Positions 1 to 64,000 of a stretch of 64,000 nt of DNA are shown piece after piece; position 1 is the first letter of the stretch; every line of letters starts with the position of its first letter. Both the position numbers and the translations under genes were made by a program. The notes beneath the pieces are model-generated. The model saw nothing but the letters and a program-made list of their open reading frames with translations, searched no databases and was not told the DNA's origin. This DNA comes from Natronosalvus amylolyticus (lineage in GTDB: Archaea; Halobacteriota; Halobacteria; Halobacteriales; Natrialbaceae). Where the stretch lies: contig NZ_CP101160.1 of assembly GCF_024298845.1 (NCBI RefSeq), positions 1 to 64,000 of the forward strand, read 5' to 3'.

Positions 1-328
1 TGGTATGTCTGTAAAGTATGTGCGGGTGGTTTGTCTGTGTGGTGTTCCTGGTGGGTAATGCTAGTTGGTTTGTTTGTTGTGTCTGGCCTTGCGGGCGGGA
101 TGAGTAGGGTGTTGTGGTATTTTTCAGGTGTATATGCCTGTGCTGGCTTCTTTCCCGACGAGATCGTGTTAGTCGATGTTCGGCGTGTTTTGGACAAGTT
201 GGCCAGTGTTGTTGGTCGTATTGTTTGTATAGTGGTGCTGGATAGTATGCTCAGACAGTGTTACTGACGAGTATTACTGTCTGGGTTGGCTAGTATTTAT
301 GGTCTGGTAGTGCAATGGTCCTGGCTGT
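1..328. other. Non-coding G+T-biased leader upstream of parA
   Basis: No convincing gene is seen in this stretch. The plus strand is strongly biased to G and T (runs such as ggtttgtttgttgtgtctgg), unlike the coding DNA that follows. It holds an inverted repeat at 252-283 and a TATA-like tatttatgg near 293-301, about 30 bp before the parA ATG. A 78-codon open frame inside it has no acidic haloarchaeal composition and is probably chance. By analogy with other partition loci, a centromere or autoregulatory operator could lie here; that is inference. Confidence 0.6.
252..283. repeat. 8-bp inverted repeat upstream of the parA TATA box
   Basis: CAGACAGT (252-259) and ACTGTCTG (276-283) are perfect inverted copies separated by 16 bp. 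The second arm ends about 10 bp before the TATA-like element of parA. The placement fits an operator or a partition (parS-like) site; no binding protein can be assigned from sequence alone. Confidence 0.5.
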
Positions 329-1198
329 ATGATCCCATATACGGTCTGGTCGGAGGCAGGTGGTGTCGGTAAAACGACCTTTGCCGTCAATCTGGCTCGA
401 GCACACGTCAACCGCGGTCAGCGAGTACTGGCGATCGACATGGACCCACAGGACGGTGGGCTCACCCATCACTTCGGCGTCGACGATATGAAAGCAGATG
501 GGGAGGTTGACAATCTTGTCTTACACATGATTGGTCGCCCGCGCGGACCGTTCGAGGATATCGTCCGCACTGCTGAAGGCATCGATATCATCCCGAGCCA
601 TAATATGCTGGGGACGCTCGCTGATCTCCTCAACAAAGCTGCCGACCTCGAGGAAGATACAAATCCGGATCCGGAGTACGTCTTCGAGAAGGAAAAACAG
701 CTTCGTCGGGTACTGATCGAAGCGTCGGTCCCGGAGGAGTACGACGTAATCGTCATCGACCCACCGGCGTCTGAAGGCCAGCACCTGTACAATGCAGTGT
801 ATGCGACGTCGAACCTCTTGATTCCGTTCGAACCGTCCCCGAAGGGCGAGAAAAGCGTCGACGGACTCAGGGAAGTTATTTCAGGTCTCGAATCTGCCCT
901 CGGTGACGTCGACGTTGGCGTACTCGGTGCCGTCCCGAACAAGGTCAAGGGCACGAACATTAATAAAAAGTATATCCAGGCGCTCGAGGACGAAGATATC
1001 CCTGTCGCTCCGATTACGCTGGGCGAACGCGGGTCGATGCTGGGTGACGCCTGGGACAATCAAGTGAGTGCCTACGAATTAGACGAAAATGCGGCCCATC
1101 GTGATCTGCGCGACTACGAGCAACCGACGCTCGAGAAATTCGACGAACTGGCTGCGTTTATCGTCGAGCAATTCGAGTCGCCGGAGGTACCAGCATGA
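329..1198 (+). CDS. parA: ParA family partition ATPase
   Basis: 289-residue ParA/MinD-type ATPase expected to drive segregation of a low-copy replicon. The deviant Walker A motif, SEAGGVGKTT, starts at about residue 8, the A' motif is AIDMDPQDGG, and the Walker B-like segment is VIVIDPPAS. The length is usual for haloarchaeal plasmid ParA proteins. The ATG at 329 is preceded by a TATA-like box about 30 bp upstream, so the mRNA is probably leaderless. The stop overlaps the start of the next gene by 4 bp, so the two are co-transcribed. No ParB with a recognisable HTH follows; the small acidic downstream protein is the likely partner. The family call is secure; which replicon it serves is inferred. 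Confidence 0.93.
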   Translation: MIPYTVWSEAGGVGKTTFAVNLARAHVNRGQRVLAIDMDPQDGGLTHHFGVDDMKADGEVDNLVLHMIGRPRGPFEDIVRTAEGIDIIPSHNMLGTLADLLNKAADLEEDTNPDPEYVFEKEKQLRRVLIEASVPEEYDVIVIDPPASEGQHLYNAVYATSNLLIPFEPSPKGEKSVDGLREVISGLESALGDVDVGVLGAVPNKVKGTNINKKYIQALEDEDIPVAPITLGERGSMLGDAWDNQVSAYELDENAAHRDLRDYEQPTLEKFDELAAFIVEQFESPEVPA

Positions 1199-1617
1199 AA
1201 TCCGGTGCGACAGATCCGTTCGCACAGGACGACGAGGGCACTGACGAAGAAGAGAGTACTGAGACTGGGGAAACGACGCCCGAAGGGACTAGCGATAACG
1301 CATCCCGGAAAGACTCGAGTCATGTGTCCGAAGAGCCGATAAACTCGGCGCCTTCTGGCGGTAATACTGGTCAGTTTGACCGATCAGACTTACCATATAC
1401 ACTGCGCCGTAACAACGTCAAGGACGAACGCGACAGCGTTCATCAACTGTTCGTTCGTGAGGGTACTGACCAACAGGCTCGAGAGGCCGAACGCGAACTC
1501 GAGGATCGACTCGGTGATGTGTACCGGTTGGATGCCCGTGAAGCAATTTACCTGGCTGGGATGCAGAACCTGGACGATGCGGAAGCGGTCCTCCGTGAGT
1601 GGGGAGTCGACATCTAA
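1195..1617 (+). CDS. Small acidic protein, candidate ParA partner
   Basis: 140 residues. The first ~55 are low-complexity, rich in Glu, Asp, Thr and Ser, and look disordered. Residues ~60-140 form a compact charged domain (DLPYTLRRNNVKDERDSV at its start, then an amphipathic helix REAERELEDRL). The ATGA overlap with parA indicates translational coupling, the classic position of a ParB-type adaptor. I do not recognise a named domain. An N-terminal acidic tail with a C-terminal globular domain would suit a protein that binds ParA and a centromere, but DNA binding is not visible. Function is inferred only from position. Confidence 0.7.
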   Translation: MKSGATDPFAQDDEGTDEEESTETGETTPEGTSDNASRKDSSHVSEEPINSAPSGGNTGQFDRSDLPYTLRRNNVKDERDSVHQLFVREGTDQQAREAERELEDRLGDVYRLDAREAIYLAGMQNLDDAEAVLREWGVDI

Positions 1618-1630
1618 TATGAGTTAATTC

Positions 1631-1669
1631 TGTATTCGTTAACCCGATTTTGTATTCGTTACCTGATTT
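1631..1669. repeat. Two-copy ~20-bp direct repeat after the par operon
   Basis: tgtattcgttaacccgattt (1631-1650) is followed immediately by tgtattcgttacctgattta (1651-1670), the same unit with a one-base slip. It sits between the par genes and the SMC-like gene in AT-rich DNA. It could be an iteron-like partition site or part of the promoter of the downstream gene. Two copies is few for a centromere. Confidence 0.45.
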
Positions 1670-1797
1670 AACACACCACATACCGCTATATCCTTTCAGT
1701 GGATCTGTGCCTCCACCGTCTCGAATTGTCACACTCTGTAATCCCGTTATTGGACTGTTCGAGTACCTTTTTATGTTCGGTGCTCTTGTCTCTACAT

Positions 1798-3771
1798 ATG
1801 TCTTCAGAACTGCTACAATCTGCCACGCTCGAAGTCGAGAATATCGGTGGCATCGATCGCACTGAAGTGGACGTCGAACCCGGGATCACTGTCCTCTCCG
1901 GTCGCAATGCGACGAACCGAACCTCGCTCTTGCAAGCGTTTATGGCGGCACTTGGGAGTGAGCGAGCCTCGTTAAAAGCGGATGCCGAAGCAGGACACGC
2001 CGAACTCGAACTCGAGGGGAAAACGTACATTCGACATCTCGAGCGTGCTGGAAACGAGATTCGAATGGATGGAGAACCGTATCTGGAGGATGCAGAGCTG
2101 GCTGACCTGTTTGCTTTCCTGCTCGAATCAAACGAGGCGCGTAGAACTGTCACGACTCAGGGGGATCTTCGCGAACTCGTCCTTCGGCCGGTCGACACTG
2201 GGGCCATTGAACGGGAGATAGAGCGGTTAAAATCGGAGAAGGACGAGATATCTTCGGAACTCGACAAGCTAGAATCGTTGAAGCGGGAACTCCCCGAACT
2301 CGAACAGGAACGAACTCAACTGGAAGAGAAAATTGCAGGCAAACGTGAGGAACTGTCGTCTGTACAGGAAGCTATCGAGGAAATCGACCACGAAGCGACC
2401 GAGCGATCGGACGCTGAGGACGAACTCGATGAACGATTGGGCGAACTGAGCAATCTGCGTTCATCACTCGAAGACGTGGAGTTCGATATCGAGACTGAAC
2501 GTGAGAGTCTCGAGGCACTTCGAGAGGATCGTGAGGAATTGACGGACGAGAAAACGGAGTTGCCTGCTTCTGACCCTGGTGCGGAAGACGAAATCGACGA
2601 GGAAATCGAAACGCTTCAGTCTCGAGCCAAGTCACTCGACAGGGCGGTTCGTCAGTTGCAGGATATCGTCCAGTTTAACGAGGAAATGCTCGAGGGGACC
2701 CACCCTGAAGTGCGAGAGGCACTCTTGCAAGGCGACGCTGGTGGAGCGGGTGACGAAGTGACGGACCAGTTGTTAGAAAGTGACGATTCGGTGCTTTGTT
2801 GGACCTGTGGGAGCGAAGTCGACCGCACCCAGATCGAGTCGACACTCGAGCAGATGCGGTCGCTACATGCGTCGAAACTCAATCAACAGAAAGATCTCGA
2901 GGAACAGATTCGGGAGCTTCGCTCGCAACGACGAAAACTGGAGTCGACCCGTGAGCGTCGACGGTCGATAGAAACCCGATTGGACGAGATTTCGACGGAG
3001 ATCGTGACCCGTGAGGACCGTCTCGAGTCGTTACAGGACCGCCGAGATGAACTCGAGGGGGAAATTGACGATGTGTCGTCGACTGTCGAGGAACTCGAGG
3101 CGGCAGTTGCCGAGGAAAGCGACGACGACGGGCCACAGATGCTCGAACTGAACAAAGAGGCAAACGATCTCGAATTCACGCTTGGGCGACTCGAACGCGA
3201 GCGAGAATCGGTGAGTGACGATATCGACGAAATTGAAGCATCTCTCGCCCGAGAGGAAACGCTCGAAGATCGCCTGGAGTCCATTCGGGACGAACTCGAA
3301 AATCAGCGAACCCGTATCGAACGCATCGAACGAGAAGCTGTCGAGTCGTTCAACGAGCACATGGCGACGGTCCTCGAGGTACTCGATTACTCGAATATCG
3401 AGCGAATCTGGCTGGAACGCGTCGAACGGACAGTTCGAGAAGGCCGGCGGACGGTCAACCGTGGCGAGTTCGATCTCCACGTGATTCGAAGCGCTGCTGA
3501 CGGCCGAACCTACGAGGATACCATCGAACATCTGAGTGAGAGCGAACGAGAAGTGACGGGCCTGATTTTCGCCCTGGCTGGATACCTCGTCCACGAGGTC
3601 TACGAGGAGTTACCGTTCGTCCTGTTGGACTCTCTCGAGTCGCTCGATTCGGATCGGATTGCCTCACTGGTGGAATACTTCGGTGAGTACTGCGATTACC
3701 TCGTCGTTGCCTTGCTGCCGGAAGACGCTCGAGCACTCGACGACGAACACACTTTCATCGAGTCTATCTGA
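1798..3771 (+). CDS. Archaea-specific SMC-related protein (ASRP/Sph-like) with Rad50-type zinc hook
   Basis: 657 residues from the ATG at 1798; the longer frame from 1699 is unlikely because its added residues are not acidic. The N-terminal segment GRNATNRTS (about residue 38) sits where Walker A should be, but Arg replaces the P-loop Lys and the second and third Gly are Ala and Asn. Residues ~130-550 are a long heptad-rich coiled coil broken at C334-W-T-C337, a CxxC zinc hook as in Rad50. The C-terminal half has LSESER in place of the ABC signature and VLLDSLESL in place of Walker B. This pattern fits the archaea-specific SMC-related family. Its neighbours are ParA and RdfA, so a role in DNA organisation, segregation or cell shape is plausible; ATPase activity is doubtful. 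Confidence 0.85.
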   Translation: MSSELLQSATLEVENIGGIDRTEVDVEPGITVLSGRNATNRTSLLQAFMAALGSERASLKADAEAGHAELELEGKTYIRHLERAGNEIRMDGEPYLEDAELADLFAFLLESNEARRTVTTQGDLRELVLRPVDTGAIEREIERLKSEKDEISSELDKLESLKRELPELEQERTQLEEKIAGKREELSSVQEAIEEIDHEATERSDAEDELDERLGELSNLRSSLEDVEFDIETERESLEALREDREELTDEKTELPASDPGAEDEIDEEIETLQSRAKSLDRAVRQLQDIVQFNEEMLEGTHPEVREALLQGDAGGAGDEVTDQLLESDDSVLCWTCGSEVDRTQIESTLEQMRSLHASKLNQQKDLEEQIRELRSQRRKLESTRERRRSIETRLDEISTEIVTREDRLESLQDRRDELEGEIDDVSSTVEELEAAVAEESDDDGPQMLELNKEANDLEFTLGRLERERESVSDDIDEIEASLAREETLEDRLESIRDELENQRTRIERIEREAVESFNEHMATVLEVLDYSNIERIWLERVERTVREGRRTVNRGEFDLHVIRSAADGRTYEDTIEHLSESEREVTGLIFALAGYLVHEVYEELPFVLLDSLESLDSDRIASLVEYFGEYCDYLVVALLPEDARALDDEHTFIESI

Positions 3772-3930
3772 TAACAACAATCAAACGTACGCCTGTGATG
3801 GGTTGCCTTCATTTGAAACGCGTTGATCTTGGTTTCCTGACTCGTACTCTCGACAGTTGCACGTAACAGGCGTATCTTTGTTATCTGTTTGGGGTCTTTC
3901 GGGATCCAGAGTCGCTGGGTGTCTCTGAAA

Positions 3931-4542
3931 TCACTGGTTACATCCACAGGAACCGTTCTCGAGCAACGTTCCGACGTCGTACTGTTTCCCGCAGTCTTCA
4001 CAGAACACGCGCACGTCGACTCGGACGCGGTGCTCTCCAAGTGTGAGCCGATCGCTCGACTCGAGACCAGCGAGTTTACTTTCCGTAACTGCTGCTGTTC
4101 GTTCTCGAAGCTGTGCGATGGTGTCTGCAGCGTTATCCCTGATGGTCTCGTCGTCTTTGGTTGGAGCCGACGCTTCGCGTATGTTTGTGAGATACGATCG
4201 AATCGCCTGGTAGGTGACGAAATCGCTCGTCAGGGCATCGACGTCGACACCGTCACGTTCGAGTCGCCGTTTCAGTTGTGTCTGTTCGCCACTGGTTCCA
4301 GCGTCACCGTTGAGTACGGCATAGATATGGCTACTGTCTTCAGTCAGTGTATCGACCGCTGCGTCGTGTAGGGCTCGCTCGACGAGGCGTTCGTTGAACT
4401 CGTCGGCGAGCGCTCTGAGGCTCATTCGGTCTTCGTCTCTCGTCCACTTGTGTTCCAGTTCGTCGCCGATCCCCTCGAGGGCGTACTGTTCGATAATGCG
4501 AACAACTTTTGGCCTCGGTCCGGGACCACCATGGGATGACAT
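3931..4542 (-). CDS. rdfA: RdfA-like rod-determining factor
   Basis: 203 residues from the ATG at 4542; an ATG at 4557 is also possible. The N-terminal region runs RPKVVRIIEQYALEGIGDEL, then a WT..ED.MSLRALADEFN segment, then DVDALTSDFVTYQAIRSYL, a layout I recognise from haloarchaeal RdfA, which controls rod versus disk shape. The C-terminus has CEDCGKQYDVGTLL followed by CGC, a probable zinc ribbon. It converges on the SMC-like gene with 159 bp between the stops. From memory, chromosomal rdfA also lies beside an Sph-type SMC-related gene, so this pairing is a conserved association copied onto this replicon. Family assignment is fairly sure; its effect on shape here is inferred. Confidence 0.82.
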   Translation of the reverse strand: MSSHGGPGPRPKVVRIIEQYALEGIGDELEHKWTRDEDRMSLRALADEFNERLVERALHDAAVDTLTEDSSHIYAVLNGDAGTSGEQTQLKRRLERDGVDVDALTSDFVTYQAIRSYLTNIREASAPTKDDETIRDNAADTIAQLRERTAAVTESKLAGLESSDRLTLGEHRVRVDVRVFCEDCGKQYDVGTLLENGSCGCNQ

Positions 4543-4709
4543 TGGATACGTGTACATATCAGTAGTGTGTGGAAAATGGTTTCGATTACACGGGCCTTCT
4601 ATCAGGTCCGATTTTGCCGAACGTGTGGGATGGCTGGAGTCGCTGTGTGTCTCCCCGCTAAAACACACGCCGAAACGGAAACGCGTATAAACTTCACTAC
4701 GATTCTTGT

Positions 4710-4724
4710 TCCGGTATTCCCGGA
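4710..4724. promoter_or_regulatory. Candidate IclR operator copy 1
   Basis: TCCGGTATTCCCGGA is a perfect inverted repeat, TCCGG-N5-CCGGA. It is the most symmetrical of three related sites in this region and lies 294 bp from the regulator start, nearer to rdfA. Confidence 0.65.
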
Positions 4725-4816
4725 CAATATTCGCGGGATTCTTCCCGCAGTAATCAAAAAGGGGTCAAATCTACTCTGAGAACCATTGAAAATTGATTTC
4801 AAGGCTAAACTACTGT

Positions 4817-4831
4817 TCCGGTATTCTCGGA
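4817..4831. promoter_or_regulatory. Candidate IclR operator copy 2
   Basis: TCCGGTATTCTCGGA differs from copy 1 at one position. The flanks are shared too: both copies are preceded by TGT and followed by CA, so the conserved block is longer than the palindrome. Confidence 0.65.
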
Positions 4832-4950
4832 CATATATTGTTCTATGTTACCAAGCAACACTATATAATTGTGGGTGAGTGGAACACGATAATTATGCAG
4901 GGGTGGCCGGATTTCCAAAAAAGGCATATTTTATCATTGATTTTTCTCTG

Positions 4951-4965
4951 TCCGAGATTACCGGA
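4951..4965. promoter_or_regulatory. Candidate IclR operator copy 3, next to the TATA box
   Basis: TCCGAGATTACCGGA is the reverse-strand version of the motif (TCCGGTAATCTCGGA). It ends a few bases before the TATA-like ttttattatg and about 38 bp before the ATG of the IclR-family gene, where a bound protein would block TBP/TFB. This suggests autoregulation. Confidence 0.65.
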
Positions 4966-5003
4966 TAGTTTTATTATGATTGATTTCAAATACCCTGTCA
5001 CGC

Positions 5004-5759
5004 ATGAACGAACCCGTCCCGGTCAAAACAGCCAAAACGACGCTCGATTTCGTCGAGGCAGTCGCTGCTCTCGATGGGGCGACGTTCGCCGAAATAACGG
5101 ACGCAGTAGAGATGCCAAAGAGCACTGCACACGATTATCTCCAGACACTATTGCAAACTGGTTATCTCGTCGAAGACGATGGCGCGTACACGATCAGCAC
5201 CAAATTTCTCGAGTTGGGCGAGTCGCAACGCCAGGGGATGAAAATTTACCAGTCCGCCAGACCCGAAATCGAAAAACTCGCGGAGGAGACTGGCGAGCAC
5301 TCGAGTCTGATGATCGAGGAGAACGGACTGGGCGTCCTCATGCACATTGCAACCGGCGAGAACGCGTTACAGCTCGATGTCTATGCAGGTCAACGGTTCC
5401 CGCTGTCGACCACGGCACCTGGCAAGGCCATCCTGGCACATCTCCCTCGAGAGCGTGTCGAAGCGATTATCGACGAACACGGGTTACCGGCGGTGACGAC
5501 GAACACGATCACGGATCCGGAGGTGCTGTTCGAGGAACTCGAGACGGTTCGCGAACGTGGTTATTCGACCGATCTCGAAGAGCGAGTCGACGGCGTCAAC
5601 ACCGTTTCGGCCCCCATCATCAGCAAGGGGCGTATCCAGGGTGCGATCACCGTCGGTGGGCCGGCCCACCGAATCACCGGCGAGGTGCTCGAGGAGGAAA
5701 TTCCGAGCATGTTGTTGCGGACGGCGAACGTGATTCAGGTCAACATTACGTATTCGTAG
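5004..5759 (+). CDS. IclR family transcriptional regulator
   Basis: 251 residues from the ATG at 5004; an upstream ATG at 4980 lies within or beyond the expected transcription start and is less likely. The N-terminal winged HTH (residues ~8-65) contains LDFVEAVAALDGATFAEITD and a recognition helix around MPKSTAHDYLQTLLQTGYL. The C-terminal IclR effector domain follows, with TAPGKAILAHLP, the usual GxAxLA-type segment, and VDGVNTVSAPI. IclR regulators commonly control aromatic and acyl catabolism, and this one heads the catabolic island, so it is a good candidate for its local regulator. Three palindromes in its upstream region suggest self-control. The effector is unknown. Confidence 0.9.
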   Translation: MNEPVPVKTAKTTLDFVEAVAALDGATFAEITDAVEMPKSTAHDYLQTLLQTGYLVEDDGAYTISTKFLELGESQRQGMKIYQSARPEIEKLAEETGEHSSLMIEENGLGVLMHIATGENALQLDVYAGQRFPLSTTAPGKAILAHLPRERVEAIIDEHGLPAVTTNTITDPEVLFEELETVRERGYSTDLEERVDGVNTVSAPIISKGRIQGAITVGGPAHRITGEVLEEEIPSMLLRTANVIQVNITYS

Positions 5760-5872
5760 TAGCAGGTTGACGGCTACGCGCTCTCATTGTCATCTCATCT
5801 CTCGTCGTTCGAGAGACTGTCGCTGACTGCGTGTTCCCGTAGTATTATGAGGTTCCTCGCCCGAATATGGGT

Positions 5873-7573
5873 ATGTACGATGACGACGAACTCGAGTCGA
5901 TACAGTCGGCTGGCGAAGACTGGGAATCGGAGACGCTCGAGCCGGTACTCGATCGGTTTGGCGAGCGCAAAGACCGCTTTGCGACGATCTCGAACCTCGA
6001 GGTCGACCGGCTGTACACGCCCAACGACGTCGATGAGCTCGATTTCCTCGAGGATCTGGGCTTTCCCGGCGAGGAGCCCTACACTCGCGGCCCCTATCCA
6101 ACGATGTACCGGGGGCGGACGTGGACGATGCGTCAGTTCGCGGGGTTCGGCACTGCAGAGGAGACCAACGAACGCTTTCACTACCTGATTGGGGAGGGCC
6201 AAACTGGTCTTTCGACGGCGTTCGATATGCCGACGCTGATGGGCCTGGATTCTGACGACCCGATGAGCGATGGAGAGGTCGGACAGGAGGGCGTCGCCGT
6301 CGACACCTTGCGGGATATGGAGATTCTGTTCGATGGAATCGACGTTGGCGACGTCTCCACGAGTTTTACTATCAACCCGTCTGCTGCCGTTATTTACGCG
6401 ATGTACGTCGCACTGGCCGACCAGCAAGGCGTCCCCCGTGAACAGATCAACGGGACGCTGCAAAACGACATGTTCAAAGAGTTTATCGCCCAGAAAGAGT
6501 GGGTGATTCCCCCCGAACCGGCGCTCAAACTCGTGACCGACGTCGTCGAATTCTCGACCGAGCAGACGCCGAAGTTTCACCCCATCTCTGTTTCCGGCTA
6601 CCACATCCGCGAAGCCGGGTCGACCGCGATTCAGGAACTCGCGTTCACGCTCGCCGACGGCTTCGGCTACGTCGAGGATGCAATGGACCGCGGCCTCGAG
6701 GTAGACGAGTTCGCCCCGCGACTCTCCTTTTTCTTCAACTGTCACAACTCGTTTTTCGAGGAGATCGCGAAGTTCCGTGCAGCCCGACGCATTTACGCTC
6801 GCGTGATGGACGAGTGGTACGATGCCGAACGAGCCGAATCCAAACGGCTGAAGTTCCACACCCAGACCGCAGGCCAGTCGCTGACAGCCCAGCAGCCAAT
6901 CAACAACGTCGCTCGAGTGACGATGCAGGCGCTGGCGGGTGTGCTCGGAGGCACCCAGTCGCTGCACACGAACAGTTTCGACGAGGCGTTGGCGCTGCCG
7001 AGCGAAAAAGCAGTGCGCGTCGCGTTGCGAACGCAGCAGATCATCGCCGAAGAGTCAGGGGCAGCCGACATCGTCGACCCGCTCGGCGGCTCCTTTGCGG
7101 TCGAATCGCTCACCAACGAAATCGAGCAGGAGGCAATGGCCTACATCGAGGAAATTCTCGAGATGGGCGACGGCTCGGTCCGTGACGGCATCCTCAACGG
7201 GATCGACGACGGCTACTTCCTGCGGGGAATTCAGGAGGCCTCGTATGAGTACCAGGAACGCGTCGAGCGCGAGGAAGAAATCGTTGTGGGCGTCAACAAG
7301 TTCACCATCGACGAAGATACCTCACCTGATATTCTCCACGTCGATGAGAGTGCTCAGGAAACGCAACTCGAGCGCCTCGAGCGAACGAAAGCCGAGCGCG
7401 AAGAGGAGGCGGTCACGGCGGCGCTCGAGGCAGTCGAGTCGGCGATCGAAACCGACGAGAACACCATCCCAGCCATCGTCGAGGCGGTGAAAGCCTATGC
7501 GACGATGGGCGAAATCATGCAGGTGTTCGAAGATAACTACGGCGCCTATAGCGAACAGATCGGTCTAGCCTGA
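5873..7573 (+). CDS. B12-dependent acyl-CoA mutase large subunit, methylmalonyl/isobutyryl-CoA mutase family
   Basis: 566 residues from the ATG at 5873; the ATG at 5867 is also possible, but the TATA-like tattatg near 5843 favours 5873. It is the catalytic TIM-barrel part only, without the cobalamin-binding DxHxxG domain, as in other archaeal two-subunit mutases; the small subunit is not in this window. Family motifs are RGPYPTMYRGRTWTMRQFAG, PISVSGYHIREAG with the catalytic His, and GGTQSLHTNSFDEAL. The residues that bind the methylmalonyl carboxylate are changed: Phe89 replaces Tyr (RQFAG) and Gln207 replaces Arg (FIAQKEW). Phe/Gln is the isobutyryl-CoA mutase pattern. It would link branched C4 acyl-CoA to butyryl-CoA, or else make succinyl-CoA. 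Confidence 0.88.
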   Translation: MYDDDELESIQSAGEDWESETLEPVLDRFGERKDRFATISNLEVDRLYTPNDVDELDFLEDLGFPGEEPYTRGPYPTMYRGRTWTMRQFAGFGTAEETNERFHYLIGEGQTGLSTAFDMPTLMGLDSDDPMSDGEVGQEGVAVDTLRDMEILFDGIDVGDVSTSFTINPSAAVIYAMYVALADQQGVPREQINGTLQNDMFKEFIAQKEWVIPPEPALKLVTDVVEFSTEQTPKFHPISVSGYHIREAGSTAIQELAFTLADGFGYVEDAMDRGLEVDEFAPRLSFFFNCHNSFFEEIAKFRAARRIYARVMDEWYDAERAESKRLKFHTQTAGQSLTAQQPINNVARVTMQALAGVLGGTQSLHTNSFDEALALPSEKAVRVALRTQQIIAEESGAADIVDPLGGSFAVESLTNEIEQEAMAYIEEILEMGDGSVRDGILNGIDDGYFLRGIQEASYEYQERVEREEEIVVGVNKFTIDEDTSPDILHVDESAQETQLERLERTKAEREEEAVTAALEAVESAIETDENTIPAIVEAVKAYATMGEIMQVFEDNYGAYSEQIGLA

Positions 7574-7599
7574 TACAGCAGATCGGCCTGGCCTGATAC
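7556..7599 (+). repeat. Tandem duplication of the mutase 3' end including the stop codon
   Basis: cagatcggtctagcctgatac (7556-7576) is repeated, with two substitutions, at 7579-7599. The first copy encodes the last residues and TGA stop of the mutase; the second lies just after it and repeats the in-frame TGA. It looks like a small local duplication or a replaced C-terminus. Confidence 0.75.
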
Positions 7600-7750
7600 G
7601 GGGTATCGTCTTTCAGTTCTCGGTACACTATTCGCTCGAGTGACGAGTTCTGGTCTCGAGTGACGAAATTTCGGTTGATTGGCCGACGGTTCGAGCGGTT
7701 TGAGCTACTGGACCGGGTGGTTTCATAACCGTTCACTGCGTGGCCACCGT

Positions 7751-8611
7751 ATGGTCGAAAGCGACGGGAAAATCATCGACGTCTGGTGTAACATCTTCAC
7801 CACGGAAGGGACGCGACTCTATTATGAGTCTCAGGCGCAGGAAGTCGCCGCACAGATCTTTGGCAAACACGACATGTACGACCCGGACCGTGGAATGTCG
7901 GCCGACGAGTTCGTCTCGATCATGGACGAACACGGCGTCGATCAGGTGTTCATCCCGGCGCTGAAGTTCGGCAACCCGAAGGGGGGAATGGAAATCGACG
8001 TTCCACACGAGATGGTTGCGGACCTCGTTTCGGAGCATCCTGACCGCCTCAAAGGGATGGCAGGCATCAATCCCCGAGAGGGGATGACTGGCGTCGCCCG
8101 CCTCGAGGAGTACGTCGAAGACCACGGCTTCGTCGCGGCTCTTCTGGAACCCTACGGCTGGGACCGACCGATCAACCACCGACAGTACTACCCGTTCTAC
8201 GCGAAGTGTGCCGAACTCGGGGTGCCGGTGATGATGCAGGTGGGTCACTCCGCGATGAAGATGCCGAGCAAGATGGGGAAGCCTCTGTTGCTCGACGACA
8301 TCGCGATCGATTTCCCGGAACTCGACATTATCGGCGGCCACACCGGGTGGCCGTGGTCCAAAGAACTCGAGGCGCTGGTGTGGAAACACGACAATCTTTA
8401 TCTGGGCGCGACGGCCCACGCCCCGAAATACTGGGAGGACAACATCACTCAGTTCATCAGGACTCGCGGGCAGGACAAGGTCGTCTTCGGGACGGATTAC
8501 CCCGTGCTCGAGTATCCGGAGACACTCGAGCAGATCGATGCGCTGGGACTCGACCCGGCCGTCGAACGCAAACTCCTGTACGAGAACGCCAGGGACCTGT
8601 TCGGCGTGTAG
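7751..8611 (+). CDS. Amidohydrolase family protein lacking the HxH motif
   Basis: 286 residues from the ATG at 7751, which has a TATA-like ttcataacc about 29 bp upstream. It resembles the amidohydrolase-2 (ACMSD-like) TIM barrel: VPVMMQVGHSAMKMPSK supplies the mid-barrel His, DIIGGHTGWPW the next His, and VVFGTDYPVLEYPE the C-terminal Asp. The N-terminal metal motif normally written DxHxH reads DVWCNIF here, so both of its His are missing. It may bind a single metal by other ligands, be a decarboxylase or hydratase of unusual type, or be catalytically inactive. It stands between the mutase and a cupin in an all-plus run with short gaps. Substrate unknown. Confidence 0.8.
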   Translation: MVESDGKIIDVWCNIFTTEGTRLYYESQAQEVAAQIFGKHDMYDPDRGMSADEFVSIMDEHGVDQVFIPALKFGNPKGGMEIDVPHEMVADLVSEHPDRLKGMAGINPREGMTGVARLEEYVEDHGFVAALLEPYGWDRPINHRQYYPFYAKCAELGVPVMMQVGHSAMKMPSKMGKPLLLDDIAIDFPELDIIGGHTGWPWSKELEALVWKHDNLYLGATAHAPKYWEDNITQFIRTRGQDKVVFGTDYPVLEYPETLEQIDALGLDPAVERKLLYENARDLFGV

Positions 8612-8701
8612 CGTTTCGAACGGTGTCGCTCACTCGTGCGATCAGTGTCGGTCGACGCGAACGGGATATCTTTACGGTTTCGCGGTGTGATGGTACACCC
8701 G

Positions 8702-9091
8702 ATGTACTCGAAAATCAACCTCGAGGACGCCGAGTGGCGCACCCAGACGGACGAAGAGCCGGCGGTCAAGACGCTCGGCTACGAACTCAAGGCGGCCGGT
8801 GAAGACCGGCCCAACGAGATGCGGTTCAACTACTTCCACTACGAACCGGGCGACGCCGTTCGTCGGCACAAACAGATCGACCAGGAGGAAGTCTTTTTTA
8901 TCGTCGAGGGGAGCGGGACGTTCGAGGTCGACGGCGAGGAGTTCCCCTACGAGTCGGGCGACACCATCGTCGTCGATGCGGGGCCAATGCGCCAGATTAT
9001 CGCCGAGGAGGAAACCTACATCTTCGCGGTCGGCGCGCCGAATCTGCGTGACGATGCCGTGTTCGAAGACGAACTCGAGGGCGAGTCGTAA
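8702..9091 (+). CDS. Cupin domain protein
   Basis: 129 residues from the ATG at 8702; an ATG at 8690 would add four residues. It is a single small cupin barrel. Motif 1 reads PGDAVRRHKQIDQEEVFFIVEG, with one His where two are usual, and motif 2 is FPYESGDTIVVDAG. With His87-type ligands partly absent, metal binding may be weak, so a binding or isomerase role is as likely as oxygenase chemistry. It follows the amidohydrolase-like gene by 90 bp and has its own TATA-like element near 8670. It converges on the luciferase-like gene. Confidence 0.75.
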   Translation: MYSKINLEDAEWRTQTDEEPAVKTLGYELKAAGEDRPNEMRFNYFHYEPGDAVRRHKQIDQEEVFFIVEGSGTFEVDGEEFPYESGDTIVVDAGPMRQIIAEEETYIFAVGAPNLRDDAVFEDELEGES

Positions 9092-9198
9092 CCACTCCAC
9101 TCTCGACGTGTACCGGAAGTGTGGACGCTGATCGATTTTCTGCGGGCTCGAGGTACGACAGAGACAGCAAGAAACGACCGTAATCGGGTAGCTGTTCC

Positions 9199-10143
9199 CT
9201 AGGAGAACGACGGGATGATTTCCTCGCCCATGTACTCGAGTTGTTCTTTCTGGGCGTCGATATCGGTCGTGAAGAAGTCGACGATGAGTCGGGTTGCGCC
9301 GGCGTCGATGTACGCCTGAACGTCCTCGATAATGTCGTCCGGGTCGCCGGTCAGCACGCGGTCGGTCGACTCGCCAGGTTGGACGTTCACCGGCCGAAGG
9401 ACGGCGATTTCTGGTTCGCCATCACGGTCGTAGTCAGTCCAGGCGTTCATGATCCGTTTACGGGCGGCGACGACCTCTTCGGGGGTGTCCCAGAGCGTCG
9501 TCCAGCCGTCGGCGAACTCGGCGATCCGGCGGAAGGTCGCCCCGGAGTAGCCGCCGACCCAGATCGGAATGTCGCCTGCGGGTTCGGGATGGAAGCCGAC
9601 GGTGTCGAACGAGTGGTGACGACCGTCGAAGGAGAGTTCGCCCTCTTCTCGAGCGCGATTGAAGAGTGCCAGGAACTCGTCGGTCCGTGAGCCGCGCTCT
9701 TCGAACGGGACGTCGAGCGCGTCGAATTCGGTTTTGAGCCAGCCGGGCGCGACGCCGAAGTCGAAGCGGCCGCCGGTGAGCGAATCGAGCGACAGCACTT
9801 GCTTGGTGAGATCGATTGGGTGGCGATACGGAACAGCACAGACGTTTGTCCCCAGGCGGAGATCGTCGGTGAGCGCGCCGACCTGGGCCAGCACCTGGAA
9901 GACGTTGTAGACGCTGGTCGTGTGGCCGAAGGGCGGTTCGCCGGATTTCGAGAACTCGTAGTCGGTCGGAATCTCTTCGGGGTAGGCGATGTGGTCGCCG
10001 GCGACGAGGACGTCGAAGCCGTGGTCCTCGATTGCCATCCCCATCTCCCGAAACACCGCTGGCAGCTCGTCGTCACTGAGTCCGTAGTTGTTGCTCGTCG
10101 AGGAGAGCATCACACCGAACTCTATGTCTCTTGTAGCGGACAT
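9199..10143 (-). CDS. LLM-class (luciferase-like) F420-dependent oxidoreductase
   Basis: 314 residues from the ATG at 10143; the open frame extends upstream, but those residues are basic and unlike the rest. It is a bacterial-luciferase-like TIM barrel: DVLVAGDHIAYP near the N-terminus, LRLGTNVCAVPYRHPIDLTKQ, then LDSLTGGRFDFGVAPGW, the typical LLM signature, and IPIWVGGYSGATFRRIAEFADGW cut across the C-terminal half. In haloarchaea such proteins usually use F420 and not FMN. It could oxidise an alcohol or reduce a double bond in the pathway. The family is secure; cofactor and substrate are inferred. Confidence 0.85.
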   Translation of the reverse strand: MSATRDIEFGVMLSSTSNNYGLSDDELPAVFREMGMAIEDHGFDVLVAGDHIAYPEEIPTDYEFSKSGEPPFGHTTSVYNVFQVLAQVGALTDDLRLGTNVCAVPYRHPIDLTKQVLSLDSLTGGRFDFGVAPGWLKTEFDALDVPFEERGSRTDEFLALFNRAREEGELSFDGRHHSFDTVGFHPEPAGDIPIWVGGYSGATFRRIAEFADGWTTLWDTPEEVVAARKRIMNAWTDYDRDGEPEIAVLRPVNVQPGESTDRVLTGDPDDIIEDVQAYIDAGATRLIVDFFTTDIDAQKEQLEYMGEEIIPSFS

Positions 10144-10486
10144 CGATAGGCAAAATTTCCGGCCCCGGAAGCATATCTCTTGCGGAAGGTGTATCGGTTG
10201 TTGACAACTGAAATCTGCTCGAGTGCTGGTCACACCACCAGACGGGTGCTGGTTGTCTCGCGGACTCGAGTGCAGGGCCGAAATCTGACTCGAGTACGCT
10301 TCAACACCTGACCCGAGTGTTGACCGAAACTCGACCCGAGTACGCCTCAGAAGGTGTGGATCTTTCCTCGAGGCTACTTTGGCCGGCTCGAGTTTTTATC
10401 CACAATCTATAGTAAACAACTATCAAATAACTATTGAAACGGATGCAAATGCCAGATGGTTGCCCGCCTCTCCACTGATTGCCCGC
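10144..10486. other. 343-bp intergenic region with degenerate repeats and an AT-rich island
   Basis: No gene is supported. The part nearest the LLM gene has several degenerate copies of a cGAGT-centred unit (for example actcgagtacgcttca and acccgagtacgcctca near 10280-10350). From about 10396 to 10440 the DNA becomes AT-rich: atctatagtaaacaactat followed by caaataactattgaaac. A similar island (actactaaattactattgaaag) lies at 60912-60933 beyond another minus-strand gene end. Confidence 0.55.
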
Positions 10487-11638
10487 CTAGTCGTAGAGGT
10501 TTCGGCTGATAACTTCGCGGTTGATCTCGTTGGTTCCCTCGTATATCTGGGTACCCTTGGCCTCGCGCATGAACCGTTCAACGGGGTAATCTTTCGAATA
10601 GCCCCTCGAGCCGTGGACCTGGACGGCTTCGGTGGTGACGTCCATGGCAACGTCGGTCGCGAACGTTTTCGCCATCGCGGCTTGCTGACTGACGCGCTCG
10701 CCGGCATCGAGGTTCTGGGCGGCCCACAGCGTCATCAGGCGGGCGGCCTGAACGTTCATCGCCATGTCGGCGAGTTTGAAGGAGACGCCCTGATTGTACC
10801 GTATTGGTTTCCCGAACTGTTCGCGCTCGTCGGCGAACTCGACGCTCGCATCCATCGCGCCCTGGGCGATGCCGACGCCCTGGGCGGCCGCACCGATTCG
10901 GCCCACGTCGAGCGATTGCATGATATATCTGAAGCCCCGGCCTTCCTCGCCGATGATGTACTCCGCGGGGACGCGGACGTCGTTGTATTCGACTTCGTTT
11001 TCGACGACGGCGTCGCCTTCCATACACGGAATGTCGCGAACGAACTCGAGGCCGTCGACGCTCTGTGGATCTGGGATACCGATGAGGCTGACGTCGTCGT
11101 GGGTGCCTTCATCACCGGTTCGGGCGGTCATGATGAGGAAATCGGAGACCTCGCCGTGGGAGGTCCAGACCTTGTGACCGTTGATCACGAGGTCGTCACC
11201 GTCGCGAACGGCCGTCGATTCGATGGAGCCAGCGTCGCTGCCGGCCTGCGGCTCGGTCAACGAGACGGCGGTGACCTGATTCTCGGTGAAAATCGGCGTG
11301 AGCCACTCCTCGCGTTGCCAGTCCGTACCGAACTCCGCGAGTGCGGTGCCGACGAGCGAACAGGACAGGGAGACGACGCCCGCGGGGATCTTCCATACGC
11401 GCGAGAGCTCTTCGACGACGACTTCGAACGACCGGTAGTCCATGCCTTCGCCGCCGTACTCCTCGGGAATCGTGATTCCGTACAGCCCTGCGTCGCCGAG
11501 TTGGTCGACGACCTCGAGCGGGAATCGTCCCTCGCGTTCGTGTTCCTCGACTACGGGACGAATCGTCTCGTCACAGAACGCCTGCACCTCCTCGCGGAGG
11601 TCCTCGTGTCGCTCCTCGAGCCCGGGATTGGATATCAT
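10487..11638 (-). CDS. Acyl-CoA dehydrogenase, C-terminal-glutamate type
   Basis: 383 residues, normal length for the ACAD family, which oxidises acyl-CoA to 2-enoyl-CoA with FAD and passes electrons to ETF. N-terminal helical domain, then VTAVSLTEPQAGSD and GHKVWTSHG of the middle beta domain, and REQFGKPIRYNQGVSFKLAD in the C-terminal helices. The catalytic base is at the usual C-terminal place, IYEGTNEINRE. A TATA-like ttatac at about 11669-11674, reading aggtataag on the coding strand, lies roughly 32 bp upstream of the ATG. It is divergent from the thiolase/HMGCS-like operon, which suggests shared control. Chain specificity cannot be read. Confidence 0.93.
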   Translation of the reverse strand: MISNPGLEERHEDLREEVQAFCDETIRPVVEEHEREGRFPLEVVDQLGDAGLYGITIPEEYGGEGMDYRSFEVVVEELSRVWKIPAGVVSLSCSLVGTALAEFGTDWQREEWLTPIFTENQVTAVSLTEPQAGSDAGSIESTAVRDGDDLVINGHKVWTSHGEVSDFLIMTARTGDEGTHDDVSLIGIPDPQSVDGLEFVRDIPCMEGDAVVENEVEYNDVRVPAEYIIGEEGRGFRYIMQSLDVGRIGAAAQGVGIAQGAMDASVEFADEREQFGKPIRYNQGVSFKLADMAMNVQAARLMTLWAAQNLDAGERVSQQAAMAKTFATDVAMDVTTEAVQVHGSRGYSKDYPVERFMREAKGTQIYEGTNEINREVISRNLYD

Positions 11639-11847
11639 TGAGTGACGTAGAATTCCGGTGGGACAAACTTATACCTTGTCGTGGCCCCCACGTACGGCCG
11701 CTGTCACCGACCGCCTCTGTCGTGTCCTGGGCGGCTCATCTCGAGGGCCATCGCTGCTATCGATGAGATTGATAGCGTGTTTTTGATGCGCTCGAGTCTT
11801 CGTCGCGTGTGAGCACACTTAAGCGGCCGCGGGTCACTGTCACTGGT
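11639..11847. promoter_or_regulatory. Divergent promoter region between acyl-CoA dehydrogenase and thiolase
   Basis: 209 bp carrying opposed TATA-like elements: aggtataag for the minus-strand dehydrogenase (about 11669-11676) and cacttaagc for the plus-strand thiolase (about 11816-11824). Each is about 30 bp from its start codon, so both mRNAs are probably leaderless. The middle has gatgagattgatagc but no clear operator. Confidence 0.6.
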
Positions 11848-13023
11848 ATGCGCGATGCATACGTGATCGGTGCAGGCGGGAGCCAGTACGGGGCGTTCCC
11901 GACCGAAAGCTACCGATCGATGTTTCGAACCGCGTTCGAGTCGACGACGGCGAGCGTCGACAACGGCATTGACGCCGGGGATATCGACGAGGCGTTTATC
12001 GGCATGATCAGCATCGGTGGCCGACAACTCGGGCTTTCCGGGCCCGCGGTTACCGAACACGTGGGGCTCCACGGCGTGCCGACGACCCGCCTCGAGAACG
12101 CCTGCGCAGCAAGCGGGTACGCCGTTCGTCAGGCCGTCCAGGCCGTCCGCTCGGGAATGGCAGACGTCGTGCTCGCTGGCGGGGTCGAAATGATGACGGA
12201 CCTGAGCAGTGACACCACTCGTTACTGGTTCGGCGTCTCCGGTGAGACCGAGTGGGAACGGATGGCGGGGACGACGTTTTCCGGGGTCTACGCCCAGATC
12301 GCCAGCGCCCACATGGCAGAGTACGGCACCGAGCGCGAACAGCTCTCGAAGATCGCCGTCAAGAGCCACGCCAACGGTGCGTTGAACCCCGACGCTCACC
12401 TCGGATTCGAGTGCTCGCTCGAGCAGGCTGAGGGTGCTGGTGTCGTGGCCGACCCGCTGACGCTGTATCACTGCTGTCCGACGAGCGACGGTGCGGCCGC
12501 CGTGCTGGTCGCGAGCGAGGACGTCGTCGAGCAGTACACGGACGACCCAGTCCGTATTGCGGGCGTCGGTGCGGCGAGCGACGGTGTCGGGCTGTTCCAG
12601 CGCGATTCGTACACCAGTCTCCCGGCGACGAAGCAAGCCGCCGAGACGGCCTACGAGATGGCTGGGGTTGGCCCGGACGCTATCGACTTCGCCGAGGTGC
12701 ACGACTGTTTCTCTATCGCCGAAATCCTGGCCTACGAGGACCTCGGCTTTTGCGAACCGGGCGAGGGCGGTACGTTGATCGAAGACGGCGTGACGACGCT
12801 CGAGGGCGATCTGCCCGTCAACACCTCGGGCGGTCTCAAATCGAAGGGCCACCCGATCGGGGCGACGGGGGCGGGACAGGTCTACGAGGCGTTCAAGCAA
12901 CTGCGCGGTGACGCGGGTGACCGACAGGTCGAGGATGCGCAGGTCGGGCTCACGCACAACGTCGGCGGCAGCGGGGGCGCGGCCGTCGTTCACGTTCTCG
13001 AGGGGCCGGAGGTGGACGCATGA
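11848..13023 (+). CDS. Thiolase family protein (SCP2/archaeal type, catalytic Cys present)
   Basis: 391 residues from the ATG at 11848. Catalytic motifs: nucleophile Cys in ENACAASGYAVRQ (about residue 87), VHDCFSIAEIL, and GGLKSKGHPIGATG with the catalytic His. The last thiolase motif, normally CxGGG with a second Cys, is HNVGGSGG, as in SCP2-type and archaeal thiolases. It overlaps the next gene by 4 bp (ATGA). Archaeal acetoacetyl-CoA thiolase is known to form a complex with HMG-CoA synthase held together by a DUF35 protein; the downstream fusion supplies both partners. Here it probably cleaves or forms a 3-oxoacyl-CoA in the catabolic pathway and is not a mevalonate enzyme. Confidence 0.9.
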   Translation: MRDAYVIGAGGSQYGAFPTESYRSMFRTAFESTTASVDNGIDAGDIDEAFIGMISIGGRQLGLSGPAVTEHVGLHGVPTTRLENACAASGYAVRQAVQAVRSGMADVVLAGGVEMMTDLSSDTTRYWFGVSGETEWERMAGTTFSGVYAQIASAHMAEYGTEREQLSKIAVKSHANGALNPDAHLGFECSLEQAEGAGVVADPLTLYHCCPTSDGAAAVLVASEDVVEQYTDDPVRIAGVGAASDGVGLFQRDSYTSLPATKQAAETAYEMAGVGPDAIDFAEVHDCFSIAEILAYEDLGFCEPGEGGTLIEDGVTTLEGDLPVNTSGGLKSKGHPIGATGAGQVYEAFKQLRGDAGDRQVEDAQVGLTHNVGGSGGAAVVHVLEGPEVDA

Positions 13024-14465
13024 GCCGTACGATCACCGCCGTCGGCGCGTACGTGCCACAGGCCCGGCTCCCGGCGGAGGCTGTGAGCGAGGCCTGGGGG
13101 CGCTTCGACGGCGCAGGCATCCGTTCGACGGCGGTTCCCGGCGCGGACGAGGACACGCTGACGATGGCCGGCGAGGCCGCGCGGCGTGCACTCGAGGCAG
13201 CCGATCTCGAGGCAGCCGAACTCGAGGCGGTTACGTTCGCGACGACGACGCCACCGCTCGAGGAGGCGGAACTCGCCGTTCGACTGGGAGCGTTCCTGGG
13301 GACGGGCGACTCGACGCGCCACGAAACCGCGGGTGCGAGCACGAACGCTGGTGTGGCCGCGCTCGCGGATGCGTTCGAGGGGGACGCCGGGCCGCACTTG
13401 GTCGTCGCGAGTGACGCATCGCGTGGTGAACCGGACAGCGCCCAGGCCCACGCAGCGGGTGCCGGGGCCGCGGCGTTCGTCCTCGAATCGTCGGGGGGTG
13501 CGCGTTGCCTGGCTCGAGCCGATGCGGGGCTCGATTATCCCGGTACCCGGTTCCGCGAGGCCGGCTCGAGTGCGGTCGACTCGCTCGGGATCACGCCCTA
13601 CGAGCGCGAAGCGTTCACCGAGACCATCGGTCGAGCTATCGACGGGCTGGGCGAATCCTTCGACCCCGCGAGTGCCGATGCGGTGGCCGTGCAGGCACCG
13701 AACGGCAAGTTGCCGTACCGCGCTTCGGGCATCCTCGGTGTCGACACCGATGTCATGACCGAGCACGCGGTCGTCCACGACCTGGGCGACCTCGGCGCGG
13801 CTAGCGTCCCGCTGTCGCTCGCCTCCGCGCTCGCCGCCGGCGAAGAAACCATCCTTGGCGTCGGCTACGGCAGCGGTTCCGTGTCCACGATACTCGCCCT
13901 CGAGGCGGGAGAATCGGACGATGCAGGCGCCGTCTCTGGCGAGGTCGACCTCGAGAGCGACGAGACGATCAGCTACGCCGATTCACTCCGCCTTCGCGGT
14001 GAAATCACTGGCGGCGAACCCGCAGGCGGCGGTGCGTACGTGAGCGTCCCATCCTGGCAGCGTTCGACACCCCAGCGCTACCGACTCGAGGCCGGCGAAT
14101 GTCCGTCGTGCGGCGCACTCAACTTCCTCCCTCAGGGTGCGTGTCGACGCTGTCACGAACTGGTGGACTACGAACCGGTCCAACTCGAGCGCGAGGGGAC
14201 AATCGAAACCGTCTCGGTGATCTCACAGGGCGGAGCGCCACCCGAGTTCGCAGAACTGCAGGCTCGAGCTGGCGACTATGCGACCGCAATTGTGGCCTTC
14301 GACGGCCCAGGTGAGAGCGACGAACGGGCGAGTGCACCCCTGTTGATCGTCGATGCCGACCCGGAGAGTGTCAACGTGGGTGACCGAGTCGAAGCGACGA
14401 TCCGTCGCATCTACACCCAGGAGGGCGTCACCCGATACGGAATCAAGGCGCGACCGCTCGAGTAG
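13020..14465 (+). CDS. HMG-CoA-synthase-like protein fused to DUF35 (zinc ribbon plus OB fold)
   Basis: 481 residues. Residues ~1-300 follow the archaeal HMG-CoA synthase fold (AVGAYVPQARLP, TFATTTPPLEE, TILGVGYGSGSVS). At the nucleophile site, HETAGASTNAG around residue 105, the catalytic Cys is replaced by small residues, so normal condensation chemistry is unlikely. Residues ~350-480 are a DUF35 unit with C361-x2-C364 and C375-x2-C378 and a C-terminal OB fold ending RYGIKARPLE. In the archaeal thiolase/HMGCS complex, DUF35 is a separate bridge holding CoA; here it is covalently joined to the synthase-like part. The 4-bp overlap with the upstream thiolase supports a heteromeric complex. It may act as scaffold or channel. 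Confidence 0.85.
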   Translation: MSRTITAVGAYVPQARLPAEAVSEAWGRFDGAGIRSTAVPGADEDTLTMAGEAARRALEAADLEAAELEAVTFATTTPPLEEAELAVRLGAFLGTGDSTRHETAGASTNAGVAALADAFEGDAGPHLVVASDASRGEPDSAQAHAAGAGAAAFVLESSGGARCLARADAGLDYPGTRFREAGSSAVDSLGITPYEREAFTETIGRAIDGLGESFDPASADAVAVQAPNGKLPYRASGILGVDTDVMTEHAVVHDLGDLGAASVPLSLASALAAGEETILGVGYGSGSVSTILALEAGESDDAGAVSGEVDLESDETISYADSLRLRGEITGGEPAGGGAYVSVPSWQRSTPQRYRLEAGECPSCGALNFLPQGACRRCHELVDYEPVQLEREGTIETVSVISQGGAPPEFAELQARAGDYATAIVAFDGPGESDERASAPLLIVDADPESVNVGDRVEATIRRIYTQEGVTRYGIKARPLE

Positions 14466-14501
14466 CGTACGGTCCATAGCACTCTCGATCTGACTCTCCC
14501 G

Positions 14502-14534
14502 TTTACTACCAATTCAAAACCATTCGGTAGTAAA
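14502..14534. terminator. Stem-loop between convergent genes
   Basis: TTTACTACC (14502-14510) and GGTAGTAAA (14526-14534) form a perfect 9-bp stem with a 15-nt loop, in AT-rich DNA that continues to about 14581 (taataccaaatactact and tgctattgacaatatag). It lies between the stops of the HMGCS-like gene and the SDR, where a bidirectional terminator is expected. A regulator site is the alternative. Confidence 0.5.
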
Positions 14535-14600
14535 ATAATACCAAATACTACTGTCCTCTAATTATATGCTATTGACAATATAGTTGGGCCCGGCAGTCGC

Positions 14601-15383
14601 TTACTCGTGGTGTCGCGTCCTGGCGATACGGGGCACGCCTTCGACGACGATCGTTTCGCCGAGGATGTAGCGAGCGGCCGGGCTGGCGAGGAACTGCGCC
14701 ACGGTCGCGATTTCGTCGGGAATCCCGATCTGTCGGTCGACTTCCTCGAGGTCGATACTGTCGACGCTGATGCCCATCTGGCTCTCGACGCCCTCGGTGG
14801 CGATGAGGCCGGGCGCGATGCAGTTGACGCGGACGCCGTACTTCGCCCACTCGTAAGAGAGTGTGCGGGTGAGGTTGTTCATCCCGGCTTTCGAGGCGGC
14901 GTAGTGGGCCATTTCGGGTGCCCCATCGCGGCTGGCGACCGAGGAGACGTTGATGATGGTGCCCGATCCGGCCTCGCGCATGTACTCGCCGACGACCTGG
15001 GTGCAGTTGAACGTCCCGTTGAGGTTGATATTCACGATGGTCCGCCAGGCGTTCTGGCTGAACTCCTCGAACGGAGCGCGGAAACTCGCACCGGCGTTGT
15101 TCACGAGAATGTCGATGCCGCCGAATGCCTCGACGGTGGCTTCGGCCATCGCCTCGACGGCGTTCCAGTCCGTGATATCACACTCGACGGCCAGCGCTTC
15201 ACCGGGTGCGTCGCTCTCGTTGATGCCGTCGGCCACGGCCTCGAGGTCGTCGACCGACCGGGCACAGACGACGACGTCGACGCCGTTTTCGGCGTAGCGC
15301 TCGGCGATTGCTCGGCCGATGCCGCTCGATGCCCCCGTGACGATTGCCGTCTCTCCATCGATATCGAACTCTTGTCCTGCCAT
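14601..15383 (-). CDS. SDR family oxidoreductase
   Basis: 260 residues, classical short-chain dehydrogenase. TGASSGIG (residues ~17-24) binds NAD(P); NNAG lies near residue 93; the catalytic Ser-Tyr-Lys are in VSSVASRDG and MAHYAASKAG; VNCIAPGLI follows. The likely role is interconversion of a hydroxy and a keto group on an acyl-CoA or ring intermediate. The C-terminal tail ends in IARTRHHE, longer and more basic than usual. Upstream DNA (15384-15547) carries a 17-bp tandem repeat. The cofactor is not certain; Arg in CARSVDD after beta-2 hints at NADP. Confidence 0.9.
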   Translation of the reverse strand: MAGQEFDIDGETAIVTGASSGIGRAIAERYAENGVDVVVCARSVDDLEAVADGINESDAPGEALAVECDITDWNAVEAMAEATVEAFGGIDILVNNAGASFRAPFEEFSQNAWRTIVNINLNGTFNCTQVVGEYMREAGSGTIINVSSVASRDGAPEMAHYAASKAGMNNLTRTLSYEWAKYGVRVNCIAPGLIATEGVESQMGISVDSIDLEEVDRQIGIPDEIATVAQFLASPAARYILGETIVVEGVPRIARTRHHE

Positions 15384-15468
15384 TGCTACCGCGTCTCTAC
15401 GCGGAAGGTGCTTGTAAATCCGATTGTTTCTGGTCGTTTGATGATGTCATAGCGAAGGGCCGTCCGTC

Positions 15469-15502
15469 TCGAGTGGTCACCTGGGTCGAATGGTCACCTG
15501 GC
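15469..15502. repeat. 17-bp tandem direct repeat upstream of the SDR
   Basis: tcgagtggtcacctggg (15469-15485) and tcgaatggtcacctggc (15486-15502) are adjacent copies with two mismatches, about 90-120 bp upstream of the SDR start. They also lie just beyond the stop of the next minus-strand gene. Possible operator pair; function unknown. Confidence 0.5.
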
Positions 15503-15547
15503 TCGAGTCCTCGAGAATAGCGGAAAACAAAACCTGAACGCTGAAAA

Positions 15548-16717
15548 TTACCGTTCGGTCGAGAAGATGGCCATCTGGTGGAACTGTCCGAGGTTCGCCC
15601 CCCAGGAGTGTGAAAGTCCCTTCTTCGCGCCCTCGACCTGCCGATCGCCGGCCTCGCCCATGAGCTGTAAGACGACTTCGGAGTGTCGCGAGAGCGACGC
15701 ACAGATACCGGAGTTCGTACACAGGGTGCCGCCAGACATGTTGACCGGTAACTCGCCGCCCCGGTCGGTCACGCCATCCCGGACGAGGTGTTTGGCCTCG
15801 CCTTTCTCACAGAAGCCAAGCGCCTCGTACTCCATCATCTCGAACGGAATGTAGGGATTGAACGTCTCGGCGACGTCGAACTCCTCGAGCGGGTCGTCGA
15901 TGTCGGCGTTTTCGTATACCTGGTCGGAGAGTTCCTTGAGTTTCGGGAACCAGTCGTAGGTCCGGTAGCCGGTCCAGAACGTGTTGCTCGTGCTGTCGAT
16001 TTCGTCGATCCAGACGGGGTTGTCACGCACGTCGGTCGCGATGTCTTCGCTCACGACGACCATCGCTGCCGACCCCGAGGAGACAGGGCAGGTCATCGCT
16101 CGGCGAAGCGGCCAGCAGACCATCGGGGAGTCCAGAATTTCCTCGACGGTTCGCTCCTCGTTGCGGTGTGCGTACGGATTGCGAGCTCCCGCCCGGTAGT
16201 TCTTGGCGGCGACTTCGGCGAAGTCCTCTTCCGTTGCTCCTGAAATCTCCATATAGCCCGAACTGGGCAGCGCCCCCATCTGAATCGCCGTCACGAAGTT
16301 GCGCTCGAACAGCGGATCCGCGTTGGTGTTCATGACCGGCTGGGCTTCGACGACCGAGTCGAACGACGGCGAGCCATAGACGACGGCCACGTCGTACTTA
16401 CCGGAAGCGATGTACTCGTGAGCGACTTTGACGCCGCTCCCGCCGGCGGTCCCGCCCGTGTTGACGCTCAGGACCGGCACGTCGTTACCCAGACCGAGTA
16501 CCTCGAGGGTCCGTTCGACGCGGAAGGTGCCTTCGAAGCCGTCGACGGTGCAGAACATGGTTGCGTCGACGTCGTCGGCGTCGATGTCTGCGTGATCCAG
16601 GGCGTTGGTCACCGCCGTGAACGCCTGCTCTTCTTTGCTCTGGGTTGAAAATCGGTAGTCGGTGAAGCTCTCCGGTTCGGAGTAGCCAACGCCGACGACG
16701 GCGACGTCGCGGCTCAT
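15548..16717 (-). CDS. Thiolase-like protein without catalytic Cys, subunit 1
   Basis: 389 residues with a full thiolase fold, but all three catalytic motifs are altered. The nucleophile segment is SVNTGGTAGGSG (no Cys), the HDC motif is FNPYIPFEMMEYEALG, and the GHPxGATG motif is TLCTNSGICASLS. The start overlaps the stop of the upstream thiolase-like gene by 4 bp. In actinobacterial steroid degradation, Cys-less thiolase-fold enzymes (Ltp2 type) together with a DUF35 protein act as retro-aldolases that release a short acyl-CoA from the side chain. The operon order DUF35, thiolase-like, thiolase-like matches that idea, with a heterodimer in place of a homodimer. Aldolase function is inference. 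Confidence 0.85.
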   Translation of the reverse strand: MSRDVAVVGVGYSEPESFTDYRFSTQSKEEQAFTAVTNALDHADIDADDVDATMFCTVDGFEGTFRVERTLEVLGLGNDVPVLSVNTGGTAGGSGVKVAHEYIASGKYDVAVVYGSPSFDSVVEAQPVMNTNADPLFERNFVTAIQMGALPSSGYMEISGATEEDFAEVAAKNYRAGARNPYAHRNEERTVEEILDSPMVCWPLRRAMTCPVSSGSAAMVVVSEDIATDVRDNPVWIDEIDSTSNTFWTGYRTYDWFPKLKELSDQVYENADIDDPLEEFDVAETFNPYIPFEMMEYEALGFCEKGEAKHLVRDGVTDRGGELPVNMSGGTLCTNSGICASLSRHSEVVLQLMGEAGDRQVEGAKKGLSHSWGANLGQFHQMAIFSTER

Positions 16718-17856
16718 GCAGCACCACCTTCGAGAACCATGACAGCATCAGTGCGACCCGGTTCGCCCAGGTGCATGTCGTTGTCGGCGAGCAACACGCG
16801 TTCAGCCGACCCATCACCCAGATCGCCCTCGATGACCTGTGAGGCGGCGATGGCGCGATAGATTCCGCCTGCGTTTGGCGGACTCGTCGCGAGTGGACCA
16901 CCCGAGAGGTTCACTGGGAACGAGCCGTTCGGTGCCGTCACACCGTCTTCGATCAGGGAACTGCTCTCGCCTTCCGCACAGAGGCCGATGGCCTCGTAGC
17001 TCGTCATCTCGAGTGTCGGCGAGTAGGCGGCGATCTCGGCCGCGTCGACGTCGTCGATGGTGACGTCAGCTTCCTCGAACGCGGTCGATGCAGCCTGTTG
17101 CAGGGTCGGCTGCTCGAGTCGTCCGCTCATGTCCCGATACCAGTACTTGCCCGTGGCGAGTCCCGTGCCGGTGATCCAGGAGCGGGCGTTTCCGCGCTCC
17201 TCGGCGAAGGACTCGCTCACCAGGACACAGACGGCGGCTCCGAAGGAGTTCGGCCGGAGCATCAGTTCGGTGAGCGGCCCGACGACCCGGTCGGCCTCGA
17301 GGACGTCCTCGACCGAGTACGCCTCCTGTCGGTGAGCGACGTCGTTGTTCGCCGCCGCGCGGTAGTTCTTCTCCGCCACCTGGGCGAGTGTTTCGTCGCT
17401 GACGCCGCGTTCTTCCTGGTGGACCGTCGCGAGAAGCCCGAACGACTGGTCGTTGTTCTGTCCGATTGTCCGGTGGTAGAGCGCCTCGTGGGACGTCCAG
17501 CTGAGGACCCGGGGGTCCGCGTAGACGGAGTCGGCCGCGACGATGGAGACGACGTCTGCCTTTCCGGAGTTGATTTTAGCCACCGCCTGGTGGATCGCGG
17601 CCCCGCCGCCGTTCTGGATGCGCATGAACGGCTTTCGGTAGCCGCCCGCGGCTGAGACGCGCTGTCCGTCACTGATCGCCGATCCATCGTATGCGTCCTG
17701 GCCAGTGTAGATGATGGAGTCGACCTCCTCGTGGCTCAGGTTCGCTGACTCGAGTGCAGCCATCGACGCCTCGAGCACCATCTCGGTGTCGGACCGCCCG
17801 TTGGTATCGCTCCCAAAGCCGTACGTGCCGTGCCCGGCGATTGCTACTCTAGACAT
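16714..17856 (-). CDS. Thiolase-like protein without catalytic Cys, subunit 2
   Basis: 380 residues, thiolase fold. The nucleophile loop is RIQNGGGAAIHQ in place of NxCASG, the HDC region reads EIAAYSPTLEMTSYEAIG, and the His-containing GHP motif is GPLATSPPNAGGIY. It is therefore not a thiolase in mechanism. It is distinct from its overlapping partner; the pair shares only fold-level features such as KNYRAAANNDVAHR versus KNYRAGARNPYAHR. Such a pair of different inactive-looking subunits suggests a heteromeric active site at their interface. It is preceded by the DUF35 gene with a 76-bp gap and probably transcribed with it. Proposed as half of an acyl-CoA retro-aldolase. Confidence 0.85.
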   Translation of the reverse strand: MSRVAIAGHGTYGFGSDTNGRSDTEMVLEASMAALESANLSHEEVDSIIYTGQDAYDGSAISDGQRVSAAGGYRKPFMRIQNGGGAAIHQAVAKINSGKADVVSIVAADSVYADPRVLSWTSHEALYHRTIGQNNDQSFGLLATVHQEERGVSDETLAQVAEKNYRAAANNDVAHRQEAYSVEDVLEADRVVGPLTELMLRPNSFGAAVCVLVSESFAEERGNARSWITGTGLATGKYWYRDMSGRLEQPTLQQAASTAFEEADVTIDDVDAAEIAAYSPTLEMTSYEAIGLCAEGESSSLIEDGVTAPNGSFPVNLSGGPLATSPPNAGGIYRAIAASQVIEGDLGDGSAERVLLADNDMHLGEPGRTDAVMVLEGGAA

Positions 17857-17932
17857 TCGTTCGGTCCTCCGATCGCTGAAATTCGGTCATATGTATCGGT
17901 GGTGGTGATGTGGTCGGTCTCAGTACCCTCGC

Positions 17933-18433
17933 TCATTTCTCTACTGGCTCCCAGTGTTTGATGTCACGAATGTGCCCCTCGCGTTCGTCGGCCCAGACGG
18001 GCTCGACTTCCGTTCCCTTGTGCAGTTTCTCGACGAGTTCGTCGTGGTCTTCGTACTCGATACCGTCGATGAAGTGTAGCATACAGATGTCCGAATCGGC
18101 GACCCGGATGGCTGCGGTGATGTACGGCGGCTCGGGAAGTCCCTCGAACTCGAAGAAACACGCGGTGTAACTCTCGACGACGCCGCGTTGTTCGACTTCG
18201 ACCCACTCGTCGGTCTCGACGTAGCACTCGACACAGACCGCCTGTGGTGGAACGAAGGTGGCCCCACAGTCGGGGCACTTCTTTCCGAGGATGCGTTTTT
18301 CCTCCATGCCCTCGAAGAACTTCCGGTTGTCCTCACCGATGTTCAGCGAGAAATCGAGGTCCCAGTGGAACGGATACTTGTACTCCGCGTTTATCGCATC
18401 TGTCTGGACTGATGGATCTAATTCGTCGGCCAT
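17933..18433 (-). CDS. DUF35 Zn-ribbon/OB-fold protein, partner of the Cys-less thiolase pair
   Basis: 166 residues from the ATG at 18433; a start at 18448 would place the ATG too near the TATA box. An N-terminal helical part (about 1-50) precedes the zinc ribbon C53-x2-C56 and C67-x2-C70 (KKCPDCGATFVPPQAVCVEC), then the OB fold with YTACFFEFEGLPEPPYITA. The TATA-like tttttatatg on the coding strand (18459-18468) is about 30 bp upstream of the ATG, so this gene starts the three-gene minus-strand operon. DUF35 proteins shield the CoA moiety and bridge thiolase-fold partners. The extended N-terminus resembles the form that pairs with steroid aldolases. Confidence 0.87.
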   Translation of the reverse strand: MADELDPSVQTDAINAEYKYPFHWDLDFSLNIGEDNRKFFEGMEEKRILGKKCPDCGATFVPPQAVCVECYVETDEWVEVEQRGVVESYTACFFEFEGLPEPPYITAAIRVADSDICMLHFIDGIEYEDHDELVEKLHKGTEVEPVWADEREGHIRDIKHWEPVEK

Positions 18434-18458
18434 TCTATCGAGTAACAACTCGAAGCGG

Positions 18459-18468
18459 GCATATAAAA
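18459..18468 (-). promoter_or_regulatory. TATA box of the DUF35/thiolase-like operon
   Basis: Coding-strand tttttatatg, the strongest TATA match in this part of the window, lies about 30 bp upstream of the DUF35 ATG at 18433 and predicts a leaderless transcript. Confidence 0.6.
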
Positions 18469-18576
18469 ACCTTCCTTTGGGTAGCCTTTTTTCGTCACTC
18501 CGCCCTCGAGAGCGTCAATTTCGGCAGTTTGGAGAATTCGAATAGTCCGGCAACAACCGTGAAAAACCAGCGTTCG

Positions 18577-18963
18577 TTACCGCAACTCGAACGCGATGAC
18601 GTGCTCCTCGCCGACGCGGTCCGTCGTAACGGAGACGGGTGTCCCCGGTTCGACGTCCTCCTCGTCGGGGTCGATCCCGAGCAGTTTTCCGGTGAGCCGA
18701 ACCGGTTCGAACTCGGCGATGGCAAGCACGTACGGCGCTTCATCGGCGAACGCAGGGGCTGGGACGCGGATGACCGTCGAGGCAGTGATCGTTCCCGATT
18801 CGGGAAGTGGCCGCTCCACGAGATCTGTAGCGCCACATTCTGGACACGCGTATCGTGGCGGCAGACTTGCGTGTCCCGACGGGCACTCGAGGAAGTAGCC
18901 CTCGCCCTCGGCGAGCGCCTCGAGGAAGTCGTCGTGTGCCGTTGTTGGGGAGTCGTCGCTCAT
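18577..18963 (-). CDS. DUF35 OB-fold protein with reduced zinc knuckle
   Basis: 128 residues. The zinc site is LECPSGHASLPP then YACPECGATD: the second CxxC (C40, C43) is intact, but the first has only C27, with H31 four residues on in place of a second Cys. The OB fold follows (ITASTVIRVPAPAFADEAPYV is split by a turn near the middle). The stop of the upstream thiolase overlaps its start by 4 bp, so the two proteins are made together and probably form one complex. It is the third DUF35 unit in about 6 kb. Likely role: CoA-channel bridge or structural subunit. Confidence 0.85.
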   Translation of the reverse strand: MSDDSPTTAHDDFLEALAEGEGYFLECPSGHASLPPRYACPECGATDLVERPLPESGTITASTVIRVPAPAFADEAPYVLAIAEFEPVRLTGKLLGIDPDEEDVEPGTPVSVTTDRVGEEHVIAFELR

Positions 18964-20126
18964 CGAACCACCTCGAGCACGTGGACGACGGCGCTGGCGA
19001 CGGTCGCCCCCGCGTTGTGGGTTACGGCCGTCTCGGCGTCGGTCACGGCGTCGCTGTTGACGTGATCGCCACGAAGCAACTTGGTGAGTTCGACGAGCTG
19101 GGCAGCGCCGGTCGCGCCGACCGGGTGCCCCTTGGCCTTGAGCCCGCCCGAGAGGTTCACCGGCAGGTCGCCGTCACGGGTTGTCTCCCCGTCACGGGCG
19201 GCTCGGTAGCCCGTTCCCGGTTCGTAGAAGCCAAGCGACTCGAGGGCGAGTACCTCCGCGATGGTGAAGCAATCGTGTACCTCGGCAACGTCGACGTCGT
19301 CCGGACCGATCCCGGCGTCCTCGTAGGCTTCCTCGGCTGCCTGTTCGGCTGCAGGCGTTCGAATCAGTGACTCGCGACTCTGCAGGGAGAGGCTGTCGGC
19401 TCCCTGTCCGGTACCGGTTATGGCAACCTCGGTCTCGAGGTCGTTCGCTTCGGCGTACGATTCGCTCACGACGACCAGCGCGCTCGCGCCGTCGGTGATC
19501 GGACTGGCGTCGTAGAGGCCAACCGGGTCGGCGACCATCGGGGCCTCGAGGACGTCGTCGACGCCGATCGCCGTGCGATACTGGGCCAGTTCGTTGTCGA
19601 CGGCGTTCGCGTGGTTTTTGACCGCGATGTGAGCCAGGTCGGCTCGCTCGGCTCCGTAGGCGTCGAAGTAGGCGTCTGCCATCAGGGCATACGCGCCGGG
19701 GAAAGTGAGGCCAACACGACTCTCGTAGAGGTCATCGCCGGCGGTTGCGAGTGCTTCCGTCACCACGGACGTCGGGTTGTTCGTCATCCGTTCCATGCCG
19801 CCGACGAGGAGCACGTCTGCTTCCCCGGAGCGAACCTTCGTGACGGCCTCCCTGACGGCGAGACCGCTCGAGGCACAGGCGCTTTCGTATCGGGTCGCGG
19901 GAACCGTCAGGCCTGCAGCGTCGGCCATCAACGGCCCCTGGTGGTTTTGTCCTTCGGCAAATCCGCCCATAAAGTTCCCATAGAGCAATGCTTCGATATC
20001 GTCTCGTGGTATGTCGGCGTCCGCGAGTGCCTTGTGCGCGGCTTCGCCGAACAATTCACGACCGGTACGATCGGGATACCTACCGAACTCGGTCATCCCG
20101 ACGCCCGCTATGTGGACGTCTTCCAT
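18960..20126 (-). CDS. Thiolase family protein (catalytic Cys present)
   Basis: 388 residues from the ATG at 20126; the frame extends to 20288, but that extension is not acidic. Nucleophile Cys in YESACASSGLAVREAV (about residue 88), VHDCFTIAEVL, and GGLKAKGHPVGATG with catalytic His; the final motif THNAGA lacks the second Cys, as in SCP2-type thiolases. It is clearly related to the plus-strand thiolase at 11848. It is co-translated with the DUF35 gene downstream. It likely performs the thiolytic step of beta-oxidation that the neighbouring ACADs, crotonases and HAD lead to. It is divergent from an acyl-CoA dehydrogenase. Confidence 0.9.
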   Translation of the reverse strand: MEDVHIAGVGMTEFGRYPDRTGRELFGEAAHKALADADIPRDDIEALLYGNFMGGFAEGQNHQGPLMADAAGLTVPATRYESACASSGLAVREAVTKVRSGEADVLLVGGMERMTNNPTSVVTEALATAGDDLYESRVGLTFPGAYALMADAYFDAYGAERADLAHIAVKNHANAVDNELAQYRTAIGVDDVLEAPMVADPVGLYDASPITDGASALVVVSESYAEANDLETEVAITGTGQGADSLSLQSRESLIRTPAAEQAAEEAYEDAGIGPDDVDVAEVHDCFTIAEVLALESLGFYEPGTGYRAARDGETTRDGDLPVNLSGGLKAKGHPVGATGAAQLVELTKLLRGDHVNSDAVTDAETAVTHNAGATVASAVVHVLEVVR

Positions 20127-20335
20127 GACAACACAGAACAGATGGGCCACGATAAGTCTTGATACCCTGGCGAGAGCCACGGTTGGCGTCACTCGAGGCG
20201 TGTGCGCCATACCAAAAGCGATACTTCGGCACGTCCTATCCACGTCAGAAGAGACACTCGATGCGAGCCTCCTGATCTGACCAGCCACGACCGCCCACGC
20301 GAAGGCTTAACTATCGGCACGCGAAAGGGCGAGTA
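20127..20335. promoter_or_regulatory. Divergent promoter region between thiolase and acyl-CoA dehydrogenase
   Basis: 209 bp. A TATA-like gcttaacta at about 20305-20313 lies 29 bp before the plus-strand ATG at 20336. On the minus side, atcgtggcccatctgttctg leads to the thiolase and a TATA-like tcaagactta is about 30 bp from its ATG. No palindrome stands out. Confidence 0.5.
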
Positions 20336-21472
20336 ATGCTTTCGCTGTCAGACGAACAGCAACTGGTCGTCTCCGCGCTCGAGCAACTGGCCGAGCAGGA
20401 GTTCGCAGATGACGCCTTCACCTGGAACGGCGAACAGCCGACGGAAAACGTGAAACTGCTCGCCAAGCAGGGCTTTCTGGGCATCAACATCGCCGAAGAG
20501 TACGGCGGCGGTGGGATGTCCGAGTTCGAGGCGATGCTTTCGATCGAAGCAGTCGGCCGCGTCTGTCCGGACACTGCCGAATACCTCTACAATCAGCAGA
20601 TGGTCGCCCCACGGGCCATCGAGATGTTCGGTTCCGAGGCAGTCAAAGACAAATACCTCCCTGGGGTCACCGCGGGAACCGACAGCATCGCCGTCGCTAT
20701 CTCCGAGCCAGAGGCCGGTTCGGACGTCGGCTCGATGCACACCCACGTCGAAGAACGAGATGGCCAACTGATACTGAACGGCGAAAAGATCTGGGTGAGC
20801 CACATCGAAGACGCCACCGCCGCCGTCGTCTGGGTCAAATACGACGACGGCCTGGGCTCGCTCGTCCTCGACTTCGACTGGGACGGCATCGAGGTCGCCC
20901 AGCACTACACCAACATGGCCGACCACGTCCAGACCCAGTTCTACATGGAAGATGTCGTCGTCCCCGAAGAACACGTCCTCACGCGCGGGAAAGATGGGTT
21001 CAAAAACCAGCTCAAGGCGCTCAACTGGGAGCGTCTCGGCAGTTCGACGCTCTCGAACGCCATCGCCCGCTGTGCCATCGACCACGCCCTCGAGTACGCC
21101 CAACAGCGCGAACAGTTCGGCCAGCCGATCGGTGACTTCCAGGGTATCGAGTGGAAACTCGCGGATATGGTCAAAGAACTCGAGGGATCGCGCGCGCTGA
21201 CCTACCGTGCAGCCGTCAACGCCCACGAACGCGGTCGCATTCCTGACCGACTAGACGCCTCGCTCGCAAAGCTCACTTCGGGCGAGATGGTCGAATCGGT
21301 CGTCAGCGAGGCCCTGCAGATCCACGGCGCGAACGGCTACCAGAAAGAACACCCCCTCGAGTACCTCTACCGGCTTGCACGCGGTCGTCGCCTCGCTGCC
21401 GGGACCGACGAGATACAAAAGAACACCATCGCAAGCGTGTTGAAGAAAGACGGACTGCCCTCGCTGACCTGA
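20336..21472 (+). CDS. Acyl-CoA dehydrogenase, helix-G-glutamate type
   Basis: 378 residues. ACAD features: AVAISEPEAGSD, GEKIWVSHIEDA, REQFGQPIGDFQGIEWKLAD, and ALQIHGANGYQKEHPLEYLYR. The usual C-terminal catalytic Glu is absent (RRLAAGTDEIQKN has Ala before Gly). Glu is instead found in ALNWERLGSS, the position used by isovaleryl-CoA dehydrogenase-type enzymes. That suggests a branched or bulky acyl-CoA. It is monocistronic, with a TATA-like element about 29 bp upstream. Electron acceptor presumably ETF, not encoded nearby. Confidence 0.92.
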   Translation: MLSLSDEQQLVVSALEQLAEQEFADDAFTWNGEQPTENVKLLAKQGFLGINIAEEYGGGGMSEFEAMLSIEAVGRVCPDTAEYLYNQQMVAPRAIEMFGSEAVKDKYLPGVTAGTDSIAVAISEPEAGSDVGSMHTHVEERDGQLILNGEKIWVSHIEDATAAVVWVKYDDGLGSLVLDFDWDGIEVAQHYTNMADHVQTQFYMEDVVVPEEHVLTRGKDGFKNQLKALNWERLGSSTLSNAIARCAIDHALEYAQQREQFGQPIGDFQGIEWKLADMVKELEGSRALTYRAAVNAHERGRIPDRLDASLAKLTSGEMVESVVSEALQIHGANGYQKEHPLEYLYRLARGRRLAAGTDEIQKNTIASVLKKDGLPSLT

Positions 21473-21595
21473 TTCGACGTCCACATTCTGTTTTCCCCAA
21501 CCACGAGCGTCTCCCTCGAGTTCACGCATCGTGTTTTCCCGTGATTGGCCCGGCCTCCGACGTCGTCTCGAATAATCCGTGGAAAAACTCGAGGT

Positions 21596-22378
21596 TCAGC
21601 TGTACTCTCTGTCGAATTCGGGGTCCCGACGCTCAGCGAACGCCTGTATGGCCTCGGCGTGTTCGTCGTCGTTCACACAGGCCCACTGGTACTCGATGGC
21701 GCGCTCGCAGTAGTCCTCGAACGATAGCGACGGGTCGATCAGGTCCTTGGTCATCCGGACGGCGGGTGCCGGATTCGAGAGCAGTTCTTCGGCGAGTGAT
21801 TCGGCGGCTTCGATGGTATCGTCGGCGATTTCGACGGCCAGGCCCAGTTCCTCGACGTCGTCGGCGGTGATGTCACGACCGGTGAGGAGATACTCTCGAG
21901 CCTTCGATTCGCCGATCAGTTTCGGGAGGAGCCACGCGCCGCCGTCTCCCGGGACCAGCCCGACGTTCACGAAGCCCTGTCGCATGAGTACGTCCGGGGA
22001 GACGACGCGCAGGTCACAGCCAAGCGCGAAGTCACACCCGGCGCCGATAGCGGGGCCGTCGACGGCCGCAATCGTCGGCATCGGTGCGTTTCGTAACTGT
22101 CGAACGACGTTCTGTGCGGTCCAGAGAAAGCCGGCGTAGTCCTCTTTGGAACCGTCTTTCCAGTCGGGCATCGAACGGATGTCCGCGCCGGCACAGAAGG
22201 CGTCCTCGGCTCCGGTCAGGATGAGCGCGTATACGCCGTCGTCTTCGCTGGCCGCTCTGATCGCGTCGTTGAGTTCGGCCAGCGTTCGTTCGGTGAACGC
22301 GTTTTTCACTTCGGGGCGATCGATCGTAATCGTCGTGATTCCACCGTCCGTCTCGGACGTAATTTCGTCGTACGCCAT
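21596..22378 (-). CDS. Crotonase family protein with altered catalytic glutamates
   Basis: 260 residues from the ATG at 22378. Oxyanion-hole regions are present: DAFCAGADIRSM and GPAIGAGCDFALGCDLRV. Hydratase Glu-144 is replaced by Asp (GCDFAL) and the PEI motif with Glu-164 is missing (MRQGFVNVGLVPGDGGAWLLP, with Asp in PGDGG). This is more like isomerases of the PaaG/ECI type than like enoyl-CoA hydratase. It may shift a double bond in an intermediate. It is divergent from the canonical crotonase at 22590, so the two may act on successive steps. Confidence 0.87.
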   Translation of the reverse strand: MAYDEITSETDGGITTITIDRPEVKNAFTERTLAELNDAIRAASEDDGVYALILTGAEDAFCAGADIRSMPDWKDGSKEDYAGFLWTAQNVVRQLRNAPMPTIAAVDGPAIGAGCDFALGCDLRVVSPDVLMRQGFVNVGLVPGDGGAWLLPKLIGESKAREYLLTGRDITADDVEELGLAVEIADDTIEAAESLAEELLSNPAPAVRMTKDLIDPSLSFEDYCERAIEYQWACVNDDEHAEAIQAFAERRDPEFDREYS

Positions 22379-22589
22379 CGTTACTCGAGGCACCGGTACA
22401 AGTCGCGTTCGTCTTCGAGAACTGTCCCAGGAGTGATGCAGTGCTGTGTGGTATGTGTCATCGCTATCGTGCCTACCCGGACCCACTCGCCGGTCGGTAA
22501 AAGCGTTTGTGCCGGCTCGAGGGTACTCGCCCCGGGTGGCTCACGGGCGTCCAGTACACCTATAGGCTCCGACGCCCTCGCCTCGAGTA

Positions 22590-23405
22590 ATGTCAGTCGA
22601 TCTCTCGACGCTGGACGCGGAGTTCGAAAACGTGACCGTCACCCCGAACGACGGGACCGAACACGTCACGACGGTCACCATCGACCGGCCCGAGGCGCGA
22701 AACGCGATGAACGCGCAGGTTCGAGCCGAACTCAAAACGACGTTCGACGCCATCGACGAATCCGACACGCGCGTCGTGGTCCTGACCGGGTCGGACGAGG
22801 CGAGTGCCTTCGTCGCCGGGGCCGACGTAACCGAACTGCACGAGCGGACCGCCCTCGAGCAACGCGAAGTGAGCAAACGGCCGCGCGTTTACGAATACGT
22901 CTCCGAGTGTCGCGTCCCCGTGATTGCCCGGATTAACGGACACGCCCTCGGTGGGGGCTGTGAACTGGCCATGGCGGCCGACGTTCGCGTTGCGAGCGAG
23001 CGAGCAAACCTCGGTCTGCCGGAGATTACGCTCGGGTTGTTCCCTGGCGGTGGGGGTACTCAGCGATTGCCACGGCTGGTCGGCCAGGGGAAAGCAATGC
23101 AACTCATTCTCTCCGGTGACCTGATCGACGCCGCAGAGGCCCACGAAATCGGCCTGGTGGACGAACTCGCTACTGCCGACGAACTCGACGATACCGTGGG
23201 CGAGCTCGCGGCGTCGATCGCTGCTAACAGTCCGATTGCCCTCGAGTTCGCCAAACGCGCCATCCGTGCCAGCGGCTCGATGGGGCTCGACAACGGTATC
23301 GAGTACGAAGCCGAACTGTTCGCACAGGTTCTCGCGACCGAGGACGTCGACGAAGGAATTTCGGCGTTCCTCGAGGACCGCGAACCGGAGTGGAAAGGAA
23401 AGTAG
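22590..23405 (+). CDS. Enoyl-CoA hydratase (crotonase) with both catalytic Glu
   Basis: 271 residues. Oxyanion motif FVAGADVTEL; Glu-144 equivalent in GHALGGGCELAMAAD; Glu-164 equivalent in LGLPEITLGLFPGGGGTQRLPR. It therefore has the full hydratase machinery and should add water to 2-enoyl-CoA. An unusual ~20-residue N-terminal extension (MSVDLSTLDAEFENVTV) precedes the usual start of the fold. A TATA-like acctatagg lies about 28 bp upstream. It ends with DREPEWKGK, typical of the family. Confidence 0.92.
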   Translation: MSVDLSTLDAEFENVTVTPNDGTEHVTTVTIDRPEARNAMNAQVRAELKTTFDAIDESDTRVVVLTGSDEASAFVAGADVTELHERTALEQREVSKRPRVYEYVSECRVPVIARINGHALGGGCELAMAADVRVASERANLGLPEITLGLFPGGGGTQRLPRLVGQGKAMQLILSGDLIDAAEAHEIGLVDELATADELDDTVGELAASIAANSPIALEFAKRAIRASGSMGLDNGIEYEAELFAQVLATEDVDEGISAFLEDREPEWKGK

Positions 23406-23515
23406 TCTCTTTCGAGACTTCCCTCGAGTGGTTGCTTTCTATCGTTTCTGAACCTGGACGAAACCAGTCGCGTCCGTTCACAGGAGAGGCCCTGAAAAAG
23501 CGATGGTGTGTCTCG

Positions 23516-24460
23516 TTACTCGTACTTCTCGAGGAACGCTTCTGCGGCCCCGCCGAGCAACATCTCGATTTCGTGCTCGGTAAACGTCGGTTCGACCTCC
23601 CGTTCTGGCAGTTCACGAAGCGTCTCGATCCACTCTTCTTTCGAATGGACCGGGTCGAACGCCGGGTCGTCCGTCCCGAAGAACATTCGGTCCGAGCCGA
23701 CGTCGTCCATCAGCCAGCGGAGGGCTGTTGCAAACTCCTCGGGGTGGTGTTTGACCTCCGCTTGCCAGCCGCTGATATCGACGTGGAGTCCCGAGTTGAC
23801 TTTGTTATCAGCGATCGCGTGGAGGTCCCGCCACCACCCAAAGGACATGTGGGCGGCGATGATGTCGAGATCCTGGAAATCCGAGAGTACTTCGTCCAGG
23901 TTCGTCGGGTGGGAGTATTTGCTATAGAGGGGGGCGAAAACCGGGCCCGTGTCGGTCAGGACAGGTTTCCCGTGGTCGCGAACGACCTCGAGGACCTCGT
24001 AGGTCTCGTCGTCGTGCAGATAGAAGCCGGCAGTGGGGTGCAATTTCAACCCGTCCATCTCCCACTCGCCGAGCGCGGTGTCGATGTGTTCGGCTGCACC
24101 CTCGCGTCGCGGGTCGATGGTCGCGAACGCAGAGATACGGTCGGGATTGTCGTTGCGAAAGTCTCTGATGGTCTCGTTGACCTCCTGAACCGGCGTCTCG
24201 GGTTCGCCTAGGGCGAGACCGAAGTCCACACCGAAAACGACCTGGTGGTCGATGTTCGCCTCCTCCATCCGCGTCAGCAATTTTTCGCCGGTCGGGTCCC
24301 AGTACGTCGGCAGGTAGCTCTCCCGAATTCGCTCCGGGTCGACCGTCTTACCGCGCTTTTCGTTCTGTCGCACGGCGATGTCGACGAACGCGTCCCAGAA
24401 CGTTTCCGGGAGCCAGTCTTCGGCCCACAGGTGCGAGTGGATGTCGATAATCGGTGGCAT
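23516..24460 (-). CDS. Amidohydrolase family 2 protein (metal site intact)
   Basis: 314 residues. The N-terminal IIDIHSHLWAEDW supplies the HxH metal ligands; GLKLHPTAGF and DIIAAHMSFGWWRDL supply further His; RMFFGTDDPAFDPV contributes the C-terminal Asp. This is the ACMSD/amidohydrolase-2 fold, which includes decarboxylases and C-C hydrolases acting on ring-cleavage products. Unlike the protein at 7751, it has a complete metal site. It converges on the crotonase. Possible ring-opening or decarboxylation step; substrate not readable. Confidence 0.87.
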   Translation of the reverse strand: MPPIIDIHSHLWAEDWLPETFWDAFVDIAVRQNEKRGKTVDPERIRESYLPTYWDPTGEKLLTRMEEANIDHQVVFGVDFGLALGEPETPVQEVNETIRDFRNDNPDRISAFATIDPRREGAAEHIDTALGEWEMDGLKLHPTAGFYLHDDETYEVLEVVRDHGKPVLTDTGPVFAPLYSKYSHPTNLDEVLSDFQDLDIIAAHMSFGWWRDLHAIADNKVNSGLHVDISGWQAEVKHHPEEFATALRWLMDDVGSDRMFFGTDDPAFDPVHSKEEWIETLRELPEREVEPTFTEHEIEMLLGGAAEAFLEKYE

Positions 24461-24640
24461 ATACCTCGAGTATTGACCGAGACGATTGAATAGCTTCCGG
24501 TGGCCTGCTTGCCGTGGGCTGTGTGATAGCCTGTCTGCTGTAAGGAATGTGACGCCGACCGCAACCTGGCGACGACGATTACCTCGAGCGTGAAAACGGA
24601 CTCGAGAGCTCGTATCTCGGAAAAAGCGTGGTGTGTCGCG

Positions 24641-25816
24641 TTACGTTTTGTACGACCGTGGCAGGCCGAGGGAGTGCTGGCCGATGTGGTTCAGGATCAT
24701 CTCCTCGGAGACGGGCCCGGTTCTGAGGTGGCGCACGACACCCCAGGCGGCAGCGACCCCCATCTCCTGAGAGGCGGACATCCCGCCGAGGGTCGTCATC
24801 GCGGCTTCACACGCGTTCCAGGCTGCTTTCCCCGCCTGGAGGTTGGCGATGTTGGCCGCTTCGCCACTACCATCGCGGCCCTGGTCTGCCAACCACGCGG
24901 CTCGCCGAATATCGTGCCGTGCAGACTCCATCTCCGCGTGGGCGTCCGCGAGTGGGTGCTGAATCGCCTGGTGGGCACCGATTGGCTCACTCCAGACTTC
25001 GCGGTCTTTGGCGTACTGGACGGCCGTGTCGAGAGCTTCTTTCCCGCCACCCCAGGCCGACACGGCGGCCGTGAGTCGCTCGGCATTGAGCATCCCGAAA
25101 ATCTGGTACAGTCCCTGACCAACGTCGCCGAGCACGCATTCTTCGGGGACGCGAACGTCGCCGAGGAACAGGTCGTAGGTGGGTTCGGTGAAGTAGATGT
25201 CGAGCGGGATTTCGTTGTAACTGATGCCATCCATGTCCGGATCGAGGATGAACATCGTGACGCCTTCAGTTCGTTTCTCGACCTCGTCTCGCGGCTCCGT
25301 TCGGGCGACGAGCAACAGTTTGTCCGCGAACTCCATGCCCGATGTCCACTGCTTCTGGCCGTTGATGACCCACTCGTCACCGTCCTTTTCGGCACTGGTG
25401 GTCATGTTCGTCGCGTTGAGGCCAGCGGAGGGCTCGGTGAGTCCGAGCGCCCAGACATCCTCGCCGGCGGCGATTCCCGGCAGGTACTGCTCTTTCTGTG
25501 CTTCGGTGCCGTTTTGCATGATCGAGGTGCCACCGAAGACGGTGCTCATGGTAAACCGGAAGGTGGTCTCCCAGGCGTGGGCTTCTGCAAGGGCTTCCAT
25601 CACGATGATGGTGTCCAACAGCCCCATCCCGTGGCCGCCGTACTCTTCCGGGATTGGGATGCCGAACCAGCCACCCTGGGCGAGGTCCTCGAAAATCGCT
25701 TCGGGGACGAGCTGGTCTTCGTGGATCTCCTGCCAGTAGTCCTTGTCGTAGTCCGCTGCAATCTCTTTGACGGCGGATTGCATCATCTGATGCTCCGCTG
25801 AAAGCTCGTAGTCCAT
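24641..25816 (-). CDS. Acyl-CoA dehydrogenase, helix-G-glutamate type, second copy
   Basis: 391 residues from the ATG at 25816; the frame extends to 26137, but the extension is basic and crosses a strong TATA-like tttatatac about 26-33 bp upstream of this ATG. ACAD motifs: WALGLTEPSAGLNATN, GQKQWTSGMEFAD and LADAHAEMESARHD. The C-terminal YEGT-type motif is replaced by RTGPVSEEMILNH, while Glu is present in MLNAERLTAAVS, the isovaleryl-type position. ASAGLN in place of AGSD is unusual at the FAD/substrate-binding loop. It is distinct from the two other ACADs in the window. Confidence 0.9.
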   Translation of the reverse strand: MDYELSAEHQMMQSAVKEIAADYDKDYWQEIHEDQLVPEAIFEDLAQGGWFGIPIPEEYGGHGMGLLDTIIVMEALAEAHAWETTFRFTMSTVFGGTSIMQNGTEAQKEQYLPGIAAGEDVWALGLTEPSAGLNATNMTTSAEKDGDEWVINGQKQWTSGMEFADKLLLVARTEPRDEVEKRTEGVTMFILDPDMDGISYNEIPLDIYFTEPTYDLFLGDVRVPEECVLGDVGQGLYQIFGMLNAERLTAAVSAWGGGKEALDTAVQYAKDREVWSEPIGAHQAIQHPLADAHAEMESARHDIRRAAWLADQGRDGSGEAANIANLQAGKAAWNACEAAMTTLGGMSASQEMGVAAAWGVVRHLRTGPVSEEMILNHIGQHSLGLPRSYKT

Positions 25817-25916
25817 CGACGTATGGATATCTGTAACGGTTGTATATAAACTTGTGAGTCGGGGGCTGTGTGGGACCGCGCACTCGAGAAAAACAGAAAA
25901 CCGAGACAGACGAATT

Positions 25917-26678
25917 CTAGGGTTGTTGCAAGAGACCACCGTCGACCGGGAGCGTAACCCCGGTAATTCGCTTTGCGAGGTCGGATCCGAGAAAGAGGAC
26001 GGCATTGGCGATATCTTCCGGGCCGCCTTTTCCGGGCATGGATTCGGAGACGGCATATCGCGAGAGTCGGTCGGCAGGTTTCTGGTCTGCAGCACGTTCG
26101 TGCATGGGTGTTTCGATGATCCCTGGCAACACTGCATTTACTCGAATGTTATCTGTAGCGTACTCGATGGCACCTACTCGAGTCATCCCGTTGACGCCGG
26201 ATTTCGTCCCAGCGTAGGCCCCACGGCCGATTACGCCCGCGTCGGCCGCCACTGATGAGGTGTTGATAATGGCCCCGCCACCGTCCTCGAGCATCGCCTG
26301 GGTTCCGTATTTCATGCCGAGGAAAACACCTTTGAGATTAATCGAAACGACTCGATCGAACGCGTCTTCTTCGTAGCTATCGAACTCACAGAGCGGTCCT
26401 TCGATCCCAGCATTATTGAACAACACGTCGATACCGCCAAAGGTTTCGAGGGCCGTTAGTATCATGGATTCAACGTCAGCGGCGACCGACACATCCGTTT
26501 CGACGAACGTCGCGTCGCCACCTGCCTCCTCGATTCCCTCAACCGTTTTTTCGCCCCCTTCCCGGTCGACATCGGCGACGACGACATTGGCCCCCTGTTC
26601 GGCGTATGTCTCTGCTGTCGTACGACCGATACCCGACGCAGCGCCCGTGATAACTGCTGTCTTGCCTTTGACTAACAT
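25917..26678 (-). CDS. SDR family oxidoreductase
   Basis: 253 residues from the ATG at 26678. TGAASGIG binds the dinucleotide; ADVDREGG after beta-2 has Asp, favouring NAD; NNAG near residue 88; catalytic Ser in NTSSVAAD and Tyr/Lys in GRGAYAGTKSG. Closely similar to the SDR at 58725 in the N-terminal half (shared segments such as ATFVETDVS and EGGEKTVEGIE versus DGGESVVDGIE), so the two are paralogues. The upstream region has a TATA-like agtataag and a GAATC/GATTC hairpin-like inverted repeat near the start. Confidence 0.9.
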   Translation of the reverse strand: MLVKGKTAVITGAASGIGRTTAETYAEQGANVVVADVDREGGEKTVEGIEEAGGDATFVETDVSVAADVESMILTALETFGGIDVLFNNAGIEGPLCEFDSYEEDAFDRVVSINLKGVFLGMKYGTQAMLEDGGGAIINTSSVAADAGVIGRGAYAGTKSGVNGMTRVGAIEYATDNIRVNAVLPGIIETPMHERAADQKPADRLSRYAVSESMPGKGGPEDIANAVLFLGSDLAKRITGVTLPVDGGLLQQP

Positions 26679-26832
26679 GCGAAAGTCTGAATCGACAGAT
26701 TCGGCGGAGGAACTTATACTTGACCCGTCGACTGATCTGTGTATCACGTCGAATTGAACGTTGGCTATCGAACACACTTCTACGTGGGATTGCGGTGCTC
26801 GAGGACCCGGGTCGGTGACCGCGAAGCGTCGA

Positions 26833-27324
26833 CTACAATCCCGAAGCGTGTTCTCCGACACGTGGAATTCGTCCGTAGCTTTCGTGGTCGACCATGTCGT
26901 AGGACCAGAACTGCTGCGCCTGAGAGTCGAGTGAAACGCTGGCGAATTTCCAGCCGTCTTCTGTTTTTACGTACTCATCGCTGTACTGGCCCTGTCGCCA
27001 CTCGAATCGGCCGTCGTCGTACGCCATCAGTGCCTCGAGCGTCCATTCGCCCGTTGCCGTTTCTGCAGAGACCTCGAGAATCGGGTTGTGCAGTAGATGG
27101 CAGGAATATTCGAAAGCGGGGGCGACGTACTCTTCGATTAGCGTCAGGATTCCTTCGTGGCCGTCGAACGTACCGAGGCCCTGGTACGTACACTGGGCAT
27201 CTTCGACGAACAGTTCTTTGAAGGCGTTCCACTCGCGCGTATCGATGTATCTGGCATACTGATGTCGAAGCATCTTGAGTTGCTCTCTATCGTGTAACGA
27301 TTGAACGGTCGCCTCGAGATCCAT
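26833..27324 (-). CDS. SnoaL-like (NTF2 fold) protein
   Basis: 163 residues with the SnoaL/NTF2 pattern: helical start QLKMLRHQYARYIDTREW, FKELFVEDAQCTYQGLGTF, FDGHEGILTLIEEYV, then a beta sheet (ATGEWTLEALMAYDDG, YSDEYVKTEDGWKFASV). The fold includes ketosteroid isomerases, polyketide cyclases and limonene-epoxide hydrolases. It is one of four such proteins in the window, all in the catabolic regions. Activity and substrate cannot be read. Confidence 0.8.
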   Translation of the reverse strand: MDLEATVQSLHDREQLKMLRHQYARYIDTREWNAFKELFVEDAQCTYQGLGTFDGHEGILTLIEEYVAPAFEYSCHLLHNPILEVSAETATGEWTLEALMAYDDGRFEWRQGQYSDEYVKTEDGWKFASVSLDSQAQQFWSYDMVDHESYGRIPRVGEHASGL

Positions 27325-27522
27325 GTCTGGGAGTCCCGGCGAATTGTCTTAATTCTTGTTCCGGATGGTGCATAGGCACACTCCTGTCTCCTACGCTATC
27401 TCCCACAGGTGTCCAATGACGTTCACTGGCTGTTATTGTAACCACCTGAATCTAACGAGGTCTGTAAACACACAACATTCAATACGGTATCGGCTGTTGT
27501 TTTATCGACGGAAGATCCACCT

Positions 27523-28731
27523 GTGAAGACACTACAGACTCTCAAACAACGGGCATCGTCCACCCTTGATGAAGGACGGGGCTTCGTGCTGTTCGCGATC
27601 TCTGTTGGCTGGTTTCTCTCGATCGGATTGATGACGATCTATCCAATTCTGTTACCCGAACTCCGCGTCGTTTACGATTTCGACCTTGCGACAGCGGGAT
27701 TACTCGTTTCCGGGCTCTGGGTAATTTATGGGCTTGGTCAGTTGCCGGCTGGGATACTATCTGACCGTCTCGGCGAGGGCCGCGTAATGGTCCTTAGCAC
27801 GCTGGCCGCCTGTTTTGCGGTAGCGTTTGTAGTGTACGCCCGATCGTTACCCGCACTATTTATTGGGACGATGCTCGTGGGTCTCGGAACTTCCCTGTTC
27901 GGAACGGCGCGATTTACCGCAATGAACGACATCTTTCCGGATAACGTCGGTGTAGCAAACGGCATTGCCGACGCCGCCGCAGACGGCGGTCAAGCGCTCC
28001 TTCCGGTAGCCGCGGGGTTCCTGACGGCGTGGCTCGGCTGGCAGTACGGACTCGGATTCACTATCCCATTGCTCATCCTCGCAGCGATTGTTCTCTGGAT
28101 GTTTCTCCCGGCACGGACGTCTGCTGAGCCATCGACGGGCGAAATGACCTCCCTCAAAAGGTTTCGATCGATACTGGCCACGCTTACCCAACCTGCACTA
28201 CTCAATGGAGCAATCGTATTTACCGCCCTGACAGCCGTTTGGATGGTGTTTATGGCTTTCTACCCGACGTATCTAATCGAAGAGAACGGGCTCACCGCCG
28301 ACCAGGCAGGGTTGCTTTACGGGCTGTATTTTGGACTGGGTGTGGCAATTAAGCCGGTCACCGGCGTCTTGTACGACTCCTATGGCGTTCGCCGTCCACT
28401 GTTTACCATAATCTCGCTTTCGGCGTTTGCGCTCGTTCTTGTCCCGCTCGTAGAGGGTATCGTCCCACTCGTCCTCGTCACGGTTGCGGCGAGTTCGATC
28501 CTGGCGTACAATCCGGTCATCATCTCTCATTTAACGAACGCACTTCCAGAAGACGTTCAGGGATCGGGTCTTGGGGTCATTCGAACGATTGCGATCACTA
28601 TTGGCGGTGCGAGTCCGACCGTCTTCGGAGCAGTTGCGGCTCGAGGCTTGTTCGATTACGTGTTTTTCTTGCTGGCTATGTTACTGGTGGCAATGTTGAT
28701 TCCCCTGTTTCGCATTCCAGACCGGTATTGA
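27523..28731 (+). CDS. MFS transporter
   Basis: 402 residues from a GTG start at 27523. About 12 hydrophobic segments are visible, with the first at SIGWFLSIGLMTIYPILL-like residues ~22-40. The loop 2-3 motif is present as GILSDRLGEGRVMV, the MFS signature A region. The central loop is short (PARTSAEPSTGEMTSLKRF). It is likely an importer or exporter of an organic acid related to the neighbouring genes. It starts the visibly more AT-rich block and probably has its own promoter in the 198-bp gap before it. Confidence 0.88.
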   Translation: MKTLQTLKQRASSTLDEGRGFVLFAISVGWFLSIGLMTIYPILLPELRVVYDFDLATAGLLVSGLWVIYGLGQLPAGILSDRLGEGRVMVLSTLAACFAVAFVVYARSLPALFIGTMLVGLGTSLFGTARFTAMNDIFPDNVGVANGIADAAADGGQALLPVAAGFLTAWLGWQYGLGFTIPLLILAAIVLWMFLPARTSAEPSTGEMTSLKRFRSILATLTQPALLNGAIVFTALTAVWMVFMAFYPTYLIEENGLTADQAGLLYGLYFGLGVAIKPVTGVLYDSYGVRRPLFTIISLSAFALVLVPLVEGIVPLVLVTVAASSILAYNPVIISHLTNALPEDVQGSGLGVIRTIAITIGGASPTVFGAVAARGLFDYVFFLLAMLLVAMLIPLFRIPDRY

Positions 28732-28823
28732 GTCACTGGGGTGGATACACTCGAGAGCGGGTGATGGGGGCGTGAGAACGATTGACGACACGTTTATCAT
28801 GGCGTACGCTGACATCACACACG

Positions 28824-29243
28824 ATGACAGGACAAGACTCTGATGCGTACCGCGCACTCCTCGAACTTCGGGCGGCTTACGCTCGAGCTATCGATTACGG
28901 ACAGTGGGAGGAGTACGCCCAACTGTTTACAACGGATACCGAAGTAGTGTATCCTCGTGAAACCCTCAACGGCCGTCAGGCGGTCTACGAGTACGGTCGT
29001 GACCGAGTTGAGTACGAGTACAGCATGCACACGGCTCAGATGCCGGAACTCGAGATAGATGGTAATACTGCCTCCGGTGAGTGGTATATGCTCGTCTTTT
29101 ATATCGCGACTGATGGAACGCAGGGGCACGTTCTGGGGTCGTACACTGATGAGTATCGTCGAGTGGACGGATCGTGGAAGTTTGATCGAATGGTTGCCAC
29201 CGTTGCTCACGACACCGGCGGCTATCACAAACTCTCGCCGTGA
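28824..29243 (+). CDS. SnoaL-like (NTF2 fold) protein
   Basis: 139 residues from the ATG at 28824, with TATA-like gtttatcat about 30 bp upstream. Pattern: LLELRAAYARAIDYGQWEEYAQLFTTDTEV is split by a helix break; GRQAVYEYGRD; GEWYMLVFYIATDG; SYTDEYRRVDGSWKFDRM. Same family as the proteins at 26833, 56663 and 57763. It precedes the P450 gene by 98 bp on the same strand and may accept the same ring compound. Confidence 0.8.
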   Translation: MTGQDSDAYRALLELRAAYARAIDYGQWEEYAQLFTTDTEVVYPRETLNGRQAVYEYGRDRVEYEYSMHTAQMPELEIDGNTASGEWYMLVFYIATDGTQGHVLGSYTDEYRRVDGSWKFDRMVATVAHDTGGYHKLSP

Positions 29244-29341
29244 GACTGTCCAAGCACCTGCTTCATCGAGGTCCACTGAGGCGTATGTGCTATGTTATCT
29301 TACCGGTAGATTTACTACGTGAGTCTTGATACTAGTATGCT

Positions 29342-30538
29342 ATGAGCAAAGAGATTCAACCAGAGTGGACACCCCTGGAAATCGCTACCGAATCGGGTCA
29401 ACGTGACCCGTATCCCTGGTTCAAGGATATGCGTGCAAAAGGACCGATTCGGTACGACGAACGGCGTGATGCGTTCGACGTCTTCGAGTACGATCTGGTG
29501 ACTGAGGTACTCACTGACTGGAAGCGATTTACGAGGCGGAACACGTCGTTTATCGACGGAGCGATGATGAGCCGTGGCCCGCCAGAACATACAGAACTGC
29601 GAGGAATGGCTGATGAGTATTTTATGCCGGGCGAAATTCGAACGTTTTCCGATGCGTTCGAAACGCAGGCTGAACAGCTGTTGGACGAAACATTGCCTCC
29701 ATCCGGAACGACGGAACTTGAGTTCGTCGACGCTATCGCAAAACCGCTCCCCATTATGATCATCGCAAACATGCTCGGGGTCCCGACTGAGAAGATGGAC
29801 ACGTTCCGTGAGTGGTCGACTACGCTCGCCGAAGCGCCACCGGAACTCACTCCTGAAGCGAAAGAAAAAACGGAGGCTCGCCGTAACCGTGCCCTCGAGC
29901 AAATTAACGAGTTTTTCCGAATCGAGATCGAAAAGCGAGAAGCGGAACCCCGTGACGACCTCATTACGAAGTTCGTCAGAAAAGAACAGGAATCGGATAC
30001 GATCGACCGAGAGAACACGGTCGCACAGTGTGGTATGTTGCTGGTTGCTGGTAACGTGACGACGACGACGTACATGGCTAACGCGATGTGGACGTTCCTC
30101 GAGGAAGATTGCATCGAGCCACTACGCCAGGGGGAAATGCCACTCCGGGAGTCGTTACAGGAGGTTCTTCGGTACCGATCGCCGGTGATGCCAGGAAAAC
30201 GGTTCGCAACGGAAGATACTCAACTTGCTGGCGTCGACATTCACGAAGGTGCGAAGGTAATCGGCTGGATTAGTTCGGCTAACCGTGACGAAGAAGCCTT
30301 CGAAAACCCGGACTCGTTCGACCCTACCCAGACCTACCACAAACAGCCCGTCGCGTTCGGTAAGGGCATTCATTACTGTCTGGGCGCGCCCCTCGCAAAT
30401 ATGGAAGCCGAAATTATGCTCTCGAAGTTCCTCGAGCGGGTCGATACGATCGAACTGTGTGCCGACGAGATTACGCCGTTCATCAGTCCCGAAATCTACG
30501 GTCCGGTCGAACTTCCGATCCGCGTCACCGTTTCCTGA
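29342..30538 (+). CDS. Cytochrome P450
   Basis: 398 residues, soluble class I size. Haem-binding motif FGKGIHYCLGAPLAN with Cys346; ExxR at Glu274-Arg277 (EVLRYR); the PERF-like region DEEAFENPDSFDPTQ. The I-helix motif is VAGNVTTTTYMAN: Val239 stands where Asp or Glu of the acid-alcohol pair is usual (AGNETT). This could slow dioxygen activation or signal peroxygenase or non-canonical chemistry. No ferredoxin or reductase is nearby. It resembles bacterial P450s of terpene and steroid hydroxylation. TATA-like gatttacta is about 30 bp upstream. Confidence 0.93.
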   Translation: MSKEIQPEWTPLEIATESGQRDPYPWFKDMRAKGPIRYDERRDAFDVFEYDLVTEVLTDWKRFTRRNTSFIDGAMMSRGPPEHTELRGMADEYFMPGEIRTFSDAFETQAEQLLDETLPPSGTTELEFVDAIAKPLPIMIIANMLGVPTEKMDTFREWSTTLAEAPPELTPEAKEKTEARRNRALEQINEFFRIEIEKREAEPRDDLITKFVRKEQESDTIDRENTVAQCGMLLVAGNVTTTTYMANAMWTFLEEDCIEPLRQGEMPLRESLQEVLRYRSPVMPGKRFATEDTQLAGVDIHEGAKVIGWISSANRDEEAFENPDSFDPTQTYHKQPVAFGKGIHYCLGAPLANMEAEIMLSKFLERVDTIELCADEITPFISPEIYGPVELPIRVTVS

Positions 30539-30704
30539 ACAGGGCGGTCGGCATGCCTACCGATGGATCATTGGGTCTCGTCGGTCCGGTGTACGCCGTT
30601 GTACGATCACTCGTAAGGGGGACGATGACTCCCGCTTTTGGCGGATGGAATTCGTGTAATTGATTACCGCTGCTCGAGCAGAGGGTTTCGAAAACGGTCC
30701 CCTC

Positions 30705-32165
30705 TCAGAACAACTGATCGCGGAGGTCTGATGCAGCGTTCTGACACGCTTCTTCTGCGGAGACGTTCCCTTGGAGGGCTTCCTGAAAGTGACCGGGAAT
30801 GGTACCGTAGAGGTACGCGGGTAACTGTGGATGGGCTGTTGGACCGAAATCTGATTCCTGGGCCATCGTGATCTGGGTTGCAAAGGCGTTGTCTGTTCTA
30901 TCCGGCAAGAGCTCCCAGACGTCCTCTCGGACGGGCATTAATCCATAATCCTCGAACAGTCTTAGCTGGACCTCCTCTGAGAGCATCATCTTGATGTATT
31001 CCATCGCACCCTGTTGGCGCTGCTCCCAGTCGTCTTCGTCGGCGTCTTCGGGAGGGCGGGTAATACCGTAGGTCATCGTGGTGAACCTTCCTCGTTGATT
31101 TTCAGGTCCACTCCAGGCAGGTGCCCACATGATCGACCCGTCGTCGAGCAAGTCGGGTGCGGATTCGATCAGCATTGGCAAATTCTGTGTGTCGATCTGG
31201 CTCATACTGATTTCTCCACTTGCGAGTTGGGGCACGACTTCTTCGTCAGCCGACGCGGGTGTTCCCGGATTAGAGAGCCCATATTCCTGGAATACGTCAA
31301 CGTAGTTGCCAAGATTTTCGACCCAGACGTCGTTATCGATAATGGTATCGGTCACGTCCTCGTTCAGGAAGAGGCCATTTGCACCACCGTCTGCGAGCGT
31401 CCATTGAATCAGCACGTCGGTTATGTCGAGGACGTCACCGTGAATCTGGTATCCGTACGTTCCTGGTCCGTCTTCTTGGAGCGTCGTCGCAACATCGATG
31501 AGTTCGTCGTAGTTTGTTGGTGGGAAATCTTCCTCAGGATCCAGGCCGGCCGCTTCGAAGTGGTCGGTTCTCGCGATAAATGGCGAGAACATATTGAAAC
31601 CGTAGGGGATTTCGAAGAGTACATCGTCACCGAAATCTCGGTACTGGTGTCGGACCGTATCGAGAATCCAGTCGATGTTGTCGACGATTTCGTCGGGGAA
31701 CTCATCGAGGTATTCTTCGGCTGGATACACCCAGTCTCCCTGGACGAAGGTCCCACCAAACTGGGAGACTGAATCGTACAACACCGGATAATCGCCTCGT
31801 TGAAATGCTTCCGCCCACGTCGGCGCGACAATATTCCCGTACCCCTCCCAGCTGATTTCCACCGAGGCTCCGGTCCGCGATTCGAACGATGCGTGTAATC
31901 GTTCGGCTGCACGTCTGGCCGCTGCTGACTGTGAAAACTGGGCGTTCCAGTACTCGAATTCCACACCGCTCAAATCGACATCGATGTCCGGTTCTGGGTC
32001 GTCACCGTTGCCGTTGCCGTTGGTATCACCATTTCCGGCGGCTGTATCGTCACCATCATCGTCAGAGTCGCCTGTACATCCTGCGAGCCCAACGGCACCC
32101 AGACCGGCACCTGTTACTTTCAGTACGTTCCGTCGATTCAGCGTATGCTTGTGCCTCTCTGGCAT
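30705..32165 (-). CDS. ABC substrate-binding lipoprotein (Tat), family 1, copy A
   Basis: 486 residues from the ATG at 32165. The N-terminus has the Tat motif NRRNVLKVTG and lipobox GLAGC, followed by a long Asp/Gly/Asn-rich linker typical of haloarchaeal surface lipoproteins. The mature part has the extracellular solute-binding family 1 pattern: EFYWNAQF-like start, TWAEAFQRGDYPVLYDS, SQIDTQNLPM. It is a close paralogue of the protein at 32375, with long shared stretches. Its permeases are encoded at 35215-36983. The ligand may be a glycoside or other polyol-like compound, not necessarily sugar. Confidence 0.9.
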   Translation of the reverse strand: MPERHKHTLNRRNVLKVTGAGLGAVGLAGCTGDSDDDGDDTAAGNGDTNGNGNGDDPEPDIDVDLSGVEFEYWNAQFSQSAAARRAAERLHASFESRTGASVEISWEGYGNIVAPTWAEAFQRGDYPVLYDSVSQFGGTFVQGDWVYPAEEYLDEFPDEIVDNIDWILDTVRHQYRDFGDDVLFEIPYGFNMFSPFIARTDHFEAAGLDPEEDFPPTNYDELIDVATTLQEDGPGTYGYQIHGDVLDITDVLIQWTLADGGANGLFLNEDVTDTIIDNDVWVENLGNYVDVFQEYGLSNPGTPASADEEVVPQLASGEISMSQIDTQNLPMLIESAPDLLDDGSIMWAPAWSGPENQRGRFTTMTYGITRPPEDADEDDWEQRQQGAMEYIKMMLSEEVQLRLFEDYGLMPVREDVWELLPDRTDNAFATQITMAQESDFGPTAHPQLPAYLYGTIPGHFQEALQGNVSAEEACQNAASDLRDQLF

Positions 32166-32374
32166 ACATCGACAAGGGGTAACATACATGATTAATTTTG
32201 GGGTTTATTACACGAAAACTCTTGAGGATTGATCGAATTGAGCGTCGTTGTTAGCGTAATAGCGAAACAAATGAGCCACACCGCCTGTCGATAGCCGACT
32301 TTGGAGACACTGTGCGTGTTCGTTCGATACCGACATATCCGGATAATCGACGGGATTTGTGGACAAAAACCCGG

Positions 32375-33838
32375 TCAGAAGACGTTATCTCTGATCTCTG
32401 CAGCCGCAGTCTCACATGCTTCCTGAGCCGTCATGTTCCCCTGTAAGGCCTCCTGGAAGTACGGAACGCTCCAGGAATACATGATGCCGGTTATCTGCGG
32501 ATGGGCGCTCCAGGCGTAACTCGAGCCTTCAGCCATCGCAATCATCGATTCGAACAATCGGTCGTTCCGTTCCGGAAGGAGTTCCCAGACGTCTTGTCTG
32601 ACGGGAAGGAGCCCGTAATCTTCGAACATTCGCAACTGAACTTCCTCCGATAACATGAGTGCGATAAATTCGATAGCTGCCTGCTGTTTTTTGGCATATT
32701 CGTCTTCGTCCACTCCCTCAGGCGGCCGGGTCACGCCGAGCGTAAAGGGCAGTTGAATACCGCGCTCACCTGCATCACCCTCCCACGAGGGGGCCCACCG
32801 GATCGTTCCTTCGTCCATGAGCGAGCCGCCCTGTTCCATCAACGTCGGCTGGTTTAGAAAGTCGATCTGACTCATCGCGACGTCTTCGCCGATCATTTGT
32901 GGAACGACTTCTTCGTCGGAAGCCGCAGGTGTACCTGGATTCGAGAGTTCGTGTTCGCGGAAGATATCGACGTAGTCTTGGAAGGTTTCGACCCAGACGT
33001 CGTTGTCGATATTGGTGTCTGTCATATCCTGGTTGAGCAAGAGCCCATCTTCTCCGGCCCTGGCTACTGTCCAGCAGGGAACAATCGAGGTTGACACATC
33101 CAGTGGGTCCCCGTGAATTTGGAATCCATACGAGGCCGGTCCATCGTTCTGTAGCGCGGATGCCGTTTCGATCAGTTCGTCGTAGTTCGACGGTGGAAAA
33201 TCGTCTTCAGGATTGAGACCGGCTTGCTCGAAGTGGTCCATACGGCCGATGAACGGAATCTCTGCCGAAAATCCAAACGGAATCTCGAACAGCGTGTCGT
33301 CAGCCAGACCTCGATACTGATGACGCATCGAGTCGAGTAACCAGTCGATGTTGGAGACGATTTCATCCGGTAGTTCATCGAGGTATTCTTCGGCAGGATA
33401 TATCCAGTCGCCCTGCACGAAGGTCCCACCAAACTGGGAGACGGAATCGTATAACACCGGATAATCGCCGCGTTGGAAGGCTTCTGGCCATGCCGCGCCA
33501 ATTACGTTCCCGTAGCCTTCCCAACTAACGTCAATCGTCGCTCCCGTTTGTGATTCGAACGCGTTCGTTAGCCGTTCTGACGCCCGTCTGGCCGCTCGAG
33601 ATTGGACATTTATCGCGTTCCAATAGGTAAAATCGACACCTGTGAGGTCGACTTCGATTTCGGGCTCGCTGTCGTCTCCGTTCGTTCCGTTCCCGCCAAC
33701 ATCGTCTCCGTTACCGTTATCATCATCATCATCAGAATCTCCGCCAATGCACCCTGCCAGGGTGGCAGTGGTGAGACCGAAACCCGTCGTTTTGAGTACG
33801 TTTCGTCGATTCAATTCCGGTTGGTACTGGTTAGACAT
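32375..33838 (-). CDS. ABC substrate-binding lipoprotein (Tat), family 1, copy B
   Basis: 487 residues. Tat motif NRRNVLKTTG and lipobox ATLAGC, then an Asp/Gly/Asn linker. Shared blocks with copy A include GDYPVLYDSVSQFGGTFVQG and QLRMFEDYGLLPVRQDVWEL. Divergent from the ABC ATPase at 33988, with TATA elements for both directions in the gap. The two copies differ most in the ligand-facing middle, so they probably bind related but different compounds and feed one permease. Confidence 0.9.
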   Translation of the reverse strand: MSNQYQPELNRRNVLKTTGFGLTTATLAGCIGGDSDDDDDNGNGDDVGGNGTNGDDSEPEIEVDLTGVDFTYWNAINVQSRAARRASERLTNAFESQTGATIDVSWEGYGNVIGAAWPEAFQRGDYPVLYDSVSQFGGTFVQGDWIYPAEEYLDELPDEIVSNIDWLLDSMRHQYRGLADDTLFEIPFGFSAEIPFIGRMDHFEQAGLNPEDDFPPSNYDELIETASALQNDGPASYGFQIHGDPLDVSTSIVPCWTVARAGEDGLLLNQDMTDTNIDNDVWVETFQDYVDIFREHELSNPGTPAASDEEVVPQMIGEDVAMSQIDFLNQPTLMEQGGSLMDEGTIRWAPSWEGDAGERGIQLPFTLGVTRPPEGVDEDEYAKKQQAAIEFIALMLSEEVQLRMFEDYGLLPVRQDVWELLPERNDRLFESMIAMAEGSSYAWSAHPQITGIMYSWSVPYFQEALQGNMTAQEACETAAAEIRDNVF

Positions 33839-33987
33839 ACCTCATTTGGTAAGTGCCGACATACCATATCAATGTTAGGCATATATACAAACTATATTCG
33901 TATTCATAATTACACATTGGCCAGATTTATCGGGGATCACAGCCAAATCGGCAAAAGGTATAATAGGTGTGCGGTATCACGTCGCCT
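33839..33987. promoter_or_regulatory. Divergent promoter region between binding protein B and the ABC ATPase
   Basis: 149 bp. Coding-strand TATA-like tgtatatatg near 33877-33886 serves the minus-strand binding protein, with a 15-nt leader and gaggt before its ATG. ggtataata at 33956-33964 serves the plus-strand ATPase, about 28 bp upstream of its ATG. Confidence 0.55.
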
Positions 33988-35130
33988 ATGGACGTTAGCA
34001 ATGAGCAAACCGTCTCGGTTACTTCCGATGGTAGTGCGGACGCTCCCAAATCGGACACGGGTCGGGTCCACATCAGGGATTTACGAAAAACGTTTGGCGA
34101 GATCGTGGCCTGTGAAGATATCTCGCTGACTATCGATGACGACGAGTTCGTCGTCCTCGTTGGACCATCAGGTTGTGGGAAAACGACCACACTTCGCTCA
34201 ATCGCCGGACTCGAGATTCCCGATAGCGGTGAAATCAGTATTTCCGGAAAGGAAGTAACCTACGAGAAACCCAAGGACCGGGATATCGCGTTTGTGTTTC
34301 AAGATATTATTCTGTATCCCCACATGAGTGTCCGGAAAAACATTCGCTTTGGTCTCGACATGAAAACAGATATGCCCAAAGATGAAAAGAACGAGATGGT
34401 CGAAGAGGTCGCTTCGATGCTCGGTATCGGTGACTATCTCGACCGGAAGCCCACTGCGCTTTCGGGTGGACAACAACAGCGCGTCAGCCTTGGGCGCGCA
34501 ATGGTCATGGAGCCGGATGTATTCTTGCTAGACGAGCCGTTTTCGGCCCTCGATGCAAATCTTCGTGATACGCTCCGCGTGGAGGTCAAAAAGTTACAGC
34601 GAACCTTACAGACCCCGATGATTTTCGTGACCCACGACCAGGAGGAAGCGATGACGCTTGGGGATTCGATCGTCGTCATGAACGACGGGCACATTCAGCA
34701 GATTGGGACGCCACACGAGATTTACAATGAACCTGAGAACCTGTTCGTCGCAACGTTCATCGGGTCTCCTTCGGTAAATCTCTTCGAGTGCGTTGTCGAA
34801 CCGGATGCAGGTCTCGTCAACGATGTGTTTACTATCCCGCATACGGCTGTCCATCTGGAGAGTCTTGCTGTCGATGCAGGGGACGCAGTGACACTGGGAA
34901 TCCGTCCCGAACATCTCCAGCTTGACGCTGAGGAGACGTTGTTCGAAGCCACACTCGAGGTAGTCGAACCTCACGGTGAACGCGACGTCATCCATATGCG
35001 GGCAAACGACACTGATATCACCGCAGTGACGCCACAGCGTCAGATCGATCGGGAAAGAGACCGACTCTCGGTGACGTTCGACCCCGATGAACTCTGGCTA
35101 TTCGATGCTTCGGGTGACCGCCTTCTTTGA
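33988..35130 (+). CDS. ABC transporter ATPase, MalK/UgpC type
   Basis: 380 residues from the ATG at 33988; a GTG at 33967 is upstream but too near the TATA box. Walker A GPSGCGKTTTLRS, Q-loop FQDIILYPHMSV, signature LSGGQQQRVSLGRAM, Walker B VFLLDEPFSALD, switch His in FVTHDQEEAMTL. A C-terminal TOBE extension (residues ~245-380, GIRPEHLQL) is the regulatory domain of carbohydrate-type importers. It forms the energy subunit for the two permeases downstream. Confidence 0.95.
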   Translation: MDVSNEQTVSVTSDGSADAPKSDTGRVHIRDLRKTFGEIVACEDISLTIDDDEFVVLVGPSGCGKTTTLRSIAGLEIPDSGEISISGKEVTYEKPKDRDIAFVFQDIILYPHMSVRKNIRFGLDMKTDMPKDEKNEMVEEVASMLGIGDYLDRKPTALSGGQQQRVSLGRAMVMEPDVFLLDEPFSALDANLRDTLRVEVKKLQRTLQTPMIFVTHDQEEAMTLGDSIVVMNDGHIQQIGTPHEIYNEPENLFVATFIGSPSVNLFECVVEPDAGLVNDVFTIPHTAVHLESLAVDAGDAVTLGIRPEHLQLDAEETLFEATLEVVEPHGERDVIHMRANDTDITAVTPQRQIDRERDRLSVTFDPDELWLFDASGDRLL

Positions 35131-35214
35131 AATATGATCTCCACGCAACCACTTTTTACGATCGCTGCAAACGTCCGGTGGACGGAGCCGTTACCTGGAG
35201 GTAAATGAGTACCA

Positions 35215-36144
35215 ATGTCGATACAGACAAAAACAGTGACGCGAACGAACCAATTTTTTGAGCACGCTATCACACAAATTAAAGAAAACCGATTTGCGTA
35301 TGCGCTGGTCCTGCCGACGATTCTGTTCTTGGTGTTGCTCCTGTGGGTTCCGTTCCTTCGCGGAATCTGGATCAGTTTTCACGAATGGGTGTTTCTCGAG
35401 GATCCGCGATGGGTTGGGTTAGATAATTACCGTCACTTGTTCACCTGGGACCTGTTTTACATCTCGGTGCGTGCCACGATTATCTACTCCCTTGCAACGG
35501 TGATCCAGTTAGGGATGGCGCTCGGCCTCGCATTACTTGTAGCCAACCTGAACCGGTTTCAGGGTCTCTTGAGTGCTATCTACCTGATTCCGTATACGAT
35601 GCCGCCGGTGGTTACGGGCACGATGTGGCTCTATCTACTCGACCCTTCTATCGGTCCGTTCTTTCAGTATCTGATCGAACGTGGGATCATTTCTGAGGCT
35701 ATTTACTGGACTGTCAGTGGAGATTCTGCTTTAGTCGTTATAACACTCGTCGCATCGTGGACGTTCTGGCCGTTCATGTTCCTGTTTATCCTCGCCAGCC
35801 GTATGGGTATCCCAGACGAACATTACGAGACGGCTCGAGTGTACGGTGCTAATAGAGTGCAGATGTTCTGGCGGGTAACGTTTCCACAGATCAAGAGCGC
35901 GATCCTCGTCGCCATCATTATTCGCTTCGTCTGGAATCTGGCCAAGATCTCACAACCGTTGCAACTGACTGGCGGTGGGCCGAGTTTCGAAACCTCGGTC
36001 CTCGCTATATTGTTGTATCGACAGGCGTGGGAAAACGCGGCGTTCGGGGTCGGCTATGCTGTCGGTATCGTCCTGCTCGTCTTCACGTTGGTGGCAATTA
36101 TTCCGTTCATCTACAAATTCGAACAAATGCGAGGTGATTTCTAA
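35215..36144 (+). CDS. ABC permease, MalF/UgpA type
   Basis: 309 residues. About six hydrophobic segments, the first at LVLPTILFLVLLLWVPFL. The EAA loop that contacts the ATPase is EHYETARVYGANRVQMFWRV. It lies 84 bp after the ATPase and overlaps the next permease by one base (TAATG). With the next gene it forms the translocation pore of the importer that uses the two lipoproteins at 30705-33838. Confidence 0.93.
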   Translation: MSIQTKTVTRTNQFFEHAITQIKENRFAYALVLPTILFLVLLLWVPFLRGIWISFHEWVFLEDPRWVGLDNYRHLFTWDLFYISVRATIIYSLATVIQLGMALGLALLVANLNRFQGLLSAIYLIPYTMPPVVTGTMWLYLLDPSIGPFFQYLIERGIISEAIYWTVSGDSALVVITLVASWTFWPFMFLFILASRMGIPDEHYETARVYGANRVQMFWRVTFPQIKSAILVAIIIRFVWNLAKISQPLQLTGGGPSFETSVLAILLYRQAWENAAFGVGYAVGIVLLVFTLVAIIPFIYKFEQMRGDF

Positions 36145-36983
36145 TGGATCGTGGGGCGCTCAAACGGATGGATGCAAGCGACGTGGTCTTCAAAACGATC
36201 CAGTATGTCGTCCTCGTTGTGAGTCTCCTTGTCGTCGTGGTGCCGATACTCTACGTCATTTCGGTATCTTTCCGCCCGCAATCTGAAGTGTACACGGCTA
36301 CCTTCCAGTGGCTCCCACAGGAACCGACGATACAACCGTGGGTAGACGCCTATGATATGCTGTCAGAGGAGCTATTCAATAGTTTCCTCATAGCGACGGG
36401 AACTGCGGTCCTTTCGCTGCTAATCACTATCCCCGGCGCGTACGTCTTCGGTCGGATGGATTTCCCCGGCAAACAGCCTCTGTTCTATGGGATTGTGTTG
36501 GCGTTGTTGTTCCCATACATTTTGCTGATTATTCCCATTGCCGATATTTGGGCGACGCTCGGTCTCTACAATACGCTCCCTGGCATGTGGCTCGCGTACC
36601 AGGTGTTCGTGACCCCCTTCGCGCTCTGGATCCTTCGGGACTTCTTCGAGGAACTCCCGGAAAACCTCGAGGAGTCAGCACAGGTCTATGGCTGTACACA
36701 GTTCGGTGCGTTTCTTAGAGTCGTGTTGCCGCTTTCGATGCCGGCTATCGCGGCCGTTGGATTCCTGGCGTTTCTCACCGGCTGGAACGACTTTCTGTTC
36801 TCTAACATGCTGACCACTGGTACGGGCCCACGGCCCGCCGTCGTCCAGTTGTTCCTCTCGACTGGTGCCGGCGGCACCCTCGAGTGGCCGATATTCATGG
36901 CTCAGACGCTGATAATCGGCCTGCCGCCAGCGGTCCTCTACCTCATCGCGAACAAACAGCTCTCATCAGCGTTCAACGTGTAG
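36144..36983 (+). CDS. ABC permease, MalG/UgpE type
   Basis: 279 residues, about six membrane segments (YVVLVVSLLVVVVPILYVI is the first). EAA loop: ENLEESAQVYGCTQFGAFLRV. The TAATG overlap with the upstream permease shows translational coupling. It ends the importer operon and converges on the acyl-CoA ligase at 37122. Confidence 0.93.
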   Translation: MDRGALKRMDASDVVFKTIQYVVLVVSLLVVVVPILYVISVSFRPQSEVYTATFQWLPQEPTIQPWVDAYDMLSEELFNSFLIATGTAVLSLLITIPGAYVFGRMDFPGKQPLFYGIVLALLFPYILLIIPIADIWATLGLYNTLPGMWLAYQVFVTPFALWILRDFFEELPENLEESAQVYGCTQFGAFLRVVLPLSMPAIAAVGFLAFLTGWNDFLFSNMLTTGTGPRPAVVQLFLSTGAGGTLEWPIFMAQTLIIGLPPAVLYLIANKQLSSAFNV

Positions 36984-37121
36984 CTTTCCGTTTCGTCGCA
37001 CTCGATTACAGGAGTGCCCGTCCTGAGGACCTCTCTGTGGCTAATTCGGGGCTTGCTACTATTGCAGTCTCAGAAGATAACTTGGGCGTCTATTCCAGGA
37101 AGGCTGTCCGCTGTCGTGAAC

Positions 37122-38750
37122 CTATACCTGCCGTACTCGAGTCGAGTCGTCGACGTCCCACTCCTCGAGGTCGTCGCGGACGATCTTTCCGGTCGTCGAC
37201 CGTGGCAACTGATCGGGAGTCACGACGTCCAGGAAGTGAGGGAGCTTGTAGCGAGCGACCTGCTCGTCGAGCATGTCCATCAGTTCGTCAGTGTCGATTT
37301 CGTCGGGGTGGTGACTACCGACGATGGCACGGGGTACTTCACCCCACTTTTCGTCCGTCACGCGGACGACGGTGGCCTCTTCGACGAGTTCGTGCTCGAG
37401 CAGCACCTGTTCGATTTCGGCCGGGTAGATGTTCTCGCCGCCGGATTTGATGAGGTACTTGCGGCGGTTGATGAAGCTGTAGGTACCGTCGTCGTTGTGC
37501 TCGAAGATGTCGCCGGTGCGGAACCAGCCGTCGTTGAAGTCCTCGGCGTTGGCTTCCGGATTTTTGAGGTAACCGCTACAAATCGTTGGGCCTCTGGTTG
37601 CGAGTTCACCACGTTCTTTCACTTCGTTCCAGTCTTCGTCGATGAGTTTCATATCCACGAAGGAGGATTCGACCTTGGCAAGCTCCTCACGCCCCGGACG
37701 GACACCTTTGGGGATGTCGTTACCGGCACTCAGCACGTTGCCATTTTCCGTGGCTCCGTAGGAGTTCTTGAACGGCATGTCGAAGGTTTCGGTGATTCGC
37801 TCGACCTTTTTCGGGTCGACGAGGTCGACCAGCGCCCCGATGTTTCGAACCGGCCGGAAGGAATCCACGTCGACGTCGTGCTCGTCGATGTACTGGAGTA
37901 GCCGTTCGACGACGCCGGGGAGCAAGACGAGCCAGCCGATGCCGCCGCCATCTTCCTGAAGGATTTCGATGGTGCGTTCGGTATCGAAACCGTCGACCGG
38001 ATAGTAGGTGCCGCCGACGGTTGCTATCGCGGGTAACCAGTCCGCAGAGACGATGTGGAACAGGGGTGGCCAGGCGAGCTGGCAGTCACCTTTCTGGATA
38101 TCGAAGTCGATGATGTAGGTGTACCCGCGAGCGAGCCACGCCCGGTGGCTGATGACGACTCCCTTTGGAAGTCCCGTCGTCCCGGACGTGTAGAGAACGA
38201 CCAGGCCCTGTTCGGGGTCGATGTGACGGTCGGGCAGCGGTTCGTCCGGACTCCCATCGTTGATAAGCGATTCGTAGGTGATGTCGCCGTCGTCCCCGTC
38301 GAGGGTAACGATCTCGGGGTCCGATTCCGCGTCGGCTTCGATCCAGCCGGCTTTCTCCCGGAACCGTTCGGAGACGACGAGCACGTCCGGTTCGACGAGA
38401 TCGACGCAGTGAAGCAGTTCTTCGCGCTCGAGTCGCCAGTTCAGACCCGGGACCAGACAGCCGGTTTTCGCGCCAGCATACATCACCTCGATCACCTCGC
38501 CACGATTTTCGGCGAGGAACGCGATAGTCCCGTTTTCAGGTTCACAGTAGCGCTCGAGCAGCGAGTTACTCAGTCGGTTGACCCGGTCGTCGAGTTCGCC
38601 GTAGGTTACGTCACGGTTCGGTTCGGAGACCGCGACGTTGTCGGCGTATTTTCGCGCGGCCTTCCGGAGGAGGTCACCCACGTTAAAGCGCCCACTCTCG
38701 GAGACGAACGATTCCTGCTCGTCGATACCGAGTTCGAAATTGAACTCCAT
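37122..38750 (-). CDS. Acyl-CoA synthetase (AMP-forming), copy A
   Basis: 542 residues. ANL superfamily: P-loop-like YTSGTTGLPKGVVISHRAW, adenine-binding NSYGATENGN, WFRTGDIFEHNDDG, the hinge NRRKYLIKSGGENIYPAEIE, and the catalytic Lys in PRSTTGKIVRDDL. It activates a carboxylic acid to its CoA thioester. Paralogue of the ligase at 42606, sharing the N-terminal pattern FNFELGIDEQESF versus YNFDLGVADPESF. The promoter has a TATA box at 38776-38784 and a CGTCAA-N3-TGAA site at 38801. Substrate unknown. Confidence 0.93.
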   Translation of the reverse strand: MEFNFELGIDEQESFVSESGRFNVGDLLRKAARKYADNVAVSEPNRDVTYGELDDRVNRLSNSLLERYCEPENGTIAFLAENRGEVIEVMYAGAKTGCLVPGLNWRLEREELLHCVDLVEPDVLVVSERFREKAGWIEADAESDPEIVTLDGDDGDITYESLINDGSPDEPLPDRHIDPEQGLVVLYTSGTTGLPKGVVISHRAWLARGYTYIIDFDIQKGDCQLAWPPLFHIVSADWLPAIATVGGTYYPVDGFDTERTIEILQEDGGGIGWLVLLPGVVERLLQYIDEHDVDVDSFRPVRNIGALVDLVDPKKVERITETFDMPFKNSYGATENGNVLSAGNDIPKGVRPGREELAKVESSFVDMKLIDEDWNEVKERGELATRGPTICSGYLKNPEANAEDFNDGWFRTGDIFEHNDDGTYSFINRRKYLIKSGGENIYPAEIEQVLLEHELVEEATVVRVTDEKWGEVPRAIVGSHHPDEIDTDELMDMLDEQVARYKLPHFLDVVTPDQLPRSTTGKIVRDDLEEWDVDDSTRVRQV

Positions 38751-38800
38751 CGTATGGCACTATCTTGCATGAAGGATTATATAGATGCTCGGTTGCGTGC

Positions 38801-38815
38801 CGTCAAAATTGAAAC
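38801..38815. promoter_or_regulatory. Candidate operator upstream of acyl-CoA ligase copy A
   Basis: CGTCAAAATTGAAAC lies about 20 bp upstream of the TATA box (ctatataatc on the coding strand). It matches the pattern CGTCAA-N3-TgaaCG found in the two arms of the palindrome at 42364-42433. Confidence 0.4.
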
Positions 38816-38835
38816 TGGTTGCCACCTTCCATTCT

Positions 38836-39951
38836 TCACCAGGTACGAACGTCGTCCTGGTCGTCACCATCGCCATCTCCAGTCGATACGTCGGATTGGT
38901 GCTTCGCCAGTGGTCCGGGTAACTCGACTCCGAGGTCCGTCGCGAGTGACGTGAGCGCGTCTCGAATGTGCACCTCGAGGTGTACGCCCTTCTCCTGTGC
39001 CTGTCGTCCACGGCGGGTGGCCCCTTCACCCGGTAACCGTACGTCATCGTCACTCTCATGAAGGTGGGTAATCACGGCCTCGAGTCGCCGTTCGAACTCG
39101 ACTCTCGGTCCGAATCGGGTCGGGTCGACGAACACGAACGTCGCGGCGTTGGAAAACCAGTCAGGCTCCGTTTCACCGACCACCGAACCGCCGGCCATCG
39201 CCCCAAGCGCCTCGGCGATGACGGCGAGGCCGTAACCCTTGTGTCCGGTTTCACGTCCGCCGAGTGGCAACAGTGCTCCGTCGCCCTCGAGAAACGCTCC
39301 GGCGGAGTCGACTGGTGTTCCGTCTTCGGTCGTCGTCCAGGCAGCCTTCAGGTCCACGCCGGTTCGTGCGGCATCGCGGATGACGCTTCCGGAGACCTGA
39401 CTCGTCGCGAAGTCGACGACGATGTCGAAGTCAGCAGCGCCGAACGTCGGCACGCCGAACGCGACGGGGTTTGTCGAGAGTGCTCGGGAGTGCCCCCCGT
39501 AGGGGGCGACGTTCTTTGCACCGCCACCGGTGTTCGAGAAGATGATCGAACAGAGTCCGTGATCGGCGGCGCGTTCGGCCCACTCGCCCAGTCGGCCGAG
39601 GTGACACCCGTTTCGAACGCCGACGACTGACACACCCGACTCGAGGGCTGCGTCGACTCCGACGGCCGTCGCTTCGCGACCCACGACTTGCCCGAAGGCG
39701 TCGTGTCCATCGACGCAGGCGGTCGAACCGTCCCGTTGAACAGACGGCGTGGCTGCCGCCTCGATTGCCCCGTCTTCGATCATGGCAGCGTACAACGGTA
39801 ACAGGCCCACGCCGTGTGTGCCGCCGGTCCGCGCGTCCGATCGAGTGAGCGACTGTGCGACAATCGTTGCCGTCGATTCGGGTGTACCGAGGGCCTCGAG
39901 CACTCGCGTGGCGGCGGTTTCGACCGTCGCTGTTTCGACGTACATCTCCAT
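38836..39951 (-). CDS. Ldh/malate dehydrogenase-2 family oxidoreductase
   Basis: 371 residues. Type-2 malate/L-lactate dehydrogenase (YbiC/AllD/ComC) fold: SDARTGGTHGVGLLPLYAAM near the N-terminus with the conserved His, GVRNGCHLGRLGEWAERAA, NVAPYGGHSRALSTNP for substrate and NADH binding, and ETGHKGYGLAVIAEALGAM. It oxidises 2-hydroxy acids to 2-oxo acids with NAD(P). The C-terminal tail of about 40 residues is acidic and looks disordered. It sits 2 bp after the aminotransferase, so the two are co-transcribed and could act together on a 2-oxo or 2-hydroxy acid. Confidence 0.88.
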   Translation of the reverse strand: MEMYVETATVETAATRVLEALGTPESTATIVAQSLTRSDARTGGTHGVGLLPLYAAMIEDGAIEAAATPSVQRDGSTACVDGHDAFGQVVGREATAVGVDAALESGVSVVGVRNGCHLGRLGEWAERAADHGLCSIIFSNTGGGAKNVAPYGGHSRALSTNPVAFGVPTFGAADFDIVVDFATSQVSGSVIRDAARTGVDLKAAWTTTEDGTPVDSAGAFLEGDGALLPLGGRETGHKGYGLAVIAEALGAMAGGSVVGETEPDWFSNAATFVFVDPTRFGPRVEFERRLEAVITHLHESDDDVRLPGEGATRRGRQAQEKGVHLEVHIRDALTSLATDLGVELPGPLAKHQSDVSTGDGDGDDQDDVRTW

Positions 39952-39953
39952 CC

Positions 39954-41282
39954 TTAGTCGCTCACTGCGCGAAGCGCTTCGCCAGCAGCCTCGAGCGTTT
40001 CCGCGATGTGCTCGTCTGTGAGACTCGCGTTCAAGAGGTTCGCTCTGGGGAACTTCGGCACCATCATGACGCCGTGGTCGACCATCTCCCAGCGGTACGC
40101 CTGGAACCGGTCGCTGTCGTGGTCGAGCAGGTCTCGGTACTGGTAGATTGGGTCCTCACTGAAATACGTCCCGAAGACGCCGCCGTAAGCGTGGACTCGA
40201 GCGGTCACGCCAGCGTCTTCGATGTGGTCCTCGAGACCGGACACGAGTTGTTCGCGGTGTTTATCGAACGTTTCGTGGACGTTCCGTGCCTCGAGTTGGC
40301 GAATCGTCTCGACGACGGCCGCCATCGAACCGGTGTGGGCGTTGTAGGTGCCGGCGAAGTAGACGCCACCGCCTCGCTCGCCGGTGGTAAACTGGTTCAT
40401 GAACTCCTCGCGGCCACAGAGCAACGACGCTGGGTAGCCGTTGGCGACGGCTTTGGCCATGGTCGTCAGGTCGGGAGTGACGCCCTCGAGCGCTTGAACA
40501 CCGCCCATGGCGTGTCTGAAGCCGGTGATAATCTCGTCGAAGATGAGGACGATGCCGTGCTCGTCACAGATGTCACGGAGACCCTGCAGATAGCCCTCAC
40601 GGGGTGGAACACAGCCCATGTCGTGAGCTACCGGTTCGAGGATGATACCAGCAATTTCGTCTTCATGAGCCGAGACAGCCTCGGAGACGGCCTCGAGGTC
40701 GTTGAACGGGAGGACGATGGTTTCTTCGACCGCGGAGTCGAGGATACCGGTCGAGATGACGTCTCTGGTGTCGAGGTTTTCGGGTTTCGAGATGTAGTTC
40801 ATCGCGACGGGGTCGTACCACCCGTGGTAGTGGCCCTGGAACTTGATAATCTTCGACCGACCGGTGTGCGCTCTTGCACAGCGAATCGCGTGCGTGACGA
40901 CTTCTGACCCCGTCGTCCCGAATTGGACGAGTTCGGCGCTGGGGACGTGTTCGACCACTAACTCGGCTGCTTCGACCTCGAGTTCGCTCGTGCTCATACC
41001 GACGATATCTCGTTGCTCGAGAGCCGAACACACGGCCCGATTGACGTCCTCGTCACAGTGTCCGAGGATGACCGGCCCCCAGCCATTGAGATAATCGATG
41101 TAGCGGTTGCCGTCGGCGTCGAACAGTTCCGCTCCGGCGGCTTTCTCGAAACAGACCGGTTCGCCGTCTCGAGTCTGCATCAGTTGCGTCCTCGAGGTCG
41201 AATTGATCCCGCCTGGGGTCGACGCCCGTGCGCGCTCGACCAGTGTGGCCGAACGACTCGCGTGGCTGTCTGGGTCGTCCAT
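39954..41282 (-). CDS. Class III aminotransferase (glutamate-1-semialdehyde aminomutase-like)
   Basis: 442 residues. PLP motifs: LVQFGTTGSEVVTHAIRCAR, FQGHYHGWYDPVA, VLIFDEIITGFRHA, and the Schiff-base Lys in LTTMAKAVANGYPASLLCG. It resembles HemL, but its setting between MaoC hydratases and a dehydrogenase, and the lack of other haem genes, argue for catabolic transamination or amino-shift of a keto intermediate. The GTNEST-like C-terminal part of HemL is replaced by GGVYFAGTYNAHTGSM. TATA-like gaattaag lies about 26 bp upstream. Confidence 0.87.
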   Translation of the reverse strand: MDDPDSHASRSATLVERARASTPGGINSTSRTQLMQTRDGEPVCFEKAAGAELFDADGNRYIDYLNGWGPVILGHCDEDVNRAVCSALEQRDIVGMSTSELEVEAAELVVEHVPSAELVQFGTTGSEVVTHAIRCARAHTGRSKIIKFQGHYHGWYDPVAMNYISKPENLDTRDVISTGILDSAVEETIVLPFNDLEAVSEAVSAHEDEIAGIILEPVAHDMGCVPPREGYLQGLRDICDEHGIVLIFDEIITGFRHAMGGVQALEGVTPDLTTMAKAVANGYPASLLCGREEFMNQFTTGERGGGVYFAGTYNAHTGSMAAVVETIRQLEARNVHETFDKHREQLVSGLEDHIEDAGVTARVHAYGGVFGTYFSEDPIYQYRDLLDHDSDRFQAYRWEMVDHGVMMVPKFPRANLLNASLTDEHIAETLEAAGEALRAVSD

Positions 41283-41353
41283 ACACCAACACGGCGAAGT
41301 GAGCGCTTAATTCTTGTGCCGCGGTATCATGCCACAAAAGCTCGTGGGTCGAC

Positions 41354-41782
41354 CTACTCGTCTGAGACGCGGACGGTGGCGGTTCCATCGACGGCAACGG
41401 TGCCATCCTCGCGGGTCAACTCGAGGGTGAAGGTGACGGCTTCGGGTGCCCCGTCCGTCTCGCCTGCTCGGACTGAATCGACGGTTGCACTCGCGGTGAC
41501 GGTATCGCCTTCGAACACCATCGCGTGAAACCGGGTGTCGAAGGACTCGAGGGCCGTCGGGGAGGCCGCTGGCTGGAGCGCACACTGGAGCAGGTACGAG
41601 AGGTTGAACGGCCCCTGATTGAGGAGTCGCGGATAGCCCATCTCCTCGGCCGTTCGTTCGTCGAAATGTGGTGGGTACGGGTCCTGTAGCAGTGCTGCAC
41701 CGAGTTTCATATCCGACCCTTGGAGGTCCTCGACGGTAACCGGGGGCAGTTCGTCCCCGGGTTCGAGACTCGAGAGCTCCAT
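41354..41782 (-). CDS. MaoC-like hydratase, subunit with catalytic motif
   Basis: 142 residues, single hot-dog fold. The hydratase-2 motif is present as LQDPYPPHFDERTAEEMGY, giving the Asp and His of the catalytic pair, followed by RLLNQGPFNLSYLL. It is encoded one base after a second, MaoC-like partner without the motif, so together they make a two-subunit enoyl-CoA hydratase. In actinobacterial cholesterol side-chain degradation, ChsH1-ChsH2 is such a split MaoC enzyme for bulky substrates. Analogy only; substrate unproven. Confidence 0.86.
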   Translation of the reverse strand: MELSSLEPGDELPPVTVEDLQGSDMKLGAALLQDPYPPHFDERTAEEMGYPRLLNQGPFNLSYLLQCALQPAASPTALESFDTRFHAMVFEGDTVTASATVDSVRAGETDGAPEAVTFTLELTREDGTVAVDGTATVRVSDE

Positions 41783-42240
41783 CAGGCACCCTCCATGAGA
41801 ATCATGTCGGCTTCCATATCGTAGATCGGTTCCTCGTCCGGCGTTCGAACGTTGTAGGCGTGGGTGACGATGGTCAGCCCACCGCTCGACCCCTCTTTCC
41901 GTTCGACGTTGGCGATGTGCCCTTCGACGTGGACGGTCTGTCCGACCTCGAGTGGGCCGTGGAAGGTTGCCCGAAGCTGACCGAGTGCAGCGCCACTGGT
42001 CCAGTCATCGGAGAGTCTGCCCATCGTCGATTCGATGCCCCCAGTGGCTTCGAAGGCGATGTGTTGACAGAGCGTATGGGGAACGAGTTGTCCGTTTTCG
42101 CCCGCCTCTATCGCATCGTCGTCGTATCTGAACGCGTCGGTGTCGTTTCTGGTGGCATCCGCCCAGAGAAACGCCTTCCAGCGTTCGACGGTGTATTCGC
42201 CGGAGGGAAGCTCGGTCCCCTCCAGTTCCGTAGGATCCAT
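41782..42240 (-). CDS. MaoC-like hot-dog protein, partner subunit
   Basis: 152 residues. Hot-dog fold resembling the N-terminal half of MaoC-type dehydratases: VERWKAFLWADATRND, LVPHTLCQHIAFEATGG, GQLRATFHGPLEVGQTVHVEG. It lacks the D-x5-H hydratase motif of its neighbour. The 1-bp overlap (ATGA-like junction) indicates a heterodimer with the next gene. TATA-like ctttatagc is about 28 bp upstream of its ATG. It would shape the binding pocket for a bulky acyl-CoA. Confidence 0.84.
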   Translation of the reverse strand: MDPTELEGTELPSGEYTVERWKAFLWADATRNDTDAFRYDDDAIEAGENGQLVPHTLCQHIAFEATGGIESTMGRLSDDWTSGAALGQLRATFHGPLEVGQTVHVEGHIANVERKEGSSGGLTIVTHAYNVRTPDEEPIYDMEADMILMEGA

Positions 42241-42605
42241 AACGGCTAGTCGTTGCGCCGAATACGCTATAAAGATACGTGTCTCCAGAACGATGCCTGT
42301 CCGTCGTCGACCGAGTACTCGCTCGCTCGAAGCAAAAGAACGCTATTGGAGTCCTCAGTACTCCGTCAAGCATTGACGTGTAAGCCGAACCCGGCAACCG
42401 CTATCGGTCCAGTTTACACGTTCAGGCTTGACGAACCACTCAGGGAGGACGAAACGAATGCAATTGTAGTCTTCGAGGGATTTAAAGGAATTCTTGTAAC
42501 TGTTTATCGGCCAGCGACGAACCGGGATGGTCGCTGACCGGGAAGGCACGACAACGAACCCTGTCAGACCGAACGGCTAAGTGGGTTCCTGCGGAGATGC
42601 AGACG
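42241..42605. other. 365-bp divergent intergenic region between the MaoC pair and acyl-CoA ligase B
   Basis: No gene is supported. It holds TATA-like elements for both directions (about 42264-42272 for the MaoC pair, ggctaagtg near 42575 for the ligase) and a nested palindrome at 42364-42433. Between them lies AT-rich DNA, aaaggaattcttgtaactg, at about 42484-42503. Confidence 0.55.
42364..42433. repeat. Nested inverted repeat, candidate double operator
   Basis: Left arm 42364-42384 begins CGTCAAGCATTGACG, itself a perfect palindrome (CGTCAA-gca-TTGACG), then GTGTAA. Right arm 42413-42433 reads TTTACACG, ttcag, GCTTGACG and is an imperfect inverted copy of the left arm (about 17 of 20 positions match). 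The spacer is 28 bp. The layout fits two sites for one dimeric regulator controlling divergent genes. A remnant of mobile-element ends is possible but no transposase is near. Confidence 0.6.
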
Positions 42606-44240
42606 ATGGCGTATAATTTCGACCTCGGGGTGGCAGACCCCGAATCGTTCGTCGAGCAATCGAGCCGGTTTTCAATCGGCGATCAACTTCGAAAAACCGC
42701 TCGAATGTATCCCGACCGGCGAGCGGTCGTCGACCTCGAGCGTGACCGAACGGTGCGATACGCGACACTTGATGAGCGCGTGGACAAACTCGCTTCGGGC
42801 CTGCTCGAGCACGGTCTCGAGCCGAACGAGTCGACCGTTGCCGTCCTCGCCGAAAATCGGGGGGAAACGGTCGAAGTCGCCCATGCCTGTGCGCGGACCG
42901 GCACGCTGATCGCGACGCTCAACTGGCGGCTCGAGCGCGAGGAACTTGTTCACTGTATCGACCTCGCGGACCCGGATTTCCTCGTGGTCTCAGACCGGTT
43001 CGAGGATCGGCTTGATTGGGTCGATGCCGACGCCGAATCGGATCCAATTACGGTCGGGTACGATGGGGGTGAGGAGGCAGATCTAGACTTCGTCTCAGTT
43101 CGTGACGGGGGTGATCCGTCCGACCCTCGCCTCGACATCACCGTCGGGGCTGAACAGGGGTTTGCGATCATCAACACCTCCGGGACCACCGGGTTACCAA
43201 AGGGTGCTGTCGTCAGCCACCGAGCGGAGATGGCCCGGGCGATTCAGGTCATCCTCGACTACGAACTCGAGCGGGGGGACAACTACCCCGCCTGGGGTCC
43301 CATGTTCCACATGGCTGGTCTCGACTGGATCGTCGTGACGGCCGTCCTCTGTGGCACGTACTATCCGATCGATGGCTTCGAACCGGCGTCAATCGTCGAC
43401 GCGATTCGTGATTCCTCTCGCCCGATCAGTTGGCTCTTTCTCGTTCCCGGGGTGCTCGAACGCATGTGGGCCTACATCGAGGACGAGGGAGTCGATCCGA
43501 CCACCTTTCCGCCGATTCGGACGATGGGTTCGCTCCCCGATATGATCGAACCGGCTCGCATCGAGCGGATAACGGACCTGTTCGACGCGCCGTTTCAGAA
43601 CACCTACGGTTCGACGGAAGTTGGCCACAGCGCCTCAGGAAGCAAACTTCCAGTTGGAGAATCTCCCACCGAGGCGTCACTGTCGAAAGTCGAGAGTCCG
43701 TTCGGGAACGTGAGACTTGTCGATGAGAACATGGCTCCAGCGACCGACGACCACGGCGAGATGATCGTGAGCGGACCCGCGCTGTTCAGCGGCTACGTCG
43801 ATAACCCCGATGCAAACGAGGAGGTGTTCGTTGACGGCTGGTACCGGACCGGCGACATCTTCGAACGACACGAGGACGGCACCTACAGCTACCTCAACCG
43901 ACGCAAGTACCTCATCAAACCAGGCGGCGAAAACGTCTACCCGGCGGAACTCGAGGGAATACTCATCGAACACGAGGCCGTCGAGGAGGTAGTCGTCGTC
44001 CGCGCGGACGATCCGCAGTGGGGTGAGGTTCCTCGAGCCGTTATTGGAACGACTGAAACCGATGACCCCGAGGGTCTCAGGGAAGCACTCTACGACCGAC
44101 TCGAGGCCCAACTGGCAGGCTACAAACTACCGAAGTACCTCGAGTTCGTCGAACCGGAGCAGTTCCCGCGCTCGACGACGGGGAAAATCGTCCGCACCGA
44201 CGTCGAGGAGTGGGAGCGGGGCCAACCGATCGAGAAGTGA
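42606..44240 (+). CDS. Acyl-CoA synthetase (AMP-forming), copy B
   Basis: 544 residues from the ATG at 42606; an ATG at 42597 adds three residues, but the TATA-like ggctaagtg near 42575 favours 42606. ANL motifs: NTSGTTGLPKGAVVSHRAE, QNTYGSTEVGHS, WYRTGDIFERHEDG, NRRKYLIKPGGENVYPAELE, and catalytic Lys in PRSTTGKIVRTDV. Paralogue of copy A at 37122. Two ligases of the same subfamily in one cluster suggest activation of two related acids or of the side chain and a later ring fragment. Confidence 0.93.
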   Translation: MAYNFDLGVADPESFVEQSSRFSIGDQLRKTARMYPDRRAVVDLERDRTVRYATLDERVDKLASGLLEHGLEPNESTVAVLAENRGETVEVAHACARTGTLIATLNWRLEREELVHCIDLADPDFLVVSDRFEDRLDWVDADAESDPITVGYDGGEEADLDFVSVRDGGDPSDPRLDITVGAEQGFAIINTSGTTGLPKGAVVSHRAEMARAIQVILDYELERGDNYPAWGPMFHMAGLDWIVVTAVLCGTYYPIDGFEPASIVDAIRDSSRPISWLFLVPGVLERMWAYIEDEGVDPTTFPPIRTMGSLPDMIEPARIERITDLFDAPFQNTYGSTEVGHSASGSKLPVGESPTEASLSKVESPFGNVRLVDENMAPATDDHGEMIVSGPALFSGYVDNPDANEEVFVDGWYRTGDIFERHEDGTYSYLNRRKYLIKPGGENVYPAELEGILIEHEAVEEVVVVRADDPQWGEVPRAVIGTTETDDPEGLREALYDRLEAQLAGYKLPKYLEFVEPEQFPRSTTGKIVRTDVEEWERGQPIEK

Positions 44241-44336
44241 AAATACCGTTCATCGTTGCTATTTTGTCGTCGCCAGATAGTACTCGATCCACTTGAGCCA
44301 CAGAGTGAGCTACAATGTAGTCTGTGTGAGATATTC

Positions 44337-44374
44337 TGACACGATATTTATTACCCTTCGGTTCGAGGTGTCAG
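44337..44374. repeat. 7-bp inverted repeat framing the promoter of the small zinc protein
   Basis: CTGACAC (44337-44343) and GTGTCAG (44368-44374) are perfect inverted copies either side of the TATA-like tatttattacc, and the second ends two bases before the ATG at 44377. In RNA starting at or after the TATA spacing only one arm would be transcribed, so a protein-binding site is more likely than an RNA hairpin. Confidence 0.5.
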
Positions 44375-44376
44375 AT

Positions 44377-44538
44377 ATGCCGCGACCACCGCACGATGTC
44401 GTCTGTCACAATCCCGACTGTGGCATGGATATGTTCGAACTGCACCACTCCCACGAGATGCCAGACGACATTACCGTCGACGATTACGTCTGCCCGTACT
44501 GTCAGTCTGAAGACCTCGAGGAAATTTGGCCACAGTGA
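44377..44538 (+). CDS. Small zinc-ribbon protein
   Basis: 53 residues from the ATG at 44377. Two CxxC pairs (VVCHNPDCGMDM and YVCPYCQSED) plus the LHHSH segment form a compact zinc finger. It belongs to the small haloarchaeal zinc-finger proteins of unknown function; such microproteins are common and some affect motility, biofilm or transcription in Haloferax. The TATA-like tatttatta is about 30 bp upstream. The context gives no clue. Confidence 0.8.
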   Translation: MPRPPHDVVCHNPDCGMDMFELHHSHEMPDDITVDDYVCPYCQSEDLEEIWPQ

Positions 44539-44621
44539 TCACGGACGGTAGCCCCACCGCTCACCCGCGGACGATCTGATCGAACCGGCTTCGACCGATA
44601 CCGCATACGGAAACACAACCA

Positions 44622-45059
44622 ATGGACTTCCTAGACGACCCCGAACCGCATCGCCCAGAAAACCGCGTTCTTCACCGAGATGACGCACCGATTGTCGACC
44701 TCTCGGAGGTCGACGACGTCCGACCAAACGTCGGCATCCAGGCTATCGATGAGCTACTCGAACTCGAGACCATGGGTGCAAAGCTCTGGCATTTCGAACC
44801 CGGAGAGGAGGTGGGCTATCACGCCCACCCCGAAGAAGAGGAATTTTACTTCGTGCTCGAGGGGGAGTTCTCGCTCAAACTCGGCCCTGCGGACGACCCC
44901 GAGTACGTAACGGTCGGCCCAGGCACCTTCTGGGCGGCCGGGCCGTACGAACCCCACGGTCATCGGTACGTTGGAGAGGAGACGGGCGTCGTCCTCGCAC
45001 TCGGTGCCCCGCCAGGAAACGACGAGGTGCTCAACCCTTACGAACTCGAATCGCCGTAA
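44622..45059 (+). CDS. Cupin domain protein
   Basis: 145 residues. Complete cupin motifs: motif 1 PGEEVGYHAHPEEEEFYFVLEG with two His and the Glu ligand, motif 2 GPGTFWAAGPYEPHGHRYVG with His. A metal site is therefore likely, unlike the cupin at 8702. It may be an oxygenase, isomerase or sensor. Its last 22 bp overlap the convergent glutaredoxin-like gene. Confidence 0.85.
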   Translation: MDFLDDPEPHRPENRVLHRDDAPIVDLSEVDDVRPNVGIQAIDELLELETMGAKLWHFEPGEEVGYHAHPEEEEFYFVLEGEFSLKLGPADDPEYVTVGPGTFWAAGPYEPHGHRYVGEETGVVLALGAPPGNDEVLNPYELESP

Positions 45060-45289
45060 CTGGCGTCGAGATACTCGAGAATACGTGCCGATTCGGCCAT
45101 CGTCACGCCGTACTCGTCGTCGACGAGGACGGGGACCTGGCGCTGACCGGAGACTTCTTTGACGCGATTTCGTCGTGAGTGCATCGCTTCCGTCCAGATG
45201 GAGTGATACTCGATGTCGAGTTCCTGGAGGCGGTCGACGATCCGTTCACAGTATGGACAGCCTTCCAGACGGTACAGTGTGCGTGTCAT
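45038..45289 (-). CDS. Glutaredoxin/GST N-terminal-like thioredoxin-fold protein
   Basis: 83 residues. CPYC active-site motif at residues 10-13 (RLEGCPYCERIVDRL), cis-Pro in RQVPVLVDD and TMAESARILEYLD as in glutaredoxins. It could reduce protein or low-molecular-weight disulfides. The 3' end overlaps the cupin gene in a tail-to-tail arrangement. Confidence 0.9.
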   Translation of the reverse strand: MTRTLYRLEGCPYCERIVDRLQELDIEYHSIWTEAMHSRRNRVKEVSGQRQVPVLVDDEYGVTMAESARILEYLDASYGDSSS

Positions 45290-45426
45290 ACACAGCCACC
45301 AACGGGCACTGACGGCAAAAAGGTTACGCGCCTGAGCGACCAGTCCGATTCTACAATCGCTTCGGGAGTGATTATCCCTCCATCGAGGGTGAAACTTTTT
45401 ATCTATGTCGTTAGAATACCTCTAGC

Positions 45427-45903
45427 ATGCCACCAACTGTAGGCGAAACTGTGCCTGATTTCGAGGCCTTGCTGTGCGATGGCGAAGTGTTCGAGGATGC
45501 AAAACTATCAGAAGTCGTGGGCGATCGCGGTGCGGTGCTGTACTTCCAGGGATTCGTGTTTAGCGCGATTGCTCGCCACTGGTGGAAACGCTTCGACCGC
45601 CGGGACTGGGACGAGTTTTCGGACGTGCCGGTGTTCGGTGTCGGTCGTGACGGTCCGTTCGCCCAGAACGAGTTTTTCCGCCAGATAAAGAGCCCCTTCC
45701 GGACGTTCAGCGACGTCGACGGCCAGGTGATGGACGCCTACGACCTCCGAATGGAGCGAGAGGGCATGGCCAACACTTCGACTCCCTACCGCTCGGTGTT
45801 CGTCATCGACCCCGACCTCGAGGTGCAATTTAGCTGGGTCGCTCCCGATACCGTCACACCGCCGCCGGCTGATGAGGTCGAGGAAGCGGTCGAATCGCTC
45901 TAG
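45427..45903 (+). CDS. Redoxin-domain protein without peroxidatic Cys
   Basis: 158 residues with the AhpC/TSA fold: VGETVPDFEALLCDG, VLYFQGFVFSAIARHWW, VFGVGRDGPFAQNEF, FSDVDGQVMDAYDL. The peroxidatic Cys normally in the PxxxTxxC segment is missing (FVFSAIARHWWKR), and the only Cys is Cys17. A standard peroxidase reaction is not expected; a structural or regulatory role is possible. The promoter has a strong TATA-like ctttttatct about 30 bp upstream. Confidence 0.82.
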   Translation: MPPTVGETVPDFEALLCDGEVFEDAKLSEVVGDRGAVLYFQGFVFSAIARHWWKRFDRRDWDEFSDVPVFGVGRDGPFAQNEFFRQIKSPFRTFSDVDGQVMDAYDLRMEREGMANTSTPYRSVFVIDPDLEVQFSWVAPDTVTPPPADEVEEAVESL

Positions 45904-46104
45904 CATCCTCCCGAACGTGGACCCTGAGTGAAATCGATGCACGCAGTCTGTGTCCATCCACGGGCTCAGGGGAAGCAAGCAACTACCCTCCTTCAAGCCA
46001 GAACGTATGACCCGAATCGATAGCTCGTGCTGGGTTCGGCTCGCACGTCAATACTCACGGACGTACTCGAGAACGCAAAACGGCCCTGTCTACGTTTGAT
46101 TCCG

Positions 46105-46140
46105 AATACACAGAGCGACAGTAATACACAGAGCGTCAAT
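46105..46140. repeat. 18-bp tandem direct repeat
   Basis: aatacacagagcgacagt (46105-46122) is directly followed by aatacacagagcgtcaat (46123-46140). It lies in the 275-bp gap between the convergent redoxin and LplA-like genes. No function is evident. Confidence 0.55.
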
Positions 46141-46178
46141 ACTGTCTTCGGACGCACGTATCGCTACGAAGCAGCGGT

Positions 46179-47312
46179 CTAACGGTCGAACTCGCTTGCA
46201 GGTGCCAGACTGTCTCGAGCGCGCACGAGCGGCCGAACGAAATCTTCGGGGGTGAGCCAGGGAATCTCGATATCGTCGTCCGCATAGACGCTCGAGACGG
46301 CCTCGAGGAGCGCGTCCTCGTCGTTGATTGAGGTGCCTGTCACGGCTTCGTTGAGGCGATCGATCGCCTCGAACCCTGGTCGGTGGTACATGTCCCCGGT
46401 GTACTGCACCGCGTCGATGGTCCCGTCACCGTCGACACGGACGCTGACTTTGATGAGCTTTCGACCCTTGTACGCCACTTCGGCGACTTCGTGGTCCTCG
46501 TCCGCCTCTTCGATGATCCGACCGGTCGAGTAGCGCTCGAACCACTCCGTCGAGCCGTAGTATTCGCGATGTTCCTCGAGGGCCTCGGCTTCAGCATCGG
46601 TGAACGACCCTGATTCAACCTCGTCACCGGCGTGTGCAGCGAGGTTCTCGGCGGCTTCCTCGAGAACGGTATCGATGTCGACGTCGGGTGCGACGTCCTC
46701 GAGGGAGGTCATACGACCTTCGGCGCTGTCGGTGTCTTTGTCCTCGAATTTCTCTTTCGGGAGGCGAAGGACGTCGTCGATAATACCGAACTCTTCCGGT
46801 TCGTAGCTGCGATTGATGACGTTCGCGAAGACACCCCAGACGCCGTCCTGATAGCCAGCACCGGAGACGCCGACTTTCAGGAGTTGGCCATCACCTTCGG
46901 GAACCAGTTCGATGTCACCGCCGTCTCGGTAGGTCGCGTTCTCGACCCCAGCATCCCTGAGCGCGCTGGCGACGGCCTCGCCGGCAAGGTCGATGTATTC
47001 GGTCATCGAACGGTCGCCCTCGTCGGCAAAAAAAGCGTAGAGGACGGGCGTGCAGTCGTCCCGGAAGAAACCGGTCCCACCACTGACGTTGTACCGTCGA
47101 CCGTAGGAAACACCGTGTTCTGCAGCACGTTCTCTGTCGATGAGTGAGGCGTCTTCGACCGGACCGAGTTCCAGAAAGAGGTCCGAACCGAAGGTCCACT
47201 CCATAATCGTCGGCGGGGCGTCTCCTGCGCCGATAGAATCGATGAGGGTGCGTTCGATGGCTGGATACGTGTCAGGCTCGATCTCGAGTGAGAGTTTGCG
47301 TACGGTGGTCAT
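46179..47312 (-). CDS. Lipoate-protein-ligase-like protein, paralogue 1
   Basis: 377 residues. An N-terminal LplA-type catalytic domain and a C-terminal Lip_prot_lig_C-like domain (from about residue 230). The RRxSGGG motif is modified to GRRYNVSGGTGFF; the conserved Lys lies in GQLLKVGVSGAG; ANVINRSYEPEEF follows as in LplA. The remaining sequence is far from canonical. The paralogue at 52739 lies on the other side of the Liv-type transporter. It may attach lipoate or another carboxylic acid through an acyl-adenylate. Natural substrate unknown. Confidence 0.7.
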   Translation of the reverse strand: MTTVRKLSLEIEPDTYPAIERTLIDSIGAGDAPPTIMEWTFGSDLFLELGPVEDASLIDRERAAEHGVSYGRRYNVSGGTGFFRDDCTPVLYAFFADEGDRSMTEYIDLAGEAVASALRDAGVENATYRDGGDIELVPEGDGQLLKVGVSGAGYQDGVWGVFANVINRSYEPEEFGIIDDVLRLPKEKFEDKDTDSAEGRMTSLEDVAPDVDIDTVLEEAAENLAAHAGDEVESGSFTDAEAEALEEHREYYGSTEWFERYSTGRIIEEADEDHEVAEVAYKGRKLIKVSVRVDGDGTIDAVQYTGDMYHRPGFEAIDRLNEAVTGTSINDEDALLEAVSSVYADDDIEIPWLTPEDFVRPLVRARDSLAPASEFDR

Positions 47313-47566
47313 TGGAATCTTTGAGCGACGATTTGCTGTCCAGACAGAGGTCCGGACACCGGTAGTGGCGCTTCACCGTGACGATTGATTTGAGACAGTA
47401 TAAAATTGGGGTTGAGCGAGCGACGAGTGAAGGCTCGAACAGCAACGCGGCCAACTCGAACCGCTAGCGGCCTGTCGTATCCACAGAACGGTCTGGACCT
47501 CGAGGCATCAAAAAACGGACTGGAAATATATGGTTGCCAATCGGGAATCTGTTCTGCAAGCCCTTA

Positions 47567-48862
47567 TCAGAACCAGGGTGGTTGCTGGAACTCGCCTTCG
47601 GCGACGTTGTCAGGCCACAGTCCGACCTGTTCGCCATCTTGCCACTGAATCATCGGCGGCACGACTTTGCCTTCGCCGTAGACTGGGTCGTGTGCCCACT
47701 CGTGGTCGGCGTCGTAGAACTCCATGTTCCCGGTCGCGCCCTCGAACTCGACCTCTTCGAGTTCGGCAACGACCTCGTCGGGGTCGACACTCTCCGCGGC
47801 TTCGACGGCGTACTGGTAGGCGAGCACGGCGTCGTAGGCGGTGTATCCCTGGGAGTGTGGCGGCTGGGCACCGAACTCGTCCTCGTGTGCCTCGGCGAAG
47901 TCGAGGGTGACCTGTGTCGGTGCGGCATTCGGTGCGGCACCTGGGATGTACGTCCAGACCGATTCGGCGGCTCCGTCGGTGTTCGCGTAGTGGTCCGGGT
48001 TCGTCGAGTTGATGTCTGCGCCACCGAGGCCGTACGACGGTTCACGGTCTGCCCACTGGGTGAGTAGCGAAAGGCCACCCTGGGACAGGAACGCGAGCAA
48101 CCCGTCGATATCCTCGCTCGCACCGCGGTCCAGAATCGGGGTGAAGTCGTCGGTATCCGGGGCGAAAACGGTATCGAACGCGAGGTCTATGCCGCTTGGC
48201 AGGTTGTCTTCCAGCGACTCGACGATCGGCTGGAACCCTTCGACGTCCTCGATGGCCAGCCCGACAGTGTTCCATCCCATCTCCTCGTAGGACTCACTCA
48301 CGTACGTCGCCAGGTTCGAACCCAGCATTTCGCCGTTGGGCATCGCCCGGAACCAGTACTTGTATGTGTCGTAGTCGTCGTTGATCATCTGGTTCATATC
48401 GGTGACGGCGACACCGGCGGCGATGTGTGGAATCTGTTGCTGGGCGATCTCGTCGATGAGTGCCAACCCCACCTCCCCGGTGAACGCGCCGAACGTCGCG
48501 TCGACGTCTTCCTCGAGGACGAGTTCACGGTACTCCGTCTGTGCCCTGGATGGGTCCAGTTCGGTATTGCGAACGAGTACTTCCACGTCGGCTCCGAGGA
48601 GACCACCGTCGTCGTTAACCTGTTGACCCCACAGTTCGGAGGCGTTCGCGATGGCCGTACCGCCGGGGAACTGCCCCGGAAGCGGTGCCAACACGCCCAC
48701 GCGAATCGTGTCACCGACCTCTCCGTCGTCGTCGCCGCCGAGGCAACCCGCCGTCGCGGCGAGTGCACCAACGCCCATCGTCTTCAAGAAGGTTCGGCGT
48801 TTCGGTCTATCGATCCCACTCGTGGCTACAGCACGGTCTACCCCACGCTCTTGTTGTGCCAT
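47567..48862 (-). CDS. Liv-type ABC substrate-binding lipoprotein (Tat)
   Basis: 431 residues. Tat motif KRRTFLKTMG and lipobox AATAGC, then periplasmic-binding fold type I: VGVLAPLPGQFPGGTAIANA and LIDEIAQQQIPHIAAGVAVT. Extracellular branched-chain amino-acid-type receptor, divergent from the permease operon with 171 bp between. Liv-type receptors also bind aromatic acids, amides and urea, so the ligand may belong to the catabolic pathway. TATA-like tgcttaatac is about 27 bp upstream of the ATG. Confidence 0.93.
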   Translation of the reverse strand: MAQQERGVDRAVATSGIDRPKRRTFLKTMGVGALAATAGCLGGDDDGEVGDTIRVGVLAPLPGQFPGGTAIANASELWGQQVNDDGGLLGADVEVLVRNTELDPSRAQTEYRELVLEEDVDATFGAFTGEVGLALIDEIAQQQIPHIAAGVAVTDMNQMINDDYDTYKYWFRAMPNGEMLGSNLATYVSESYEEMGWNTVGLAIEDVEGFQPIVESLEDNLPSGIDLAFDTVFAPDTDDFTPILDRGASEDIDGLLAFLSQGGLSLLTQWADREPSYGLGGADINSTNPDHYANTDGAAESVWTYIPGAAPNAAPTQVTLDFAEAHEDEFGAQPPHSQGYTAYDAVLAYQYAVEAAESVDPDEVVAELEEVEFEGATGNMEFYDADHEWAHDPVYGEGKVVPPMIQWQDGEQVGLWPDNVAEGEFQQPPWF

Positions 48863-49033
48863 ACCATATCACCGTATATCACGAGTATTAAGCATATCGG
48901 TAAGCAGGAGCAGTAACCACACCTGGCCCAACATTATTTTATCCCATGGGTTTGTGGAACCTAAACCAATCGCCGTGAGACGTCGCCTCGTGGTCCGATA
49001 CAATTTTAACCATCTACTGTGTTGGACACCTGT

Positions 49034-49897
49034 ATGGTAGACGTAGTCACCATAGCCGTCAATGCCGTTCTGTTGAGCGCGTTGTATGCGCTTGTCGCGA
49101 TCGGATTTACCATGATCTTCGGTATCGCGGAAGTGCTCAACGTTGCTCACGGAGCGAACATCACGATCGGGGGATTCTCGGCGTATTTCGTCTGGTCCGT
49201 CCTCGATTTGAGCATCTGGATCGGGGCGATAGCCGCCCTCATTATTCCGGGTATCTTCAGCCTGATCGTGTACAAGTATCTGATTAAACCGATCGAAGAC
49301 GACCCGACGATGGTGGTTATCCTGACGCTCGCCGTCTTGCTTGTCGTCGAGTACGCATTCCGGACGTTCGTGGGGGATACCGCTCGAGCGATCCCTTCGT
49401 TACTGCCGGGTCAGACCGAAATCGCCGGTCTGACGCTGCAAAACAACCGAGTGTTCGTGTTTTTACTCTCCTGGGCGTTGATCATCGGGCTCATATTATT
49501 CATCAATCGCACGTGGACGGGTCAGGCCATCGAGGCGGTCGGGATGAACCGTCGCGGAGCAGCCCTCGCTGGTATCGATCAGCATCGAATCACTCTCTAC
49601 ACGTGGTTCATTGCCGGAATGCTCGCCGGCATCGCGGGGCTTTTCTTCGGTTCGTTCCAGAGCGTCTCCTGGGAAATGGGGCTCGACCCACTGTTGCTCT
49701 CGTTTACCATCGTGATCCTGGGCGGCATCGGCTCGATCAAAGGCAGTGTCGTGGGGGCGTACATTATCGGCACCCTCGAGACGCTGACGGTCACGCTGAT
49801 CGACGCGCGATTGGCTGGCGCAGCGTCGTTGATCGTGTTGTTCTTCGTCCTCATCGCCATGCCCCAGGGACTGTACGGGCGTGCTGAGGTGGAATAA
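49034..49897 (+). CDS. livH: Liv-type ABC permease LivH
   Basis: 287 residues from the ATG at 49034; a GTG at 49019 is upstream but only about 12 bp past the TATA-like attttaacc. About eight membrane segments, starting with NAVLLSALYALVAIGFTMIF. Conserved GIAEVLNVAHGANITIGGF and ILGGIGSIKGSVVGAYIIG as in LivH. It starts the four-gene transporter operon and is separated by 2 bp from livM. Confidence 0.93.
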   Translation: MVDVVTIAVNAVLLSALYALVAIGFTMIFGIAEVLNVAHGANITIGGFSAYFVWSVLDLSIWIGAIAALIIPGIFSLIVYKYLIKPIEDDPTMVVILTLAVLLVVEYAFRTFVGDTARAIPSLLPGQTEIAGLTLQNNRVFVFLLSWALIIGLILFINRTWTGQAIEAVGMNRRGAALAGIDQHRITLYTWFIAGMLAGIAGLFFGSFQSVSWEMGLDPLLLSFTIVILGGIGSIKGSVVGAYIIGTLETLTVTLIDARLAGAASLIVLFFVLIAMPQGLYGRAEVE

Positions 49898-49899
49898 TA

Positions 49900-51063
49900 A
49901 TGGCTACGCAATCTACAGATGACGGCTCGGCGGGGACGATACAGCTCCTCCGCCAGAATATCCCGCCACGGTACTACGTCGGTTTCGTTGCCTTTCTCGT
50001 CTTGGCGGCCTTGCCGCTCGGTCTGTCGACGGTGAAAATTCTCACGATGACGGCGGCGCTTTACTTCGCGATGTTCGTCGTTAGCTGGGACTTCGTCTCA
50101 GGGTACACCGGACAGGTGAGCTTCGGTCACACCCTGTTTTTCGGTGTCGGTGGCTACACCGCCGCGTTGCTCAATCTCGAGTTCGGTCTGAGCCCGGTGT
50201 TGACGGTAATCGCAGGCGTGTTACTCACGACGGTTGCCGGGCTGATGGTCGGCCTGCCAGCCCTTCGACTACACGGGCATTATCTGGCATTGATCACGCT
50301 GTTGCCGCCCCTCGTGCTTATACGGTTTTTCAGCCTGTACCGGAGTACCTTCGGCGGTGAGACCGGCTTGCCGAACCCCGATAACCTGATCGAAGTACAG
50401 GGAGACTTTGCGGCGACGGCCCTGGTGAACTACTATCTCGGCCTGGTCATCTTTGCGTTCATTTTCCTGATTGCGTTCGTCATCACGCGGTCGGATCACG
50501 GAATTACCTACACCGCGATTCAGGAGAACGAAGACGCCGTCAGCTCGGTCGGGATCAATCCGGCCAAATTCAAGCTGTTCGCGTTCGTGATGAGTGCTGC
50601 CCTCGCCGGCTTCGCTGGCGCGATGTTCGTTCACACGCCCATTGGCAGTGCGTCGCCGAGCCAACTGCTCGAGCTCACGGTGATGATCGAAATCTTGATC
50701 GCGGCAATCCTCGGTGGTGTTGGAACGATTTCGGGGGCGGCAGTCGGTGCGATATTCATCTATCTGGCGAGAGACTACATCCGCGGTATCGATACGGTCG
50801 TTCCGATTCTCGACATGCCAGTGACGCGGATGGATACGTTCCTGTTCTACGTACTCATGCTCGGGATGTTGTTCTTCTTGCCAGGTGGGCTCTTGCCGAA
50901 ACTGACCGAGTACGGACGAAAGGTACACGCTCGAGTGACCGGTGGCTCGCCCGAGGCAGTGACCGATGGCGGATATCAACAACCGGCGTTCGTTCGAAAG
51001 ATCGAGGCGTATCGCGCACGGGTACTCGAGAAACTGGCTGCACTCCTTCGGAGGGATAACTGA
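49900..51063 (+). CDS. livM: Liv-type ABC permease LivM
   Basis: 387 residues, about ten membrane segments after an N-terminal soluble stretch. SWDFVSGYTGQVSFGHTLFF and ILGGVGTISGAAVGAIFI are the typical LivM segments. A C-terminal cytosolic tail of ~50 residues (from about GRKVHARVTGG) is long and charged. The stop overlaps the start of livG (TGATG). Confidence 0.93.
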   Translation: MATQSTDDGSAGTIQLLRQNIPPRYYVGFVAFLVLAALPLGLSTVKILTMTAALYFAMFVVSWDFVSGYTGQVSFGHTLFFGVGGYTAALLNLEFGLSPVLTVIAGVLLTTVAGLMVGLPALRLHGHYLALITLLPPLVLIRFFSLYRSTFGGETGLPNPDNLIEVQGDFAATALVNYYLGLVIFAFIFLIAFVITRSDHGITYTAIQENEDAVSSVGINPAKFKLFAFVMSAALAGFAGAMFVHTPIGSASPSQLLELTVMIEILIAAILGGVGTISGAAVGAIFIYLARDYIRGIDTVVPILDMPVTRMDTFLFYVLMLGMLFFLPGGLLPKLTEYGRKVHARVTGGSPEAVTDGGYQQPAFVRKIEAYRARVLEKLAALLRRDN

Positions 51064-51881
51064 TGATGCCACAAAATTCGACGATGGCGGTGATGGATGC
51101 GGAATCCAGCGACGCGGGTCAGCAAACCCAACCGTTGCTCGACGTACAGAATTTGACGAAAAAGTTTGGTGGACTGGTCGCCGTGAACGATCTCTCCTTT
51201 CGGGTCGACGAAGGGGAAATTCTGGGCTTTATCGGGCCAAACGGGGCCGGCAAATCGACCACCTTCAACTGCCTGACCGGGAAACACAAGCCGACTGAGG
51301 GGCGGGTTACGTTTCGCGGTGAGGACGTAACGAGCAAGCCGCCTTACGAAATGGTCAACAGGGGCATGGCCCGCACGTTTCAGCACTTTGCGCCGCTGTA
51401 CGATCGATCGGTACTCGAGAACGTCGCGCTCGCATACACGTCCGGAAAGGTATTCTCGTGGTCCGGCCTGTTCTCGCTCTCGACGATCACCGGAACGACC
51501 TACGACGCTGCCGAAGAAATCTGTGCACGCGTTGGGCTCCAGGACGACTTACACCGGATGCCCGATGAGTTACCACACGCCGGCTTGATCCGACTCGAAC
51601 TTGGCCGTGCGCTCGCAACCGATCCCAAACTCATGCTGGTCGACGAGGTGTTCGCCGGACTCGCGTCGGGCGAAGTTGAGGAGATATCGAACCTCTTGCT
51701 CGAGTTACACGCCGAGGGTATGACGCTCATCGTCATCGACCACAACATGAGCGGGCTGTTCGAACTGATCGACCGGGCGATCGTGATCAACTTCGGTGAG
51801 ATGATCGCCAAAGGGACTCCCGAGGAGATCAAAAACGATCCGGAAGTGCAGAAAGCGTACCTCGGAGGTGAGGAACTATGA
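51063..51881 (+). CDS. livG: Liv-type ABC ATPase LivG
   Basis: 272 residues; ATGs at 51063 and 51066 both possible. Walker A GPNGAGKSTTFNC, Q-loop FQHFAPLYDRSV, Walker B LMLVDEVFAGL and the switch region VIDHNMSGLFEL. The signature is weakened: LPHAGLIRLELGRAL has no LSGGQ, and Walker B ends DEVFAG as in LivG proteins. Pairs with LivF, which supplies an intact signature. The 4-bp overlap with livF shows coupling. Confidence 0.93.
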   Translation: MMPQNSTMAVMDAESSDAGQQTQPLLDVQNLTKKFGGLVAVNDLSFRVDEGEILGFIGPNGAGKSTTFNCLTGKHKPTEGRVTFRGEDVTSKPPYEMVNRGMARTFQHFAPLYDRSVLENVALAYTSGKVFSWSGLFSLSTITGTTYDAAEEICARVGLQDDLHRMPDELPHAGLIRLELGRALATDPKLMLVDEVFAGLASGEVEEISNLLLELHAEGMTLIVIDHNMSGLFELIDRAIVINFGEMIAKGTPEEIKNDPEVQKAYLGGEEL

Positions 51882-52591
51882 GTACCGACCGGGTGCTCGA
51901 ACTCGAGGACGTGAGCGTTTCCTACGGCAAAGTGCAGGCACTGCGAGACGTCGATTTACACGTCGATTCGGGCGAAGTCGTCGGCGTCATCGGCCCGAAC
52001 GGGGCTGGCAAAAGCACGCTGTCGGACACCATCGCGGGCTTCAAGCCGTATGACACAGGATCGGTTCGGTTCCGCGGCACGGAAGTCTCCACGTTGACGC
52101 CCGACAAACTGACAGAGGACCGTGTTATCTACTGTACCGAACGCCGTGACCTCTTTGGGTTCATGACCGTCGCCGAAAACCTTCGGCTGGGTGCGTACAC
52201 GAACCGCGATAATCTCAACGATCGCCTCGAGTTCGTGTACGATCTGTTTCCACGACTCGACGAACGTCGTGAACAGGACGCCCGGACCCTCAGTGGCGGC
52301 GAACAGCAGATGCTCGCCATCGGTCGTGCGCTGATGGGCAGTCCGGAGTTCCTGATTCTGGACGAACCGACCATCGGCCTCGCTCCGGTGATCATCGACG
52401 ACATTACGAACGCCCTCGAGCAGATTCAGGAAGAAGAAAACGTCACCATCTTGCTCTGTGAACAGAACGTGACGTTCACGTTCCGACACGCTGACCGCAT
52501 CTACCTGCTCGAAAAAGGCTCCATTGCCCGGGAGGGAACGGCCGAGGCGTTGCGCCAGGACAAACACATCAAAGACGCCTACATCGGTTGA
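51878..52591 (+). CDS. livF: Liv-type ABC ATPase LivF
   Basis: 237 residues. Walker A GPNGAGKSTLSDT, signature LSGGEQQMLAIGRALMG, Walker B FLILDEPTIGLAP, and LLCEQNVTFTFRHAD. It completes the importer fed by the receptor at 47567 and probably ends its operon; the next gene has its own TATA box. Confidence 0.95.
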   Translation: MSTDRVLELEDVSVSYGKVQALRDVDLHVDSGEVVGVIGPNGAGKSTLSDTIAGFKPYDTGSVRFRGTEVSTLTPDKLTEDRVIYCTERRDLFGFMTVAENLRLGAYTNRDNLNDRLEFVYDLFPRLDERREQDARTLSGGEQQMLAIGRALMGSPEFLILDEPTIGLAPVIIDDITNALEQIQEEENVTILLCEQNVTFTFRHADRIYLLEKGSIAREGTAEALRQDKHIKDAYIG

Positions 52592-52738
52592 TTCGGACGG
52601 CGCGTCATTTTTCATTTCGAGGTGTTACGCCCTCGAGCGCTCTCGATTTACGGAAAATGCAGGCTGAGTGCCTCGGCTCTCGACCCCGGGGCGGTTCACA
52701 GTACGTTTAATAGACACCACTCTGTGGTATGAGACATC

Positions 52739-53899
52739 ATGGTCAGGCGAATCGACGTACACGGTGAGACGGTCGGCTACTGGAACGCGATGGACGAACT
52801 CATGGCGACCCGGATGCACGAAGGAACGTTCGAACCGACGCTCGTGGTGATGCACTGGGATGCAGACCAGCCCTGTCTCGATATCGGCACGCACGAAGAT
52901 GCAGACCGCATCGATTTCGAACTCGCTCAGGAGGAAGGTTTCGCAGTCGGGCGACGGTACGCCTTCGCCGGGGGGACGGCCGTTCATACGCCAGACTTTC
53001 CGAACTTCATGCTCTACTATCGGAAGGAAGATGCGAGCATCCTCTCGGAAGCCGATGCGAGCGGACTTGCCACCGTCGACGGCCTCGAGTCGATCGGTTT
53101 TTCGGCAAACTACGATTCGATCGGTGACGTCGAAATCGTCAAAGACGACGCTCGAGTGAAGGTGATGGCGGGTTCGGCGGCGACGATTCACCATCCGGAC
53201 TACTGGGTGGCGACGATGTCGATCATCTGGGACTTCCCGGAAGAAGGGGCGATTCTCGACGACGCCGTCTCGATACCCGAAGAGAAGTTCAAAGACAAGG
53301 ACACCGACTCACTTACTGGTCGGATGCAACCGCTCTCGCAGGTACTCGAGGAACTCGGAATCGACGTTTCCAGGGAGGCCGTAATCGACGCTATCACCGA
53401 GGCGAACGTCGAGGCCTTACTCGGGCCGGATGAGACAATCGTCGAGAGCGACTGGACCGACGAGGAACGCGAGTACCTCGAGACGCTGGCCCCGTTTTTC
53501 GAGTCGGACTCGTGGAGAAACCGCGTCTCGACGGCCCGAATGTGCAGGAACGTCCCGTCGGACGCCCGACTCGGGCAGGCCGCGTTCAAATCTCGGAAGT
53601 TGATCAACGTGAGCGTGGTACTCGATGACGACGACCGGATCCTCGATGCGATCATCGGCGGCGACCTCTACATTCGGCCACACCCGACGATCACGGCTGG
53701 GGGTGCGCTCGAGACGATGGTCGAAGCGATTCGTGGCCTCGACGCAACCGACGAGGCGGCAATCGAAGCGGCAATCGAGCCCGTCTTCGACCGTCCGGGC
53801 ACCGAAGCGCCGGGGATCGATGCGTCGGATATCGCGGCCCCAATCGTCAGAGCAACCGAAAATACCCAATCCGTCGCGTCGTACCTCGAGGACGCGTGA
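52739..53899 (+). CDS. Lipoate-protein-ligase-like protein, paralogue 2
   Basis: 386 residues. LplA-type order: NAMDELMATRMHEGTFEP (start helix), DQPCLDIGTHEDADRIDFE, then GRRYAFAGGTAVHTPDF in place of RRxSGGGAVYHD, and VKVMAGSAATIHH with the catalytic-type Lys. C-terminal Lip_prot_lig_C-like domain from about residue 250. It matches paralogue 1 in ILDDAVSIPEEKFKDKDTDS versus IIDDVLRLPKEKFEDKDTDS. TATA-like gtttaatag is about 32 bp upstream. The shared changes mark a distinct subfamily; activity is unknown. Confidence 0.7.
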   Translation: MVRRIDVHGETVGYWNAMDELMATRMHEGTFEPTLVVMHWDADQPCLDIGTHEDADRIDFELAQEEGFAVGRRYAFAGGTAVHTPDFPNFMLYYRKEDASILSEADASGLATVDGLESIGFSANYDSIGDVEIVKDDARVKVMAGSAATIHHPDYWVATMSIIWDFPEEGAILDDAVSIPEEKFKDKDTDSLTGRMQPLSQVLEELGIDVSREAVIDAITEANVEALLGPDETIVESDWTDEEREYLETLAPFFESDSWRNRVSTARMCRNVPSDARLGQAAFKSRKLINVSVVLDDDDRILDAIIGGDLYIRPHPTITAGGALETMVEAIRGLDATDEAAIEAAIEPVFDRPGTEAPGIDASDIAAPIVRATENTQSVASYLEDA

Positions 53900-53976
53900 A
53901 ATGGGTGAAAGTGGTTCGAGAATCGGTGAAGTGAGTGAAAATTCGATTCCTCGAGTGAACCGGCCGTCGGAAGGTA

Positions 53977-55650
53977 CTAATCTTTCGAGACGGTGACGCC
54001 AGCTTCTTCGCGGTCCCAGGTCGAATCGGCGTTGCCCCACTCGCGGAGTTTGGCCTTCTGGATTTTCTCGTTTTCCGTCTTCGGCAGTTCGTCGACGAAC
54101 TCGAAGAATCGGGGGACCATGAAGTATGGCATGTGTTCGTTCGCCCACTTGGTGAGCGCTTCCGGCGTGGCTGACTCGTCTTCGCTGAAGACGATCCAGG
54201 CTTTTACCTCGTCCTCGCCACCGGCCTCGCTGGCTTTGACGCCGACGACGGCACACTCTTCGACCGCCGGGTGCTCGAGAATCGGCTGTTCGACGTCGTA
54301 CGTCGAGATGTTCTCTCCACGGCGACGGAGGGTGTCACCCATGCGGTCGACGAAGTAGTACCAGCCGTCGTCGTCGCGGCGGAGGCCGTCGCCGGTGTGG
54401 AACCAGCAGTTACGCGTCGCTTCGGCGGTTTTTTCGGGCATGCCGTAGTAGCCCGGTGTCATTATCCACGGTATCTTCGGCCGGATGGTGTACTCGCCCA
54501 TCGTTCCGGGGTCGACGGGCTGGTCGGTTTCTGGGTCGACGAGTTCGACGTCGAAGTACTCGTCCAGTAGCAAGCCCGCTGCGCCCTCGGGTCGGTCGGA
54601 GCCATAGGGGGTCAAAACGGGCATGCAGGTTTCGGTCGTGCCGATAACCTCTGTCGTGTACTCGATACCGTAGCGCTCTTCGAACTCGTCTTTGATGCCG
54701 TAGGCCGTCGGCGCGGCGAACAGACAGCGCAGGTCGTTCTGGTCGTCGATGTCGCGCTCTGGTTGCTGATAGACGAAGTCCATCATCGAGCCGAGGAAGT
54801 TACACACCGTCGCCCCGGTTTCGTTGAGGCGGTCGACCCAGCCGGAGGCGGTAAAACGTTCGAAGAGACAGAGCTTCGCGCCGGCGATCAGTGCCGGGAA
54901 GACGACCAGCACCTGTGCGTTGCTGTGAAACAGCGGATTGCCCGTCATGTAGACATCCTCGTCGGTTAGCTGGACCAGGTTCACACACTGCTCGGCGAAG
55001 AAGTACTGATGGGAGTAGGTCTTCTGGATGGCTTTCGAGGGCCCGGTCGTGCCCGAAGTCATGATGATCGAAGCGTTGTCGTGGTAGGCAAGATCGACGT
55101 CGAGGTTCGAGTCCTCGTCGCTCAGCAGGTCTTCGTATCGCCCGGCATCGAAGGCGTCGTCAGCGGCCGCGATGTCCTCGGCGTACTCGTCACCGTCGTC
55201 CTCGAGAATTGCGAACGACTCGAGGTGGGTCAGGTCGTCTTCGACCTCGAGGACGCGGGAGACGAACGAATCGTGGAACACGCCGTAGTCGGCTTCGGTG
55301 AGGTTGGCGACGTGGGTGAGCGTCCCGCGCTTGTAGCTGGTGTTGACGGGCACTTCAACGGCCCCGACCTTGGCACAGGCAAACCAGAGGAAGAGATACT
55401 CGAGGCTGTTTGGCAGCATCAAGAGCACGTGGTCGCCTTTCTCCACGCCTTGCTCGATCAGGCCGTGTGCGAGCCTGTTTACGATCCGATTCGTTTCGGC
55501 GAACGAGACGGTCTCGTCGGTGGTCTCCCACTGTAAAAACGTTTCATCACCGAGTGCTTCCGCCTGATCTTCAAGCACAGTCGGGAGCAGCCAATCCTCC
55601 TGGTCCGGATACTGGAGCTCGTAGCTCGCGAAGTCCTCGTACGTCTGCAT
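53977..55650 (-). CDS. Acyl-CoA synthetase (AMP-forming), CaiC-like
   Basis: 557 residues from the ATG at 55650. ANL motifs: IIMTSGTTGPSKAIQKTYSH, EVIGTTETCMP, CWFHTGDGLRRDDDG, VDRMGDTLRRRGENISTYDVE, and catalytic Lys in PKTENEKIQKAKLREWG. It belongs to a different branch from the ligases at 37122 and 42606 and resembles crotonobetaine/fatty-acid CoA ligases (for example FadD17-type) involved in short side-chain acids. Divergent from the 3-hydroxyacyl-CoA dehydrogenase gene, which suggests shared control. Confidence 0.92.
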   Translation of the reverse strand: MQTYEDFASYELQYPDQEDWLLPTVLEDQAEALGDETFLQWETTDETVSFAETNRIVNRLAHGLIEQGVEKGDHVLLMLPNSLEYLFLWFACAKVGAVEVPVNTSYKRGTLTHVANLTEADYGVFHDSFVSRVLEVEDDLTHLESFAILEDDGDEYAEDIAAADDAFDAGRYEDLLSDEDSNLDVDLAYHDNASIIMTSGTTGPSKAIQKTYSHQYFFAEQCVNLVQLTDEDVYMTGNPLFHSNAQVLVVFPALIAGAKLCLFERFTASGWVDRLNETGATVCNFLGSMMDFVYQQPERDIDDQNDLRCLFAAPTAYGIKDEFEERYGIEYTTEVIGTTETCMPVLTPYGSDRPEGAAGLLLDEYFDVELVDPETDQPVDPGTMGEYTIRPKIPWIMTPGYYGMPEKTAEATRNCWFHTGDGLRRDDDGWYYFVDRMGDTLRRRGENISTYDVEQPILEHPAVEECAVVGVKASEAGGEDEVKAWIVFSEDESATPEALTKWANEHMPYFMVPRFFEFVDELPKTENEKIQKAKLREWGNADSTWDREEAGVTVSKD

Positions 55651-55829
55651 CGAATAGGTAGACACGGTTGGAGTACATATAGCCAACGCTCACGAACGAC
55701 CGTGAGCGATCCGTTTGACCAGTGCCTCCACTCGAGGCGTGGTCCTTCGACACGTCGCGTTTCCCGTCCGATATCCCTCGAGCAGCGGAGAGGAGTACGT
55801 TTATTACCATGCTTGCACCCATTTTCGGT

Positions 55830-56684
55830 ATGGCAACACAGACGATCGGTGTCATCGGGGCTGGCACCATGGGAAGTGGGATCGCCCAGCTCGCCGCACA
55901 GTACGGATACGACGTCGTCCTTCGGGACATCGAACAGGAACTCGTCGACGACGGCCTCGAGCGCATTCGTTCCGGACTCGAGGCGGCGGAATCTCGCGAC
56001 ATTATCCCGAGTGCGGACGACGCCTTTGCCCACGTCGAAGGGACGACGGATATCGAGTACGTCACGGACGAGGCTTCGCTCATCGTCGAGGCGGTGCCGG
56101 AGGATATGGACCTGAAAAAGACGGTCTTCGAGGAACTCGACGCACAGGCTGCCCCCGACGTCATCCTCGGCACGAACACGTCCTCACTCTCGGTGACCGA
56201 GATCGCGAGCGTAACCGACAACCCCGAACGCGTCCTCGGGATGCACTTTTTCAACCCACCCGTCAAGATGAAGCTCCTCGAGTTGATCACGGGACATCAC
56301 ACGGCCGAGGAAACCGTCGAGCGAGCGGTCGACTTTGCGGAGGCCGTCGGTCGAGATCCTATCGTCGTCGACGACTATCCCGGATTTGCCAGTTCCCGGC
56401 TTGGCCTCGTCCTCGGGATGGAGGCCGCACGGATGGTCCAGGAGGGCGTCGCTTCAGCTGAAGACATCGATACGGCGATGGAACAGGGATACAACTTCCC
56501 GATGGGGCCGCTGAAACTCGGCGATTACAACGGTTGGGACGTTCGCGTCGAAGTCGGCGAGTATCTCGCGGAGGAACTCGGCCGCGACGTGTACCGACCT
56601 CCCCAGAACGTCAAGAAGATGGTTCGTGCGGGTGACTACGGGAAAAAGACCGGCCGCGGATTTTACGACTGGGACGACGAGTGA
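55830..56684 (+). CDS. 3-hydroxyacyl-CoA dehydrogenase
   Basis: 284 residues from the ATG at 55830; an ATG at 55809 would begin too near the TATA-like tttattacc at 55799. NAD-binding GAGTMGSGIAQLAAQ; catalytic His-Glu in GMHFFNPPVKMKLLELI; NTSSLSVTEIA; C-terminal HAD domain with DDYPGFASSRLGL and GPLKLGDYNGWDV. It oxidises the 3-hydroxyacyl-CoA from the hydratases to 3-oxoacyl-CoA for the thiolases. Its last 22 bp overlap the convergent SnoaL-like gene. Confidence 0.95.
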   Translation: MATQTIGVIGAGTMGSGIAQLAAQYGYDVVLRDIEQELVDDGLERIRSGLEAAESRDIIPSADDAFAHVEGTTDIEYVTDEASLIVEAVPEDMDLKKTVFEELDAQAAPDVILGTNTSSLSVTEIASVTDNPERVLGMHFFNPPVKMKLLELITGHHTAEETVERAVDFAEAVGRDPIVVDDYPGFASSRLGLVLGMEAARMVQEGVASAEDIDTAMEQGYNFPMGPLKLGDYNGWDVRVEVGEYLAEELGRDVYRPPQNVKKMVRAGDYGKKTGRGFYDWDDE

Positions 56685-57214
56685 GCCCGTAACCCTGGCC
56701 AGTATCCGTTCTGGTCAGTATCTTCGTAATCGACGGAGTGGGTGAACCGTAGCTGACTTTTCGCGATGAGCCACTGGTCATCGACACGTCGATACTCGTC
56801 ACGATAGGTGCCCACGCGGACGCCACTCGAGCCGTCGGCGTAGGTGATCGTCGAAAAGACGTACCAGCGACCCGTGGCGTGTGTCGGTTCGTCTTCGGTG
56901 GCGTTTTCGCTGTTGGTAGCGTTTTCGTCGCCCTCGCTTTCGATGTCCGGTCCCTGGCCCACGTCGATGAGGGGATTCGTCAACAGGTGGGTAGTTCGCT
57001 CGAGCGTCTCTTCGATTACTTCGGTGAACTCTCTGACGCCCTCGTGGCCCTCGTAGGTACCCAACCCGCCGTAATCGAGGGTGGTATCTTCGGTGAACAG
57101 GGAGGGAAGCGCCTCGAGCTCCCAGTCGTCGATCAGATAGCAGTACTGTGCCTTGCAGTCGTTGATGGCGATGCGGTGGCGAAGCGTGTCGATGGATGGA
57201 ATCGTCGGTGTCAT
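56663..57214 (-). CDS. SnoaL-like (NTF2 fold) protein with a disordered insert
   Basis: 183 residues. NTF2 pattern: NDCKAQYCYLIDDWELEAL, FTEDTTLDYGGLGTYEGHEG, EETLERTTHLLTNPLID, then an insert of ~30 residues rich in Glu, Asn and Thr (about residues 88-115) before GRWYVFSTITYADG and YRDEYRRVDDQW. The insert is unique among the four SnoaL-like proteins here. It overlaps the HAD gene tail-to-tail. Confidence 0.8.
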   Translation of the reverse strand: MTPTIPSIDTLRHRIAINDCKAQYCYLIDDWELEALPSLFTEDTTLDYGGLGTYEGHEGVREFTEVIEETLERTTHLLTNPLIDVGQGPDIESEGDENATNSENATEDEPTHATGRWYVFSTITYADGSSGVRVGTYRDEYRRVDDQWLIAKSQLRFTHSVDYEDTDQNGYWPGLRAHSSSQS

Positions 57215-57269
57215 CGTTTCTCGTTCGGTATGGGTCAGGTTGTCGTTTGGTGACGGTACGTCGTATGTG

Positions 57270-57746
57270 CTACGTCTCTCGTTCGTCCGGAGCGAAAACC
57301 CGCCAGACTCCTTGAGCGGTGGCCAGACACTCTCCGGATTCGCGTCCGTAAATTTCGCCCTCGATGACGGCCGAGCGCGACGCCGTCGAGCGAACCGTCG
57401 CGTGGGCGACGATCGGTTCCCGGATTGGCGCGAGGTAGTTCGTCGTGAGCGACATCGTCGGGCCGTGGGCTCGCTCTTCGCCCTCGAGGGCGACGATCAA
57501 CGAGAGCCCCATTACCGAATCGAGGACGGCGGCAGCGATACCGCCGTGTAACACGCCGCCTGATGCCGGATTCGCGTACTCCTCGTGGTAAGGCATGGTC
57601 GCCTGGAGATGCGCGTCGTCGTGTGGGGGCGTCGGTTGCTCGAACTCGATCTCGAGTTCCTTGATGAATCCGTGGCTGGACTCAATCTCCCGGATTTCCT
57701 CGAGTGCGGCCGCCCTGTCACTCGCAGTCGGTTGGGTTTCAGACAC
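57270..57746 (-). CDS. PaaI-type hot-dog thioesterase
   Basis: 158 residues. Hot-dog fold with the PaaI pattern: NPASGGVLHGGIAAAVLDSVMG (His-Gly-Gly and the downstream Asp), ALEGEERAHGPTMSLTTNYL and GESGECLATAQGVWRVF. It likely hydrolyses stalled or dead-end acyl-CoA thioesters and frees CoA. It is 16 bp from the next minus-strand gene and likely part of a minus-strand run from 58594 down to 56663. Confidence 0.9.
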   Translation of the reverse strand: MSETQPTASDRAAALEEIREIESSHGFIKELEIEFEQPTPPHDDAHLQATMPYHEEYANPASGGVLHGGIAAAVLDSVMGLSLIVALEGEERAHGPTMSLTTNYLAPIREPIVAHATVRSTASRSAVIEGEIYGRESGECLATAQGVWRVFAPDERET

Positions 57747-57762
57747 GGTTCACTCACCCATT

Positions 57763-58167
57763 TCACTCGGGCATTCGTTCGGGGGTTACCGTGTACGTCC
57801 GAATCACGTCGTCCTCGAGTTCGACCCAGCCCAGAAACGGCAGGGCGTTGCCGTTTGGGCCGACGACTGCGGCTCGAAACGCTCCTTTGTCGCCGCTCGC
57901 GACCACGTCACGGATTTTGTGCTCGATGCCTTCGGCTTGCATCTCATCGATGCGGCCAGCGAGGAAGTCGTGGACGGCGGCTTTGCCCTCGAGGGTGTCC
58001 GTCGCCTGGCTGGTGTGGCCATCGTGTTCCCACACCTGCGTGTGCGTCCACTCGACGTCGTCGTGCATTGCTTCGACTGCCGTCTCGGCGTCGCCGCCGT
58101 CGATTGAGTCGAAGTACGTCGTCTGCAGCAACTCATATAGGTGACTCTCCGCGTCAGTACGTCCCAT
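57763..58167 (-). CDS. SnoaL-like (NTF2 fold) protein
   Basis: 134 residues. Pattern typical of SnoaL: LYELLQTTYFDSIDGGDAE, MHDDVEWTHTQVWEHDGH, GKAAVHDFLAGRIDEMQAEG, GFAVGPNGNALPFLGWVELE-like beta strands, and IRTYTVTPERM. Short relative to the others and without their YRRVDG motif, so a separate subfamily. It follows RidA by 31 bp on the same strand. Isomerase, cyclase or binding role is possible. Confidence 0.78.
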   Translation of the reverse strand: MGRTDAESHLYELLQTTYFDSIDGGDAETAVEAMHDDVEWTHTQVWEHDGHTSQATDTLEGKAAVHDFLAGRIDEMQAEGIEHKIRDVVASGDKGAFRAAVVGPNGNALPFLGWVELEDDVIRTYTVTPERMPE

Positions 58168-58198
58168 ACGACGTGGTCACACCCGACGGACAAAACGT

Positions 58199-58594
58199 TT
58201 ACCCGTCGCCCAGGGGGACTTCGACCTCGAGTTCGATCAGGTACTCGGGTCCGGCCAGTTGCTCGACGCCGAGGACGGTGTGACACGGGTACGGTGACTC
58301 GAAGGTCTCGTCCCAGACGGCCTGATACTCGGCGAATCGACTGTGCGGGTCGACGATGTGTGCGGTCACTTTGACGACGTCCTGGAGGTCGCGGTCGACC
58401 GCCTCGCAAATCTTCTCGACGTTCGCGAACGCCTGTCTCGCCTGTGCGGTCATTTCTTCGCCGGCCAGGTTCCGGTCGGCGTCCATCCCGACCTGCCCCG
58501 ACATGTAGAGACGGCCATCGGCGACGATGGCGTGACTGTAACTGTGACCGGACGAATCCGGTAGGTCCTCGTGGGTGATGGTCTCTCGAGCCAT
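58199..58594 (-). CDS. RidA family protein with the catalytic Arg replaced
   Basis: 131 residues from the ATG at 58594; a GTG at 58600 is also possible. RidA fold: SYSHAIVADGRLYMSGQVGMDADR, AFANVEKICEAVDRDLQDVVKV, and PYPCHTVLGVEQLAGPEYLIELEVE. The Arg that anchors imine substrates (PxRxxV) is His here (PCHTV), so enamine/imine deaminase activity is unlikely. A ligand-binding or other enzyme role in the pathway is possible. TATA-like catataag is about 27 bp upstream. Confidence 0.85.
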   Translation of the reverse strand: MARETITHEDLPDSSGHSYSHAIVADGRLYMSGQVGMDADRNLAGEEMTAQARQAFANVEKICEAVDRDLQDVVKVTAHIVDPHSRFAEYQAVWDETFESPYPCHTVLGVEQLAGPEYLIELEVEVPLGDG

Positions 58595-58724
58595 GTTCAC
58601 GCATTCTCGAGGAGGGACTTATATGCTCACCTCGAACTCGAGGCGCGTGCGAACGATCCTCGAGACTGCCTCGTAGCGAGAAATATTTCCACCGGAAAAC
58701 GAACGGGCAACAGATTGCTGGAAT

Positions 58725-59483
58725 CTAGAGTGCCATGTAGCCGCCGTCGATCTGGAACATATCACCGGTAGCGAACGACGCTTCTTCCGAGAGCAACCAG
58801 GCTACGGCGTCGGCGATCTCCTCGGGTTCGCCAAGCCGCCCCATGGGATGCATCTCGACGAACTGTTCGAACGCTTCGGGGGTTTTCTCCTGAAATCGCT
58901 GTGAGAGGGGTGTGTCGATGGTCCCCGGACACACGGCGTTGACCCGGATGTCGTCCTGTGCGGTCTCGACGGCTGCCGTCCGGGTCAGTCCGAGAATCCC
59001 GTGTTTCGTCGCGACGTACGGGGCTGCACCCGCGCCCGTCTGCCCCGATATCGATGAGGTGTTGACGATGGCACCGCCCTCACCCTCGAGCATCGCCCGG
59101 ATTTCGTGTTTGAGACAGAGCCAGACGCCTTTCATGTTCACGTCGACGACGCAGTCCCAGTTGTCGACGGTTTGGTCGACGGTCGGCTCGTTGTCGCCTT
59201 CGATGCCAGCGTTGTTGAACGCCATATCGAGCGATCCGTACGTCTCGAGGGTCGTGTCGACGAGATTTTTGACTGACGACTCGTTCGAGACGTCGGTTTC
59301 GACGAACGTCGCCTCGCCACCGCTCGATTCGATTCCGTCGACGACTGACTCGCCTCCATCTCGGTCGACGTCCGCCACGACGACGCTCGCGCCATCGCTG
59401 GCGAGGCGTTTCGCCGCTGCTCGTCCGATCCCCGACGCGCCGCCGGTGACGATGGCCGCCTTGCCTTCGAACTCGTATGCCAT
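58725..59483 (-). CDS. SDR family oxidoreductase
   Basis: 252 residues from the ATG at 59483. TGGASGIG dinucleotide motif; VADVDRDGGES with Asp favouring NAD; NNAG; catalytic Ser in NTSSISGQTG and Tyr/Lys in APYVATKHG; VNAVCPGTIDTPL. Paralogue of the SDR at 25917. A TATA-like tttatataac on the coding strand is about 27 bp upstream. Role: reversible oxidation of a hydroxyl, perhaps 3-hydroxyacyl-CoA or a ring alcohol. Confidence 0.92.
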   Translation of the reverse strand: MAYEFEGKAAIVTGGASGIGRAAAKRLASDGASVVVADVDRDGGESVVDGIESSGGEATFVETDVSNESSVKNLVDTTLETYGSLDMAFNNAGIEGDNEPTVDQTVDNWDCVVDVNMKGVWLCLKHEIRAMLEGEGGAIVNTSSISGQTGAGAAPYVATKHGILGLTRTAAVETAQDDIRVNAVCPGTIDTPLSQRFQEKTPEAFEQFVEMHPMGRLGEPEEIADAVAWLLSEEASFATGDMFQIDGGYMAL

Positions 59484-59656
59484 GTTCACTCGTTGAACAG
59501 TCAAGTTATATAAAATCATCTTCTGGCCAAGCCGATAGATTGGTGGCGAACCGGGAACGGTCGGCAAAGCGTTCCTCGAGAGGGGTAGCTATTTGATGGT
59601 GACGGTGCAACGCCTTACCATACCGGCTCGGAAAACGAGCCACGCCAGTTGAAACC

Positions 59657-60865
59657 ATGAGACTCTACGACTGTTACGGCCAGCACACACTCGAACAGCT
59701 ACAGGACCAACTCGAGCGCTACGCTGACGTGGCGCTGTACGAAGACGTCTTCTCTACGGCAGGGCTCGAGCCCGGTGCGATCTCCTCCTGGGAGGACTTT
59801 CGGTCGTTGCCGCTGACGACGACCGAGGACTTGCTCGCCGACGTCGAGTCCAACCCTCCGACGGGGTCGCTTCACGAAGAAGGGGCGATGATTTCGTTCA
59901 CGCCGGCGAAGGACAGTGAACTGCCGGTGTTCGAAACGCCGGGGGACATTACTCGCTATGCAGAGGTCCACGGACGCATTTTCGAACGGCTGGGCATGGA
60001 ACCGGGTATGCGGGCGATGGTCGCCTTCGGCTACCACGGCTTCGGGACCGGGTATCTACTCCACCGGGCGCTCGAGTACAACGGCATCGAAGTCATCCCT
60101 GCAGGTCCCGGGGACTCCGAGGCGAAAGCCGCCCGAATCGACGAGTTCGACGTCGACGTACTCTGGGCGAACCCGAGTTTCGCCCTCGAGGTCGCCGAAC
60201 ACGGCGGGAAGTCTCTCGACATCTTCATCGGCGGCGGCGAACCGTTCACTTCCGTCGACGGCCGCCGTGAACAGGTTCACGAGGCCTTCGGCGACCTCGA
60301 GTGTGCCGTCGACTGTTTCGGCCTGCGACAGGCCTGGCCGGTCGCCCTCGAGTGCGCCGCCGAGTGTGGGTTGCACGTCGTCGACGACTACATGATCGTC
60401 GAAATCGTGGATCCCGAAACTGGGGACGTGTTGCCGCTGGGTGAACGTGGCGAAGTCGTCCTCACGCACCTCGACCGTGAGGCGGGCGGCATGCTTCGCT
60501 ACCGGACGGGCGACTTAAGCGTCCTCGAGGAAGGCTCGAGTCCGCACGTCGACGGCTCGACCGTGATGATGCCCCAGGGCGTCTTCGGGCGGACTGACGA
60601 GATGCACAAAATCAAGGGCGTGAAAGTGTACCCACAGGGAATCCCACTCGTCCTCGGTTCGTTCGATGGGCTGAATCCGTTCGTCTACCGACTCACCATC
60701 TCGAGTGACGGCGGCAGCGACTACCTGGCGGTGACGGTCGAAGGCGAAGTCGACGAGCGGGCCCTCGAGGACGCACTGGCTGATCGCTTGCTCGTCAGAC
60801 CCGACGAAGTGACGGCCGTCGACGACCTCGAGGACGGCCCAGCGGTGGTCGACGAACGGTACTGA
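59657..60865 (+). CDS. PaaK-like (phenylacetate-CoA-ligase family) protein without the P-loop
   Basis: 402 residues. The order of PaaK is recognisable: N-terminal YGQHTLEQLQDQLERY and LEPGAISSWEDFRSLPLTTTEDL; middle FGYHGFGTGYLLHRALEYNG; LDIFIGGGEPFTSVDGRRE; GEVVLTHLDREAGGMLRYRTGD; GRTDEMHKIKGVKVYPQGI. The adenylation P-loop, usually SSGTTG, is FTPAKDSELPVF, so ATP-dependent ligation is doubtful. The C-terminal Lys-bearing loop is also absent. It may use pre-formed adenylates, act as a transferase, or bind acyl-CoA. It converges on the KstD-like gene. Confidence 0.8.
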   Translation: MRLYDCYGQHTLEQLQDQLERYADVALYEDVFSTAGLEPGAISSWEDFRSLPLTTTEDLLADVESNPPTGSLHEEGAMISFTPAKDSELPVFETPGDITRYAEVHGRIFERLGMEPGMRAMVAFGYHGFGTGYLLHRALEYNGIEVIPAGPGDSEAKAARIDEFDVDVLWANPSFALEVAEHGGKSLDIFIGGGEPFTSVDGRREQVHEAFGDLECAVDCFGLRQAWPVALECAAECGLHVVDDYMIVEIVDPETGDVLPLGERGEVVLTHLDREAGGMLRYRTGDLSVLEEGSSPHVDGSTVMMPQGVFGRTDEMHKIKGVKVYPQGIPLVLGSFDGLNPFVYRLTISSDGGSDYLAVTVEGEVDERALEDALADRLLVRPDEVTAVDDLEDGPAVVDERY

Positions 60866-60870
60866 CCACG

Positions 60871-60935
60871 AACAATTTACTATTGTCTTGCTACCAAATA
60901 AATCTGGAGTTACTACTAAATTACTATTGAAAGCT
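60871..60935. other. AT-rich island between convergent genes
   Basis: After the PaaK-like stop the sequence becomes AT-rich: aatttactattgtcttgc, ctaccaaataaatctgg, and tactactaaattactattg. It repeats the TACTATTG word and resembles the islands at 10400-10440 and 14501-14581. All three lie past the end of a minus-strand gene, so a transcription termination region is the simplest reading. Confidence 0.45.
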
Positions 60936-60995
60936 GAGCAAAGCACCACTCGAGTCAGGGACCCGTTGATCAGGGTTGAACGTTCGTTCAATGCC

Positions 60996-62630
60996 TCACT
61001 CGTCGTCGACGATATCCAGTGCTGCCAGATAGCCGTCGGTCATCGCACGGCCGTTCTGGAGACCGCTCTGGTAGCCGACGCCCCACTCGACTGGTGCACA
61101 GACCGAGCCCACGGCGTAGAGGCCCTCGAGGGGGTCGTCGTTCCAGTCGAGAACGCGGGCGTTCCGGTCGGTGATCAGGCCGACGTTGCCCATACTCGAG
61201 AGGCCGACGTACAGTCTGACGGCGTAGTACGGCGGTTCGGTTAGCGGACCGAGGTTGGGATTCGGGTCGTGGCCCGGGTCGCCACCCCAGACGTGTCCCC
61301 AGGCGTTTTCGCCACGGCCGAAGTCCGGGTCCTCGCCCCGTTCGGCGTGCCCGTTGAAGCGTTCGACCGTCGCGGTGAGCGTTTCGGCGTCCATCTCGAG
61401 TTGGTGGGCCAGGTCCTCGAGGTCGTCGGCTTCGGCGGCGAGGAACTCTTCGGGGAACTCTTTTCCGGGGAGTGTCGACCCCAGCGGGTACTTCTGCCTG
61501 TACTGTTCGTCGAAGATCATGTACGGCGGGAAGTCCTCGTACTCTCCGGTCGGATCGTACAGCGAGGCGGCCTGTTTAGGGTAAAACGATTCGTCACAGA
61601 AACGCTCGCCGTGGGCGTTGACGGCGATGGCGTGTGGCAGGCCGACGTTGTAGCAGTAGCGATAGAGCGGAGCCTCGAGAAACTCGCGACCGGGCACGGC
61701 GACGAAGAAGCCTTTCGCGCTCCCGACGGGCGGATAGACCCCGAGTTTCGCGCCTTCGAGGGCGGCCATCGTGTGGCCGTCACCGGTCGCGGTGGGAACG
61801 GCAGCGGAGGCGACGTACTCCGCCGGGGTACCTTCGAAGGATTCGATGAGCGAGGCGTTCCAGTCGTACGCGCCGGTGTTGAGGACGACGCCCCCGGTTG
61901 GGGTCATCGTCCGTGTCTCGCCGTCGCGTTCGTATTCGACGCCGACGACCTCGCCGTCCTCGACGAGGAGGTCGGTGACCGGTGTTTCAGTGTGGACGAC
62001 GGCCCCGTTCTCGACGGCCGACCGGAGGAAGTAGCCGATGAGCGCCGTTCCCATCGTGGCGATACCCTCCTCGCGTCGGCGGGTGATCGTCTCCCAGTCC
62101 CACTCCTGTGCGGTGAACGCACCACCCCAGGTCAACAGTTCGTCGTTCGTCGCCCCGCCCGGGAGGTGTGGCGAGTTCGGTAAGTCGGCGGGGATTTCGT
62201 CCCTGTCGAGTGGCTGTGGCTCGAGATAGCGCCCCTCGTCTTTCCCGCCGGGACCGTCACTGTGGTAATCCGGCATGTTTCGAATGCACTGCACCTCGAG
62301 ACCGAGTTCGGCCTCGAAGTAGGCGACGGCTTCGGGGGCTCGCTCGACGTAGCGCCGGGCTGCCCCCTCGTCGGCGTAGTGGTCGCCAGCGAGGTGGGTC
62401 AGGTAGTCAACTGCTTCCGTCACCGAGTCTTCGTGACCGAGATCGCGCATGTGGTCGTTTCCGGGTATCCACAACTGTGCACCCGAGAGCCCGCTCGAGC
62501 CGCCGATGACGGCCCCCTTCTCGAGAATCGTTACCGAGGCACCCTTCGCCGCTGCTGTTGCGGCGGTTGCGACGCCGCCGACGCCCGACCCCACGACGAC
62601 GAGGTCACTGGACTCTCTGCTAGCTGTCAT
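60996..62630 (-). CDS. FAD flavoprotein of the 3-ketosteroid dehydrogenase / fumarate reductase family
   Basis: 544 residues from the ATG at 62630, with a TATA-like gcttagtac about 26 bp upstream. N-terminal FAD-binding VVVGSGVGGVATAATAAAKG, then GGSSGLSGAQLWIPGN, which is characteristic of KstD-type enzymes. The C-terminal GLYAVGSVCAPVEWGVGYQSG and EPPYYAVRLYVG keep the Tyr-containing substrate region. In KstD a C1-C2 double bond is introduced next to a ketone of ring A. Here the dehydrogenation of a cyclic or unsaturated ketone is a fair guess; steroid specificity is inferred from family and neighbours only. Confidence 0.85.
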   Translation of the reverse strand: MTASRESSDLVVVGSGVGGVATAATAAAKGASVTILEKGAVIGGSSGLSGAQLWIPGNDHMRDLGHEDSVTEAVDYLTHLAGDHYADEGAARRYVERAPEAVAYFEAELGLEVQCIRNMPDYHSDGPGGKDEGRYLEPQPLDRDEIPADLPNSPHLPGGATNDELLTWGGAFTAQEWDWETITRRREEGIATMGTALIGYFLRSAVENGAVVHTETPVTDLLVEDGEVVGVEYERDGETRTMTPTGGVVLNTGAYDWNASLIESFEGTPAEYVASAAVPTATGDGHTMAALEGAKLGVYPPVGSAKGFFVAVPGREFLEAPLYRYCYNVGLPHAIAVNAHGERFCDESFYPKQAASLYDPTGEYEDFPPYMIFDEQYRQKYPLGSTLPGKEFPEEFLAAEADDLEDLAHQLEMDAETLTATVERFNGHAERGEDPDFGRGENAWGHVWGGDPGHDPNPNLGPLTEPPYYAVRLYVGLSSMGNVGLITDRNARVLDWNDDPLEGLYAVGSVCAPVEWGVGYQSGLQNGRAMTDGYLAALDIVDDE

Positions 62631-62711
62631 GTGATATGCGCTCACGCGCCACGTACTAAGCAATTCCGAATGTGGGATGAGTCTGTCGTGAGTGACTGGG
62701 CGTACGCCGTC

Positions 62712-63686
62712 TTAGGCGTCGATGAGCTCGTACGTACTCTGCTCATCACGTTCGACTTTTTCGACACGACTTGCGTCCTCAAGCACGTCCAGATGACCGA
62801 TAATTTCGGACATCCCTGCAAAGGTTTCGGTCGCCGGGAGGTCGGGGAATTCCAGAGTCATCAGCTTGTAGGGCGTCATCGGTCCGTGATCGGCGAGCAA
62901 TCCAGACACTCGGTCGCTTCGTTCGTCGTGATGAGCCACGATCTCCTCGACTCGATTCGGGATATCCGGAATGATATCCCGATGGCCGCCGTAGCCGGTC
63001 GTCACGTCCTCGGTCGCGATGCGCTCGAGGGCTGCCAGATAGTCCGGCAGACTCCGCGTTCGCTGGTCGGTCGTTCCCGGCTCGAGGGTGAGCAACGGGT
63101 TCGGGGAGATGTCGGCCATGACGTGGTCGCCGGTGAAGGCAGACTGGCGCTCGCGGTCGAGAAAACAGACCGACGCGGGTGCGTGACCTGGCGTATGGAT
63201 CGCTTCGAGGGTCGTCGTCTCATCGAGGACGATTTCGTCGCCCTCGGCGAGCGCCCTGTCGACGGCCACGGGCTCGCGGAATCGGTTGTACGATTCGGGC
63301 AAGGTGACGACGGTCTCGAGTAACTGTTCGGGGACGCCGACCGAGGCGAGATACGGCCGGAAAAACGCCTGTTCGCGCTCGAAGTTCGCCGTCGGGTCGG
63401 CGAGCACGTCGACGGCATCGCGGTGGGCACATATCGTTGCCTCGGACTCGTTTCGGATCCGATCTGCCAGACCGAAGTGATCGATGTGGGGGTGCGTGAT
63501 GAGGACTCGGTCGACGTCTTCGGTGGCGTAGCCGAGCCCCTCGAGGCTATCCGTCAATTCTGTGTACGCGTCGTCGGTCAGCGGGCCCGGATCGATCAGT
63601 GTGAGGCTCCCGCGGGTGATCGCATAACAGTTGACGCGGCCGATCTGGAACGGTGTGGGGATGGCGATGCGCTCGACGTCGTTCAT
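62712..63686 (-). CDS. MBL-fold metallo-hydrolase
   Basis: 324 residues. Metallo-beta-lactamase fold: LTLIDPGPLTDDAYTEL, the metal motif ITHPHIDHFGLADRI, HTPGHAPASVCFLD, FTGDHVMADISP, and GGHRDIIPDI. The motif HxHxDH is intact. A C-terminal helical part (about residues 240-324, with LLADHGPMTPYKLMTLEF and a winged-helix-like end) is typical of the LACTB2-like group. Possible acyl-thioester or lactone hydrolase. TATA-like agttatcac is about 27 bp upstream. Confidence 0.88.
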   Translation of the reverse strand: MNDVERIAIPTPFQIGRVNCYAITRGSLTLIDPGPLTDDAYTELTDSLEGLGYATEDVDRVLITHPHIDHFGLADRIRNESEATICAHRDAVDVLADPTANFEREQAFFRPYLASVGVPEQLLETVVTLPESYNRFREPVAVDRALAEGDEIVLDETTTLEAIHTPGHAPASVCFLDRERQSAFTGDHVMADISPNPLLTLEPGTTDQRTRSLPDYLAALERIATEDVTTGYGGHRDIIPDIPNRVEEIVAHHDERSDRVSGLLADHGPMTPYKLMTLEFPDLPATETFAGMSEIIGHLDVLEDASRVEKVERDEQSTYELIDA

Positions 63687-63749
63687 AGTTCGGACTCTCG
63701 GGTCATCGTGATAACTCTGTGGTCAGGCACCGACGAATAGTGGCTGATT

Positions 63750-63965
63750 TTACGCGCAGTCGACGCGATAGTAGCCGGTGAATTTGACGTACTCACCGGA
63801 CCTGAGCCCACATCCATTGGCCGACGGATACCCGTTCGATTCACCGGTGAGCAAGGCTGTGACCAGTGACTGGTCGTCGTCCGATAGTTCGTCGTAATCT
63901 TTTACCCGGGCGTCGGCCGGTACGTAGTCCGTTTTCTCGAGGGCGAATGCTGAACACTGCCGCAT
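63750..63965 (-). CDS. Small hypothetical protein
   Basis: 71 residues from the ATG at 63965; a TATA-like gcataacat about 26 bp upstream supports this start. DYDELSDDDQSLVTALLTGES is a short acidic helix pair, then YPSANGCGLRSGEYVKFTGYYRVDCA is a small beta-rich end with two Cys. The pattern of an acidic helical domain followed by a short strand with Tyr-Val-Lys-Phe occurs in uncharacterised haloarchaeal proteins. No signal peptide is visible. Function not recognised. Confidence 0.6.
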   Translation of the reverse strand: MRQCSAFALEKTDYVPADARVKDYDELSDDDQSLVTALLTGESNGYPSANGCGLRSGEYVKFTGYYRVDCA

Positions 63966-64000
63966 GTAAGATAGTTACTGCCATGTTATGCTTATCCTTG

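Follow-up and report, generated by a model that had tools for sequence, protein, structure and literature searches.

Analysis of the window, a stretch of 64 kb covering bases 1-64000 of contig C5, showed that it belongs to a secondary replicon of 417,097 bp in a genome of 4.22 Mb, of which the biggest contig (C1, the chromosome) accounted for 3.52 Mb. The beginning of the window contained a parA gene, an ORF of 140 amino acids (ORF140), and the genes sph and rdfA, and the last two are a plasmid copy of a known cell-shape gene pair from salt-loving archaea. The coordinates of all features are shown in Table 1. The sph and rdfA genes were directly adjacent, with an intergenic gap of 159 bp, and the chromosome held a second rdfA-sph pair (C1:1503784-1506362) arranged in tandem, rdfA then sph. 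Profile searches with ORF140 produced no match in Pfam or NCBIfam; judging by its position alone, it is a candidate partner of ParA with a ParB-like role. Past parA, on the side away from sph and across the circular join, there were nuclease, helicase, and Orc1/Cdc6 genes. All four secondary contigs (C2-C5) carried one ParA each, close to the first base, and the records were therefore probably rotated so as to begin at ParA.

Table 1. Genes and sequence motifs of the Sph/RdfA locus in the window
Feature	Position	Strand	Remarks
parA, ParA-family ATPase of the replicon	329..1198	+	PF13614, E 9e-22; recurrent neighbour, not an obligatory part
ORF140, 140-aa ORF overlapping the end of parA	1195..1617	+	Kept behind parA in five genera; homologue on contig C3
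sph (ASRP/Sph), 657 aa	1798..3771	+	NF045487, 651.7 bits (cut-off 300)
Walker A position, G35-R-N-A-T-N40-R41-T-S43	1900..1926	+	N-R replaces canonical G-K; aligned with Rad50 of the same genome
Zinc hook, C334-W-T-C337	2797..2808	+	Both Cys 100% conserved in 156 clade members
Signature-motif position, L579-S-E-S-E583	3532..3546	+	Rad50 equivalent is LSGGE
Walker B position, D611-S612-L613-E614	3628..3639	+	Ser replaces the catalytic Glu at +1; clade-specific Glu at +3
rdfA, rod-determining factor A, 203 aa, convergent with sph	3931..4542	-	PF21811, E 1e-70

The sph gene was an open, full-length reading frame, and residues 15-642 of its product matched NF045487, the family of archaea-specific SMC-related proteins (ASRP), over the whole profile (1-593/593). 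Scores against the Rad50 profiles (at most 63 bits, cut-off 700) placed Sph outside Rad50, and the match to the Arcadin-4 profile NF053563 was weak (32.7 bits, cut-off 860). The protein was laid out with half of an ABC-type head at each end, an antiparallel coiled coil at about residues 135-529, and, in the middle of the coil, the only CxxC of the sequence (C334/C337), which forms a predicted zinc hook at the coil apex. The AlphaFold2 model (pLDDT 82.5) showed the two head halves and two long coil arms with the hook between them; it represents a nucleotide-free monomer with low confidence in the hook region, and says nothing direct on ATP. Foldseek with this model gave Rad50 as the best match (7zr1_C, E 6.8e-17), with MukB and Smc5/6 also retrieved, while the sequence search against the PDB produced a coiled-coil match (HP0958) only.

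The RdfA protein, read from an ATG at 4542, matched PF21811 over residues 11-202 (238 bits, gathering score 27). Its C-terminus carried four cysteines (C181/C184/C199/C201) that were nearly invariant in 48 homologues and probably form a zinc site. The AlphaFold2 model (pLDDT 91.1) was helical with the small Cys4 site at its end. The fold search against the PDB gave no match at E<=0.001 and the sequence search gave no PDB homologue; the fold therefore offered no functional lead. The original prediction, in which an SMC-like protein with a CxxC hook lay next to ParA and convergent with an RdfA homologue, was borne out in each of these points.

The nearest named relative of the window Sph was that of Natronosalvus hydrolyticus (95% identical), which makes the host a Natronosalvus-like haloarchaeon of the Natrialbaceae. 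In the tree the protein was nested among haloarchaeal Sph, in a Natrialbaceae subclade with N. hydrolyticus (97% over the head columns) and N. rutilus. Comparison with N. hydrolyticus gave a dN of 0.024 and a dS of 0.22 for Sph (dN/dS ~0.11), and a dN of 0.038 and a dS of 0.28 for RdfA (dN/dS ~0.13). Both genes are under purifying selection, and all the features noted at the locus are far beyond chance.

Alignment with Rad50 of the same genome showed that four motifs of the ATP site are altered in Sph, namely Walker A (GRNATNRTS, GVNGSGKST in Rad50), the signature (LSESE, LSGGE in Rad50), Walker B (VLLDSLE, LILDE in Rad50), and the switch-His region (LLPED, VSHDE in Rad50). The first three changes had been read from the DNA in the original prediction. 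A scan of the whole protein found no canonical GxxxxGK[ST] P-loop anywhere. The alternative of an intact ATPase using another P-loop, which would have told against the prediction, fails accordingly. The chromosomal Sph of the same genome carried GKNATNRTS and DSLE too. Asparagine and arginine stood in place of the Walker A glycine and lysine in 152/182 distinct aligned homologues, and all of these N-R proteins (152/152) had serine at Walker B +1 and glutamate at +3 (D-S-x-E), the latter being a residue not found in the G-K classes; the middle positions of the signature were ES in 151 and EA in the remaining one. Among 156 clade members of the N-R, H-R, and G-R classes, R41, S43, C334, C337, D611, S612, and E614 were 100% conserved and N40 was 97% conserved, against a median column of 60%.

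The altered motifs are not a sign of decay, as they are clade-wide, nearly invariant, and among the most conserved residues of Sph. The earlier description of them as degenerate therefore does not hold, and the deviation, being a property of the clade, gives no ground for excluding Sph from ASRP. The likely ligands of Mg/ATP and phosphate (T42, S43, D611 of Walker B, and S580 of the signature) were retained, and the residues exchanged were those of hydrolysis, with N-R for the Walker A G-K and Ser for the Walker B Glu. The switch His was missing as well; it is already missing in non-haloarchaeal ASRPs and is not Sph-specific evidence. Hydrolysis by P-loop ATPases is usually blocked when the Walker A Lys is changed to Arg or the Walker B Glu is lost, often with binding kept, and Arg sometimes substitutes for the Walker A Lys with residual activity. 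A literature search found no biochemistry for any Sph. The Walker A change passed without discussion in the consulted parts of PMC9389158, PMC10869688, and PMC11276520.

The distribution of motif states differed among the ASRP classes. All the non-haloarchaeal ASRPs examined (8/8) had G-K with D-E. A short haloarchaeal class (~600 aa, signature LSEGE) had G-K throughout (10/10) and had lost the Walker B Glu in 9/10, mostly to Gly. Seven proteins had N-K with D-A (one of them D-S), and the large class had N-R with D-S. In a tree of the head domains computed with the motif columns left out, the methanogen ASRPs and the short class fell outside the N-K/N-R clade, the fork uniting that clade having a support of 80/66; the Walker A states required 6 changes on this tree compared with 27.5 for shuffled labels. 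Taken together, the tree and the motif table suggest a stepwise change from GK+DE through GK+DG to NK+DA and NR+DS; N-K was spread over three branches and support was weak for several deep forks, so that N-K and N-R do not separate into a clean order.

Of 180 distinct ASRP loci whose flanks were long enough, 146 had an RdfA gene within 500 bp of the ASRP gene, at a median gap of 63 bp. A large proportion of the adjacent loci (96) were tandem with rdfA first, while 17 were tandem with sph first, 26 convergent, and 7 divergent; that the genes stay adjacent whatever their orientation speaks for a functional link independent of any one operon. Among 116 genomes of the class, 97 contained both families and 17 contained neither, while RdfA occurred alone in 2 and ASRP alone in none, as counted at the search thresholds used (Fisher 1.7e-18, which treats related genomes as independent). 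The pairing, as suggested in the original prediction, agrees with published synteny over 24 genomes, in which 84% of SMC-like proteins were adjacent to RdfA (PMC10869688). The neighbourhood comparison set beforehand thus found the two families associated. Neither the pairing of Sph with RdfA nor its occurrence on plasmids is new.

RdfA genes were also found beside intact-motif ASRPs outside the haloarchaea, on methanogen plasmids, for example on pMETEV01 of Methanohalobium evestigatum, where the ASRP gene comes first and RdfA follows. This RdfA scored 35.7 bits, above the Pfam cut-off, and a second genome from that clade reached 53.2 bits. The pair outside haloarchaea is new as far as could be checked. 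With RdfA standing beside methanogen ASRPs of intact motifs, the partnership was probably in place before the ATPase motifs were lost.

Sph homologues were present in 121 plasmid records, of which 120 were non-mobilizable, and plasmid pNRC200 of Halobacterium carries rdfA-sph2. An Sph on a plasmid is therefore ordinary, and the replicon-borne copy in the window is unremarkable in this respect. No viral relative was confirmed in IMG/VR. The suggestion that a shape module may be travelling with a ParA system is weakly supported; neither mobility typing nor a viral contig points to travel.

The proposed association with ParA held in part. A ParA-ORF140-Sph block recurred in five genera (Natronosalvus, Halorhabdus, Haladaptatus, Halarchaeum, and Halalkalicoccus) and included RdfA in all of them except Halalkalicoccus; the Halorhabdus and N. 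hydrolyticus blocks also contained genes for a UvrD-type helicase and a PD-(D/E)XK nuclease. Of 35 plasmids with both genes, 5 had ParA no more than 6 kb from Sph, compared with 1.4 expected (P 0.011), and Sph lay no farther than 10 kb from the record start in 12/71, compared with 5.0 expected (P 0.004), figures that related records inflate. On the other hand, Sph was more than 12 kb from ParA in 28/35 plasmids, many Sph/RdfA pairs were chromosomal, and most had no ParA nearby. The corresponding place held a different ParA type in N. halobius and Orc1/Cdc6 in N. rutilus, and the Orc1/Cdc6 subfamily of N. rutilus showed no enrichment near Sph. We read these results as a mild tendency of the pair to sit in the replication/partition region of some replicons, and not as a fixed ParA module. 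A general linkage of Sph/RdfA to ParA is weakly supported (5/35 plasmids).

The odd ATP site, kept nearly unchanged across the family, suggests on sequence grounds that Sph binds ATP without hydrolysing it. The reading we put forward, at roughly even confidence, is that the locus is a plasmid Sph/RdfA pair in which an SMC-type clamp or strut, locked with ATP and not cycling, works with RdfA. The head halves would form an ABC-type nucleotide site in which the Mg/ATP ligands are kept and the hydrolysis residues exchanged; Sph would bind ATP and stay long in the head-engaged state, and the zinc hook would join the other end, making Sph a static clamp or strut, either on DNA or within a filament, and not a loop extruder that cycles ATP. 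RdfA would be the dedicated partner of Sph, in a physical complex with it. The pair lies within the replication and partition locus of the replicon, where it probably diversifies the host's set of Sph proteins for shape and recombination or aids maintenance of the replicon. This reading starts from what was observed directly, namely the family, the fold of the predicted model, the replacement and near-invariance of the motifs with their apparent stepwise order, the pairing, and the purifying selection. A wider proposal, advanced somewhat more tentatively, is that haloarchaeal Sph as a whole represent a conserved non-hydrolysing SMC branch that still binds ATP, that lost catalysis stepwise after pairing with RdfA, and that turned from a motor into a static clamp for shape and recombination; the order of loss within such a branch was apparently the Walker B Glu, then the P-loop Gly, then Lys to Arg.

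The same residues could instead belong to a rewired, active ATPase in which R41 takes over the phosphate contacts of Lys and E614 serves as the catalytic base, so that Sph cycles and organises DNA like ClsN. The strict presence of E614 in the N-R class and its absence from the G-K classes, its appearance at about the time the +1 Glu was lost, the retention of the likely Mg ligands and of the signature Ser, and the SMC-superfamily fold all fit such an enzyme. We consider it unlikely, given that the Walker A Lys, the P-loop Gly, the +1 Glu, the signature glycines, and the switch His are all unlike Rad50 and that the two exchanges at Walker A and Walker B are the standard hydrolysis blocks of established knowledge. 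That every catalytic motif is altered could also mean a vestigial site, with Sph a purely structural coiled coil of a cytoskeletal kind (like arcadin-4 or intermediate filaments) and its head residues holding the fold or an interface with RdfA. Rods form when Halobacterium Sph1 is overexpressed, and Sph3 is required for rod formation (PMC10869688), which agrees with a structural role; conservation that includes the likely Mg ligands exceeds what fold alone predicts, and all four Sph matter for gene conversion, a DNA process (PMC11276520). A vestigial site thus appears doubtful.

The position of the pair directly behind parA-ORF140, with the nuclease, helicase, and Orc1/Cdc6 genes beyond parA, would equally suit a plasmid-maintenance module, in which Sph/RdfA works with ParA and ORF140 in compaction or partition and not in shape; this could be combined with any mechanism of the heads. 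The block shared by five genera and the excess of Sph close to ParA and to record starts speak for it. The enrichment is modest and its records are non-independent, the distances to ParA are large in most plasmids, many pairs are chromosomal, the Orc1/Cdc6 subfamily is not enriched, and N. halobius and N. rutilus have other genes at that spot, which together leave such a module with a low probability. As for a decaying plasmid passenger, the unusual motifs alone would suggest one, and these are common to the intact chromosomal copies. It was rejected as highly improbable on the dN/dS values and the motif conservation, for the time since the split from N. hydrolyticus; both frames are full-length and the invariant motifs are kept.

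In haloarchaea, Sph proteins influence both the shape of the cell and gene conversion. Should their heads be incapable of ATP hydrolysis, Sph would be no loop-extruding motor, and a static clamp or polymer would have to account for both phenotypes. The N-R and Ser substitutions, present throughout the clade, pinpoint the residues to alter in a genetically tractable archaeon, and RdfA beside intact-motif methanogen ASRPs offers a natural before-and-after comparison for the loss of the motifs. The near-invariant non-catalytic motif set, its apparent stepwise origin, and the older methanogen partnership with RdfA are the points that deserve attention.

Comparison with known systems showed that Rad50, the best Foldseek match, shares the zinc hook and the head-coil-hook layout with Sph; it differs in Walker A, the signature, Walker B, and the switch-His region, and Sph has RdfA beside it rather than Mre11. 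Arcadin-4 is SMC-like and tied to archaeal cell shape, as Sph is (PMC10869688 and PMC9389158), although PMC9389158 groups it with Rad50 and not with ASRP, and the window Sph matches its profile weakly. PMC9389158 also describes the coalescin ClsN of Sulfolobales, which occurs where SMC is absent, as a member of the ASRP family with a zinc hook, both shared with Sph. The eight aligned non-haloarchaeal ASRPs, a set without ClsN, have the intact G-K and D-E, unlike Sph.

The closest systems are Sph1-4 of Haloferax volcanii and Sph1-2 of Halobacterium salinarum, which share the NF045487 family, the zinc hook, and the coiled coil with the window Sph. The requirement of Sph-RdfA for rod shape and gene conversion is known from the Hfx. 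volcanii homologues only, as reported in PMC10869688 and PMC11276520. In the former, delta-sph3 and delta-rdfA cells form disks only; in the latter, efficient gene conversion requires each of Sph1-4, and a double deletion of sph2 and sph4 is not possible. The characterised relatives of the window copy differ among themselves, since delta-sph2 acts on shape in the opposite direction to delta-sph3 (PMC11276520). The window RdfA belongs to the same PF21811 family as HVO_2174, with the C-terminal Cys4, and is convergent with sph. The pNRC200 Sph2 carries GRNATGRTS, LSESE, and DSLE, and its rdfA precedes it on a plasmid; the pair described here is likewise plasmid-borne, with sph and rdfA convergent where those of pNRC200 are tandem.

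The short haloarchaeal archaea-specific SMC-related proteins (ASRPs) form a class separate from the other haloarchaeal ASRPs, with an intact Walker A G-K, the signature LSEGE and a Walker B that is mostly D-G, and are likewise paired with RdfA proteins of their own. In two methanogen loci, the ASRP adjoining RdfA has canonical ATPase motifs. The portions of the literature searched contained no earlier description of the short class or of RdfA outside haloarchaea, only haloarchaeal RdfA.

Downstream of sph-rdfA, window 4980-63000 contained genes for an IclR regulator, methylmalonyl-CoA mutase, a luciferase-like monooxygenase, acyl-CoA dehydrogenase, two AMP-binding CoA ligases, ABC transporter components and an FAD-binding oxidoreductase; from its gene content, it looks like a catabolic region.

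Coordinates of the compared features
Feature	Locus	Position	Remark
Short haloarchaeal ASRP class	L057, L058, L061, L062, L094, L096-L100		
RdfA and adjoining ASRP	L229 (Methanohalobium evestigatum pMETEV01)	3976-6651	
RdfA and adjoining ASRP	L085	3211-5865	
ORF140 (140-aa protein)	Window	1195-1617	Four-base overlap with parA end
parA-ORF140	Window	329-1617	Divergent from AddAB-like pair beyond circular join
AddAB-like pair and Orc1/Cdc6 side of join	L101	10497-18771 (C5:408496-416770)	

ORF140 produced no match in Pfam or NCBIfam profile searches. Its position behind parA, conserved across five haloarchaeal genera, makes it a candidate undescribed archaeal ParB-like partner. The AddAB-like pair comprised a PD-(D/E)XK nuclease and a UvrD-type helicase carrying a PD-(D/E)XK domain. 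An Orc1/Cdc6 gene lay beyond this pair, farther from parA-ORF140. The ParA-ORF140-nuclease-helicase block is a conserved replication/partition backbone, and Halorhabdus tiamatea pHTIA contained the same block as the secondary replicon C5.
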